The notes beneath the pieces were generated by a model, which had not been told where the DNA came from, did not search any database, and saw nothing but the letters and a program-made list of their open reading frames with translations. DNA of 45,982 bases. Origin: Planctomycetaceae bacterium (GTDB taxonomy: Bacteria; Planctomycetota; Planctomycetia; Pirellulales; Pirellulaceae). A program made the translations under genes and the position numbers. How positions within the stretch are numbered: the stretch's first letter is position 1; every line of letters begins with the position of its first letter. Positions 1 through 45,982 of the stretch are shown here, in pieces. The stretch spans positions 1-45,982 of the forward strand of contig SKZY01000148.1 in assembly GCA_007127095.1 (NCBI GenBank). Direction: 5' to 3'.

Positions 1-286
1 ACGGACGTACGAAAAGCGAGTTGAGCCGAAAGGCGGGGGCGGGGCGAGAGGCAGGCATCAGGCAGACCGGAGGGGTTGAGGGCTGGAACCGTTGTTATAA
101 CCGGAGACGATTCGGCAGATGAACTCGGTCGCGTCTACCCCCGATTTCCCCGCTGTGATAACGTTTCAGGTCACCGCGAATCGGCACCGCCTGATCGGCC
201 TCTCCGCTGTCGTAGCATTCACCATTGGGCCGCCTGGGTGACGGCCGTCGTTCGCGCCCCGGATTTGTCCCCTTCCGCCGGATTGA
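1..286. other. Noncoding upstream region of hisS
   Basis: I see no convincing gene here. An open frame that begins near 76 runs through the start of hisS but has no recognisable protein and no ribosome binding site. The stretch holds a palindromic GTTATAAC around 94-101, containing a TATAAC that could be a -10 box, but the nearest TTGA-like -35 is only 14 nt away, too close for a normal promoter. Transcription of hisS probably starts somewhere here; the exact site cannot be told. Confidence 0.4.
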
Positions 287-1675
287 TTGACCTTGAACCG
301 CTCATTGATTACCCCCCGGACCTTGAAGGGATTTCGCGACTATTTGCCCGCGGCGATGATTCCTCGAGAACGCCTGATGCAAACCGCTCGGGAAACCTTC
401 CGGCGGTTCGGATTCGCGCCGATCGACACCCCGGCGCTGGAATACCTCGAAGTGCTTTCGGGAAAAGGGAGCGACGAGACCGATCGCCAGCTCTATCGGT
501 TCACCGACAACGGCGGCCGTGAAGTCGGGATGCGGTTCGACCTGACAGTCCCGTTGGCCCGTTTCGCCGCCCAGCATATCGGTAGCCTGCGGACGCCTTT
601 TAAACGCTATCACATCGCGCCGGTCTGGCGTGGCGAAAATACACAGGCGGGTCGCTACCGCGAGTTCGTGCAATGCGATTTCGATACGATCGGTACCGAG
701 TCGGTAATGGCCGATATCGAGATGGTGGTGGTGATCGATGCCCTGATGTCGGCGATCGGGATCGAACGGTTCAAGATCCGGATCAACAATCGCCAAGTCC
801 TCAGCGGCTTGCTGGAAGGATTGGGGCTGCAGGATCAGACGGTCGCCATACTCCGATCGCTCGACAAGTTGCCCAAGATCGGTCAGCAGGCTGCGGCCGA
901 AGAGATGATCGCCACGGCCGGGGTCACCGCCGATCAAGCCGATGCGGTGTTGCGGCTGGCGGAGTGTACCGGGACGCCGGCAGCCGTCTTGGCTGCGCTG
1001 AGCGATTTGACCGGCGATAACGCGACCGCCGCGGCCGGGATCGAACGGCTCAATCAGATCATCAGCGGTGCGATCGCCGGAGGCGCACGTGCCGAACGGC
1101 TGCAGATCGACGTTTCGATCGCCCGCGGACTCGATTACTACACCGGCGTGATCGTCGAAACGTTCCTTGATGACCTGCCGCAGATCGGCAGCGTCTGCAG
1201 CGGCGGACGTTACGACAACCTGGCCGAAATGTTTACCAAACAACATCTTCCCGGTATCGGTGCGTCGCTCGGACTCGACCGGCTGCTGACCGCGATGCAG
1301 CAGTTGGAATGGTTGCCCCAAGTCGCGACACCCGCGGCGGTGCTCGTGACCTGGTTCGACGCGTCGCGGCGCGACGATTATCTGATGCTGGCGGCCAACC
1401 TGCGGCGACTCGGCTTGGATGTCGAACTCTATCCCGAGCCAAAGAAACTCGGCGTCCAGTTGAAGTATGCCGATGAGCGTGGCTTTGAGGTCGCCGTCGT
1501 CGCAGGTGACCAGGAATGGCAAGCGGGAAAAGTCCAGGTTAAGGACCTGAAACGGAAAATCGCCATCACCACCGATTATCAGCATGACCGACCCGCCGAA
1601 TTGGCCGCGGTGATCTCGCGAATCCTCGGCGAAGCGGTTCAGCCCTCGATCGCCAGTGAGCCAGTGAGTTCTTAA
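287..1675 (+). CDS. hisS: Histidine--tRNA ligase (HisRS)
   Basis: Cytoplasmic class II aminoacyl-tRNA synthetase that joins histidine to tRNA-His using ATP. The catalytic core shows class II motif 2 around residues 107-133 (WRGEN, Arg115 contacting ATP). It also has the HisRS-specific RGLDYYTG around 280-287 and motif 3 GIGASLGLDRLL around 323-334. The C-terminal ~100 residues fit the anticodon-binding domain. The 462 aa length is slightly above the usual 420-440, with a short C-terminal tail. The first codon is TTG at 287; an in-frame TTG at 305 would start closer to the conserved TLKGFRDYLP, and neither has a clear Shine-Dalgarno sequence, so the start is uncertain. The next gene begins 3 nt after the stop, so the two are probably cotranscribed. 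Confidence 0.95.
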   Translation: MTLNRSLITPRTLKGFRDYLPAAMIPRERLMQTARETFRRFGFAPIDTPALEYLEVLSGKGSDETDRQLYRFTDNGGREVGMRFDLTVPLARFAAQHIGSLRTPFKRYHIAPVWRGENTQAGRYREFVQCDFDTIGTESVMADIEMVVVIDALMSAIGIERFKIRINNRQVLSGLLEGLGLQDQTVAILRSLDKLPKIGQQAAAEEMIATAGVTADQADAVLRLAECTGTPAAVLAALSDLTGDNATAAAGIERLNQIISGAIAGGARAERLQIDVSIARGLDYYTGVIVETFLDDLPQIGSVCSGGRYDNLAEMFTKQHLPGIGASLGLDRLLTAMQQLEWLPQVATPAAVLVTWFDASRRDDYLMLAANLRRLGLDVELYPEPKKLGVQLKYADERGFEVAVVAGDQEWQAGKVQVKDLKRKIAITTDYQHDRPAELAAVISRILGEAVQPSIASEPVSS

Positions 1676-1678
1676 ACT

Positions 1679-3199
1679 ATGGGCATGACCACTCCCAGCA
1701 CGTCGTCGTCCGCCGAGGCTGGCGGGTATGAATACGATCCGGCCGATGCCGTAACGCCGGCGGTCCGCCCCGAAGACCTGCGGTTGTTGATCGTCGACAA
1801 CGAAGCCGCTCACGCCCGGGCGATGACCGAAAGCCTCGAAAAGATCGGCTATCGCTGCGACGTCGCTACCCGTGGCCCCGATGCCGCGAAATGGATCGAA
1901 CGCGAAACCTACGACATCATCATCACCGATATGGTGATGAACGACGTCGATGGGATGCAGATTTTGGCGCTCGCGCGCCAGCGGCTGCCCGACTGCGAGG
2001 TCGTCCTGGTGACCGGGCATGCCAGCGTCCCGCTGGCGGTCGAGGCGATGCAAAAAGGGGCTTTCAATTTCCTCGAAAAGCCGATCACCCCGTCGCGGTT
2101 GCGGGCGATCGTCGAAAAGGCGTCCGAGGCCGTCGGTCTGCGGCGTACCAACACCGAACTGCGCCAACGACTCGACGAGCGTTTCGGCTTCGAAGGGATC
2201 ATCTATACCAGCGCCGCGATGCAGACCGTCATCGACCGCCTGCGGAGGATCGCGGCCACCGACGCGACGGTGCTGGTGACCGGCGAAAGTGGTACCGGCA
2301 AAGAAATGATCGCTCAGGCGATTCACCAGAACAGCCCCCGAAGGGCCAAGCGAATTGTTGCCCTCAATACCCGTGCCGTCAGCGAACATCTGGTCGAAAG
2401 CGAATTGTTCGGCCACGTCAAAGGGTCGTTCACCGATGCGGTCAGCGACCGGGTCGGGGCGTTCGAGTATGCCAACGGTGGCACGCTGTTTCTCGACGAA
2501 GTCGGCGATATGCCGATGAGCACGCAAATCAAGCTGCTGCGGGTGTTGGAAGAACACAAGATCACCCGCGTCGGTGAAAACAAACTGATCAAGGTCAACG
2601 TCCGACTGATCTCCGCCACCAACCGCCCACTGGAAAAGATGGTCGAGGACGGCTCTTTCCGAAACGACCTTTTCTTCCGGCTTAAAGTCGTCACCGTCGA
2701 ATTGCCACCGTTGCGTGAGCGCCGAGACGACGTGATCCCGCTGATGGATCATTTCCGCAAGATGTTCCTCCGACGATACGAAAAACCGGTCGCGCACTTC
2801 GCACCAGCCGTGACCAAGCAGTTTTTCGCCTATGATTGGCCGGGCAATATCCGGCAATTGAGGAATTTCGTCGAGACGATGGTCGTCCTCGATACCGACG
2901 GTGTCCTCGGTGAAGACGACCTGCCGCCGGAATTGATCGACGAGTCGATCGAGGCCGGCGATGGACGCTCACCGTTGGCGTTGCCAGCCGGTGTCACCGA
3001 ATCGGCACTGATCGGCCAACCGCTGTCGGCAATCGAAAAGTGGGCGATCGAGGAGACCCTCCGGTTAACCGGAGGAAACCGCGAAGAAGCCGCTAAGGTA
3101 CTCGGGATCGGCGCACGCACACTCTACCGACGTCTCGACCAGTACAAAAAGGATGACCCGGATTGGAACGAGGCCGCCTTTCAGGCCGCCGACCCCTGA
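1679..3199 (+). CDS. Sigma-54-dependent response regulator, NtrC family
   Basis: Cytoplasmic two-component regulator predicted to activate RNA polymerase with sigma-54. The receiver domain spans about 35-150, with phospho-acceptor Asp84 in TDMVM, Thr112 and Lys134; the second residue of the usual acidic pair is Asn41. The AAA+ domain (about 172-400) has Walker A GESGTGKE at 202-209 and Walker B TLFLDE at 269-274. A Fis-type helix-turn-helix lies at about 455-490 (GNREEAAKVLGIGARTLYRR). The loop that touches sigma-54, normally GAFTGA, reads GSFTDA at 249-254: the key Thr is kept, but Ala and Gly are changed. It starts 3 nt after hisS, with a second ATG two codons in. No partner histidine kinase is nearby, so the signal and target genes are unknown. 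Confidence 0.9.
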   Translation: MGMTTPSTSSSAEAGGYEYDPADAVTPAVRPEDLRLLIVDNEAAHARAMTESLEKIGYRCDVATRGPDAAKWIERETYDIIITDMVMNDVDGMQILALARQRLPDCEVVLVTGHASVPLAVEAMQKGAFNFLEKPITPSRLRAIVEKASEAVGLRRTNTELRQRLDERFGFEGIIYTSAAMQTVIDRLRRIAATDATVLVTGESGTGKEMIAQAIHQNSPRRAKRIVALNTRAVSEHLVESELFGHVKGSFTDAVSDRVGAFEYANGGTLFLDEVGDMPMSTQIKLLRVLEEHKITRVGENKLIKVNVRLISATNRPLEKMVEDGSFRNDLFFRLKVVTVELPPLRERRDDVIPLMDHFRKMFLRRYEKPVAHFAPAVTKQFFAYDWPGNIRQLRNFVETMVVLDTDGVLGEDDLPPELIDESIEAGDGRSPLALPAGVTESALIGQPLSAIEKWAIEETLRLTGGNREEAAKVLGIGARTLYRRLDQYKKDDPDWNEAAFQAADP

Positions 3200-3255
3200 A
3201 CACGTCTACAGTCGCAGCTGAGATAAGGTAGCGAAGCTCGATCCGCTCGGTCCCG

Positions 3256-3663
3256 CTAGTGACCGAGGATTTGGCGGTGACGTTCGGTCTCGGATTCGAG
3301 TTGTTTCGGCGTTTCATAGGGTAGGTAGGCCGTTCGCATTACGAACTGGTATCGCTGGCCGACTCGGTAATCGGGGATCAGGAATTGGAAGTCCCAAGCC
3401 GGATTGCCACGTCCGCCGCCACTGGGCGATTGGCTGAACCGGATTGCGTCCTGATGGCGAAAGATCTGAACCAAGGCCATTGAGTGACTGACGCCGAAAT
3501 ACCACGGCTGCGTGTAACGCGAGTTTGACATGCCGAAGACCAGCGTCAGCGGAAAGTCGTCGTCGTGCCGGAAGGCTCGGTCGTCCGTGATGCTCCGATG
3601 AGTCGCCAGTACTCCGTGACTGGGGGTGACTCCTCGTATCCAACTGGACGCCAAGGCAGCCAT
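3256..3663 (-). pseudogene. Fragment of a planctomycete protein of unknown function, probably 5'-truncated
   Basis: The frame reads as coding (GC-rich third positions) from just after the adk stop to a TAG at 3256. An ATG at 3661-3663, 8 nt after adk, would give 135 aa; a second ATG at 3529-3531 would give 91 aa. Neither has a strong ribosome binding site. The sequence contains TPSHGV, QPWYFGV, FSQSPSGGG, NPAWDFQFLIPDY and VGQRYQFVMR. From memory this resembles the C-terminal part of longer proteins found in planctomycetes. It has no signal peptide or N-terminal domain, so I read it as the tail of a gene cut off where it joins the ribosomal cluster. It could instead be a short, still-translated gene at the end of the adk operon. 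Its function is unknown. Confidence 0.5.
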
Positions 3664-3671
3664 GAAAACGT

Positions 3672-4256
3672 TTATCCAGGCTCCTGGTTCCGCAATCGCG
3701 TGTCGATCCGATCGCAAATCTCGTCAAACACCTCGTCAGCGGTTCGTTGCCCATCGATCTGCTCGATCAAACCCCGACCGGCATAATAGTCGAGCACAGG
3801 TGCGGTTTGGGTGCGGAAGACGTGCAATCGTCGCTGAATCGTCTCGGCCGTATCATCGTCGCGACCTTCGACCTCAGCCCGAGCCAGTAGACGCTCGACC
3901 AATTCCGCTTCTTTCACTTGCAGGTCGAGGACGATATCGACCTTTTGCCCCATTGCGGAGAGATGCTCATCGAGCAATTCCGACTGGATGACGGTCCGAG
4001 GGAAGCCGTCGAACAAACTGCCTCGACGGCAATCGTTTCGCTGCAATCGTTTGCGGACGATCCGCATCACCAGCGGATCGGGAGCAAGCTGGCCATTATC
4101 AATGTAGGCACCAACGACTCGCCCGACCGGCGTGTCGCGTGAGGCCTTTCTCAGCATCTCGCCGGTCGACAGATGCGGGATCGTGTAATGTGCCGACAAC
4201 CGGCGGCACTGAGTCCCTTTTCCGGCCCCCGGAGGTCCGATAAAGACGATTCTCAT
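3672..4256 (-). CDS. adk: Adenylate kinase, short-LID type
   Basis: Cytoplasmic enzyme that interconverts ATP + AMP and 2 ADP. The P-loop GPPGAGKGTQ lies at about 7-16. The AMP-binding segment is at about 28-60 (LSTGEMLR), DGFPRT is near 80, and the lid arginines follow (RDDDTAETIQRR). The lid is the short form without the four-cysteine zinc site, which gives 194 aa instead of about 215. The ATG at 4256 is preferred because GGTGG sits 5-6 nt upstream; a GTG at 4265 would add three residues. It follows secY after 63 nt, the classical position at the end of the spc operon. The genes normally next (map, infA, rpmJ, rpsM) are not here. Confidence 0.95.
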   Translation of the reverse strand: MRIVFIGPPGAGKGTQCRRLSAHYTIPHLSTGEMLRKASRDTPVGRVVGAYIDNGQLAPDPLVMRIVRKRLQRNDCRRGSLFDGFPRTVIQSELLDEHLSAMGQKVDIVLDLQVKEAELVERLLARAEVEGRDDDTAETIQRRLHVFRTQTAPVLDYYAGRGLIEQIDGQRTADEVFDEICDRIDTRLRNQEPG

Positions 4257-4319
4257 CGAAACCACCGATCAATTAACGAATCGCGACGACCGCCCAGCCA
4301 ACGCACTGGGCATCGCAGA

Positions 4320-5717
4320 TCACCCGCCGGAAGAATTGCTGCTCCCGCCACCCTCGAGCAGACCTCGGTAATTCCGCATCACCAAGTGAGCATCGATTTT
4401 TTGGATCAGATCGAATGCGACACTAACAGCGATCAACAACCCGGTTCCACCGTAGAAACCGGCGATCGAGAAGGGGACACCAAGCGATCCATAGACGATC
4501 GTCGGCACGATCGCCACGATCGACAAAAACGCGGCCCCGACATAGGTGATCCGGACCATTACCTTTTCGAGGTAGTCCGTCGTTCGCCGACCCGGTCGAT
4601 ATCCCGGTATGAACGTCCCACTCTCCTTCAGATTGTCCGACATTTCCTTCGGATTGAAAGTGATCGCCGTCCAAAAGTAGCAGAAGAAAAAGATCAGAGC
4701 GATGTACAGCAGATTGAACAGAAACGAGCCCTGATCGTTGAGCGTCGAACTGGCCAAGGTAAAAGTCTTAAAGAGCCCACTGCCGGTCGCAAAGTACTGA
4801 CCGAGGAACCCCAGCAACACTCCGGGGATCATCAACAAGCTGCTGGCGAAAATGATAGGCATCACGCCGGCCTGATTGATCCGCAGCGGTAAGTGCTGAC
4901 GGGTGCCGCCAAACATCTTACGACCCCGCGTGAACTTCGCACTTTGGGTCGGGATCTTCCGCTGGCCCATCGTAATGAATACGACCCCGAAGACCACACC
5001 GACGAACAGCACTACCAAAACGACGAGCGTTTCGACCCCAACCTGCCCGCGACTCAACCCGGTCAACTCGACTCGCATGTTGCGGACTAACTCATAGAGT
5101 GCCATCGGCATCTGAGCCAAAATCCCGGCCATGATCAGCAAACTGATCCCGTTGCCGATGCCGTACTCGTCGATCTGCTCGCCAAGCCACATCAGGAAGA
5201 CCGTTCCACAAGTCATCACCATCACGGCGACGATCTGCCAGCCCCAGAACAACGCGTCGCCGCTGGCATTGAGAAAGTTCGGATTGATGTTGCCATAACC
5301 GGTTTCCCCGCCAGCCATGATCATGAACTTCAAATACATCCAGCTCTGTACCAGACAGATCGCTACGGTCAGATAGCGGGTGTACTCGTTCAGCTTCTTA
5401 CGCCCGGCTTCACCTTCCTTTTTCAACTCCTCGAGCGGTTTATACACGCTGCCGAGTAGCTGAAAAATGATCGACGCAGAGATATACGGCATGATGCCGA
5501 GGCCGAAAATCGTCGCATTCCGCAGATCGCTGGCCGCGAACAGGCTGACCTTCTCAAAGAAATCGGCCGCCCCTCCCGAACCACGATCCATGCCCTGAGA
5601 CACCATCGGCAACGGGATGTGAAAACCGATCCGGTAAATCCCGAGCAACCCGAGCGTCAGCAACACTTTGCGACGCAGTTCGGGGATAGAGAAAATGACT
5701 CGAAGTTTCTCGAACAT
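4320..5717 (-). CDS. secY: Protein translocase channel subunit SecY
   Basis: Central channel of the Sec translocon in the cytoplasmic membrane; with SecE and SecG it moves unfolded proteins driven by SecA or inserts membrane proteins from the ribosome. At 465 aa it is of normal size with about ten membrane spans. Near the N-terminus are GLLGIYRIGFHIPLP and the TM2 region FGLGIMPYISASIIFQLL. The cytoplasmic loop carries QRKIPTQSAK, and near TM8-10 there are FNPKEMSDNLKESGTFIPGYRPG and YGGTGLLIAVSVAFD. It begins with ATG 78 nt after rplO, the conserved place in the spc operon, which couples translocon supply to ribosome synthesis. Confidence 0.97.
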   Translation of the reverse strand: MFEKLRVIFSIPELRRKVLLTLGLLGIYRIGFHIPLPMVSQGMDRGSGGAADFFEKVSLFAASDLRNATIFGLGIMPYISASIIFQLLGSVYKPLEELKKEGEAGRKKLNEYTRYLTVAICLVQSWMYLKFMIMAGGETGYGNINPNFLNASGDALFWGWQIVAVMVMTCGTVFLMWLGEQIDEYGIGNGISLLIMAGILAQMPMALYELVRNMRVELTGLSRGQVGVETLVVLVVLFVGVVFGVVFITMGQRKIPTQSAKFTRGRKMFGGTRQHLPLRINQAGVMPIIFASSLLMIPGVLLGFLGQYFATGSGLFKTFTLASSTLNDQGSFLFNLLYIALIFFFCYFWTAITFNPKEMSDNLKESGTFIPGYRPGRRTTDYLEKVMVRITYVGAAFLSIVAIVPTIVYGSLGVPFSIAGFYGGTGLLIAVSVAFDLIQKIDAHLVMRNYRGLLEGGGSSNSSGG

Positions 5718-5795
5718 AATTCCAACCAGGTGAGGATCCGTCAGGTTACCCGGAAGTCTACCGCAAACGATCGAGCCGGGGCGATAGCGTTCAAC

Positions 5796-6293
5796 CTACT
5801 GCTTGGCGGCTGCCAAAAAAGCGCCGCGCTCCGCGGGCGTCTTCTTCGCCGGCAATTTGATCACCGTCCCGCCGGCGGCCGTGATCTTCTCTTCGGCCGA
5901 CTTGCTGAATCGATGCGCGGTGACCGTCAACTTCTTCGTCAACGCACCATCACCGAGGATCTTCACTTCGTCGAAACTCCCCTTAGCGACATTCTTGGCC
6001 GACATCACCTCCAAGGTGACCTCGTCCCCGTCGTTGAAGGCATCGGCGAGTTGACCCACATTGACGGCGAAGACGACACTGGCGTAGCGATTGGTGAAGC
6101 CCCGCTTCGGGATTCGACGAACCATCGGCATCGCACCGCCCTGGAACGTCGGTTTGCGACTGTAGCCGCTACGGCTCTTGTGTCCCTTGTGCCCCCGACC
6201 CGACGTCTTGCCGGTTCCGGAGCCGACGCCGCGGCCGATCCGCTTGCGGTTCTTGAACTTGGTAATCCCGCGATGCACATCGTTGAGATTCAT
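5796..6293 (-). CDS. rplO: 50S ribosomal protein L15
   Basis: Large-subunit protein that binds 23S rRNA late in assembly. The N-terminus carries the typical Gly/Arg/Lys-rich extended arm ([25 protein letters not shown]), and the C-terminal half has the globular L15 fold. At 165 aa it is a little longer than E. coli L15 (144), with an Ala/Lys-rich tail. The ATG at 6293 has GGTGAG about 6 nt upstream, so it is preferred over a GTG two codons earlier at 6299. The 118 nt before it, back to rpsE, is where rpmD (L30) would normally sit; no L30 frame is present. Confidence 0.95.
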
Positions 6294-6411
6294 TTTCACT
6301 CACCAACCTAAACCGAACTCTTCAGGAGCCGGATAATGGACTGTATCGACAAATAATCGGCCACCGACGGGCGGCCGGGATCGGTTCGCTCTCACCCGAA
6401 TCGGGCGACTA

Positions 6412-6954
6412 CTACTTCGCAGGACCCAACTCAACGCCCCGCAAGGCTTCGATCTGCTCGCGTGTACGAAGCTTCGACATCGCGTCGACCGTCGCCTTGA
6501 CCAGAGTGACCGGATTGTTCGTTCCGAAGCTCTTGGTCAAGATGTCATGGACCCCGCACGCTTCGCAGACGGCGCGAACGGCTTGGCCGGCGATGATACC
6601 GGTACCAGCACCCGCGGGTACCAGCACGACTCGAGCGGCGCCGAAATGACCCCAGATCTTGTGCGGGATCGTCCCTTCGACCAACGGCACGTCGACCATC
6701 GACCGTGACGCCTGTTTCTGGGCCTTGCTGACGCTAGGCGGAACTTCGTTCGCCTTGCCATAACCCCAACCGACTCGACCCTTGCCGTCGCCGACAACCA
6801 CCATCGCTGCAAAGCTGAACCTACGGCCACCCTTGACGACCGCGGCACACCGCTTGATCTTGACGACGCGATCGAGCAAGTCGCCCGGCAAGCCGTCCTC
6901 GTTCTTGTCTTTTCGGTCGCGAGATTTTCGACCCCGCTGTTGTCCGGAACTCAT
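6412..6954 (-). CDS. rpsE: 30S ribosomal protein S5
   Basis: Small-subunit protein near the mRNA entry site, involved in decoding fidelity. The S5 double-stranded-RNA-binding-like domain follows a charged N-terminal extension and starts with VVKIKRCAAVVKGGRRFSF. The C-terminal domain includes GTGIIAGQAVRAVCEACGV and SFGTNNPVTLVKATVDA. The length of 180 aa is slightly above E. coli (167) because of the N-terminal Lys/Arg/Asp-rich stretch. The ATG is preceded by AAGGTG at a good distance. It lies 23 nt after rplR. Confidence 0.96.
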   Translation of the reverse strand: MSSGQQRGRKSRDRKDKNEDGLPGDLLDRVVKIKRCAAVVKGGRRFSFAAMVVVGDGKGRVGWGYGKANEVPPSVSKAQKQASRSMVDVPLVEGTIPHKIWGHFGAARVVLVPAGAGTGIIAGQAVRAVCEACGVHDILTKSFGTNNPVTLVKATVDAMSKLRTREQIEALRGVELGPAK

Positions 6955-6977
6955 GAAAACACCTTCAGGGGATCGTT

Positions 6978-7346
6978 CTAAAATTGTAAACCGGCTTCGC
7001 GGGCGGCATCTGCGAACGCCTTGACACGACCGTGGTACTTAGCGTGGCCGCGATCGAGTCGAACCTTCGAAATCCCCGCTTGGCCCGCTTTCTCGGCCAG
7101 CAACTTGCCGATCGAAGCGGCCGCTTCCGAATTGCCTCCGACCTTCAAATCGTCGCGGACCGACTTGTCCCGCGTGGAGACGCTGACCAACGTCTTCCCG
7201 TTTTCATCGTCGATCACCTGACAGCCGAAATGCTTCAGACTGCGATGAATGCAGAGTCGGGGATTATCCGCCGTACCACGCAACTTATTCCGGACACGGT
7301 GACTACGACGTTGCCGTTGTCCGCTGATCCGCTTGTTCTTGTCCAT
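6978..7346 (-). CDS. rplR: 50S ribosomal protein L18
   Basis: 5S rRNA-binding protein of the central protuberance. Features seen are the basic N-terminus (RQRRSHRVRNKLRGTADNPRLCIHRS), the conserved core HFGCQVIDDENGKTLVSVST and the C-terminal VRLDRGHAKYHGRVKAFADAAREAGL. Its 122 aa matches the family. It starts with ATG, with AGGG 5-6 nt upstream, 34 nt after the rplF stop. Confidence 0.96.
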   Translation of the reverse strand: MDKNKRISGQRQRRSHRVRNKLRGTADNPRLCIHRSLKHFGCQVIDDENGKTLVSVSTRDKSVRDDLKVGGNSEAAASIGKLLAEKAGQAGISKVRLDRGHAKYHGRVKAFADAAREAGLQF

Positions 7347-7380
7347 GATGCCCTATCGCCACCGAAAAATCGAATCGATA

Positions 7381-7926
7381 CTACTTGGTTGCCGACTTAC
7401 CCGGCTTGATCTTGACTTGCTCACCCTGATACCGAACACCCTTGCCCTTGTACGGTTCGGGCTTACGCAGCGCACGTACCTCGGCAGCGAACTGTCCCAC
7501 ACGTTGCTTGTCGCAACCCTTGACCACGATGTGCGTCTGGTCGGGGCAGGTCACCTTCAGGTCGGCCGGGATCTTTTTCTGTAATTCGTTGGCGTAGCCG
7601 ACGCGCAATTGCAATGTCTCACCTTGGATCGCGGCCAAGTACCCGACGCCGATTACTTCAAGCTTCTTCTCGTAACCCTGGGTTACGCCGGTCACCATGT
7701 TGGCGACCAAGGCTCGGGTCAATCCGTGATACTGTCGCGATTCGCGGTCTTCGACATCGCCACTGACGACGACCTGATTGGTCGACTCGTCGACCGCGAC
7801 CGAAACCTCGGGACGGTGCTCATAGCACAAGGTTCCCTGGGGCCCTTCGACCTTGATCTGTCGCCCATCGATCGACACTTTCGCGCCGGCGGCGATGGGA
7901 ACTGGTTTCTTTCCGATTCGACTCAT
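7381..7926 (-). CDS. rplF: 50S ribosomal protein L6
   Basis: Large-subunit protein near the factor-binding site. Two tandem L6 domains are seen: the N-terminal one begins SRIGKKPVPIAAGAKVSIDG, and the C-terminal one ends with the highly conserved EPYKGKGVRYQGE. The chosen ATG at 7926 gives 181 aa, close to E. coli (177). The open frame extends 15 codons upstream to 7971, but that part does not match the family. About 100 nt separate it from rpsH. Confidence 0.96.
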   Translation of the reverse strand: MSRIGKKPVPIAAGAKVSIDGRQIKVEGPQGTLCYEHRPEVSVAVDESTNQVVVSGDVEDRESRQYHGLTRALVANMVTGVTQGYEKKLEVIGVGYLAAIQGETLQLRVGYANELQKKIPADLKVTCPDQTHIVVKGCDKQRVGQFAAEVRALRKPEPYKGKGVRYQGEQVKIKPGKSATK

Positions 7927-8028
7927 TGTCCAAGACTCACGGTTAACTGTATCAAATCTATCGGTCGACAAAACCGCTTGCGACGCTTCGAACTTGTTCT
8001 CTCGAAGCGTCGTGCCGTTCGACGATCG

Positions 8029-8421
8029 CTACGCGACCTCACAAAGCACTTCGCCACCGACTTTGTCACGACGCGCCTCGCGATCGCTGACAACGCCTTT
8101 ACTCGTGCTGATTATCCGAATGCCCAACCCACCCAAAACGGGCTTCATATCGCGACAGCCGGCGTACAATCGCCGTCCGGGCTTACTCACCCGCTTGATC
8201 GTCTGGATGACGCGTTCGCCGTTGGGACCGTACTTCAATTCGATGCGAATTTGCTGAGCCGGTTCCTGCTCAACTTCCTTCCAGTCCCAGATGAAACCCT
8301 CTCGCTTCAGTACGTCCGCGATTCCCTTCTTGACACCGCTGGATGGGATGTCTACGAAGGGGCGCTCAACGCGTACGGAATTGCGAATGCGGGTCAGCAT
8401 GTCGGCGATCGGATCGGTCAT
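8029..8421 (-). CDS. rpsH: 30S ribosomal protein S8
   Basis: Primary 16S rRNA-binding protein; in E. coli it is also the translational repressor of the spc operon. It begins MTDPIADMLTRIRNS, the standard N-terminus, and ends with the STSKGVVSDREARRDKVGGEVLCEV region that forms the rRNA-binding C-terminal domain. Two adjacent ATG codons occur at 8424 and 8421. GAGAGG lies 9-12 nt upstream, so either could be used; 8421 gives the usual start and 130 aa. It directly follows rpsN. Confidence 0.95.
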   Translation of the reverse strand: MTDPIADMLTRIRNSVRVERPFVDIPSSGVKKGIADVLKREGFIWDWKEVEQEPAQQIRIELKYGPNGERVIQTIKRVSKPGRRLYAGCRDMKPVLGGLGIRIISTSKGVVSDREARRDKVGGEVLCEVA

Positions 8422-8449
8422 CATAATCGGGTTTCCCTCTCGTCTCTCA

Positions 8450-8635
8450 TCACCAACTGGCCTTACGAACACCCGGAATCAGCCCAGCATTGGCCTGTTC
8501 CCGAAAACAAATTCGGCAGATGCCGAACTTACGATAAACCGCTCGCGGTCGACCGCAGTTCTTGCATCGATTCTCCTGGCGTGTCGAAAACTTCGGCTTT
8601 CGGTTAGCCTTGGCGATCTTTGATTTACTAGCCAC
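8450..8635 (-). CDS. rpsN: 30S ribosomal protein S14, zinc-binding type Z
   Basis: Small 61-residue S14 with an intact zinc ribbon: two CxxC pairs, CKNC and CRIC, 12 residues apart. This C+ short form is used in many bacteria; E. coli has the longer C- form. The start is inferred as GTG at 8635, followed by [15 protein letters not shown]. No suitable ATG matches the family start, and AGGTAG lies about 9 nt upstream. It binds 16S rRNA in the 30S head. It is preceded by an unusually long 199-nt gap after rplE. Confidence 0.93.
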
Positions 8636-8834
8636 GGGGATTACTACCTGACGCGGTATTGAGTACTGTCGCTCGGCGTGCCCGAGCAAAAACGGTCAAC
8701 TGACTTCAAACTTAAACTGTCGACCCCACCCTTTAAGATCGGGCAGGAAATGAGTGTCTGGTGTCTTACGTCCGAAACGCCCCAAGGGCGAGTTCCTCGC
8801 GAAAGGTACCTGACGCTATTTTCCCGCACATCGT
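8636..8834 (-). promoter_or_regulatory. Long noncoding gap between rplE and rpsN, possible leader
   Basis: Most junctions in this cluster are far shorter, yet 199 nt separate L5 and S14 here with no credible gene. A perfect 6-bp stem GCTCGG/CCGAGC with a 5-nt loop lies at 8671-8687, about 36 nt before the rpsN start. On the transcribed strand the hairpin is preceded, not followed, by a T run (TTTTT), so it does not look like a terminator of rplE. A TTGACC lies just upstream of it but has no good -10. The region may hold an internal promoter, an RNA processing site or a ribosomal-protein binding site; the sequence alone does not decide. Confidence 0.35.
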
Positions 8835-9410
8835 TTAGGCGGCGCCACTTTTCTTAACTTCCTGCTTGAACGGCATGCCGAAATTCTCCAGCAATGCTCG
8901 TCCTTCATCATTCGTCCTTGCGGACGTAACGATCGAAATGTTCATCCCTTGAGGTCGAGTGAACTTGTCTGGGTTGAGTTCCGGAAACACCAACTGTTCC
9001 ACCAAACCCATGCTGTAGTTCCCGCGACCATCAAAGGCCTTCCGACTGACGCCGCGAAAGTCACGGACTCGCGGCAGCACGATCGAAACCAACCTGTCCA
9101 AAAACTCGTACATCCGTTGTCGGCGGAGCGTTACCATGCAGCCGATCGGCATCCCCTCCCGCAACCGAAACGTCGCGATCGATTTGCGGGCATTCGTCAA
9201 CACCGGCTTCTGCCCCGTGATCTCGGTCAACGCGTCAACCGCCAGATCGAGCACCTTCTTATCGGTTACCGCGTCGCCGACACCCATGTTGACGGTGATC
9301 TTCTGCAACCGCGGGACCTGAAACGGGTTGGCGTACGAAAACCGCTCGACCATCGCGGCTCGAATCTGTTCTTCGTAGGCGATCTGCAATCGCGGCTTGT
9401 ATTCGGACAT
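8835..9410 (-). CDS. rplE: 50S ribosomal protein L5
   Basis: Central protuberance protein that binds 5S rRNA and contacts P-site tRNA. It shows the L5 signature [17 protein letters not shown], then [31 protein letters not shown], and further on [28 protein letters not shown] at 9410 gives 191 aa; the frame also has in-frame ATGs at 9428 and 9443, which would add non-family residues. It lies 89 nt after rplX. Confidence 0.95.
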
Positions 9411-9499
9411 TATTTTTAACCCGGACATAAGCGGCCTGTCCAAAACGACGACCGCCCCAATTGATCAGTGTGCGAAAAACGAAAACGAACTGAACGAAC

Positions 9500-9847
9500 T
9501 CATTTGCTGGCGTACTTCGGATCCGCAGGACCGATCAGTCCGAGGCCCTTGCCGCTCTTCTTGGCGTACCGCTCCTTACTGCCGTCTGCCAAATACCTGA
9601 CGCCCAGGCGGGTCGGCTTGCCACTTTCGGGGTCGACCAACATGACGTTACTGACCGCGATCGGCATTTCTTTGTTGAGCCGCCCGCCTTGCGGGTTCTT
9701 CTGACTCTTCTTGACGTGTTTCCAGACTCGACCGACGCCCTCGACCAGCACTTTGTTCTGCTCACGGTCGATCTTAAGGACTTTGCCCTTAACGTCCTTA
9801 TCCGCGCCGGAAACGACCACGACCGTATCATTGACTCGCAACAACAT
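9500..9847 (-). CDS. rplX: 50S ribosomal protein L24
   Basis: Assembly-initiating large-subunit protein with an N-terminal KOW domain. VNDTVVVVSGADKDVKGKVLKID is the KOW motif, followed by VEGVGRVWKHVKKSQKNPQGG and SNVMLVDPESGKPTRLG. The ATG at 9847 gives 115 aa and has AGGTGG about 4 nt upstream; the adjacent upstream TTG is not needed. It sits 42 nt after rplN. Confidence 0.96.
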   Translation of the reverse strand: MLLRVNDTVVVVSGADKDVKGKVLKIDREQNKVLVEGVGRVWKHVKKSQKNPQGGRLNKEMPIAVSNVMLVDPESGKPTRLGVRYLADGSKERYAKKSGKGLGLIGPADPKYASK

Positions 9848-9889
9848 CAAACCACCTGTTATCCAATACTTTCCGATGATCCCGCCGAA

Positions 9890-10258
9890 TCAAACTACTT
9901 CATTCGCCAAACTGACGATCTTCATGAAGCTGCGATCGCGCAGCTCACGAGCGACGGCACCGAAGATCCGAGTACCACGTGGTCCCTTGTCTTTGTCAAT
10001 CAAAACGACCGCGTTGCTGTCGAATCGAACATAACTGCCGTCGGGCCGACGTGTCGAATGCTTGACCCGAACGACAACAGCCCGAACGACCGCCTTTTTC
10101 TTTACGTCACTACCCGGAATGACACTTTTCACACTGCAGACGATGACGTCGCCAAGACCCGCGGTCCGCCGACGACTGCCGCCGAGCACCTTGATGCACA
10201 TCACCTCGCGGGCGCCGGTGTTGTCCGCAACGTCAAGTCTGGTTTCTTGTTGGATCAT
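9890..10258 (-). CDS. rplN: 50S ribosomal protein L14
   Basis: Large-subunit protein at the interface, contacting 16S rRNA helix 14. [27 protein letters not shown] is the typical start, and the L14 signature is seen in [25 protein letters not shown] and [13 protein letters not shown]. The length of 122 aa is exactly that of most bacterial L14. It starts with ATG, with no clear Shine-Dalgarno sequence. The gap from rpsQ is about 100 nt. Confidence 0.97.
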
Positions 10259-10359
10259 GATCGATCGTTATCGCGACTATGCTTTGTTCTGTTAATTTAC
10301 TTGCCGCAGCGTGCATCGAGTGCTTCGTCCTGCGGTCGCCGATTGCAGCAGCCGACCGC

Positions 10360-10680
10360 TTAACCGGCTTCGCCATCGGTCGCTAGCGTCGGGGTTTCAC
10401 CCTTGCGGACCGCCCGCAACGTCGCGAGGTCGACTTCGGTGCTCTTGGAAACCACTTTGACCAAACGCCAACGCTTCAAACGGCTGAGCGGTTCGGATTC
10501 GATGATCTCGACGCGGTCACCGACCGACGATTCATTGTTCTCATCATGTGCGTAGCAAACGGTTTTGCTGCGAACATATTTCTTGTACGTCGGGTGCTTC
10601 GTCAGCCTCGCCAGCTCGACCCGGCGGGTTTTGCTCATCTTGTCGCTGGTGACGATTCCCTGCACGATGCGTTTGGGCAT
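10360..10680 (-). CDS. rpsQ: 30S ribosomal protein S17
   Basis: Primary 16S rRNA-binding protein with an OB fold. The family core is MPKRIVQGIVTSDKMSKT, then VELARLTKHPTYKKYVRSKT, then HDENNESSVGDRVEIIESEPLSRLKRWRLVKVV. After this it carries an extra ~25-residue C-terminal tail, which makes it 106 aa against 84 in E. coli. The ATG at 10680 is chosen from family alignment; an upstream extension to 10755 is not supported. It follows rpmC by 90 nt. Confidence 0.94.
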   Translation of the reverse strand: MPKRIVQGIVTSDKMSKTRRVELARLTKHPTYKKYVRSKTVCYAHDENNESSVGDRVEIIESEPLSRLKRWRLVKVVSKSTEVDLATLRAVRKGETPTLATDGEAG

Positions 10681-10770
10681 TTTGATCGACTCGGACGTGG
10701 GCGGCCTTTCGGCCGGTTCAACTTGAAAACTAAATATACGAAACCGTTTCGCCAAGGCGGGCGATTTCGC

Positions 10771-10980
10771 CTAAACGGCGGATCGGCTGGCGGTCCGTCG
10801 TTCGGTCTGGATGGTCATGATCCGCGCGATCAATCTCCGGCTCTTGCGGATTTCGCTGGGAACGTCGAGCCGCTCCGCCTCGGCTTGAAAACGGAGCCGA
10901 AACAGCTTCTCGGCCGCCTCTTTCGAAGTCAGCTCGAGCTGCTCGTCGCTCATTTCGCGTAATTCTGACGCTTTTGTCAT
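10771..10980 (-). CDS. rpmC: 50S ribosomal protein L29
   Basis: Small helical protein at the polypeptide exit tunnel, forming part of the docking site for trigger factor and SRP. The 69-aa sequence has the standard helical hairpin: SELREMSDEQLELTSKEAAEKLFRLRFQ, then a turn, then SEIRKSRRLIARIMTIQTER. It starts with ATG, 22 nt after rplP. Length and position between L16 and S17 are the classical arrangement. Confidence 0.95.
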   Translation of the reverse strand: MTKASELREMSDEQLELTSKEAAEKLFRLRFQAEAERLDVPSEIRKSRRLIARIMTIQTERRTASRSAV

Positions 10981-11002
10981 CTTTAAACTGCGTGTCTGAA
11001 TG

Positions 11003-11419
11003 TCAAACGGTACGGCGGCTGATGAACCTGACCTTGACCGGCATCTTCTGAGCCAATCGAGCGAAGCAGACCTTCGCCTGCTGCTCGGTTACGCCACCCA
11101 ATTCGTAAAGTACGGTCCCCGGCTTCACCACCGCGGCCCAAAAATCTGGTTCACCCTTGCCTTTACCCATTCGAGTTTCCAGCGGGGTGCTGGTCACCGA
11201 CTTATCGGGGAAGATCCGGATGTACAACTTGCCTTCACCACGCACGTACTGCTGTCCCGCAATACGTCCGGCCTCGATCGTCGTGGCCTTAACCCAACCG
11301 GCTTCAAGAGCCTGCAGGCCAAAGTCACCGAACACGACCGTGTTGCCACGAGTCGCATTACCTTTTATGCGCCCTCTTTGGCTTTTTCGATGCTTGACCC
11401 GTTTGGGCATCAACGCCAT
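11003..11419 (-). CDS. rplP: 50S ribosomal protein L16
   Basis: Large-subunit protein that lines the A-site tRNA channel and organises the peptidyl-transferase centre. It shows the signature [16 protein letters not shown], the core [35 protein letters not shown] and [28 protein letters not shown] at 11419 has GGAGAC about 9 nt upstream; a second ATG at 11410 matches the more common MPKRVKH start. Either way the gene begins inside the 3' end of rpsC, with an overlap of 53-62 nt in another frame. Length 138 aa (135 from the inner start). Confidence 0.95.
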
Positions 11420-12068
11420 CGTTGTCGTCTCCGTAAGTACCTTGGTTGACCCACACTTGAATCCCGATGTGCCCCTGCGGCGTCATCGCCTCTGTGAATC
11501 CGTAATCGATCTTTGCCTGCAACGTGCTCAGCGGAACCGAGCCCATGCTGGCCTTTTCACGCCGAGCCATCTCGGCGCCACCGAGTCGACCGGCCATTTG
11601 AATCTTGATGCCCTTCGCCCCCGCGTCCATCGTCTGTTCGAGCGAACGCTTCAGGGTTCGTCGGAAACTCGATCGCTTGGCTAACTGCTGTGCGATATCC
11701 TCAGACACCAACTGTGCTTGCAATTCCGGACGCTCTACCTGGTCGACCTTCAAATTAACCCGGCGGCCGATCAGGTTCTGTAGTTCGTTCTGCAGGACCT
11801 CTACCTCGGTCCCTTTCTTGCCGATAATCAACCCGGGACGAGCTACATAGAGCATCACCCGGACTTCGTCGCGTGTCCGTTCGATCTCGATCCGATCGAT
11901 GCCGGCACTTTTGTATTGCGGCCGCTTCGGATGTTTTGTAATGAAGTTGCGAATCATCCGGTCTTCGTGAAGAAGCCCGGCGAACTCTTTCTTGGACGCG
12001 TACCAACGGCTACCCCAACCGCGAGTAACTCCGGTTCGGAAAGCGATCGGGTTTACTTTTTGTCCCAT
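11358..12068 (-). CDS. rpsC: 30S ribosomal protein S3
   Basis: Small-subunit protein at the mRNA entry pore with helicase-like activity. It has the standard N-terminus [23 protein letters not shown], a KH domain with [19 protein letters not shown], and the C-terminal S3 domain ending [17 protein letters not shown]. After that comes a hydrophilic ~25-residue tail rich in Lys, Asp and Gln; this tail is the part overlapped by rplP. Length 236 aa, close to E. coli (233). ATG start, 70 nt after rplV. Confidence 0.96.
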
Positions 12069-12138
12069 GTTTCAGTTCGTCTTAATCTTAGTTTTCCGAA
12101 GGGCCGCGGCGAGCGAGCCCGGGGATTTCTTCTGACGT

Positions 12139-12495
12139 CTACAAATTCTCGAGCGGTGTCAAACCGACCGAGATATGACTGGTCCGCTTCTTGATCATGA
12201 AGGCCATTCCACGGGCCCGCGGACGAACACGCTTGAACATCGGCCCAGGACCCACCTGGACGTCCGTCACCACCAAGTCTTCGATCTTATAGCTCCGGCC
12301 ACCGTTTTGCTCCGGGTCCTGAGCGTTGCCGACGGCGCTTTGCAACACCTTTTCGAGCATCCGAGCGCCACGCTGCGGTTGGTACTTGAGGATGTCAAGT
12401 GCCTCGTCGGCGTACTTCCCACGAACTAAGTCCGCAACAAGCCGCACCTTTCGGGCGCTGATTCGGGCTCCGCGGTGAATCGCTTTCATTGTCAT
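12139..12495 (-). CDS. rplV: 50S ribosomal protein L22
   Basis: Large-subunit protein whose beta-hairpin reaches into the exit tunnel. It shows KAIHRGARISARKVRLVADLVRGK at the N-terminus and the hairpin region VQVGPGPMFKRVRPRARGMAFMIKKRTSHISV, the L22 signature. Two ATG codons lie two codons apart (12495 and 12489); GAGAGACG upstream fits the first, while the second gives the more usual MKAIHRG start. Length 118 aa. It lies 53 nt after rpsS. Confidence 0.96.
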   Translation of the reverse strand: MTMKAIHRGARISARKVRLVADLVRGKYADEALDILKYQPQRGARMLEKVLQSAVGNAQDPEQNGGRSYKIEDLVVTDVQVGPGPMFKRVRPRARGMAFMIKKRTSHISVGLTPLENL

Positions 12496-12548
12496 GACGA
12501 ATACGTCTCTCTTAAATAAATCAGCTAGCCGATAACCGATATCGGCGA

Positions 12549-12821
12549 CTATCGTTTGCCGCCCTTACCGCCATGACCCTTGAACGTTCGTGTCGGGGCG
12601 AACTCGCCCAACTTGTGTCCGACCATGTCTTCGGTCACCAGTACCTTCACGTGTTTCCTGCCGTCATGAACCATGAAGGTGACGTTGATGAATTCCGGCA
12701 CGATCGTACAACGTCGGGCCCACGTCTTAATCGGTTCGGCGCGACCGCCCTCACTCTGTTTTTGAACTTTGAAAAACAGCTTCGGGTCGACGTAAGGACC
12801 TTTTTTACTACTACGACTCAT
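12549..12821 (-). CDS. rpsS: 30S ribosomal protein S19
   Basis: Small-subunit head protein that contacts L5 across the bridge and the A-site finger. At 90 aa it shows the complete S19 pattern: [67 protein letters not shown]. It starts with ATG, 64 nt after rplB. Position between L2 and L22 is invariant in the S10 operon. Confidence 0.97.
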
Positions 12822-12885
12822 GGCAATTCAGCTTAAAAAACTCATTGTACGATTACCGCGGACCCGACGACCGAGCGTTACCGAA

Positions 12886-13746
12886 TCACTTGTGCAACTT
12901 CAATTGACCATAACGACGGCTCTTGCGCCGCCTCACGATCGCGCTGTTGCTCGGCTTACGTCGCTGACGCGTCGCTCCGCCCTTGGCGCTCTTGCCCTGG
13001 GGACTGACCGGATGGCGTCCGCCCTTGGTCCGCCCCTCACCACCGCCGTGTGGGTGGTCGATCGGGTTCATCGACGTGCCGCGGACATGCGGACGCCGAC
13101 CCATCCAACGATTGCGTCCGGCCTTACCGATGACGACTTTCATGTGATCGACGTTGCCGACCCGTCCGACAGTTGCCCGGCAATTCGCGGGAACCCGGCG
13201 GACTTCGCCGCTAGGTAATTCCAATTGTGCCCAACCGGCGTCACGGGCCTTCAACTTAGCCGAGGTACCTGCGCTCCGGCACATCGTCGCACCGGAACCG
13301 GGACGCAACTCGATGCAGCAGACCACGGTGTCGAGTGGGATATTCTTCAGCGGCAGGCAGTTACCGACACTCGGCGCCGCCTCGGGACCGTTCTCTACCG
13401 TATCGCCCGCCGAGACGCCATAGGCGGCGATCACGTAAGAACGTTCGCCGTCGGCATACTTCAGCAGCGCGATGTTGGCCGACCGGATCGGATCATATTG
13501 GACGCTATCGACCTTTGCCGGCACACCGTCTTTGCCGCGACGAAAATCGATCACGCGGTACATTTGCTTGTGGCCGCCGCCGCGGTGACGAGCGGTAATC
13601 TTACCCTGGTTATTGCGTCCGCCCGTTTTCTTTTGTCGCTTCAACAGCCCGCGTTCAGGCTTATAGCCCGGGGTCAGCTCGGCAAAATCGCTAACCGACG
13701 CGTTACGCCGCCCGGCGCTGGTCGGCTTGTAGATTCGAATGCCCAT
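12886..13746 (-). CDS. rplB: 50S ribosomal protein L2
   Basis: Essential protein of the peptidyl-transferase region and of bridge B7b. Features are the N-terminal [23 protein letters not shown] and [26 protein letters not shown], and the OB and SH3-like domains. The highly conserved C-terminal motif [23 protein letters not shown] includes the His that matches E. coli L2 His229. Length 286 aa (E. coli 273). ATG start, 102 nt after rplW. Confidence 0.97.
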
Positions 13747-13848
13747 GCCAATTCACTTTCACCAAGAAACTTCAAACCACGGCTCGGAAAGGACCGAAGC
13801 CGAACTCAAATCAATACCCCAACCCGGCGAATCGCCGGGAGACGCCCG

Positions 13849-14163
13849 CTAAAAGAACTCGATCTTGTCGTCGCCTCGGAGATGAACGATCGCCTTCTTC
13901 CAGTCGCTGGTCTTGCCGAGGCGAAACCGATAGCGACGGGACTTTCCCTTGCGGTTCTGCGTACAAACCTTCTCGACCCGCACGTTGAACAGCGACTCGA
14001 CCGCTTCGCGAACGTCCTGCTTCGTAGCTTCTCGATGGATCTCAAACGCGTACTGGGCGTTCCGCGTAGCCCGGTGAACACCTTTTTCGGTTACCAGCGG
14101 TCGCAGCAGCACCTGATGCGGCGGCATCGGCGCGATTTCGATAACTTGGATTTCTTCAGCCAC
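13849..14163 (-). CDS. rplW: 50S ribosomal protein L23
   Basis: Exit-tunnel protein and main docking point for trigger factor and SRP. The core HQVLLRPLVTEKGVHRATRNAQYAFEIHREATKQDVREAVESLFNVRVEKV is followed by KGKSRRYRFRLGKTSDWKKAIVHL, both typical. I place the start at GTG 14163, because AAGGTG lies about 5 nt upstream of it. An earlier in-frame GTG at 14172 would leave no room for a Shine-Dalgarno sequence. This gives 104 aa, with an N-terminal extension of some 15 residues before the family core. Confidence 0.93.
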   Translation of the reverse strand: MAEEIQVIEIAPMPPHQVLLRPLVTEKGVHRATRNAQYAFEIHREATKQDVREAVESLFNVRVEKVCTQNRKGKSRRYRFRLGKTSDWKKAIVHLRGDDKIEFF

Positions 14164-14202
14164 TGGGCTCACCTTACTGTTGCGTTAAACCTACGAACGA
14201 AA

Positions 14203-14856
14203 TCAGACCGCCGCCGACTCGGCGGGCGAAGCGAACGAGCCGTCTTTGATGCGGTCCAACGCAGCCTTCGTAACCAACATCCGCCGTGGTTTCAAAACCG
14301 CCAAGGCGTTCAGATCGCGTACCGGCGAGAGCGAAACCCCCGAGATATTCCGCGAACTCAGATAGGCGATTCGATCCGGAGCATCGAGCACGATCAACGT
14401 CGAAACGCCATCGAGTCCGAGTGACTTCAACGCCGCGGCGACTACTTTCGTCTTCGCCGACTCGAGTGCCAATGAATCGAGTACAACGACCTCTCCATCG
14501 GCCAGCTTCGAAGCGATCGCCATCCGGGTGGCGAGTTTGACCGCCTTTTTCGGCAGTCGGTAGCTGTAGTCGCGAGGCTTAATCGTCCGTGCCACGCCAC
14601 CGCCCCGACGAACGTTCGTCCGCTTACTACCGGCCCGGGCGTTTCCGGTCCCTTTTTGGCGATAGAGCTTTTTGGTGCTGCCGCTCACTTGACCGCGGGT
14701 CTTTGCACAGTGCGAACCTTGACGAAGATTGGCCTGATACATGACGACCGCGTCGTGCAGCAACTGCTTATTGATATGTGGTGCCACCTGCGTCGGGTCG
14801 ATTTCGTACGAGCCGACCTCGGTGCCAGCGATATCGTAAACGGGTAGAGTTGCCAT
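14203..14856 (-). CDS. rplD: 50S ribosomal protein L4
   Basis: Large-subunit protein with an extended loop lining the exit tunnel; in E. coli it is also the autogenous repressor of the S10 operon. The tunnel loop is evident around GSTKKLYRQKGTGNARAGSKRTNVRRGGGVARTIKPRDYSYRLPKK. Further on come LDGVSTLIVLD and the C-terminal LNALAVLKPRRMLVTKAALD. ATG at 14856 gives 217 aa; the frame extends seven codons further up to 14877, but without family support. It lies 30 nt after rplC. Confidence 0.95.
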   Translation of the reverse strand: MATLPVYDIAGTEVGSYEIDPTQVAPHINKQLLHDAVVMYQANLRQGSHCAKTRGQVSGSTKKLYRQKGTGNARAGSKRTNVRRGGGVARTIKPRDYSYRLPKKAVKLATRMAIASKLADGEVVVLDSLALESAKTKVVAAALKSLGLDGVSTLIVLDAPDRIAYLSSRNISGVSLSPVRDLNALAVLKPRRMLVTKAALDRIKDGSFASPAESAAV

Positions 14857-14886
14857 GATTGATTTTGCCGTAGTCACTTTTGCAAG

Positions 14887-15573
14887 TTAGCGGAGCATGT
14901 TCGTTTCGCGGACCGAAACATAGCCGCCATTGGGTCCGGGGATCGCTCCACGGACGAGCAGCAGATTGTTTTCGGCGTCGACGCGAACCACTTCCAGGTT
15001 TCGCACCGTCGTACGGGCGTTGCCGTACTGGCCGGCCATTTTCATGCCCTTGATCACGCGGCTCGGATCGGCACTGCAGCCGGTACCGCCGGTTTGACGG
15101 TGGACCTTTTTCACACCGTGGGTCGCCCGTTGCCCAGCGAAGTTGTGCCGCTTCATGACACCCGAAAAGCCACGGCCCTTGGAGGTCGCGGTGACGTCAA
15201 CTCGCTGGACATCGGCGAACACGTCGACTTTGACCTCTTCGCCGACCGTGGCGGGAGTCGCACCGCGAAACTCTCGCACGAACCGTTTCGGTTCGCAATC
15301 GGCTTTGGCGAGCAGTTCGACACCGGCAGCCTGACGGGCCTTCGAACGCTTACTGTCGATCTTCGCGACCTGGCCTCGCTCGCTACGAGCGGCCAACCGG
15401 CGCGGCTTGTCTAAGAAACCAAGCTGAACTGCTTCGTAGCCGTCTCGGGCGAGATCCCGCACCTGCAAGACGCTGCACGGACCGGCTTCGATCACGGTCA
15501 CGGGGACCGCGGTACCGTCTTCGCGATAAACTTGTGTCATTCCGACCTTACGGCCGAGTATTCCGCGGGACAT
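14887..15573 (-). CDS. rplC: 50S ribosomal protein L3
   Basis: One of the first proteins in large-subunit assembly; its long loop reaches the peptidyl-transferase centre. It begins [32 protein letters not shown], the standard start. The family signature [30 protein letters not shown] is followed by [19 protein letters not shown]. Length 228 aa (E. coli 209). ATG start with GAGG about 9 nt upstream. The 217-nt gap back to rpsJ is unusually long for this junction. Confidence 0.96.
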
Positions 15574-15790
15574 CGTCAGACGCCTCGTGTTGCGAAGGTT
15601 AAGCAGTTGTCAGTCTTGGGCTTGCCTGTTCGATCGCTCCGAAACGTCGCTGTGGGCAACGCGAAGCGATATCGAAACGACGTCCGTTCGATAGAAAACC
15701 GTTCTTTCTGAATCTAAAAACCGGAGCGGGCCAAGTGGCCTGCACTGAGCCGAACGCCACACGCGGGCGAACGGCGGAAACTCTCAATAA
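15574..15790 (-). promoter_or_regulatory. Noncoding gap between rpsJ and rplC with an inverted repeat
   Basis: No gene is evident in these 217 nt. A perfect 7-bp inverted repeat (TATCGAA / TTCGATA, 10-nt spacer) spans 15670-15693, and a smaller GGCC/GGCC hairpin lies at 15730-15741. The stretch could hold an internal promoter or an mRNA leader for the L3-onward part of the cluster. In E. coli the L4-responsive leader lies upstream of S10; whether this gap plays a similar role is a guess. Confidence 0.35.
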
Positions 15791-16117
15791 CTAGCGAGCC
15801 GAAGCCTTGATCTTGATGTCGACCCCGGCCGGCAAACTCAGCTTGTTGAGCGCCTCGATCGTCTTTGCCGTCGCCTGCACGATATCGATCAGCCGCTTGT
15901 GGGTGCGGATCTCGAATTGCTGCCGAGCCTTCTTGTCGATGAACGGTCCCGACAAGACCGTGTACCGTTCGATTCGAGTCGGCAAGGGGATCGGCCCATG
16001 CACTTCGCTGTGAGTGGCTTTGACCGTATTGACGATCTCGGCGGCGCTCTGGTCGAGCACCGAGTGATCGTACGCTTCCATACGGATGCGAATAACTTCG
16101 TTGGTTCCGGTCGTCAC
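15791..16117 (-). CDS. rpsJ: 30S ribosomal protein S10
   Basis: Small-subunit head protein; free S10 also acts with NusB in transcription antitermination in E. coli. It has the core [48 protein letters not shown], the S10 signature, and the RTHKRLIDI segment. Length 108 aa. The first codon is GTG at 16117, with no in-frame ATG and only a weak GGGTG upstream. It is the first gene of the cluster; rpsL, rpsG, fusA and tuf, often located upstream, are absent and a divergent gene lies there. Confidence 0.95.
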
Positions 16118-16345
16118 GAGACACCCATGCGGTCAACTGGTAAGACAATCTCCTCGTTTGGAGGAAGCGAGAAGTTATCTTCGCCGCTGCTGTCGGTCAA
16201 CGGCTAACGATCGGATTTTTGGAAAAATTGGTCGTTTGGCTCGAATGTTCGGGGCTTGGCGGGAAGATCCGGGTGCGGCAGAGGGGGGGGCCTGGTATAT
16301 TGATATAGAAACTGATCAGTCACGCTCGACAGGAGAGGGGCCATT
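16118..16345. promoter_or_regulatory. Divergent intergenic region: promoters for rpsJ cluster and the M28 gene
   Basis: This 228-nt region must contain the promoter of the whole ribosomal cluster on the minus strand and that of the plus-strand M28 gene. Minus strand: TTGACC (16195-16200) and GATAAC (16174-16179) are 15 nt apart, a weak candidate. Plus strand: TATATT (16296-16301) is a good -10 match but lacks a clear -35. A perfect palindrome ACTGATCAGT lies at 16311-16320, between this box and the start codon, and a run of eight G at 16283-16290 precedes it. Promoter consensus in planctomycetes is poorly known, so these are only candidates. Confidence 0.4.
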
Positions 16346-17449
16346 TTGCAAGTTGCCAAAGTTGGTGCGCCGGATATCGGCGGTAGTCGCGGGGCGACCG
16401 TGACGGTTGCTCGCGGTCTTGAACCACATCGCGTCGAGTGCGAGCGTGATTCGAATCGGCGGTGGTTCGTTTGGCTGCTGGGGACCGCGCTGGTGGTCGG
16501 CAGCGGTTGTTTTTTCTTGATTCAGGCGATCGGGTTTCAGCGGGGCACGTCGAGGAGCGGGGCTGGCGGCACGCAGGCCGTGATCCCTCCCCAGTACGAT
16601 GCCGACCGAGCCTTTGCGTACCTGGTCGCGATTTGCGATCTCGGGCCGCGGCCCAGCGGCAGCGAGGCAATGACCGCACAGCAAGAACTGCTGACCGACT
16701 TTTTCACGCAGCGTGGCGGTGATGTCTCGATGCAGTGGTTTCCGGTGCGGCATCCCGAGACGGGAGACGCTGTGAAGTGCGGAAACTTGATCGCGAGCTG
16801 GCATCCGCGGCGGCCGAAGCGGTTTCTGCTCTGCGCCCACTACGACACACGTCCGTTTCCCGACCGCGATCCGGTGAACCCGAAGGGCCGCTTCGTGGGG
16901 GCCAACGACGGCGGCAGTGGGGTGGCGGCGCTGATGGAGTTGTCGAATCACATCGACGAGTTGCCCGCAGACGTCGGGATCGACATCGTGCTGTTCGACG
17001 GCGAGGAATTGGTCTTTCGCGAAGGGCGTGACGACTATTTCCTCGGCTCGACCCACTTCGCCGAGCAGTATGTCGCTAACCCTCCGCGGGTGGGTTACCA
17101 AGCCGGTGTCCTGTTGGACATGGTCGGTGACAAGGAGCTAGCGATTTATTACGAACGGAACAGTTGGCGGTACGCCCGCGAGGTCACCAGAGAGATTTTT
17201 GCAACCGCGAAGTCGCTCGGTGTCGACGCGTTCATCCCACGTGTCCGGCACGAAGTCCGTGACGATCACCTGCCGCTGAACCTGATCGCCCGGATCCCGA
17301 CTGTCGACCTGATCGACTTCGATTACCCGCGGCCGGGAATCGGGGCTCCGCGATATTGGCACACGATGCAGGACGTACCGGAGAATTGCAGCGGGGAATC
17401 GTTGGTCACGGTCGTGTACGTGGTGCACCAATGGTTGCTGCGACAATAG
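16346..17449 (+). CDS. Membrane-anchored M28-family protein, glutaminyl-peptide cyclotransferase-like
   Basis: Probably an envelope enzyme of the glutaminyl cyclase type, which converts N-terminal Gln into pyroglutamate; an aminopeptidase role remains possible. An N-terminal cytoplasmic stretch is followed by one membrane span (about 41-63), so the catalytic domain should face the periplasm. The QC pattern is complete. Zinc ligands are Asp188 (GANDGG), Glu221 (DGEE, with catalytic Glu220) and His339 (WHT, with the preceding Trp338). Asp259 (LLDMVG) and DDHLPL at 306-311 are also present. Start codon TTG at 16346, backed by AGGAGAGG upstream. The kinase gene begins 8 nt after its stop, so they are likely cotranscribed. 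Confidence 0.8.
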   Translation: MQVAKVGAPDIGGSRGATVTVARGLEPHRVECERDSNRRWFVWLLGTALVVGSGCFFLIQAIGFQRGTSRSGAGGTQAVIPPQYDADRAFAYLVAICDLGPRPSGSEAMTAQQELLTDFFTQRGGDVSMQWFPVRHPETGDAVKCGNLIASWHPRRPKRFLLCAHYDTRPFPDRDPVNPKGRFVGANDGGSGVAALMELSNHIDELPADVGIDIVLFDGEELVFREGRDDYFLGSTHFAEQYVANPPRVGYQAGVLLDMVGDKELAIYYERNSWRYAREVTREIFATAKSLGVDAFIPRVRHEVRDDHLPLNLIARIPTVDLIDFDYPRPGIGAPRYWHTMQDVPENCSGESLVTVVYVVHQWLLRQ

Positions 17450-17457
17450 GTGATCAG

Positions 17458-19155
17458 ATGACGGCCGATGCCGGAGCCCACGTCGCACCCGAGCGGATCG
17501 GGCATTACCGGGTCATCGACACGATCGGCCGTGGCGGGATGGGATATGTCTATCGCGCCGAGGATATGCGTCTGAAACGCCAGGTCGCGCTGAAGGTGAT
17601 GAACCACCGTTATTCGGCGGCACCGAACAGTCGCCAGCGATTCTTGGAGGAAGCCAGGGCGATGGCGGCGATCGTGCATGACAATGTCGTGACGATCTAC
17701 GAAGTCGGTGAAAAGTCGGGCATTCTGTTCATGGCGATGGAATTGCTGCACGGTTCGACGTTGGAGCCGTTGATCCGCGGGGCGGCTCGTCCCGGATGGG
17801 AGCGAGTGCTCGAGATCGGTTCACAGTTGTTTGCCGGACTCGAGGCGGCCCACCAGCGCGGGATCGTTCACCGTGACGTGAAACCCGGCAATGTTTGGGT
17901 TGAGCAACCATCGGGGAGAGTCAAGGTATTGGACTTCGGGCTGGCGTTGGCGGCTAGTCCGGTCGACGCGATGAGTGACCATGGCACGGTGATCGGCACG
18001 CCCGGTTATTTGTCGCCCGAGCAGGGGCGTTGCGAGTCGCTGGATGATCGCAGCGATCTGTTCAGCGCCGGGGTGGTGTTGTACGAACTGGTCTGCGGCC
18101 GATCGCCGTTTCCGGCCGCATCGCTTCCCGAGCAGTTGGTTCGGATTCTCAGTACGCCGCCCGACCCGATCGATCCGCAATGCCCTGCCCCGCTGGCGGA
18201 ATTGATCCTGCGGCTGTTGGCCAAGGAGCCGCGAGACCGCTTCGTCTCGGCGGCGGCTTGCCGACAGGCGTTCGTCGATTCAGAAAGGCGAATTCGTCAA
18301 GACGTCGATGAGGCGATGCGGATTGTCACCAAGCCGACGCCGCCCGCCAAGCCGCTTCCCAAACCGGTGGCGAAGGTCGCTGTGGCCCGGCCAGGTGTCC
18401 AAACGCCTCGCCAGCAGCCTGCGCCGTCTCAGCCCCCCGTCGGTAAAGCGGTCGCCGAGCCGGTTCGGCGATCTGGGCCGGAACGCCGCCCGGGTGCCGC
18501 CGGTGCTTGGGTTCGAGACAAGCGGGTCTGGTTGCCGCTGTCTTCGTTCGCGTTGCTCGTCGTTGCCGGGCTGATTTGGAGCGGTAATTCGTCCGAATCG
18601 CGACCGAAAGTGGCCGGGCCGGCTAGGGAGCAATCGGTATCCCCGACGCCGCTGCGGAGTGGCGACGAGGATCGCGATCAAGCCACCACGGCTGGAAACA
18701 CCGGCCCACTCGATTCGCTCCGATTTGCCGGTATCGACCATGTTCCGGCGGTTTTGGAAGCCGGATTTCACGCAAATTGTCGTATTCAGCTGGCCAATCA
18801 TGCAGAAGTGAGCGAAAATGATCCACGTAGGGCCTTTCAGGGAACCAAGACAGTTGCCCAAATCGCCATTTTTGTAGTTCCTGGTGATGGGGTGAACGAT
18901 TCTCAGCGGATCGTTCCGGCATTCCCGAAAAAGCTTTCCACGTCGGTTTTGCCGGAACCCGGCGGTACAAGGGAGGTCCTGATCGACTTCGCGACGACGG
19001 AAATTCCGCCTGGCAAGCATGAATTGGTATTCGAGTTGCAGTCACCCAAAGGGGTGGCGATCGACCGGATCACGGCCGCATTGCAGATCGCGGAAGACGA
19101 AGGGGCGGCGTCAGGACGCTCTGGCGAGGTCGAGGACGCGACGCCTGACCAGTGA
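17458..19155 (+). CDS. Transmembrane serine/threonine protein kinase (PknB-like)
   Basis: Hanks-type kinase. Residues about 15-280 form the kinase domain, with the glycine loop IGRGGMGYVYRA, Lys in VALKVM, the catalytic loop HRDVKPGN, DFGLA, and GTPGYLSPEQ as the activation/P+1 region. A Pro/Ala/Lys-rich juxtamembrane stretch (about 300-370) leads to one membrane span (about 373-393, LPLSSFALLVVAGLIW). A ~170-residue outer domain without PASTA repeats follows; I do not recognise it. The ATG at 17458 is chosen because it lies just after the previous stop and has AGGTGA about 5 nt upstream; longer versions would overlap the M28 gene. 565 aa. The small sigma-like gene follows 24 nt later, so this looks like a signalling unit. 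Confidence 0.9.
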   Translation: MTADAGAHVAPERIGHYRVIDTIGRGGMGYVYRAEDMRLKRQVALKVMNHRYSAAPNSRQRFLEEARAMAAIVHDNVVTIYEVGEKSGILFMAMELLHGSTLEPLIRGAARPGWERVLEIGSQLFAGLEAAHQRGIVHRDVKPGNVWVEQPSGRVKVLDFGLALAASPVDAMSDHGTVIGTPGYLSPEQGRCESLDDRSDLFSAGVVLYELVCGRSPFPAASLPEQLVRILSTPPDPIDPQCPAPLAELILRLLAKEPRDRFVSAAACRQAFVDSERRIRQDVDEAMRIVTKPTPPAKPLPKPVAKVAVARPGVQTPRQQPAPSQPPVGKAVAEPVRRSGPERRPGAAGAWVRDKRVWLPLSSFALLVVAGLIWSGNSSESRPKVAGPAREQSVSPTPLRSGDEDRDQATTAGNTGPLDSLRFAGIDHVPAVLEAGFHANCRIQLANHAEVSENDPRRAFQGTKTVAQIAIFVVPGDGVNDSQRIVPAFPKKLSTSVLPEPGGTREVLIDFATTEIPPGKHELVFELQSPKGVAIDRITAALQIAEDEGAASGRSGEVEDATPDQ

Positions 19156-19179
19156 CTCATTTGGGCCGACCGATTTCCG

Positions 19180-19935
19180 ATGACTTCTGATCCGCCGCTA
19201 TCACCCAACGGCAGAGACCGCGCGGGCATCAATCTGTTCGGCAAGGACGTTGGCACACCGATGGCCAGTACGGCGGCGCTGGAGTCGTATCCTTCGTGGA
19301 CCCGTTCGCGAAGTGCCGCAGCATTGGTGCTCCGCTATCTCGATCCGATGCGGGGCCAATTGATCGAGTGGCTTGGCGATGAAAAGCTTGCCAACGACAG
19401 TTTGACGCTGTTGATCGGTCATCTCGTGACCGAGGGCTTCGGTACTTCTTGTCGTGGGTTAGCACGCGATTTTCTCATTCGCGGCCTCCGCTCGGCGGCC
19501 AAAGCCAAAATCGGCCTGCTGCCGGAATCGGTACGTCCGGAGATCGACTTTTCGGGTTGGTTGCCAGATACGCCAAGCTGGCTGACCCGTTGGCGAGGTG
19601 AAATCCTTAATCGCGCTTGGCGAGATCTCGAACGGCAGCAGCACCGGGTCCCGACTCGACCGCTGTTCACGCTGTTGCGGCAGGCGATTGAAAATCCCGG
19701 CGAGACGCCCGAAATGTTGGCGATTCGGATCAATACCGAGGGCGAGTCTCAGCAGGTGCGAGTCACCCCGGAAACGATTCGGGAGTGGTTGATCCCGGCC
19801 CACCGCCGCTTCGCGGAGCTTATCTGGCACGAAGTCGCTGAGACTCTCGAGCGGAACGACCCGCAAAGTGTCAACGAGGAATTACGAACGCTGGGGCTAC
19901 GGCAGACGGTTATCAAGCTGAAAACGGCGAGTTAA
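19180..19935 (+). CDS. Kinase-linked conserved protein, possibly a divergent sigma-70-like factor
   Basis: Cytoplasmic, 251 aa, no signal peptide or membrane span. Residues 38-75 (SWTRSRSAAALVLRYLDP, then LIEWLGDEKLANDSLTLLIGHLV) look like the helical region 2 of an extracytoplasmic-function sigma factor. The stretch RDFLIRGLRSAAKAK and the second half (WRDLERQQHR, then RPLFTLLRQAIENP) follow a pattern I associate with planctomycete proteins encoded beside Ser/Thr kinases. No clear region 4 helix-turn-helix is visible, so promoter binding is not shown. It starts with ATG 24 nt after the kinase gene. If the sigma link is wrong, it could be an unrelated kinase substrate or adaptor. Confidence 0.5.
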   Translation: MTSDPPLSPNGRDRAGINLFGKDVGTPMASTAALESYPSWTRSRSAAALVLRYLDPMRGQLIEWLGDEKLANDSLTLLIGHLVTEGFGTSCRGLARDFLIRGLRSAAKAKIGLLPESVRPEIDFSGWLPDTPSWLTRWRGEILNRAWRDLERQQHRVPTRPLFTLLRQAIENPGETPEMLAIRINTEGESQQVRVTPETIREWLIPAHRRFAELIWHEVAETLERNDPQSVNEELRTLGLRQTVIKLKTAS

Positions 19936-22499
19936 TCGATCGCATCCTTCGGTCGCTCGGCGGCGGATTGGCCATCGTGCGACAGGTCGCTGCCGCCCTG
20001 AAGAAACAGAGGGTGCTGCGAATCGGTCGTCGGTCGGTCGATCGTCCATTGACGAAGCAAGGCCCCGGCTACGGCGATACCGGACAGAAATGCCCCTTCG
20101 ATCCGGGGGCCGCCGCACCAATCGCCACAAGCCCCGAGACCATTGGCAGCGTCCCAGAGGCAATCTTCGGGAAGTGGGTTGTCGGGGATCGCGTACCGCC
20201 AACGATGAGCGATCGCCGTTTCAATCCGCGTCGCCGCCGGAACTCCGGTCTGCTCTCGCCAGGCGGCGACCAAGCGGTCGCACACCGAGGCCGCTTCGGC
20301 CTCAAGATGTTCCGCCGACCAGGCCGCTGAGGCGTGTAGGACCCAGGTCTCGCCATCTCCCGAGCGGCCCGGTTTGGAATTGTTGCGACAGATCCAGGAC
20401 AAGGGGCTGTCATCGACGAACGCGCCGTCAAAGTCGATACCGCTGGCGCCGGCGAGTTGCAGCATCACGGCCCAACAGGGATTCATCTTGACGGCCGAGA
20501 TTCGCTCGGCCAAGTGAGAATGGTCGTGAAGCAAGACGGCAGTTTGAGCTGGCGGGCAATTGATGATCACTCGATCGAACCGCCCCAACGAACCGCCGGT
20601 ATCGTCCGACAATTCCCAACGATCCTGACGCCGCCGCAGCGCCTGGACGTGTGTGCTGAGCCGACAATCGAGGTCCTCGGCAAGATGCTTGGCGACCGCA
20701 TTCATCCCCGGGCAGCCAACATACCTGGCCGTATCTGACTTTTCGGCGATCGGTTTGGCGTTGCGCAGCTGTACGACTCGACCGCTCCACGAATCGACCA
20801 GACCGGAATCGACCCACGAGCGGACATAGCGAGCGAAGCGACAATCGCGGGCGGTGAAATACTGCGCACCGTGATCGAATCTCAATCCCGTCTTCGTCCT
20901 GCGGGTCGACATCCGACCTCCGACGCCGCGTGATTTATCGAACAGCCTGACATCGAGTCCGTGGTCGGCCAGCGTCCGCGCGGCGACCAGACCTGCCAAC
21001 CCGGCGCCGACGATCGCCACCGAGGGCGGACGTGCGGCGATCGGTCGGGTGACGACCGAGCGATACTTTGCCAGGTCGATTCTGCGCATGTGAGATTCTA
21101 TCGGGCGGGGGCGGACCGTACCCAAGACCGACCGTTCGGGTTCGAACCGGCGGTCGAATTGGCCAAAACACCAGAGCAGCCCGCCGTAGCTGCTCGGATC
21201 GCGACCGTCGAGAGCGTAGCGATGATTCAGGTCGATCGCCAAATGCAGCGCTTGAGCCGGTGACGTAGCCCAGCCGATCAATGCCTTGCCCCAGGTCATC
21301 CTGACGTTGTTGTGCAATTCGCCGTGTCGCAACAGGCTTTGCTGACAGAGATCCCACAGTGGCTGGCCGGTCACGCCACGCGATAAAGTCTCCCAAGGAA
21401 AAATCGATTCACGACGGTCGGAGGCGTGAGCGGCCAAGGTTTGTCGCGCCCAATCCGGGATCGCGTCGAGCGAATCGATCTGTTCGCCGACGTGGTGACA
21501 AAAGTGGAAAGCGAGTTCACGCCAGATCAAAAGCTCGTCGAGGAATTTTTCCGCCCCTGCTCCGGCAGCTTCGCGAGCGATTCGAAACGGGCTGACCATT
21601 CCGAAATGGAGATAACCGCTCATCCGGCTGACCCCGCCGTGATCGGCGGCATCATTACGACATCGCGAGTACTTTTTTAATCGCTCGTCTCGGAACGCAG
21701 TCCACCGCGCATAGCCGCTGCGAGATCCACCCGGTGTATCGGAGACCGCGGCGATCGAATGATCGATCTGGCAGCTGCCGATCAGTGCAGCGAGGTCGGC
21801 ATCTTGCAGATCGAGCGGTTCGAACGGCAGGCTACCGCAAAACGGTTGACAGTCGACCGGCTGGACCGGGTACGGGCGATTCAGTCGTGCGGAGTAGAGA
21901 TCGGCCGTAGCCTTGCGGTACTCGAAGGCCCGCGTATAGGCGCGATCGATCAGCGGCAGTGGAACGACGCAGGAGGAATCGACACAGAGGATCGGTGCGG
22001 TACACATCGTCGCCAACCGGCCGAGCCAACCGACGATTGGTCCGACCGGCATCTCATCGCTGACCAACACCGCGGCTCGGCGGGCCAGGTCTCTCAGGTG
22101 TGCCCCGCGATGGCCCTCGCGCTGGAGGTGAAACCGATAAGCAACGCCGAGGTCGTTCAATTCCCGTTGAACATCGCGGGCTCCCTGCAGAATAAACGCG
22201 TGATGGCGATCGGAGGCGTAGGGATACTGCTCGCATAAAGCGTGATAGACCAACAGCGGCAGCCCGAGATCATTGGCGAAACGGATCGCCACGTCGAGTG
22301 ACGGGTTCTCATGTCCGCGGACGGCGTGATGCATCCAGTAGAGAACAAAATCGCCCGTGAACCGGTCGGCGGGTTCCGGCTTCGTCGTTCCCCGCGGCGG
22401 TTTCACCGCGCCGGTTGATGCGGCAGTCGGTGAAGGCAGAGGACCGCGATACCAGCGGACGCGTTCGGCCAGATGAGGGGGCAATGACGCGATTTCCAA
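19932..22499 (-). CDS. Fusion of class II CPD photolyase with a renalase-like FAD oxidoreductase
   Basis: One 855-aa frame with two domains. Residues about 45-480 are a class II-type photolyase, which repairs cyclobutane pyrimidine dimers with light. Seen are the start FVLYWMHHAVRGHENPSLDVA, SGYLHFG near 294-300, and LDGRDPSSYGGLLW near 430-443. Trp382, Trp403 and Trp410 have the 21- and 7-residue spacing of the electron-transfer triad described for class II enzymes. Residues about 492-840 are a renalase/amine-oxidase-like flavoprotein: dinucleotide site VAIVGAGLAGLVAA, GVGGRMSTRR, FDHGAQYFTAR, and a C-terminal GDWCGGPRIEGAFLSG. The start is TTG at 22499 with GGAGG 8 nt upstream. The 3' end overlaps the convergent sigma-like gene by 4 nt. 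Confidence 0.85.
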   Translation of the reverse strand: MEIASLPPHLAERVRWYRGPLPSPTAASTGAVKPPRGTTKPEPADRFTGDFVLYWMHHAVRGHENPSLDVAIRFANDLGLPLLVYHALCEQYPYASDRHHAFILQGARDVQRELNDLGVAYRFHLQREGHRGAHLRDLARRAAVLVSDEMPVGPIVGWLGRLATMCTAPILCVDSSCVVPLPLIDRAYTRAFEYRKATADLYSARLNRPYPVQPVDCQPFCGSLPFEPLDLQDADLAALIGSCQIDHSIAAVSDTPGGSRSGYARWTAFRDERLKKYSRCRNDAADHGGVSRMSGYLHFGMVSPFRIAREAAGAGAEKFLDELLIWRELAFHFCHHVGEQIDSLDAIPDWARQTLAAHASDRRESIFPWETLSRGVTGQPLWDLCQQSLLRHGELHNNVRMTWGKALIGWATSPAQALHLAIDLNHRYALDGRDPSSYGGLLWCFGQFDRRFEPERSVLGTVRPRPIESHMRRIDLAKYRSVVTRPIAARPPSVAIVGAGLAGLVAARTLADHGLDVRLFDKSRGVGGRMSTRRTKTGLRFDHGAQYFTARDCRFARYVRSWVDSGLVDSWSGRVVQLRNAKPIAEKSDTARYVGCPGMNAVAKHLAEDLDCRLSTHVQALRRRQDRWELSDDTGGSLGRFDRVIINCPPAQTAVLLHDHSHLAERISAVKMNPCWAVMLQLAGASGIDFDGAFVDDSPLSWICRNNSKPGRSGDGETWVLHASAAWSAEHLEAEAASVCDRLVAAWREQTGVPAATRIETAIAHRWRYAIPDNPLPEDCLWDAANGLGACGDWCGGPRIEGAFLSGIAVAGALLRQWTIDRPTTDSQHPLFLQGGSDLSHDGQSAAERPKDAID

Positions 22500-22607
22500 G
22501 ACGATTGCCTCCGGTGACTGGTAGCGGTTGAGGTAGGAACGACGGGCGGCGAACTGAAAGCATCATAGGACAGCGGCCAGCCGGTCGCTTTCAAGCCTCG
22601 GTCCTGT

Positions 22608-23960
22608 TCAGGCGTCGACCGGTTGCGGGCTGACAACCGCCGGCTGGACCGGCTTGGTGGCGTCCATCCCGAGCATCATCAGCGAGGCGACAAAAAAGGC
22701 TGAGCCACAGACGATGAACACCAAGTCTTGACCACGTCCGCTCGCCTCGCCCCACTTCATCAGGTAGGGGACCAACATGGCGCTGAACGCGGCACCAAAA
22801 TTTCCCCACATGTTGGCCCAACCAAAAACGGCCGCGGTGTTACGACCGCCGACGTCTTGCATGAAGGCCCAAGTTGAGGGATTGGCGATATCGGTCATCA
22901 ACGAGACGACGGCACAGCAGGTGACGATCAGCCAGACCGACTCGAGTGTCAGACAGGTCATGTAGGCGAAACCGGCGATCGCCAAGGCAATCGACGGGAC
23001 CAACACCCGGCCCCAGCGGAGACCGATCGCCGACACGGCGCGATCGCCGAGCACGCCGCCGAGCAGCTGTCCCGGCATTCCCGATGCCAGGACCAGAGTC
23101 ACCATCGTCGCGCCGGTGACCGCGGCGACGCCTTGTGAGTCCGCCAGGTAGCTCGGCAGCCAGGTGATCAGGAAGGCCCAGCCGATGTTGATCGAGAACT
23201 GCGACAGCGAATTGAGCCACAGCGACCGATTGAGTGCGCAGGCGAGAAGCATGCCGAAGAATTCGCCTGCTGTCGGCCGCACCGTATCGGGCTGTGGACC
23301 GATCGATTGCAGCTCGCCGTCGTTGACAGCGGGATGCGAATCGGGGCGGTCGCGAACGATCCAGGCGTACAATCCGGCGACCACCAGGCCGGCGATGAAG
23401 TAGCCGATCAACACGCTCCGCCAATCTCCCAACGCCACGATCAAAAGCGCGGTCAGATAGGGGGCGAGGGTGCCACCGAGCCGTCCACCGAGACTGATCC
23501 AGCCGCTGGCCAGTCCCCGGCGATGGAGCGGGAACCACTGCCGCACCACGCCACTGGAGGTCGGGTAGGCACCGGCTTGGGCGACGCCGCAGGCCAAGCG
23601 GGCCAACAGCAATGCCGAGACGGTCGAGGCCCAACCGGTGATCCCCGTCATCAGCGACCAGAGCACGATGTAGCTGGTCAGCATCCGTCGGGCACCGAAC
23701 CGGTCGCTGGCCCAACCGGCGGGGACCTGGAATAGCGCGTAGGTGAAGAAAAAAGCGCCAAGGACCTCACCGATCCGTTCCTTCGACACGTCGAAGTCGG
23801 CCCGAAAGGAGTCGTCCTTGACGATCTCGCCGAGACACACCCGGTCGAGATAGAGCATGAATGCCATCGCGACGCTGACGCCGATCACGCGATAGCGCAC
23901 CGTAGTGGGCGGTTCGGCGGACGATCGCGACGGTGGGTCCCGCATCGGCGAGACGCTCAT
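22608..23960 (-). CDS. MFS transporter, anion:cation symporter (hexuronate/phthalate-like) type
   Basis: Inner-membrane major facilitator with about 12 spans and a short hydrophilic N-terminus. The first span carries AFMLYLDRVCLG, which fits the ACS family of organic anion importers. The loop 2-3 motif is GWASDRFGARRML. TM4-5 contain ARLACGVAQAGAYPTSSGVVRQWFP and RGLASGWISLGGRLGG. The substrate is probably an organic acid or amino-acid-like anion, but the exact one cannot be read from sequence. Its ATG overlaps the stop of the upstream PLP-enzyme gene by 4 nt (ATGA), so the two are translationally coupled and the transporter likely imports that enzyme's substrate. 450 aa. Confidence 0.85.
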   Translation of the reverse strand: MSVSPMRDPPSRSSAEPPTTVRYRVIGVSVAMAFMLYLDRVCLGEIVKDDSFRADFDVSKERIGEVLGAFFFTYALFQVPAGWASDRFGARRMLTSYIVLWSLMTGITGWASTVSALLLARLACGVAQAGAYPTSSGVVRQWFPLHRRGLASGWISLGGRLGGTLAPYLTALLIVALGDWRSVLIGYFIAGLVVAGLYAWIVRDRPDSHPAVNDGELQSIGPQPDTVRPTAGEFFGMLLACALNRSLWLNSLSQFSINIGWAFLITWLPSYLADSQGVAAVTGATMVTLVLASGMPGQLLGGVLGDRAVSAIGLRWGRVLVPSIALAIAGFAYMTCLTLESVWLIVTCCAVVSLMTDIANPSTWAFMQDVGGRNTAAVFGWANMWGNFGAAFSAMLVPYLMKWGEASGRGQDLVFIVCGSAFFVASLMMLGMDATKPVQPAVVSPQPVDA

Positions 23961-25063
23961 ATCGTGATCCGCCGCGCCCGGGCCACGACCGGCCAGGTTT
24001 CACAGGCGACGCGATCACGGACACAAACGACCTCGCTCTGCAACGCTACCGTCGGGCAGATGTGCCGCGGGATCCCGTAAATGACGGTACCGACCGGATA
24101 ATCACCAGCCCGATCGGTCTTCAGCACCAAGTGTTCTTCGTTCTGCAATACCGGTTCGGCGTCTTCGAGCGTGAACCAGCGGACGCGCGGCTGCGGCATC
24201 TCCGCCGCGACCGCCTTGTGCCCGAGGTCGAGGCAGAGTCGATCGTGGGTCGGGCGACTGATCACGCGGGCCAGCAGCACGGCGGCGTTGAGAAAATCGT
24301 GGTCGGGTGAAACGGTCGGCTGGCCGAAGTCCCACAGGACAGTCGTCCCGGCACCGACTTCGGCTTCGCTCGACGCGGCCCACAGCGGCGACGATGGCGT
24401 CCCGCCGGCGATCAGTTTGGGAACGGTCAGGCCGGCTTGCCGCAAACTCGCCATCAATGTCTCGACCCGCTCACGAACCGCTTCGGCGGCGGCCGACATC
24501 TGTTCGCGATCGGGATCGTGCAGGTGCCCGTCGTAGGCGTGTAACCCGCCGGCGATCAGGCCGGGAGTCGCGGCGAGTATTTGGTAGAGTTCGATCGCAG
24601 CCGGGCCCGGCTCGATACCGGTGCGATCCATGCCGACATTCAGATCGACGAACAGTGTGATCTCGACGCCGGCTGCCAAGGCCTCGGTAGCTAATTCTTT
24701 GAGTGTCGCCGGGTTGTCGACCAAAGCCGAAAAACGGGTCTCGGGGAAGGCCTTGATCAGGCGGGCCAAACGCTTTGCCGCCGGGCCGACGCATTGATAG
24801 CCGATCATCACGTCGCGGCCGCCGGCGGCCGCCGTCATTTCCGCCTCGGCGATCGTCGACGCTTTGAACTTGTCGATCCCGGCTCGTAGCTTCAGCTCCA
24901 CGATCTGCGGCAATTTGTGCGTTTTCACATGAGGCCTGAGCCGCGAAACGTCACCTGCCATCGCGATCATTCGCCGCAAGTTCTCTTCGACCCGGTCGGG
25001 ATAGATCAGCAGTGCCGGTGAGGCGATCTCCTGCACGTTATCGATTTCATACCAAGGTGTCAC
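23957..25063 (-). CDS. Fold-III PLP enzyme, D-threonine aldolase / D-serine dehydratase family
   Basis: Cytoplasmic PLP enzyme of the alanine racemase-like fold. The cofactor lysine is Lys47 in RLRPHVKTHK, the hallmark of this group. Further landmarks are KASTIAEAEM, VDLNVGMDRTGI, GLHAYDGHLHD, and the C-terminal DLGHKAV and RHICPT. The HxC in RHICPT matches the zinc-site pattern of D-serine dehydratase more than the HxD of D-threonine aldolase, so a lyase/dehydratase acting on a 3-hydroxy D-amino acid is my favoured reading. I place the start at GTG 25063 (368 aa) with GGAGA about 11 nt upstream; the open frame up to 25147 would overlap the RidA gene. Confidence 0.82.
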   Translation of the reverse strand: MTPWYEIDNVQEIASPALLIYPDRVEENLRRMIAMAGDVSRLRPHVKTHKLPQIVELKLRAGIDKFKASTIAEAEMTAAAGGRDVMIGYQCVGPAAKRLARLIKAFPETRFSALVDNPATLKELATEALAAGVEITLFVDLNVGMDRTGIEPGPAAIELYQILAATPGLIAGGLHAYDGHLHDPDREQMSAAAEAVRERVETLMASLRQAGLTVPKLIAGGTPSSPLWAASSEAEVGAGTTVLWDFGQPTVSPDHDFLNAAVLLARVISRPTHDRLCLDLGHKAVAAEMPQPRVRWFTLEDAEPVLQNEEHLVLKTDRAGDYPVGTVIYGIPRHICPTVALQSEVVCVRDRVACETWPVVARARRITI

Positions 25064-25116
25064 GGCGATCGTTTCTCCGATTCGATCCAGCGGTTGAAGC
25101 CACGAGTAAGGCGGCG

Positions 25117-25512
25117 TCAGGATACCTGACGACGGACCGCGACGCATTCGACCTCGTAGCGTAACTTGCCGCCGAGGCAGTTGAGAATCGTCGTACGTGC
25201 CGGATAGGGTTCGGTAAAGTACTCGCGATACAACCGATTGAAGTCGGCCAGGTCGGCGGGCAAATCGACATAATTGCGGGTCTGGATCACGTCTGACAAC
25301 TCACACCCAGCCGTCTTCAGGACCGCGGCGAGATTTTCGATCGAACGCCGAAACTCGCCCTCAAAATCGTCCTCCACGATCGCCCCGCTGCGGTCGACCG
25401 AGGCTTGACCGGAAACGAACACCATGTCGCCGACAACCACACAAGGGCTGAACGGCAAATGCGACTGCGGCGAATCGGGTTCACGGGGGTATTGAATTTC
25501 GGGACCGGACAT
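25117..25512 (-). CDS. RidA/YjgF/Rid family protein (imine deaminase)
   Basis: Small trimeric cytoplasmic protein; family members hydrolyse reactive enamine/imine products of PLP enzymes to keto acids. Residues seen include PFSPCVVVGDMVFVSGQASVD, IENLAAVLKTAGCELSDVIQTRNYVDL and YPARTTILNCLGGKLRYEVECVAVR. The Arg in PARTT matches the conserved substrate-binding Arg of RidA. ATG at 25512, with AAGGAA about 7 nt upstream, gives 131 aa; the frame continues upstream without family match. It lies 53 nt before the PLP-enzyme gene, which makes chemical sense if that enzyme is a dehydratase. Confidence 0.9.
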   Translation of the reverse strand: MSGPEIQYPREPDSPQSHLPFSPCVVVGDMVFVSGQASVDRSGAIVEDDFEGEFRRSIENLAAVLKTAGCELSDVIQTRNYVDLPADLADFNRLYREYFTEPYPARTTILNCLGGKLRYEVECVAVRRQVS

Positions 25513-25640
25513 GGGGGTTCCTTCGAAAGCGGGAGATGGATGGGGAGGTTTATCGTGAAGCCGAGCGACGGCAGCGAGCGGAGCGGCGACATGTTGAAAC
25601 CAGCCACCGCCCTGAAGTGGAAGTCGAGGCGGACGCCTCA

Positions 25641-27077
25641 TTAGGCGAAGAGTGAGTCGACGACCTTTCCGGAGGTGATCCGGTGCGGCCGGCCTTCGCG
25701 ATCTTCCAGCATGGTATCGACGGGGATCCCGAGCGCGTCGACGATCGTGGCGCCCATATCCTGGGGGCTGACGGGGTCGGCCGCCGGGTAGGCGGCATGC
25801 GGATCACTCGCCCCGTGAACGATCCCGCCGGCGATCCCGCCGCCGGCCATCAGTCCGCTGTAGCAGAACGGCCAGTGCTCACGACCGGCGTTGGCGGCAG
25901 TGATCTGAGGCCGCCGCCCGAACTCGCCGACCCAGACGACGAGCGTCTCTTCCAGCATTCCGCGTTGCTGGAGGTCCTCAAGCAGCATCGACAACGCCTG
26001 ATCGGATGGCGGGATCAGGTCGTCTTTCAGACGGTTGAAATTATTACCGTGGGTATCCCAAAAGTTTCGACCGTCGTTGTGCCAATTGATCGTCACCATC
26101 GGGACGCCATGTTCGACCAAGCGTCGGGCCAGCAGCACGCATTGGCCGTGGATGTTACGGCCGTAAGCGTCCCGGACATGATCGGGCTCCGCGGCCAGGT
26201 CGAAGGCTTGCCGGACACCGGCCGACGAGAGTAAATCGAAGGCTCGCGACTGATGTTCTTGCAACGCCATTTTCGCAGCCCCCATTTCGAGAGCCCGGCC
26301 GGCTTGGTCGAACGACCGCAACAGACGGTATCGGTCCTGCAACCGCTCGAGTGTCATGTCGGCCGGCAATGACAATCCGCTGGGGCGCCAATCGGGCGAA
26401 TTGGGATCTCCGGTCAACAGCAGGCCGTCGTGGCTGGGACCGAGCCATCCGCCGTGCTGCCCCGGCGCTTCACCACCCGGGGCTGCCGGGTGATACGCCT
26501 TCCAAGGCATCGTCACCGACGACGGCAAGCCGGTTTCGCAGGGACGCAAGCGGGAAACCAAGGCGCCGAAGTGGGGAGAATCTTGGTCGCTCGGCGGCGT
26601 CGCGTCACTCTTGATCACCGGCGCCAACTGTCCCGTGACCGTGGCATGGCCGCTCGACAGGTGAGCGGGGTCGTCATGGGTCAGGGAACGGATCAACGCG
26701 ATCTTGTCGGTATGTTCGGCCAGTCGCGTGAAGTGCTCACAGATCTGCATCCCGGGCACTTTGGTCGCGATCGGTCGGAACGGGCCACGGACCTCGTCGG
26801 GCGCCTCGGGTTTGAGGTCAAACGTGTCGAGTTGACTCGGGCCGCCCCACATGAACAGAAAGATACAAGCTTTAGCCGGCTTTCTCCGCGGTTGTCCGGC
26901 GCCGGCCCCCGGGGGCGGCGCGGCCGCGAGCAGTTTCCACCAATCGGCGACACTCAAGCCTAAAGCGCCGAGCATCCCGGCTTGCATCAAATCGCGTCGC
27001 TGCCAACGCCGAGTCCGGCGGAAATCTTCGCAGCCGCCGACGTCGTGGCGACGTCGGGTCGATCGGTATCGGGACAT
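25641..27077 (-). CDS. DUF1501 domain protein, Tat-exported
   Basis: Exported protein of the DUF1501 family, very abundant in planctomycetes and distantly related to sulfatase/alkaline-phosphatase folds; the substrate is unknown. An RRWQRRDLMQAGMLGALGLS stretch near residues 23-42 resembles a twin-arginine signal. The family pattern continues with KACIFLFMWGGPSQLDTFDLKP, HLSSGHATVTG, WHNDGRNFWDTHGNNF, VVWVGEFGRRP and GREHWPFCYSGLMAGGGI. 478 aa, ATG start. It lies 45 nt after the isomerase/epimerase gene. Members often occur beside secreted DUF1549/DUF1553 proteins, but none is here. Confidence 0.88.
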   Translation of the reverse strand: MSRYRSTRRRHDVGGCEDFRRTRRWQRRDLMQAGMLGALGLSVADWWKLLAAAPPPGAGAGQPRRKPAKACIFLFMWGGPSQLDTFDLKPEAPDEVRGPFRPIATKVPGMQICEHFTRLAEHTDKIALIRSLTHDDPAHLSSGHATVTGQLAPVIKSDATPPSDQDSPHFGALVSRLRPCETGLPSSVTMPWKAYHPAAPGGEAPGQHGGWLGPSHDGLLLTGDPNSPDWRPSGLSLPADMTLERLQDRYRLLRSFDQAGRALEMGAAKMALQEHQSRAFDLLSSAGVRQAFDLAAEPDHVRDAYGRNIHGQCVLLARRLVEHGVPMVTINWHNDGRNFWDTHGNNFNRLKDDLIPPSDQALSMLLEDLQQRGMLEETLVVWVGEFGRRPQITAANAGREHWPFCYSGLMAGGGIAGGIVHGASDPHAAYPAADPVSPQDMGATIVDALGIPVDTMLEDREGRPHRITSGKVVDSLFA

Positions 27078-27122
27078 GTTCGTCGGCGGGGTTGGTAGGC
27101 AGGTGGGTGAACGGGATGACGA

Positions 27123-28067
27123 TCACCGCAAGACAGATTGCAAAAATTGTCGCGTTTTGCTGGCATTGGTGGTCGTCGTCGCCAGATCGCCCGGGGCGAG
27201 CGTTTCGACGATCAACGGCCCCGAACGGAAACCGCCCTCGGCCAGTCGTTTGAACAATTCGGGAAAATCGACCTGCCCCTCGCCAGGGTTCAACGCCACA
27301 TCTTGAGGCGGCCGAAAATCCTTCACGCACATTCCGGTCACTAACCCAGCGACTTCGGCGACATCGTCCAACGGGTTGAGCCCACCCTCGGAGTAGTAAA
27401 AGATGTTGCCCGGGTCGTACCAGATACGAAACGCGGGATGGTTGACCCGTTCGACAATCTTGCGGCATTGGGGGCCGGTCGCGTTGAGCCCGCCGTGTGG
27501 CTTGAGCACCAGCGAGACCTGCTTTTCGGCCGCTTGGTCGCAAACCTGTTCGATGACACGGAAGTAGTCGTCGAACAGATCTTCGTTAGCGGTCCCGCCG
27601 AGTAGGATCGTGGCGCAGCCCGATCGGGCACAGTTTTCGATCAGCCGCTCAATCGCCTCGACGCCAGCGGCGAATGACCGGTTGACCGGAGGACCGCCGT
27701 AATAGGTCGCTGCGATCGCTAGACCGCCCTGAGAGGCGATTGACCGAATCTCATCGACCTGGCTGTCGTTGGCATCGGCTAATGTGACATTTCCGGTTGG
27801 CAATCGCGCCGCCATCAGGCCGATCGCGGAATAGCCGGCGGAGGCGATCGCGGCGACGGTATCGGCATAGCTGAACTCGGCGAATGGCCGCGTGAAACAG
27901 CCGAGTTGCCAGCCCGCTTGGTCGGTCGGTTCGGCCGCACGCAGCCAAGCCGACCCCGTCGCAGCCGTAGCGGAACCGGCGATCCCGAGGGCGGCGGAAC
28001 GGATCAAGAAATCTCGGCGGCCGCACGACGATTCGCGAAGGTCAACAGGCGGGACGGGCAGCGACAT
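27123..28067 (-). CDS. Sugar phosphate isomerase/epimerase (TIM-barrel), Tat-exported
   Basis: Predicted xylose-isomerase-like TIM barrel. The N-terminus has a twin-arginine signal (CGRRDFLIRSAALGIAGSA, about 15-33) followed by a mature domain from about residue 48. Barrel landmarks include LGCFTRPFAEFSY, SAGYSAIGLMAAR, LVLKPHGGLNATGP, IWYDPGNIFYYSEGG, CVKDFRPP and GPLIVETLA. The metal-binding acidic and His positions look kept (H in LKPHGG, D in YDPGN, E in VETLA). The real substrate is unknown; many such planctomycete proteins act on keto-sugars or inositols. 314 aa, ATG with CGGAG about 11 nt upstream. It follows the RraA gene after 102 nt. Confidence 0.82.
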   Translation of the reverse strand: MSLPVPPVDLRESSCGRRDFLIRSAALGIAGSATAATGSAWLRAAEPTDQAGWQLGCFTRPFAEFSYADTVAAIASAGYSAIGLMAARLPTGNVTLADANDSQVDEIRSIASQGGLAIAATYYGGPPVNRSFAAGVEAIERLIENCARSGCATILLGGTANEDLFDDYFRVIEQVCDQAAEKQVSLVLKPHGGLNATGPQCRKIVERVNHPAFRIWYDPGNIFYYSEGGLNPLDDVAEVAGLVTGMCVKDFRPPQDVALNPGEGQVDFPELFKRLAEGGFRSGPLIVETLAPGDLATTTTNASKTRQFLQSVLR

Positions 28068-28169
28068 CGGAACTGACTCCGGTGGGAAGGGCAGACGGCG
28101 GGGTGGGAATTGAGCGGGCGGGCGACGAACGGGGCGGCAGCCTCTCGAAACGGTACCGAATCCAGAAAA

Positions 28170-28898
28170 TTATAACACCCCGAACGTCTCGAAGGCCTGG
28201 GTCGCCGACATTCCCGCCACGATCGCGTCACGGACTCGATTTTCGGCGCCGACCTTCTCCATCGCTGCGGCCAACACCGAAGCCTCGACCCGCCGCGGAA
28301 TGACGACGATCCCGTCTTCGTCGGCTGCGATCAGATCGCCCGGCTCGATGCGGACCGAATCCCATTCCACCGGTACGTCGTAATCGATTACCCGCTGGCG
28401 ATTGCGGCTGTCATACGGATTGCATCCCCGAGCATAGACGGGAAATCCGAGTTCTCGAATTCGCGCCAAGTCACGGATGGCTCCGTCGACGATCACCCCC
28501 ACACAGCCGACATTGGTCGCCGCGGCGGTCAACAATTCGCCCCAAATTCCCGAGCGGAACGAACCGCCGGCGGCGCAGACGATCACTTCATCCGGCCGGC
28601 AAGAATCGATCGCCGCGAGTTCCAACTGATAGGGCTGGGGATCTTGGTGAGCCATATCGGCCCACAACGTCGTCTTGGCACGGCCGAGCAACAGCGGTGA
28701 AACCGAGGTCAGCGGTTTGATTGGCAATCGCGGCGATTGGCAGCTAAGTCCGTGAGCGTCGAGGGCATCACAGAGCAAGGGGACCGTCAGGCAAAGTCTT
28801 AACTCGGCGAGCGAATGGCCCCCGTCAGTACGATCCGATTCCGCGGTCGGGCGAGGATCGGGCGACTGATCCAGGGTGGTGGGACGATCCTCGGACAT
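28170..28898 (-). CDS. RraA-family protein (HMG aldolase / oxaloacetate decarboxylase-like)
   Basis: Cytoplasmic protein of the RraA-like fold. This family includes class II 4-hydroxy-4-methyl-2-oxoglutarate aldolases, oxaloacetate decarboxylases and the RNase E regulator RraA. The metal/substrate signature is seen as GELLTAAATNVGCVGVIVDGAIRD, which fits the G-x20-R-D pattern of the aldolases, with DLIAADEDGIVVIP further on. This favours enzymatic activity on an oxo-acid. 242 aa with ATG at 28898; GGAG lies 8 nt upstream. It is the first gene of the minus-strand set and is divergent from the gene at 29064. It may act on an oxo-acid made by the downstream genes, but this is inference. Confidence 0.82.
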   Translation of the reverse strand: MSEDRPTTLDQSPDPRPTAESDRTDGGHSLAELRLCLTVPLLCDALDAHGLSCQSPRLPIKPLTSVSPLLLGRAKTTLWADMAHQDPQPYQLELAAIDSCRPDEVIVCAAGGSFRSGIWGELLTAAATNVGCVGVIVDGAIRDLARIRELGFPVYARGCNPYDSRNRQRVIDYDVPVEWDSVRIEPGDLIAADEDGIVVIPRRVEASVLAAAMEKVGAENRVRDAIVAGMSATQAFETFGVL

Positions 28899-28901
28899 CA
28901 A

Positions 28902-29063
28902 GGCGGCTCCGATCGGCAGGCGGGTGGAAGGCGGCGGGACGGGTTATGATCGACCATATTAGAATCGATCGACCGACGTCGCGTCACCAGCAACCGCAGC
29001 CGATACCCGCCCCCACGCATTGACTCACTCACTGCCTCATTCCCCACCGAAAGGTCCTGTCCG
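28902..29063. promoter_or_regulatory. Divergent intergenic region with a spaced direct repeat
   Basis: This region separates the minus-strand RraA gene from the plus-strand phosphatase-fold gene. An 8-nt direct repeat GATCGACC occurs at 28948-28955 and 28967-28974, 19 nt apart (about two helical turns). It overlaps an inverted repeat GATCGA...TCGATC (28948-28970) flanking an AT-rich centre, CATATTAGAA. Such an arrangement could be an operator for a dimeric repressor, but no regulator gene is adjacent. Confidence 0.3.
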
Positions 29064-29963
29064 ATGTCCCGTTTAACGCTAAGCCTGATCATTTTGTGTT
29101 TCCTTGCGCTAACGTCGATCGCGCCGAGCGGAAGTGCCGCCGACCCACCATCCGGCTCTGCCGACGACGTTCGAGTGATGAGTTTCAACGTCCGCTACGG
29201 CACGGCTCGAGACGGCGACAACCACTGGGACCGTCGGAAGGAATTTCTCGTCCAGACGATCGAGGCATTCGCGCCCGACCTGCTCGGTACTCAGGAAACG
29301 CTCGGGTTTCAACGAGACTTCATCGCCGCAGCGTTGGCCGGCTATGACCACCACGGTGTCGGCCGCACCGACGGCAAGGAAGACGGCGAGATGATGGCCT
29401 TGTTCTATCGGCGTGACCGTTTCGAAAAGCTCGACGCGGGACATTTTTGGCTCAGCGAGACACCGATGGTCGTCGGCAGTCAGAGTTGGGACAGTTCGCT
29501 ACCACGGATGGTCAGCTGGGTAAAACTGCGAGATCGGCGACTGCCCGATTCCCGCCCGATCCTGTTCCTCAACACCCACTTTGACCACCGGGGCGAGACG
29601 GCTCGGCTGGAATCGTCGCGTCTGATTCGGCGTCAGATCAGTGAACTCGGTGCCGATTGCGACGTCGTCTTGACCGGCGACTTCAACGCCGATCAGGCGA
29701 GCCCGCCCTACCAAGCGTTGTTCGCTCGAGAGGGTGATCAGGCGTCACCGATCGTCGACACGTTTCGGAATGCGAACCCCGAACCGACCGCCGCTGAAGG
29801 GACGTTTTCGGGATTCCGAGCCGATGCGACCGGAGGCGCTCGGATCGACTGGATCGGCGTCTCTCCGAGCTGGACGATTGTCGACGCCGCCATCGACCGC
29901 ACGGCCGTCGACGGCCGGACTCCTTCGGATCATTTCCCCGTTACCGCCATCCTCCGCCGCTGA
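29064..29963 (+). CDS. Secreted endonuclease/exonuclease/phosphatase-family protein
   Basis: Exported hydrolase of the DNase I-like/EEP fold. A signal peptide is clear at 1-24 (SRLTLSLIILCFLALTSIAPSGSAA). Active-site motifs are all visible: the metal-binding Asn in VMSFNVRYG, Glu in LLGTQE, the catalytic His in NTHFDHRG, Asp/Asn in LTGDFNADQASPPY, and the terminal SDHFPV. It resembles extracellular phosphodiesterases/phosphatases rather than DNA-repair enzymes; the substrate could be a phosphodiester, a sphingomyelin-like lipid or extracellular nucleic acid. 299 aa, ATG start with AAAGG about 12 nt upstream. It stands alone between a divergent gene and a 206-nt gap. Confidence 0.88.
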   Translation: MSRLTLSLIILCFLALTSIAPSGSAADPPSGSADDVRVMSFNVRYGTARDGDNHWDRRKEFLVQTIEAFAPDLLGTQETLGFQRDFIAAALAGYDHHGVGRTDGKEDGEMMALFYRRDRFEKLDAGHFWLSETPMVVGSQSWDSSLPRMVSWVKLRDRRLPDSRPILFLNTHFDHRGETARLESSRLIRRQISELGADCDVVLTGDFNADQASPPYQALFAREGDQASPIVDTFRNANPEPTAAEGTFSGFRADATGGARIDWIGVSPSWTIVDAAIDRTAVDGRTPSDHFPVTAILRR

Positions 29964-30169
29964 TCCGGCGTACCCCGTGGAATGAACCCGCGCTGACCGG
30001 TGCATTGACCGGCCGCGGAAACTCGAACGTTGCGATTTTTTTGGTTTCGCTTCAAGTCGGTTGGTAGCCGGGGCCGATGGAGACGATATCGGAAGATGAG
30101 TAAGTTTCTTCCGCTCATTGGTAAAATTGCTTCAGGGACGGAGCTGACCCGGCCGGGTCGGCTTTGCGA

Positions 30170-31069
30170 ATGGTGACCTACCTTCGCTCGGTTGACTCGG
30201 GTACCTCCGTGCTGCGAGTGATTACCTTGCGTCCCACCACCTTTGCCGTCGTCATCATCATCACGGCCGGTTGTCTGGCCGCCCTGCCTTTTCGCCGTGA
30301 AGGCGAGCAGCGGCTCGATCGGCCCACATCACAATCGCAGGGTGGTGGGGAGAACGATTCGATTACGGCATCGTCGTCGGCTTGGCCGCAATATCCTGGC
30401 TTCGACCCGAGTTTGGCGTGGCAACCGGTTCCGATGACGCTGCCCGAACGCCCACTCGCCGCACAGCCACCGATGCCCGACTCGTACTACGACCTAGCTT
30501 TTGAGCTGGAACGTCCCGAACCGGTCCGCGAACGATTCGGGGCGGTCGCCGAGACTACGGCCGCTCGGTCCCGAGCAGCCGAACGGGAGGTGAATGAAGA
30601 AGCGTTGGATGACCGTGTGGCGGCCGACCGTGTGGCGACCGACCGTGGGGCGGATGAGCAAGCTGCCGTTCACGAAGAATCAGCCGAAAAACGGTTCGCC
30701 GACCGCTTCACCCGCGAACCGGTGCGAGCGATCCGACCGGCATCGCAACGGTCAGCTGAGGCAGAATCGGAAGCGTCTGATTCGCCCGGGAAATCGGCGA
30801 CCGCGGCGAGCCGCGATCAGGACTTTCACGCTTGGGCAACCCGGCGTCCGAACGAGACGCAGTCGCCACCGACCGCGGACGATCTGATCACCGACCGTTT
30901 CGAGTTCACGCCCATCGAACCGGTCGCCTCGCGGCGACGTTGGCCGACCGATCCGCCGGTGGCGGCGCTACGGTCCGCGATCCGAAACGCATCGACCGGG
31001 CCGACGCAGCAGGACGCGGGCCAGACGACGCACGACCGTCCCCGCTACTTCATCCGCGAGCCGGATTGA
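30170..31069 (+). CDS. Membrane-anchored protein of unknown function, charged low-complexity
   Basis: I do not recognise this gene. The protein has one N-terminal hydrophobic segment (about 25-43, FAVVIIITAGCLAALPF) and a long hydrophilic, Arg/Asp/Glu/Ala-rich remainder, probably disordered and outside the membrane. Three copies of a 15-nt unit at 30611-30655 encode DRVAA/DRVAT/DRGAD. The ATG at 30170 follows a TTG two codons upstream; neither has a good ribosome binding site. The C-terminus has RPRYFIREPD. It ends 17 nt from the convergent nadA. Codon use looks coding (GC-rich third positions), but the poor start keeps certainty moderate. Confidence 0.6.
   Translation: MVTYLRSVDSGTSVLRVITLRPTTFAVVIIITAGCLAALPFRREGEQRLDRPTSQSQGGGENDSITASSSAWPQYPGFDPSLAWQPVPMTLPERPLAAQPPMPDSYYDLAFELERPEPVRERFGAVAETTAARSRAAEREVNEEALDDRVAADRVATDRGADEQAAVHEESAEKRFADRFTREPVRAIRPASQRSAEAESEASDSPGKSATAASRDQDFHAWATRRPNETQSPPTADDLITDRFEFTPIEPVASRRRWPTDPPVAALRSAIRNASTGPTQQDAGQTTHDRPRYFIREPD
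30611..30655 (+). repeat. Three tandem 15-nt units inside the gene at 30170
   Basis: Units start at 30611, 30626 and 30641: GACCGTGTGGCGGCC, GACCGTGTGGCGACC, GACCGTGGGGCGGAT. The period keeps the reading frame and adds five residues per copy, so length differences between strains by slippage would be tolerated. Confidence 0.8.
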
Positions 31070-31086
31070 GCGAGCCGGCGCCGTGG

Positions 31087-32226
31087 TCACTTGACCGACA
31101 ACATTCGCTCCAAGGCGACCAGGCTCCAGCGTGAAACCTCAGGATCGACACCGATGACGTTCACCGGATGACCGTCGCAGAGATTTTCGAGGCTCCAGCA
31201 GAGGTGTTGGAGGTCGATCCGGTACATCGTCGCGCACATGCAGACGACCGGGCTGAGGAAATGGATTTCTTGTTCGGGATGATCGGCCTTGAGTCGATTC
31301 ACGAGGTGCAATTCGGTACCGATCGCCCATTTAGTGCCCGGCGGGCTATCGCGAACCGTCTGGATGATCTTTCCCGTACTGCCGGAGACGTCGGCGAGAT
31401 CGTTAACTTCCCGCGGACATTCGGGATGGACCAAGATCTTAATCCCGGGGTGCTGTTCACGAAATTGAGCGACATGTTCCGGGCGGAACATTTGGTGGAC
31501 GCTGCAATGACCTTTCCAGAGGATCACCTGAGCGTTCTCGACCGCCGTTTCGGAATTCCCGCCGAGTTCCAGGCTGTAGGGGTCCCAGACCGGCATCTGA
31601 TCGATGCCGATCCCCATCGCCAACGCCGTATTTCGGCCGAGGTGCTGATCGGGAAAGAACAACACGCGATCGCCGCGTTCGAAGGCCCAGCGAAGCACCG
31701 CCGCGGCGTTGCTGCTGGTGCAGACGATCCCGCCGTGGCGTCCGCAGAAGGCCTTTAAGCTGGCAGCGCTGTTGATGTAGGTGACGGGGATCACTCGCTC
31801 GGTATCGATCACCTCCGACATGTCAGCCCAGGCCGCTTCGACCTGACTGATCGCCGCCATGTCGGCCATCGAGCAACCGGCGGCCAAGTCGGGCAGGACC
31901 ACGGTGACCTTCTGGCCGCCGCGCTGCTCGAGTTTTTCGGGCCGATTCGCCAAAATATCGGCGGTCTCGGCCATGAAGTGAACACCGCAGAAAACGATCG
32001 ATTCGCAATCGGAGTTATCAGCCGCCAACTGGCTGAGTTGGTAGCTATCGCCGCGGAGGTCGGCGTGAGCGATCACTTCATCCTGTTGATAGTGATGGCC
32101 GAGGATCATCAGACGTTTACCGAGCCGCTTTCGGACGGCTTCGATCCGGTCCTTGAGGTCTTGGACCGGGATCGTCTTGTAAGGGGCCAGCGGATATTCT
32201 CCCGCGGCGTTAGCGACTGCGTTCAT
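31087..32226 (-). CDS. nadA: Quinolinate synthase A
   Basis: Cytoplasmic [4Fe-4S] enzyme that condenses iminoaspartate with dihydroxyacetone phosphate to quinolinate in NAD synthesis. Family motifs are clear: MILGHHYQQDEVI, CGVHFMAETADIL, PDLAAGCSMAD, PVTYINSAASLKAFCG, FFPDQHLGRNTA, HPECPREV and the C-terminal CMCATMY. Cysteines in GCSMAD, HPEC and CMC are suited to the cluster. I prefer ATG 32226 (379 aa), near the usual length; the frame continues to a TTG at 32283. Neither start has a strong Shine-Dalgarno sequence. nadB and nadC are not nearby. Confidence 0.95.
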   Translation of the reverse strand: MNAVANAAGEYPLAPYKTIPVQDLKDRIEAVRKRLGKRLMILGHHYQQDEVIAHADLRGDSYQLSQLAADNSDCESIVFCGVHFMAETADILANRPEKLEQRGGQKVTVVLPDLAAGCSMADMAAISQVEAAWADMSEVIDTERVIPVTYINSAASLKAFCGRHGGIVCTSSNAAAVLRWAFERGDRVLFFPDQHLGRNTALAMGIGIDQMPVWDPYSLELGGNSETAVENAQVILWKGHCSVHQMFRPEHVAQFREQHPGIKILVHPECPREVNDLADVSGSTGKIIQTVRDSPPGTKWAIGTELHLVNRLKADHPEQEIHFLSPVVCMCATMYRIDLQHLCWSLENLCDGHPVNVIGVDPEVSRWSLVALERMLSVK

Positions 32227-32391
32227 CAAGGATCGCTGAGTGGCGGTGGTTGGAGAGGCGGCGAGTTCGGCGTTCAGCCGCAACGGCGATCGGCGACCCT
32301 GCCGATACGTCTGAGCTTATCGAACAGAGCCAAGGATTGCGACCGCTACGCCGCAGGGGCTGTTCGGGCAGAGACGGAAAAATTTTCCGAC

Positions 32392-33708
32392 TCAGGTTTC
32401 CGCGGCTAACCGTGTCAGCGATTCGATCGACACCACCGGCCAAGCGGCATCCGTAAAATGGCGGCATTCCGCGTCGGAGCGGACAAATACGACGACATCA
32501 TCGGGATCGCAGCGACGTAAATCGAGCGTCCCGGCGATCCGCCACTCGTTCTCTTGAGTCCAGTCATACGTTTGGCCTTTGGCTTGAACCCGCCAGAGTT
32601 GGTCGACAGCGACGTCGGGCATCGATTCCGCATCGACATAGATCACGGGCATCGCCCCGGCGCGCTGGGCAGCGGCGGAGCGGATGGCGATCCCGTACGG
32701 TTCGCCGTCCCAACGTCCCAAATGAGGCCGGAAGACTCGCGTTCGGGTCGCCTCGAGGACCGCTTTGGCGGAAAAACAGATCACCGGACGGTCTGACCGG
32801 ACCGTCTGTCGCGTGCCGACGATCTGCCGCTGCCGCACGATCCGGCTCAAGGTCGCCAACGGCGTCAGGTCGGTCGGAGCGGGCCGGGACAGCAACAACC
32901 AATCGCGAAACTGAGCCTCGGACTGGCCTGGCCAGGGACCTGAGCGGGCGCGTGTGCAGTGTACCAGCCATTCTTCGGGGCACTCGATCAACCGGCGGGC
33001 GACCTTCGCCACCGCCACACCGCCATCATGCCGGTCGGTGCGGTCGTCCGCGGATTCGGGATACTCTGCGGCCTCGTCTTCCCAGTGGCAGCAGTACCCG
33101 ACCGCGCCGGCGGCGATCAATTCCACAAGTACTCGGACTTCAGCGGCCGCCGCCGACTGGCCCCAGGGCTCCACCGGTACCCGCACACGGACCGTTGGTG
33201 ACGGATCGTCGGCCAGCCGTTGCCGGGCCAACCGATGGATCGTGCCATTCCTCCGCACCGTCGCGACATCGATCCGGTCGGCGAGCAGGAAGGCGATCGA
33301 ATCGCGGTCAAAGTCCGGGGCGAGCGACCTGAGCGGATAGGCATCGGCGAAATCGTCGGCATCGCCACCGCGCTGAGCGTTATCGCCGTCGAGTCGCAGA
33401 CGGACCGGCTCCACGCCGAGCAGTCGGCAAGAACGTTTGACCCAGGGAGCGGCCGCAGTGCCGGCGACGACCAACGGGAGAGCGGATGTGGTTCGGATCG
33501 CCTGTTCGTTCCAGTGATGGAGCGTGGCCAGGGCGACCCGATCCGCCAGCGGGTTACGCGACAATCGGCTCGAAACGATCGCATACCAAGGTCGGCGATC
33601 GGATAATAATTCGGCGGGCAACGGCAACCGCGAGTTTACCGCAAACCGTCTCGGCAACGGCGGATCACCCGGATTACCGGGTGTTGCGGCAGCGGATTGG
33701 TCGCCCAT
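32392..33708 (-). CDS. Conserved protein of unknown function with a C-terminal DWT.E.EWRI motif
   Basis: 438 aa, no signal peptide or membrane span, so probably cytoplasmic. I cannot assign a function. The N-terminal half has PWYAIVSSRLSR and an alpha/beta pattern. The middle has EEWLVHCTRARSGPWPGQ, and the C-terminal half has VICFSAKAV, FRPHLGRWDGEPYGIAI, PVIYVD and YDWTQENEWRIAG. From memory the second half resembles proteins of unknown function in cyanobacteria and planctomycetes. There is a loose similarity to the AbiGi-type domain of phage-resistance proteins, too weak to name a role. It begins 15 nt after the upstream gene and probably shares its transcript; nadA follows after 108-165 nt. 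Confidence 0.75.
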   Translation of the reverse strand: MGDQSAAATPGNPGDPPLPRRFAVNSRLPLPAELLSDRRPWYAIVSSRLSRNPLADRVALATLHHWNEQAIRTTSALPLVVAGTAAAPWVKRSCRLLGVEPVRLRLDGDNAQRGGDADDFADAYPLRSLAPDFDRDSIAFLLADRIDVATVRRNGTIHRLARQRLADDPSPTVRVRVPVEPWGQSAAAAEVRVLVELIAAGAVGYCCHWEDEAAEYPESADDRTDRHDGGVAVAKVARRLIECPEEWLVHCTRARSGPWPGQSEAQFRDWLLLSRPAPTDLTPLATLSRIVRQRQIVGTRQTVRSDRPVICFSAKAVLEATRTRVFRPHLGRWDGEPYGIAIRSAAAQRAGAMPVIYVDAESMPDVAVDQLWRVQAKGQTYDWTQENEWRIAGTLDLRRCDPDDVVVFVRSDAECRHFTDAAWPVVSIESLTRLAAET

Positions 33709-33723
33709 CGCCTCGGCAGATCG

Positions 33724-35211
33724 TCAACGGCCCGACTGTCCTTCGACCTGATTCCGATAGATTTCAGGAAGCAACGTCGTCTTGGCGCGGCTTGACGAAC
33801 TGATCACTTCCGGCGGATTGAAATCGCCCGGTCGGCGATCGCTCCCCAACGGAACGGTGACCGCATCGCTGATTCCCTTGAGGTATTCCATCAATTTCCA
33901 AGCGGGGATCGGCGTGATCCCCAATTCGGTCGCTTGAGCCTTGAAGCGGCCGATTTCATTGATCGCCCTGATGCGGGTTTCGTCGTCGATGACACCGAAC
34001 GCGCTTTCGGAAACGGGTTGTTCTCCGACGACCAGGAACCGAATGCTCGAATCGAGCGTCCCTTCGAGTTCGCCGGTCGGCGAGAGCATCGCGGCGACTT
34101 CGGCACCGGCGAGTTCGATCATCGACTTCAGATGACGGATATCACTGCGGCCGTCACCGGTGAGGTCGATATCACCGGCCAGGGCGATTTTGACTTTACG
34201 GCCCGGCGCCCAGAACGGCGAGTAGAGTTTGTCGCCTTCGACCAGCGGATTTCGGTAGGAGGGGTTGCCGAGCACTCGGGCTTGGGCGGAGTGTTCGCCG
34301 AGGATTTTGGTGACCTGAATCTCGGCCTTCAAATCGGCCTCTTCGACGTTCAGTTCATCGACATCGACGACTCCGAACTGGACACCGACTCGCAACGAGT
34401 CGGCGCTGCCGAGGTTGAGGTGGACCAATCGTCCGGGCGGCACGACGTAGGTGATCTCACCTTGGACGTTTTCGAAGCGGTCACTCCGCAGTCGATTGAG
34501 TTCTTGCCGCTGTTTGGTGACCGTGGTCTCGAGTTTGGCGATATTCGAGGTCAGCTGTTCCTCTTTTTGGCTGGTGGCGGTGCGGAACGAGCGGAAATCG
34601 CGATCGAGCTTCGTGACCGTATCCTGCATCTTGGCACCCTCGAGTTTCATCTTCTCGCGGTCCTCGTTGAACAGTTCGGTCTCCGACTCGAGCTTGGTCA
34701 AAGCCTGGTCGCGGCTCTGATTGGCCTGGGCCTCTGCCTTGCGGGCGTTGTCGACGTCGCTAGCCGCCTGAACACGGATCGAAGTCGCCTCTTCGCGGGC
34801 CTGGCTGTACTGCTCATTCCGCGACCGGATGGCGTTGACCAGGTATTCCGGAAGTGCCGGATAATTCCGATTTTGCGAATCGACATCGGGACCGAAATAG
34901 GCCATGTCCTCAAGGAATTGCCGCTCGATTTGCTCCATTTCCGGATCACCACTGGCACTGTTGCGGAGCCTGTCGAACTCGGCCTCGCTGACCGACCCGA
35001 CGCCCATCATCGCCTTCATCAAGGTGATCCTTTCACTACTCGATCGGACCTCGTTCTGACTGTTCGCCAACTGTTCACGAGCCCGAGCGGATTCGATCGA
35101 GCTGGTGCTGCCCCAGCGGTAGAGGAAAAAGTTCAGGGCGAGCGAGAGCACCAAAACAATCAATGAGGTGATCAAGCTGCCTCGAATTACCGAGTCGTCA
35201 CGAGCGGCCAT
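33724..35211 (-). CDS. Membrane-anchored coiled-coil protein of unknown function
   Basis: 495 aa from ATG 35211, which has AGGGCAG upstream; the frame continues to 35289 without support. One membrane span lies near residues 12-32 (ITSLIVLVLSLALNFFLYRWG). From about 40 to 250 the sequence is rich in Glu, Gln, Arg and Ala with long stretches free of Pro and Gly, typical of coiled coil. The C-terminal ~240 residues form a compact domain (ITYVVPPGRLVHLNLGSADSLRVGVQFGVVD, VTKILGEHSAQARVL, GRSDIRHLKSMIELAG) that I do not recognise. It contains an OB-like start and an EVAAMLSPTGELEG segment. The architecture suggests an envelope structural role. The protein at 32392 starts 15 nt downstream. Confidence 0.8.
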   Translation of the reverse strand: MAARDDSVIRGSLITSLIVLVLSLALNFFLYRWGSTSSIESARAREQLANSQNEVRSSSERITLMKAMMGVGSVSEAEFDRLRNSASGDPEMEQIERQFLEDMAYFGPDVDSQNRNYPALPEYLVNAIRSRNEQYSQAREEATSIRVQAASDVDNARKAEAQANQSRDQALTKLESETELFNEDREKMKLEGAKMQDTVTKLDRDFRSFRTATSQKEEQLTSNIAKLETTVTKQRQELNRLRSDRFENVQGEITYVVPPGRLVHLNLGSADSLRVGVQFGVVDVDELNVEEADLKAEIQVTKILGEHSAQARVLGNPSYRNPLVEGDKLYSPFWAPGRKVKIALAGDIDLTGDGRSDIRHLKSMIELAGAEVAAMLSPTGELEGTLDSSIRFLVVGEQPVSESAFGVIDDETRIRAINEIGRFKAQATELGITPIPAWKLMEYLKGISDAVTVPLGSDRRPGDFNPPEVISSSSRAKTTLLPEIYRNQVEGQSGR

Positions 35212-35441
35212 GGAAAATCTGCCCTGGGAGACAATGAATGAAGAGCGTCGGCGAGGGGATTCGAACGACGCGACCTCGTCGTTCACCACGCTACTTTATT
35301 TACCGAGTCGCTCTAGTCTACCTTCTGAAACTCAAGATGAGACCCTTTGATTACTGCGATTTGGCCAAGTTGGTTCACTTCGCTGGCGTTTGAGCCGGCA
35401 TCTTGCCTACGACTCGACCTCTCCTACCCGCCGACGGATCG

Positions 35442-38400
35442 TCATTCCGGCTGAATCGACCGTGGCTCGCTGTCGCGATTGATGCCCCATTCGGGCGGGA
35501 TCGATCGGATGTGCAAGTCTTGCTGAGGAAAGGCGATTTCGATCCCGGCCTGCTTGAATCGCTCGTCGATAGCGGTGTTGATTTCGTGCATCGTCCGAAT
35601 TCGGTGTTCGAGCGAGTCGAGGAAACAGTAGGCGATCAGGTTGAGCGTCGAATCACCGAACCCCTCGAAGGCGATAATCGGCTTGGGGTCGATCAAGATG
35701 TTGTCATGCTGGTTGCAAACTTCCTCCAGCAATCTGCAGGCGGCTCGCGTGTCGGTCCCGTAGGCGACGCCGATCCGCAATTCGAGACGGTTGACGCTGT
35801 CGCTGAGGGTCCAGTTGATGATCCGTTCGGTGATCAAGTTCTTGTTGGGGATGATCAGTTCTTGGCGGTGCCAGTTGCGGACGACGGTCGCGCGGATACG
35901 AATCCGAGAGACCGTACCGGTGGTATCGCCGATCGTCACGACATCACCGACACGGATCGGCTGCTCGAACAGCAAGATGATGCCACTGACGAAATTGGCG
36001 AAGATTTCTTGCAGTCCGAAGCCGAGGCCGACACCGAGAGCCGCGACGAGCCATTGGATCCCTTCCCACCGCAAGCCGAGTGTGTTGGACGTGAGCAGGA
36101 TGCCGACGATCGCGATCCCGTAACTGGCCAGCGACGTGATCGCGTAGCGAGCCGGCTTGTCGAGCGGCAACCGCTCCAACAGCACGCTTTCAATCAGTCC
36201 CGGCAAATTACGAGCGGCTACCCAGGTCAGTACCACGATCGGCAGAGCGGTCACCAGGTGGGCCAAGGTGATGGGAACGATCGACCCATCGAGCGCCGTC
36301 GAATCCCACAGTGGGACCCGATCGAGGATCCGGACCGCAGGCAATACCGGTGCCCACAGCCAAGCGGCTCCGACCAGTACGACGATCCACAGCGAAACGT
36401 TGAGCAGACGCATCGCCTGCGCGTCGATCTCGGTTAATTCTCGCTTGGCGGCGATCGACACCGGTCCGTCCTCGGTCGGTCCGGATCGCCGGCGGGCGCA
36501 GCGGGCGAGCACCCAACGCGTCATCAGGCCGCTGAAAACCAGCAGGGCGATGGCGAACCAGAGCGACCAGTAGAGCCGTTCGGCAAGCAGAGTGGCGGCG
36601 TAGGTGTATCCGGCCAACGAGAGGCCAGCGAGGATCAACGGGATCAGTGTGAACGCGTGCCATAACGGCTGTAACTTCGCCAGCCAGCCATCGGGGTTAT
36701 CCCGTAAATACGTCACCATGACCCCCGATTGAGGGTGGAACGCGCGCCAAGAAACCAACGCCAAGATCAGCATCACCAAAGCGAAGCTGAGTCGACCGAG
36801 TGTGTCTTCCCCCTGAGCCAGTACCGGGTTGGAAGCCAGCCGGGAAAACAGCACCGCGGGAATCCCCGCCAGGCTCAGCCGATGGACCGCCAAGCCAGCC
36901 GGGCGAGTCTGTTGGGGCTCGTAACCGAAATGCGTCTCGAACAACCCGTTACTGCGTAGCAGTTGGCGGAGCCAGCGCAGCGGCAGCAACGCCACGGCGA
37001 CCACAACCAACGATTCACCGAGTGCTAGGGAAAACCCCGCGGCCTCACCTCCCCCGGTCAAGATCAGCCCCAATACGGCGAACGAAACGACCGGCGGGAA
37101 CGATAACAGGAGCGTGATCACCAACGCCGACACGCTCAGCAGAACCGGGTGTTCATTCGGCAAGACTGCGGCCCGATTGAGTCGCTGCAAATGACGCCGC
37201 AACCGGCGTCCCAGGACCCAGGGCAGGATCGCGGCCAAACCCCAAACCGCGACCAGATCGATGCGGCGTGGCAACGTCGAGACGATCGTCGAGATGGCCG
37301 TCGTCAGATTTTCCGGCTCCAGCATTCGCCGCAGGGTCAACCGCGCCGCGGGTAACCGTGACAGCCGGATCGTCGTCGCGCCACGGATCCAAATGACGTT
37401 TTCTTCGATCAACGATCGCAATTCTTCCGTACGCCGCCGCTTCAGTTCGAACAGTCCTTTGACCTCGATCAGATCGTTGATGTGTTCGTCGATATCCGCC
37501 ATCAATTGACGCAATAGCAATTGTTCCCGGAGCTCGATTCCGTTGCGGGATTCCGGCTCGCCTCTCGCTGAGCCGTTGCCGGCTCTCGATTGACGCAGCG
37601 AAGGCGGCTTACGGAACGAGTCGTCGCCGAAGTAGCGGAGGTCGTCCCAGGCCAATTCGGTCTCTGATTGCAGTTGCCGGGCCCGCTCGAGCGCATCATC
37701 GACTTCTCGGATTTCGCTCCGAAGCGAGGCCGGCGAGGGGAGCCGAGAACGGATTCGCAACAACTTCAGACCCAGCCCTGAACGGAGTCCTTCGGACGAT
37801 TCCAGATCGCGTTCGATCTCCGCGGCGACCTCCTTGAAGGTCGAGTCGAGGGCATCGAAGCGGGTCCGAATGCGACTCATCGTTCGTTGCAACGCCGCAT
37901 TGTCGCTGGTCAATTCGATCCATTTCGGTCCCAAGGACAACAGTCGTGATTCCTCGACCGGATCGCTTTGGCCCTCCGAAGTTTCGTCGATCAGTCGCCG
38001 AAACTCGCCCAGTTCCGTCTCGATCCTGTACTGTTTCTGTTGGCCGAGCAGTTCATCCCAAAGCTTCAATGTTTCACCGGCGCGGCGTGTTCGTGCGGCG
38101 GCGAGTTCGAGTTGCAGCGGTAGCAATTCGGCTTCGGCCTCGAGCCGGGCTTGCTCGGCGAGCAGCGTTGCCAGACGTTGCCTGGCCAGGGCAATGGTGA
38201 TCAAACGCTCGGTCTCGCGGGCGGCCCGCAGTGTCCCAGCAGGGTCGTTTTCCTGATCGCCGACCGTACTGGCGATCGCCTCATCGGCCGCGGTCCGGGC
38301 GTCGGCGATCAGGCTGGCCAATCCGGTGACGCGGCCGGCACGCTCGCGCTGAGTCAACTCGAGCTGCTGTTGCTCCTCGCGAGCGGCGTTGAGCTGCGCC

Positions 38401-38969
38401 GCCGCTTCGGTCCGCCGTTGGCGGATCACGTCGAGCGACAACGGCGATCTCTCATCGGTCGCTTCGGGCGGCAGCCGCGGGGCAGGCGGCGGGTCCGCGA
38501 GCGTATTGCGGGCCTTCTTCAGACGCTCGGGGGCGGTCTCGACCGCCCGACGGCTGGTTGCTGCGGCCTGTTCGAGTTCCGCCAATGTGCGGAGTTGATC
38601 GATGGAGGAGCGGAGCGATGCGATCAACCTGGCCTTGAACGCTTCCTCGAGTGTCTCATCGGCGGTTACGGAATCGAGTTGTGTCTGCAGCGACGCGATT
38701 TCCGGCAGCGCCGGCGACACCTTGACTTCTCCGGCTTCCGCATCCGCATCCGCCTCGGTATCTGTCGGCGGATCGGCGACGCCATTCGCATCCGCGTCGG
38801 CGTTCAAGTCGTCTGCTGGATCGCTCGGTTCGTCGGCGACCGGGCTGGATGGAGGTGACTGTGCCACCGCAACGAAGGCGGACGGCGGCAATACGAATGC
38901 GGCGAACAGCAGTACGGTCAACAGGATCGGGCTGCGGCAGTCGCGGCCGATTGAAAGCGGTCCTAACAC
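35442..38969 (-). CDS. Large mechanosensitive ion channel, MscK/MscS family
   Basis: Inner-membrane channel that opens under membrane tension to release solutes. A signal peptide leads into an Ala/Asp-rich linker, then a long predicted periplasmic coiled-coil region rich in Glu, Arg and Leu. About 10-11 membrane spans follow, and then the MscS core near the C-terminus. The pore-lining helix and beta domain are evident in GVGLGFGLQEIFANFVSGIILLFEQPIRVGDVVTIGD, TVVRNWHRQELIIPNKNLI and the C-terminal IPFPQ-like IAFPQQDLHIR. The layout is that of MscK (KefA), about 1,120 aa in E. coli. GTG at 38969 (1,175 aa) with AGG about 6 nt upstream is preferred; a GTG at 39023 is also in frame. It is divergent from pgsA. 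Confidence 0.9.
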   Translation of the reverse strand: MLGPLSIGRDCRSPILLTVLLFAAFVLPPSAFVAVAQSPPSSPVADEPSDPADDLNADADANGVADPPTDTEADADAEAGEVKVSPALPEIASLQTQLDSVTADETLEEAFKARLIASLRSSIDQLRTLAELEQAAATSRRAVETAPERLKKARNTLADPPPAPRLPPEATDERSPLSLDVIRQRRTEAAAQLNAAREEQQQLELTQRERAGRVTGLASLIADARTAADEAIASTVGDQENDPAGTLRAARETERLITIALARQRLATLLAEQARLEAEAELLPLQLELAAARTRRAGETLKLWDELLGQQKQYRIETELGEFRRLIDETSEGQSDPVEESRLLSLGPKWIELTSDNAALQRTMSRIRTRFDALDSTFKEVAAEIERDLESSEGLRSGLGLKLLRIRSRLPSPASLRSEIREVDDALERARQLQSETELAWDDLRYFGDDSFRKPPSLRQSRAGNGSARGEPESRNGIELREQLLLRQLMADIDEHINDLIEVKGLFELKRRRTEELRSLIEENVIWIRGATTIRLSRLPAARLTLRRMLEPENLTTAISTIVSTLPRRIDLVAVWGLAAILPWVLGRRLRRHLQRLNRAAVLPNEHPVLLSVSALVITLLLSFPPVVSFAVLGLILTGGGEAAGFSLALGESLVVVAVALLPLRWLRQLLRSNGLFETHFGYEPQQTRPAGLAVHRLSLAGIPAVLFSRLASNPVLAQGEDTLGRLSFALVMLILALVSWRAFHPQSGVMVTYLRDNPDGWLAKLQPLWHAFTLIPLILAGLSLAGYTYAATLLAERLYWSLWFAIALLVFSGLMTRWVLARCARRRSGPTEDGPVSIAAKRELTEIDAQAMRLLNVSLWIVVLVGAAWLWAPVLPAVRILDRVPLWDSTALDGSIVPITLAHLVTALPIVVLTWVAARNLPGLIESVLLERLPLDKPARYAITSLASYGIAIVGILLTSNTLGLRWEGIQWLVAALGVGLGFGLQEIFANFVSGIILLFEQPIRVGDVVTIGDTTGTVSRIRIRATVVRNWHRQELIIPNKNLITERIINWTLSDSVNRLELRIGVAYGTDTRAACRLLEEVCNQHDNILIDPKPIIAFEGFGDSTLNLIAYCFLDSLEHRIRTMHEINTAIDERFKQAGIEIAFPQQDLHIRSIPPEWGINRDSEPRSIQPE

Positions 38970-39235
38970 GGGAACCTGCGGCGGGGAGTGGGGATGGGCG
39001 ACTCGGCCGTCGCCGACCGTCACGACAACCGTAGGTCACGTCTGGCTGGCGGGCCAGTTCCCACAGCTTGATCGCCTGACCAAAAACCGGCTCACTTGGT
39101 AGACTGTCGTCGCGGAGGCGTCGACGGGCCGGATCGAATTCCCCCCAAAGCTGCCACCCGCAGCTCAGCGTCGTCGTTCGACGGCGCCGCACACGCCAAC
39201 AAGCCGGCGACCGTTTGAACGATTCGAGACCCCGT

Positions 39236-39823
39236 ATGTCAATCGCACCCGTTCCTCCGGGCTCTCCTTGGAACGTCCCCAATCTGCTGACCACGGCTCG
39301 ACTGGCGTTGGCCATCGCGGTCTTGGTTTTGATCCACTTCCAGTCTTTTTTTGCGGCCGTGGTGACCTTCGTGATCGCCGCCAGCACCGACTGGATGGAC
39401 GGCTATTGGGCCCGAAAATATGGCCAAGTCACGAAATTGGGCCGTATTTTTGACCCGTTTGTCGACAAAATCATCATTTGCGGAACGTTCATCGCTCTGG
39501 TCGCGATCCCCGATTCCGGGATCGCCGCCTGGATGGCGGTTGTTGTCGTCGCCCGTGAGCTGTTGGTGACCAGTCTGCGAGGCATCATCGAGGGGGCAGG
39601 AGGTGATTTTTCGGCGACGTCGTTGGGCAAGTGGAAGATGGTTTTGCAGTGTGTCGCGATCGTCGCCGCGTTGCTTCACCTATTGTCCGAGGCCCCACCC
39701 GAGTGGCTGACCTGGACGCGAGTGGCAGCGATTTGGTTGGCGGTCGGACTGACCGTCTACTCCGGATTTGACTACGTGCTCGCGGCGGCCAGGGTGCTCC
39801 GTGGCGATGAAAGGGCGACGTGA
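39236..39823 (+). CDS. pgsA: CDP-alcohol phosphatidyltransferase, probably phosphatidylglycerophosphate synthase
   Basis: Integral membrane enzyme that transfers a phosphatidyl group from CDP-diacylglycerol to glycerol-3-phosphate, the committed step to phosphatidylglycerol. The family motif D-G-x2-A-R-x8-G-x3-D-x3-D is complete in DWMDGYWARKYGQVTKLG followed by RIFDPFVDK. Four to six membrane spans are visible, and NVPNLLTTARLAL at the N-terminus is typical. Other alcohols cannot be excluded by motif alone, but length (195 aa) and start favour PgsA. Start at ATG 39236; a TTG at 39215 is an alternative, both without a strong ribosome binding site. The stop overlaps the next start (TGATG). Confidence 0.88.
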   Translation: MSIAPVPPGSPWNVPNLLTTARLALAIAVLVLIHFQSFFAAVVTFVIAASTDWMDGYWARKYGQVTKLGRIFDPFVDKIIICGTFIALVAIPDSGIAAWMAVVVVARELLVTSLRGIIEGAGGDFSATSLGKWKMVLQCVAIVAALLHLLSEAPPEWLTWTRVAAIWLAVGLTVYSGFDYVLAAARVLRGDERAT

Positions 39824-40800
39824 TGGCGTCGCTAGCACTTTGGGCCTTCAATTTTTTTGCCGCTGCCGCAGGTATCGCCAGCCTGATCGGTTGGGTGCTG
39901 CTGGGACGTCGCAGCCTACGGTTGGCCCGGCCACTGCTGGCGGCCGAGGCGCGGCGGGTCCCGTTCTGGTCGCTGGCCGAGTTCTTTCTCGGCTTCGGTC
40001 TCTGGCTGGTCTGCTCGACCGCCGCGGTCGTCACCGTCCGAAAATATTGGGGCTCGGGTGAAGGTGACGACTGGTTGCAACTCGATGCGACCGGTTTCGT
40101 CGCTTTGGCCATCGCCGGTGGTGTCGCCAACCTGCTGGTGCTGGCGTGTCTGATGGTCCAGATGGGGCTGACCTCCTCGGCAACGCTGCGGCGGTACGGT
40201 TTTTGGCCACGACGATCCGACCTTTTGCTCAGCGGCGTCGTCGCCTTCCTGGTCATCCCTCCGGTGTTACTGGTCGCGGACCTCCTCGGACGGGTCGTCG
40301 AGTATGAACATGAAGTGTTGGATGCGATCCAGCGAGAGCCGACATTCATGGTCTTTTTCAGCATGGCGGTCGGGACGATCGTGATCGCCCCGTTGCTCGA
40401 AGAGTTTCTCTTTCGGGCGTTGCTGCAGGGCGGTGCCCAGCGGGCCGCCCGGGCAGCGGTGGTCAACGATCGAGGGCAGGAGACGAATGACCGGCAAGAA
40501 TCGGCCAAAGTGTCCGACCTGCCGACGGAGTCCGAGGCGTCCGAGATCGGCGATACGCTGCCGATTCCGGCGACGGAAGTGGCGGGTTGGCCGTGGTGGC
40601 CGATCCTGCTCAGCAGCGGACTGTTCGCGGTGATGCACATCGGCCAAGGTGCCGCGCCGATCCCGCTGTTCTTGTTTTCGGTCGCGATGGGTTACGTCTA
40701 CCGACAGACCGGCCGGCTGTGGCCCTGCATCCTCGTCCATGCCCTGCTCAATGCATTTTCGATGGTCGGTTTCGGGCTGCAAATGCTCACCGGCGACTGA
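39823..40800 (+). CDS. CPBP-family intramembrane glutamic endopeptidase
   Basis: Membrane protein with about 8 spans of the CPBP (Abi/Rce1-like) family. Motif 1 EExxxR is seen as EEFLFRALLQGG, motif 2 as the FAVMHIGQG stretch, and motif 3 as the HALLNAFSM region, giving the Glu/Glu/His/Asn set needed for activity. Between motifs 1 and 2 is a ~45-residue hydrophilic loop (RAAVVNDRGQETNDRQ and on), longer than in most members. ATG at 39823 shares a base with the pgsA stop, so translation is coupled. 325 aa. Rce1-type proteases trim prenylated proteins in eukaryotes; bacterial roles are varied and here unknown. Confidence 0.85.
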   Translation: MASLALWAFNFFAAAAGIASLIGWVLLGRRSLRLARPLLAAEARRVPFWSLAEFFLGFGLWLVCSTAAVVTVRKYWGSGEGDDWLQLDATGFVALAIAGGVANLLVLACLMVQMGLTSSATLRRYGFWPRRSDLLLSGVVAFLVIPPVLLVADLLGRVVEYEHEVLDAIQREPTFMVFFSMAVGTIVIAPLLEEFLFRALLQGGAQRAARAAVVNDRGQETNDRQESAKVSDLPTESEASEIGDTLPIPATEVAGWPWWPILLSSGLFAVMHIGQGAAPIPLFLFSVAMGYVYRQTGRLWPCILVHALLNAFSMVGFGLQMLTGD

Positions 40801-40803
40801 GGT

Positions 40804-42498
40804 TCAATCCTCCTGGCGACCGGAGAGGTGTCCGCTGCGGTTGATCGCGAAGTAAAGTCGCAACATCATCAATACACTGACCACGGCTCCTGCGACCCCG
40901 AGGAGACTGATCTCGTGAAGACCAAAATAGGTCGGGACGACAAACAGCAGTGGCGGGACTTTCATCGACAGTAACAAGGATGAGCCGAGAAACAGGGCGC
41001 TGGCGATCAGCCCGAGGACCAGCCGATTGACGGTCGCGCCGAGTCGATGGTGCTCCATGTGGACGCTCAATTGACCCCGTCGTGCCTGATCGAGCAGTCC
41101 CAACAGCTGATCGGGGACGACCTCCATAAAGTACTCGGCTTCGAGCAACACGCGTCGCGCCTGGCGGACCCGGCGTCGCGGACTGAAGCGATTGAAGGAG
41201 GCCCGGCGGACAAAGTTGGCCATGATTTCCAAGGCGTCAAAATCGGCGCTGAGAGTCGACAAAGTGCCTTCGAGCGAGACGAGCATTTTCATCAACAGCG
41301 CCGATTGGGGCGGCAATTTGATCCCGTGACGATGGAGCACATCGCCCAAATCGTTGAGCGCCCCGGTGAGGTCAAAGTTCCCCAGATCTTGGTGCCCGTA
41401 GAGCGTGATGAAGTCCGAAACGTCGGTCGACAACGCCGACTCGTCGAGGATCGCCGGAGCGTTGCCAGCACGCCGGATCAGTTGCGTTAAGCGGCCGCTA
41501 TCGCCGCTGGAGATCGCCATCAACATCTCCTCGATCTGCTCGCGGAGTCGGGTGTCGATCCGACCGACCATGCCGAAATCGAGGATCCCGATGCCGCCCT
41601 CGGCCAATACCACAAGGTTGCCCGGATGAGGGTCAGCGTGAAAGAAACCGTGGTGAAATAGCATCCGCATGTAGACGGTCGTGATCAGCCTCGCCGCGTC
41701 GCGACGCTGGTCGGAATCGAGTTCCTTTCGGGCGGCCCGTGACAGATCCTGACCGAGCAGTCGGGTCATCACCAGCACCCGGCGGGTACAGAGCGATTCG
41801 ATCGGCCGCGGGATCTCGATCCCCTCGACGTCGCTCAACAGCCCCGCGAAGACGAGCAGGTTTTGGCGTTCGCGGCCGAAGTCGAGTTCGCGCCGAATCA
41901 TCGGCGCCATCTGTTGGATCAACTTTTGGGGTGAGAACGCGGCTAGCCCCTCGACCTTTTCGGCCAACTCCGCGACCCCTTCGAGGACATCGAGGTCACA
42001 CAAGATCGTCTCTTCGATCGCGGGACGCTGCACCTTGACCACCACGTCGGTTCCGTCGGCGAGCCGTGCCCGATGGACCTGGCCGATCGAAGCCGTCGCC
42101 AACGGTGTGTCGTCGAAATCGATGATGTCGGTGTCGAGCCGGAAGCCGAGTTCGTCGCGGAGCGTCTGGCGAATCGTCGCGGAGTCGACCGCCGGGACGT
42201 TGCTGTGAAGATTCTTTAGCTCGTTGGCGATCGTCGTGCCGACCAAGTCGGGCCGGGCGGCGAGAATCTGTCCCAACTTGATGAAAGTGGGGCCCAACTC
42301 GGTCAACGCCATCCGCAACCGGACCTCACGCGAGTGCGACGCCAGCGGTAAACCGTCGGAATCTTTCAGCCAATCCCGGAACGGCAGGTGGGGGAACTGA
42401 CTGAGCCAATCGGCTAAACCATGCCGTCTGAGCACGGTCAGAATTTCCCGCCAGCGGCGGAGGTTGCGGTACAGTTGAGGGATCGCCGTAATTTTCAT
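40804..42498 (-). CDS. ubiB: UbiB/ABC1/ADCK-family atypical kinase
   Basis: Membrane-associated atypical kinase/ATPase; UbiB assists ubiquinone synthesis and relatives act in quinone or lipid handling. The family-specific KxGQ motif is in [15 protein letters not shown]. The Ala-rich loop that replaces the glycine-rich loop is in [17 protein letters not shown]. Catalytic motifs follow: HADPHPGN and LDFGMVGRI. The C-terminus has two membrane spans ([20 protein letters not shown] and following), as in UbiB. 564 aa, ATG start, divergent from the DUF1570 gene. Planctomycetes mostly use menaquinone, so the exact quinone step is unclear; the symbol reflects family only. Confidence 0.85.
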
Positions 42499-42776
42499 CC
42501 CTCAATCGTAGCTTGGAAAGGCAGTTGATGAATCTCGCTGCCGCATTTCTGCGTTTCCGATGGCAACCCGTCGGCCATCGGTTTCGACTAAAATCGGTCA
42601 GCGAAGCACGGTCCCTGTGATCACGTTTCCGCCGGACCTGTTCCGCTTGACCCGCGGCAACGCGATGCAAACCTTGTCCTCAAAGTCAGCGACCAACCCG
42701 GCTGATGACGAACTCCCGCGTGATCCAACACCACGGTGTTCGGTCCGATTCCGCACTCATCCGATCGTCAAATCCC
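42499..42776. promoter_or_regulatory. Divergent gap with an 8-bp inverted repeat
   Basis: No gene is seen in these 278 nt between ubiB (minus) and the DUF1570 gene (plus). A perfect inverted repeat CCGATGGC / GCCATCGG with a 9-nt spacer spans 42557-42581. It lies 7 nt before TAAAAT (42589-42594), a fair -10 match on the plus strand, so the repeat would cover the -35 region, as expected for an operator. The -35 itself is not recognisable. Confidence 0.35.
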
Positions 42777-43937
42777 ATGCCGTTCCTCTGTCATCCTCGT
42801 CGGGCCGCAGTCGCAGTCCTGACGACGCTCACCACCTTCGTCACGCTTGCCCTGCCGGTGGTGGGATTCACGGGAGTCACGGTGGCCCTGGGAGGGGCGG
42901 CGGCGTGGGGAAAAGAGCCGGATCAAGAGCTACGCTTGGTCTCCTTTCGCTCGGAAGCGGGAACCGAAGTCGAGGTTGCCGGGAAGTTGCTGGTCACGGC
43001 CCAAGATGGTGGCCGGCTGTTGCTGAACGACGAGGGGCACTTATTTTTGATTCAACCGGATCAATTGATTGACGATCAGCCGCTGGAGGGCTCCTTTCGT
43101 CCCGTCGGAGTCGCCGAGATGGAGCGGCGTTTGGCGGCCGAGTTACCGCCCGACTTCAACTTTCGGCGGACTTCGAATTATTTGATTGCCCACAACTGTG
43201 ACGAGTTCTATGCCCGCTGGGTCGGCGGACTCTTCGAATCACTTCATCGCGGGATGCATGTTTTCTTTTCCAACCAGCGGTGGAAACTCGACAAACCCGA
43301 GTTTCCCCTGGTCGCCTTGGTCTTCGCCGACCGGGCCAGTTTCGACGCTTACGCGACCAAGGAACTCGGAGAAGCCGCCAAGAATGTGATCGGTTACTAC
43401 CACCTGGAAACCAACCGGATGGTGACGTTCAAGGTCCCCGATCCGGAGCGTAACGTGTCGACGATCATCCATGAAGCCACCCACCAACTCGCGTACAACA
43501 CGGGTATCCAAACCCGGTTTGCCGATAACCCGATGTGGATCAGCGAAGGCTTGGCGTTGTTTTTTGAAGCGCCGAACTTCAACAGTCTGAACGGATGGAA
43601 AGGCGTCGGACGGGTCAATTACTTCAATCTCGAACTGTTCCGCAAACTGGCGCCCAACCGTCCGCCGAACGCCTTGGAAACATTGTTGATCGATGACACC
43701 AAGTTCCGGCAACCGGCGACCCAACCCGAGGCCTATGCCGAATCATGGGCGTTCACCTACTTCCTGATGAAAAAGCGGGGCCGTGATCTGATCCGATACC
43801 TGCAAGCACTCGGCGACGGCACCCCGATGGTTCCGGTCGCCCCCCGAGAACGGCTGGCGCTTTTTCAAAAAATCTTTGGTGCCGAATTGGCAGATCTCGA
43901 TCGTGAGTTCATCGCCTTCATGGCGCGTGTCCGCTGA
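42777..43937 (+). CDS. DUF1570 protein, gluzincin-like exported metalloprotease candidate
   Basis: Exported 386-aa protein of the DUF1570 family common in planctomycetes. A hydrophobic signal segment lies at about residues 10-45 (VAVLTTLTTFVTLALPVVGF), with a SHD1-like or linker domain (LRLVSFRSEAGTEVEV, GGRLLLNDEGHLFLI) before the main domain. The zinc-metallopeptidase motif is HEATHQ, followed by the third-ligand candidate Glu in WISEGLALFFE and by EAYAESWAFTYFLM, the usual gluzincin order. ATG 42777 is chosen because it begins the signal peptide; the frame runs further upstream. The substrate is unknown. Confidence 0.85.
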   Translation: MPFLCHPRRAAVAVLTTLTTFVTLALPVVGFTGVTVALGGAAAWGKEPDQELRLVSFRSEAGTEVEVAGKLLVTAQDGGRLLLNDEGHLFLIQPDQLIDDQPLEGSFRPVGVAEMERRLAAELPPDFNFRRTSNYLIAHNCDEFYARWVGGLFESLHRGMHVFFSNQRWKLDKPEFPLVALVFADRASFDAYATKELGEAAKNVIGYYHLETNRMVTFKVPDPERNVSTIIHEATHQLAYNTGIQTRFADNPMWISEGLALFFEAPNFNSLNGWKGVGRVNYFNLELFRKLAPNRPPNALETLLIDDTKFRQPATQPEAYAESWAFTYFLMKKRGRDLIRYLQALGDGTPMVPVAPRERLALFQKIFGAELADLDREFIAFMARVR

Positions 43938-44065
43938 CCGCTTCGTGACGACCCGCCAGCGTAGCGAGTGAGTAGTGTGAGCTGACAAAATCGGTCTAGA
44001 CAGCCGCCCGGGCTGCATGCGACACCTCCCAGTTGTCCTCGATCCTCGAGTCATGGGTGTCCGTC

Positions 44066-44467
44066 ATGAAAAACTCAACCATCGTTTCCGCAACTGTTCT
44101 GCTGGTCATTGTTTCGACCAATTTCGTGGCGGCGGGTCCGCCGCAGACGTCGCCTGACACGACTTGGTACAATCCAGCTACCTGGTCGTTGCCGGCCCCG
44201 CCGTGGTCATCCGAGCCGTCGCGGCTTCGTAAGAAATCGCCCGGATTGCTGACGGAAATGAATCAGTCGGCGCGGCGCGGATGGGCGCAAACCAAGTCGG
44301 TTCTTGACCCGTCGAAAATGTTCATCGCAGCGCCCAAGCCGAGCCCGCCCAAGCCGACGACAAAATCCTCGGGCTCCGGCGGTTTCTGGGGGCGTTTGTT
44401 CGGTACCGCGCCGGCGGCCAACGAGATTCGGACGACGGACGATTTTTTGCGACAACCGCGTCCGTGA
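44066..44467 (+). CDS. Small exported protein of unknown function
   Basis: 133 aa with a clear N-terminal signal peptide (KNSTIVSATVLLVIVSTNFVAAG, about 2-24). The remainder is Pro/Ser/Lys-rich, with WYNPATWSLPAPPW near the mature N-terminus, RRGWAQTKSVLDP in the middle and GGFWGRLFG near the C-terminus. I do not recognise a domain. The pattern of a hydrophobic leader followed by short Trp-containing motifs is common in planctomycete-specific exported proteins. ATG at 44066. The SelA-like gene begins 113 nt later on the same strand. Confidence 0.65.
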   Translation: MKNSTIVSATVLLVIVSTNFVAAGPPQTSPDTTWYNPATWSLPAPPWSSEPSRLRKKSPGLLTEMNQSARRGWAQTKSVLDPSKMFIAAPKPSPPKPTTKSSGSGGFWGRLFGTAPAANEIRTTDDFLRQPRP

Positions 44468-44580
44468 TCGGTCGCGATGCGGCCTCGCCGGATGCTCGTT
44501 TTCGCTTAGAATGAATCTCAGGTCTCGATCCGCTGTTCGGGATCGCCCCCATCCTCGCGAGCCGGAGCACCCCGTTTACC

Positions 44581-45975
44581 ATGGCCATCCCCTCCTGGGC
44601 TGTCGAGACACTGATTCGTGGGGTCGGCAATATGGTCGATCGCGTCCCCCCAGATCGGATCGACCAGATCAAGCAACGCGCCTCCAGCTTGCTCGACGAA
44701 TTACCGCGAACCGCTGCCCGCGGTGTCGACAACCTGTTTCGTGGTGCCCGGGCCGGTCGGGAGATGATGGACCGTTGGACGCGTCGACACACCGCGTTGG
44801 TGACGCCGGTGATCAATGCGTCGGGATGCCTAGGCGATTCCCGTGTCTCGGGTGTCCCCTTGGGCGATCATGCGATCGAACTGGCGGTCGAGTCTTTTTC
44901 GGGCGCCGCGTTATCGACCCCGACGGCTCGTCAGCGGCTCGATCGACGTCTTAATCGCTGCGCCGGTGATGACCGGTTGTCGGTACTGGTCGCCGGCAAC
45001 GTCGACGCGGCCTGTCTGGCGATCGGATTATGCCATCCCGGTCGACCGATTTTTGTACACCGTAGTGAGGCGATTAGGCTCAGCGGTGGAACTCCGATTC
45101 CCGACGCGTTTTTGCCCGTCGAAGCGGGACGAGACGGCTTGGGACACGTCCATGAAGTCGGCTCGGTCGATGGCGTGTCTGCCGCAGACACCATCGGCCT
45201 GCCGGAAAATGCGATCCTATTGGCCGTCGACAACGGTGCGGACCGACCGCCTTGGTTCGTGGAGGTCGAAGCGGCTGAGGGGCACGATCAGAGGTTGCGG
45301 GTGGTGATAATGACTGGTTCCTCGGGGCTGAAGCCGCCTCAGGGTGAACATCTCCAATCGCTCACGGCGCTCTCTCCACAGCCCCGGTCGGCACATGATC
45401 ACCTCGCTTCGGGAGCCGCGAATATCGTGGTCGTTCCCGGCGACGGATTGATCGGCGGTCCTCCGTGTGGATTGTTGGTCGGTCGCCGCTCGGCGGTTGA
45501 GGTGATCGCTGCCAATCGGGTTTGGCGGGCTTTGGAAGGCGGGATCGCGACGCGTGCGATGATCACCGAGGCGCTCGAAGGATGCTCGGCTCCGACGGCC
45601 AGTCGACATCCTATCGGTGAACTGCTGGCTACCAGCGAGGAGAACCTGAAGAGCCGCAGCGAGCGTCTGGCGATTCGAATCTCGGCCGAGGAAACGATTC
45701 GGTCATGTCAGGTTGGCGACGCGCCGGCGACGCTCACCCCCCACGGCCCTTGGAAGATCGGGTCGCGACAATTGCAATTGCGGCACCGGGATCTGCCGGC
45801 TGCGCGTTGGGCCGAGTCGCTGGCAGAGTCGGTACCCGCGATCCTGGCCGGCGTGATCGACGACACGGTGGTGCTCGATTTGCGTTGGGTCCAGCCGAGC
45901 GATGATGCGGCGTTGGCCGCTGCCTTGGTGGGTGGCGCGACGACCGAGACCGCCGCCGCCCCGGGTGTCGAATAG
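44581..45975 (+). CDS. SelA-like protein lacking the PLP lysine (probable pseudoenzyme)
   Basis: 464 aa, the length of bacterial SelA (L-seryl-tRNA(Sec) selenium transferase, a PLP enzyme). The order of segments follows SelA: an N-terminal helical domain, then VTPVINASGCLGDSRVS where SelA has the INATG...HTNLGR motif, then AHDHLASGAANIVVVPGDGLIGGPPCGLLVGRR. The last matches SelA's ...SGDKLLGGPQAGIIVGR, which holds the PLP-binding lysine. Here that position is Gly289 (codon GGA, 45445-45447), and the HTNLGR phosphate-binding motif is also lost. So PLP-dependent selenium transfer is not expected. The frame is open throughout, with even codon use, arguing for a maintained protein rather than decay. 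ATG start. Confidence 0.7.
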   Translation: MAIPSWAVETLIRGVGNMVDRVPPDRIDQIKQRASSLLDELPRTAARGVDNLFRGARAGREMMDRWTRRHTALVTPVINASGCLGDSRVSGVPLGDHAIELAVESFSGAALSTPTARQRLDRRLNRCAGDDRLSVLVAGNVDAACLAIGLCHPGRPIFVHRSEAIRLSGGTPIPDAFLPVEAGRDGLGHVHEVGSVDGVSAADTIGLPENAILLAVDNGADRPPWFVEVEAAEGHDQRLRVVIMTGSSGLKPPQGEHLQSLTALSPQPRSAHDHLASGAANIVVVPGDGLIGGPPCGLLVGRRSAVEVIAANRVWRALEGGIATRAMITEALEGCSAPTASRHPIGELLATSEENLKSRSERLAIRISAEETIRSCQVGDAPATLTPHGPWKIGSRQLQLRHRDLPAARWAESLAESVPAILAGVIDDTVVLDLRWVQPSDDAALAAALVGGATTETAAAPGVE

Positions 45976-45982
45976 CCCCGGG

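Follow-up and report, generated by a model that had tools for sequence, protein, structure and literature searches.

Structure of the fusion gene

The window analysed here, i.e. the whole stretch of 45,982 nucleotides (contig SKZY01000148.1 of a Planctomycetaceae bacterium), contains a gene in which a class II photolyase is joined to a bacterial-type renalase. The gene is located on the minus strand (19932..22499) and comprises a single frame of 855 codons (855 aa) from a TTG start at 22499 to a stop at 19934-19932, without internal stops. The original prediction of one uninterrupted frame across both domains at 19932-22499 was right in this respect, but it named no strand. It had also given the gene a start of its own, and indeed a GGAGG ribosome-binding sequence was read directly at 22508..22512 (minus strand), 8 nt before the TTG. 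Since the same-genus relatives L009, L010 and L011 (66-69% identity to the window protein) carry a GTG at the matching codon, the TTG start is further supported.

A domain search assigned the class II photolyase domain to residues 49-480 (21060..22355, minus strand). These residues matched the NCBIfam model TIGR00591 (phr2) with 296.5 bits, a value below the curated cut-off of 550, which an unfused class II photolyase encoded in this genome (324) did not reach either; the PRK10674 and DASH models gave only 27-28 bits. Over the whole domain the similarity to class II enzymes exceeds that to other photolyases. The best PDB matches were the class II enzymes of Methanosarcina mazei (MmCPDII, 2xry) and rice (3umv), and Foldseek gave TM values (target) of 0.84-0.90 to class II structures, so that the predicted class is borne out. 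The fold and the Trp381-Trp360-Trp388 chain are common to these enzymes and the window protein, whereas the identity amounts to only 25-30% and the window protein, unlike them, carries an additional C-terminal enzyme domain. E322, W326, M401 and W443, which we take to act at the DNA lesion, were retained in 111-112 of 112 distinct fusions; M401 and W443 are presumably the Met and Trp that mark CPD photolyases. A Met and a Trp are given as such marks in a table of PMC7560933. All 49 tested photolyase columns were kept in 66 of the 112 fusions, with a minimum of 44.

The renalase domain comprises residues 493-818 (20046..21023, minus strand) with a GxGxxG FAD motif at 498-503. Residues 494-818 matched the bacterial renalase (4zcc/3kkj) with 235 bits over 325 residues, compared to 43 bits for human renalase (3qj4) and 25.7 for the best non-renalase in the C-terminal part. 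The similarity accordingly covers the whole length of a renalase and goes beyond a generic FAD motif, and Foldseek TM values (target) to bacterial renalase were 0.94-0.96. The Pseudomonas renalases (4zcc, 4zcd, 5krq, 3kkj) are matched over the entire domain at 40-41% identity; in contrast to these enzymes the window renalase is joined to a photolyase, and its activity is a prediction from sequence. It keeps all 39 columns that are conserved in 34 stand-alone renalases. The second domain, anticipated as a renalase-like flavoprotein, is thus confirmed at the sequence level, although its proposed extent (492-840) was too long, as residues 823-855 belong to a probably disordered C-terminal tail (residues 819-855, 19935..20045, minus strand; pLDDT <50 from residue 823).

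The two domains are separated by a junction of residues 481-492 (21024..21059, minus strand), in which neither a frameshift nor a stop was found; the fusion is real. The stretch from R473 to G498 measures 26 residues in 101 of the 112 fusions, although most letters of the linker drift. Judged by their sequences, a class II-type half with its Trp chain and a complete renalase of the bacterial type are held together at near-constant spacing across a large family.

Distribution and origin of the fusion

Of the best 80 loci of one scan with the fusion, 79 encode both domains in one frame, some of them from cultured strains or whole chromosomes. An assembly error or an overlooked frameshift merging two genes was considered as a trivial origin of the fusion. 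It is ruled out with near certainty by the recurrence of the identical junction in these 79 loci, partly from cultured strains and whole chromosomes, and by its constant length in 101 of 112 fusions.

In the family of the window, at least 121 of 241 genomes contain the fusion, which is the outcome of the survey that the original prediction had proposed. Additional fusions were found in three other phyla (according to the record titles), including cultured Halochromatium. Named strains with the fusion are Rhodopirellula baltica, Stieleria sedimenti and Halochromatium roseum. Among plasmid records, no match covered 80% of the query. In one genome (G1241) the photolyase and renalase halves lie about 0.49 Mb apart; since the fetched stretches contain 100 and 200 N, this split is likely a scaffolding fault. 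In another genome (G1117; L216/L233) the renalase is part of a long open frame in which no class II photolyase is encoded. Among 60 relatives, the fusion and a separate renalase seem to be complementary, but few genomes are involved, and both occur in G1017.

In a FastTree analysis of 27 fused and 27 stand-alone sequences, the fused photolyase domains formed one clade with a support of 98, in which 57 columns are conserved that are not conserved elsewhere, e.g. N398 and T402. After addition of 15 further fusions and six stand-alone rows, the non-fused L234 entered this clade with unsure placement. The fused renalase domains were not recovered as one clade, and the AU test (17 fused and 18 stand-alone rows, weakly supported tree) argued against a single clade with p 0.015. 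It is therefore likely that the renalase part was released or exchanged.

Separate renalase and photolyase genes

Pairs of separate genes were observed in Pseudomonadota. Among 59 genomes of this phylum with a stand-alone renalase, 16 showed a PF03441 photolyase 2.0-3.2 kb downstream on the same strand, while in the other 43 no such pairing occurred within 5 kb of the renalase. Three of these 16 regions (L206, L207, L210) were scanned, and in each a MerR-family gene is located between renalase and photolyase, and in two of these three a B12-binding match below the Pfam cut-off was detected. In L210, SnoaL-like, SDR and amine-oxidase genes come next. A similar arrangement is described in PMC9758184 for the light-inducible LitR cluster of Pseudomonas mendocina. 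In that cluster the photolyase lies beside flavin oxidoreductase genes, while in the Pseudomonadota loci the renalase lies upstream of the MerR gene and the photolyase. PME6625 of the same source is an FAD-dependent oxidoreductase. Unlike in the window, the genes of the LitR cluster and of the Pseudomonadota loci are separate, and the photolyase is Pfam-typical and not of class II.

In planctomycetes, one stand-alone renalase (L162 in G038) is adjoined by a divergently oriented photolyase-related DPRP gene. Among the 25 planctomycete genomes that carry a separate renalase gene, 18 gave a PF03441 match. Only the one in G038, itself below the cut-off, was near the renalase, at a distance of 1.9 kb; in the remaining genomes the closest match was 121 kb away, and the others were farther or on other contigs. 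No trace of a class II photolyase was found beside 26 stand-alone planctomycete renalase loci (about 1.5-4 kb on each side), which include those nearest to the fused renalases (L051, L054, L165), nor beside 16 planctomycete stand-alone renalases within 4 kb on each side where the contig allows. Conversely, the fetched planctomycete stand-alone photolyases had no renalase within about 3 kb on each side. In at least five of 27 loci, a second photolyase-family gene is located within two picked frames of the fusion gene.

Electron-transfer chain and flavin reduction

The complete tryptophan triad predicted at 382/403/410 could be aligned to M. mazei, with W382 (21354..21356) corresponding to W360, W403 (21291..21293) to W381 and W410 (21270..21272, all minus strand) to W388. 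The spacing of 21 and 7 residues is identical in both proteins, and W410, also supported by Foldseek, aligns with the Phe that replaces W388 in the W388F mutant (5o86). Hence, the class II chain W381-W360-W388 is present in the window. The tyrosine of the chain (M. mazei Y345) is replaced by F367 (21399..21401, minus strand), opposite the Y345F site of 5o8d. According to PMC5885780, Y345 is the auxiliary last donor in M. mazei and almost strictly conserved across class II enzymes; as an auxiliary residue it was not taken as decisive for the assignment. Among the fusions only 47 of 112 carry a Tyr at position 367, compared to 27 of 27 stand-alone enzymes, and at least 18 changes were counted at this position on the FastTree tree of fusions.

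These changes look like a sign of weaker selection at the outer chain end in the fusions, which would fit a built-in donor, i.e. a renalase flavin that is reduced by isomeric NAD(P)H and either reduces the photolyase flavin or refills the outer Trp chain, keeping FADH- ready without an outside reductant. The loss of W410 in six of 112 fusions, the fixed linker length and the structure model of the window, whose confidence is high for a chain of two domains (pTM 0.88), point in the same direction. On the other hand, the Halochromatium fusion model (15 rows) reached a pTM of only 0.68, and W382 and W403 are kept in all 112 fusions, so photoreduction seems to be still needed. Y367 is one of 28 columns that vary more freely in the fused clade than in stand-alone enzymes, where they are conserved. 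Furthermore, L234, which belongs to the same clade and has no renalase, shows a His at this position (alignment by eye), which indicates that the loss of Tyr is not tied to the fusion. Among the fusions, the residue at 367 showed no association with the condition of the renalase domain.

The substrate range of renalase also weighs against such a donor. As stated in PMC7660482, human renalase uses 1,2- and 1,6-NAD(P)H and leaves the normal 1,4-NAD(P)H unused, so that a general NAD(P)H-dependent reduction of the photolyase, as originally proposed, is unlikely. The proximity of unfused renalase and photolyase genes in 16 of the 59 Pseudomonadota genomes suggests a shared role under light stress that requires no covalent electron wire. 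Altogether, electron flow between the two flavins is possible, while a built-in donor is considered unlikely. Slightly less likely still is a self-fuelling photolyase, in which NAD(P)H isomers arising as waste of light stress would charge DNA repair via the renalase flavin, with the photolyase flavin or its outer tryptophan as recipient of the electrons, and the repeatedly lost tyrosine would be the trace of this.

Proposed function

The probable explanation is a bifunctional flavoprotein for the repair of photodamage, acting on both DNA dimers and mis-reduced NAD(P)H. The N-terminal half would bind FAD and split UV-made pyrimidine dimers in blue light, while the C-terminal half, with an FAD of its own, would regenerate NAD(P)+ by oxidising 1,2- and 1,6-NAD(P)H, with oxygen as the electron acceptor. 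By the fusion, both repair jobs would appear together under light stress, assuming that isomeric NAD(P)H is formed by light inside these cells. The gene pairs in Pseudomonadota, the DPRP neighbour in G038 and the additional photolyase-family genes close to some fusions favour this explanation, whereas the 43 Pseudomonadota genomes without a pair and the near absence of such neighbours beside planctomycete stand-alone renalases speak against it. Renalase is viewed as a repair enzyme for NAD(P)H isomers in PMC7660482 and PMC8669784. According to PMC7660482, one of the ways in which isomers arise during cofactor regeneration is non-specific photochemical reduction; the same paper cites a title that ascribes 2- and 6-dihydro-NAD(P) oxidase activity to bacterial renalase.

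In the literature searched (open-licence PMC papers, partly by titles and the beginnings of abstracts), no description of a photolyase-renalase fusion was found, and no open-licence PMC paper was found in which photolyase occurs together with renalase, or with amine oxidase and domain fusion. The fusion bears on two wider questions, namely how photolyases maintain a reduced flavin inside the cell and what purpose bacterial renalases serve. The abundance of the fusion in the family of the window and its presence in named strains tie these questions together, the recurring gene pairs in other bacteria are a separate pointer to the same tie, and one purified protein could test both.

Alternatively, the C-terminal domain could by now be structural, regulatory or re-purposed for another substrate, leaving the photolyase as the real function. 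Invariant columns are far more numerous in the photolyase part than in the renalase part, and L037-L039 and L223 have lost 8 to 15 conserved renalase residues while retaining the Gly-rich FAD motif. This alternative is nevertheless improbable, as 101 of 112 fusions retain 35 or more of the 39 renalase columns (24-39 across all 112) and the window retains every one. In L038 and L039 only 25 and 24 of these columns remain, against 47 of 49 in the photolyase part, which indicates that renalase activity is not always retained.

Gene and domain composition

The fusion gene runs on the minus strand from a TTG at 22499 to a stop codon at 19934-19932 and encodes 855 residues with zero internal stops, so that the coordinates of the original prediction were correct, with the strand being minus. 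The proposed start of its own and the open frame were likewise borne out on reading the frame: a GGAGG lies 8 nt ahead of the TTG, and in three same-genus relatives the corresponding codon is GTG. A convergent 251-aa frame (19180-19935, plus strand), which gave no Pfam or NCBIfam match, shares four bases at its 3' end with the end of the fusion gene. Upstream, also on the minus strand, lie an MFS transporter gene ending at 22608 and a BhcC/D-serine-dehydratase-like enzyme with further frames. Since a pattern scan of the stretch separating the MFS gene from the fusion gene revealed no terminator-like site, co-transcription of the two is possible. In the same-genus loci L010 and L011, the fusion is likewise preceded, as seen by eye, by an MFS-like frame whose start is similar.

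Over residues 49-480, TIGR00591 (class II photolyase) scores 296.5 bits, which is below the curated cut-off, compared to 324 for a stand-alone class II enzyme encoded in the same genome; these residues also match the class II structures solved for M. mazei and rice. For residues 494-818, bacterial renalase (4zcc/3kkj) scored 235 bits, human renalase 43 and the best non-renalase 25.7. These matches confirm that a class II photolyase and a renalase-like domain share a single frame. A model of the protein based on 22 aligned fusions reached a pLDDT of 88 and a pTM of 0.88, and the domain-domain geometry is that of this one model; a model of the Halochromatium fusion (15 rows) gave a pTM of 0.68. 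In a structure search listing 50 solved structures, renalases ranked highest (TM to target 0.94-0.96), followed by the M. mazei and rice photolyases (0.84-0.90).

Distribution of the fusion

A fusion was counted where a single match spanned the junction, starting no later than query position 440 and reaching at least 530; all counts are minimum figures, since few candidates were scored per genome and only rows listed were counted. Counted by eye, the fusion occurs in at least 11 of 60 relatives (own genome included; one match, in G029, is truncated where the contig ends) and at least 14 of 392 Planctomycetota. The survey of Pirellulaceae suggested with the original prediction showed that it recurs, in at least 121 of 241 genomes of the family from the rows listed. 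On the same basis it was found in at least 5 of 116 genomes from the family to which Halochromatium roseum belongs. In the phyla of two MAGs, at least 17 of 207 genomes (Sandaracinaceae MAG) and at least 16 of 220 genomes (Gemmatimonadaceae MAG) carry it, and one match among the latter (G1241) just reaches position 531. Among the matches listed for 398 genomes of the H. roseum phylum, only the centre genome carried it.

In a contig scan, photolyase motifs were sought and the loci most similar to the whole fusion were kept. Both domains lie in one open frame at 79 of 80 loci, the 80th starting at a contig end; due to the selection for likeness to the whole fusion, this shows the junction to be real and says nothing on its frequency. 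A frameshift or stop between the domains, the artefact considered in the original prediction, was not seen.

According to record titles, carriers include Rhodopirellula baltica BR-MGV, Stieleria sedimenti, Neorhodopirellula pilleata, Alienimonas chondri, H. roseum and H. glycolicum. The MAG titles of L101 (Klebsiella pneumoniae) and L083 (Candidatus Kuenenia) fit poorly with such planctomycete-like fusions and may be automatic misnomers. Three genomes (G982, G994, G966) showed two junction-spanning matches each, possibly paralogues or a strain mixture in the MAGs. In G1241, fusion halves (L235, L236; contig C1) lie about 0.49 Mb apart, which is likely a scaffolding fault, as the fetched stretches contain runs of N. 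Besides the fusion, the own genome encodes one more class II photolyase, which stands alone, and no full-length second renalase; both Halochromatium genomes hold a PF03441 photolyase in addition to the fusion.

Conservation and the electron chain

With 90% as the threshold for conservation, 77 columns are conserved among 27 stand-alone class II photolyases and 39 among 34 stand-alone renalases. Of the 77, 49 reach the same level in 27 fusions and 28, including Y367, do not; 57 other photolyase columns are conserved in fusions only. The window protein keeps all 39 renalase columns. For the wider comparison, 116 loci in which both domains are nearly complete gave 112 distinct fusions; only fusions identical over a core stretch were merged, so that near-copies remain. 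All 49 photolyase columns are present in 66 of them (minimum 44), and at least 35 renalase columns in 101. The lowest renalase values, 24 and 25, belong to L039 (G097) and L038 (G201), which lack 14-15 of the 39 residues and keep 47 of 49 in the photolyase part.

By spacing, W382, W403 and W410 correspond to W360, W381 and W388 of M. mazei, and the Phe of the W388F mutant 5o86 aligns opposite W410, in agreement with the predicted Trp triad; that of the Y345F mutant 5o8d aligns opposite F367. The chain Trp381-Trp360-Trp388-Tyr345 is described as almost strictly conserved across class II photolyases in PMC5885780. In a joint alignment, Tyr occupies position 367 in 27/27 stand-alone rows versus 47/112 distinct fusions, with at least 18 changes on a FastTree tree of the fusions. 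W382 and W403 are present in all 112 and W410 in 106.

Judged by sequence, two complete enzyme domains are thus combined in one chain of a widespread family, with chain tryptophans and conserved renalase residues retained. Most likely, the photolyase domain would perform light-driven dimer repair and the renalase domain would oxidise 1,2-/1,6-NAD(P)H, both activities being those of other family members (PMC7660482 and PMC8669784); the two may be joined since light stress calls for both repairs. The original idea that the renalase domain supplies electrons to the photolyase remains a rival. It is favoured by the relaxed chain-end tyrosine and by the near-constant linker, with R473-G498 spanning 26 residues in 101/112 fusions though most letters vary. 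However, the invariant W382/W403 and the substrate range of human renalase argue that such a supply is not needed. Both domains are individually already known; no description of the fusion, of how widely it occurs or of the tyrosine pattern was met in the portions of the literature searched (including PMC7560933, PMC5885780, PMC9758184, PMC11417400, PMC7660482 and PMC8669784).

History of the two domains

In the photolyase tree (FastTree), the 27 fused rows fall into a single clade (support 98) that excludes all 27 stand-alone rows, the nearest of the latter being L177 on a long branch. When 15 fusions and 6 stand-alone rows were added, a renalase-less photolyase from the Sandaracinaceae-MAG phylum (L234; G1413, contig C60, 4014-5364; 48% to the window) joined the fused clade, its place being unsure. 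Its frame stops where the linker would begin, and no renalase match was found in the 9.3 kb fetched around it; it may represent a renalase loss or the ancestral state. As it carries His at the place of Tyr367, this photolyase lacks both renalase and tyrosine, which speaks against a need for electron supply by the renalase.

In the renalase tree, fused and stand-alone rows are intermingled, and monophyly of the fused renalases was rejected (AU test, p 0.015; 17 fused versus 18 stand-alone rows, quick tree with weak supports). The simplest reading would be that the renalase part was released or exchanged. No class II photolyase trace was found beside 26 stand-alone planctomycete renalase loci. 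In G1117 (contig C15; L216/L233), an open frame of about 900 codons holds a renalase domain in its second part and gave no Pfam match in its first 500 codons.

Association as separate genes

The search of the H. roseum phylum gave matches in 67 genomes; once the centre genome and seven in which only a photolyase matched are left out, 59 remain that match the renalase but lack the fusion. A PF03441 photolyase lies 2.0-3.2 kb downstream of the renalase on the same strand in 16 of these, several of which may be close relatives, and none lies within 5 kb in the other 43. Gene order thus indicates an association of separate photolyase and renalase genes in part of the other genomes, and such pairs again argue that electron supply within one chain is not needed. 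All three paired loci scanned (L206, L207, L210) hold a MerR-family gene in between, with a B12-binding match under the Pfam cut-off in L207 and L210. They resemble the LitR gene cluster of P. mendocina, which is induced by light (PMC9758184), although the FAD-dependent oxidoreductase named there need not be the renalase.

Among 25 planctomycete genomes with stand-alone renalase, 18 have a PF03441 match, near the renalase in G038 only: on contig C40 (L162), a photolyase-related DPRP gene (1636-3174, minus strand) and the renalase gene (3941-4990, plus strand) are adjacent in opposite directions. Around the fusions, 95 neighbour frames from 27 loci (simple longest-frame picks) included five matching PF03441 and three of the DPRP family; 20 of the 95 were scanned singly, which placed PF03441/DPRP genes at L077, L085, L099, L100 and L116.
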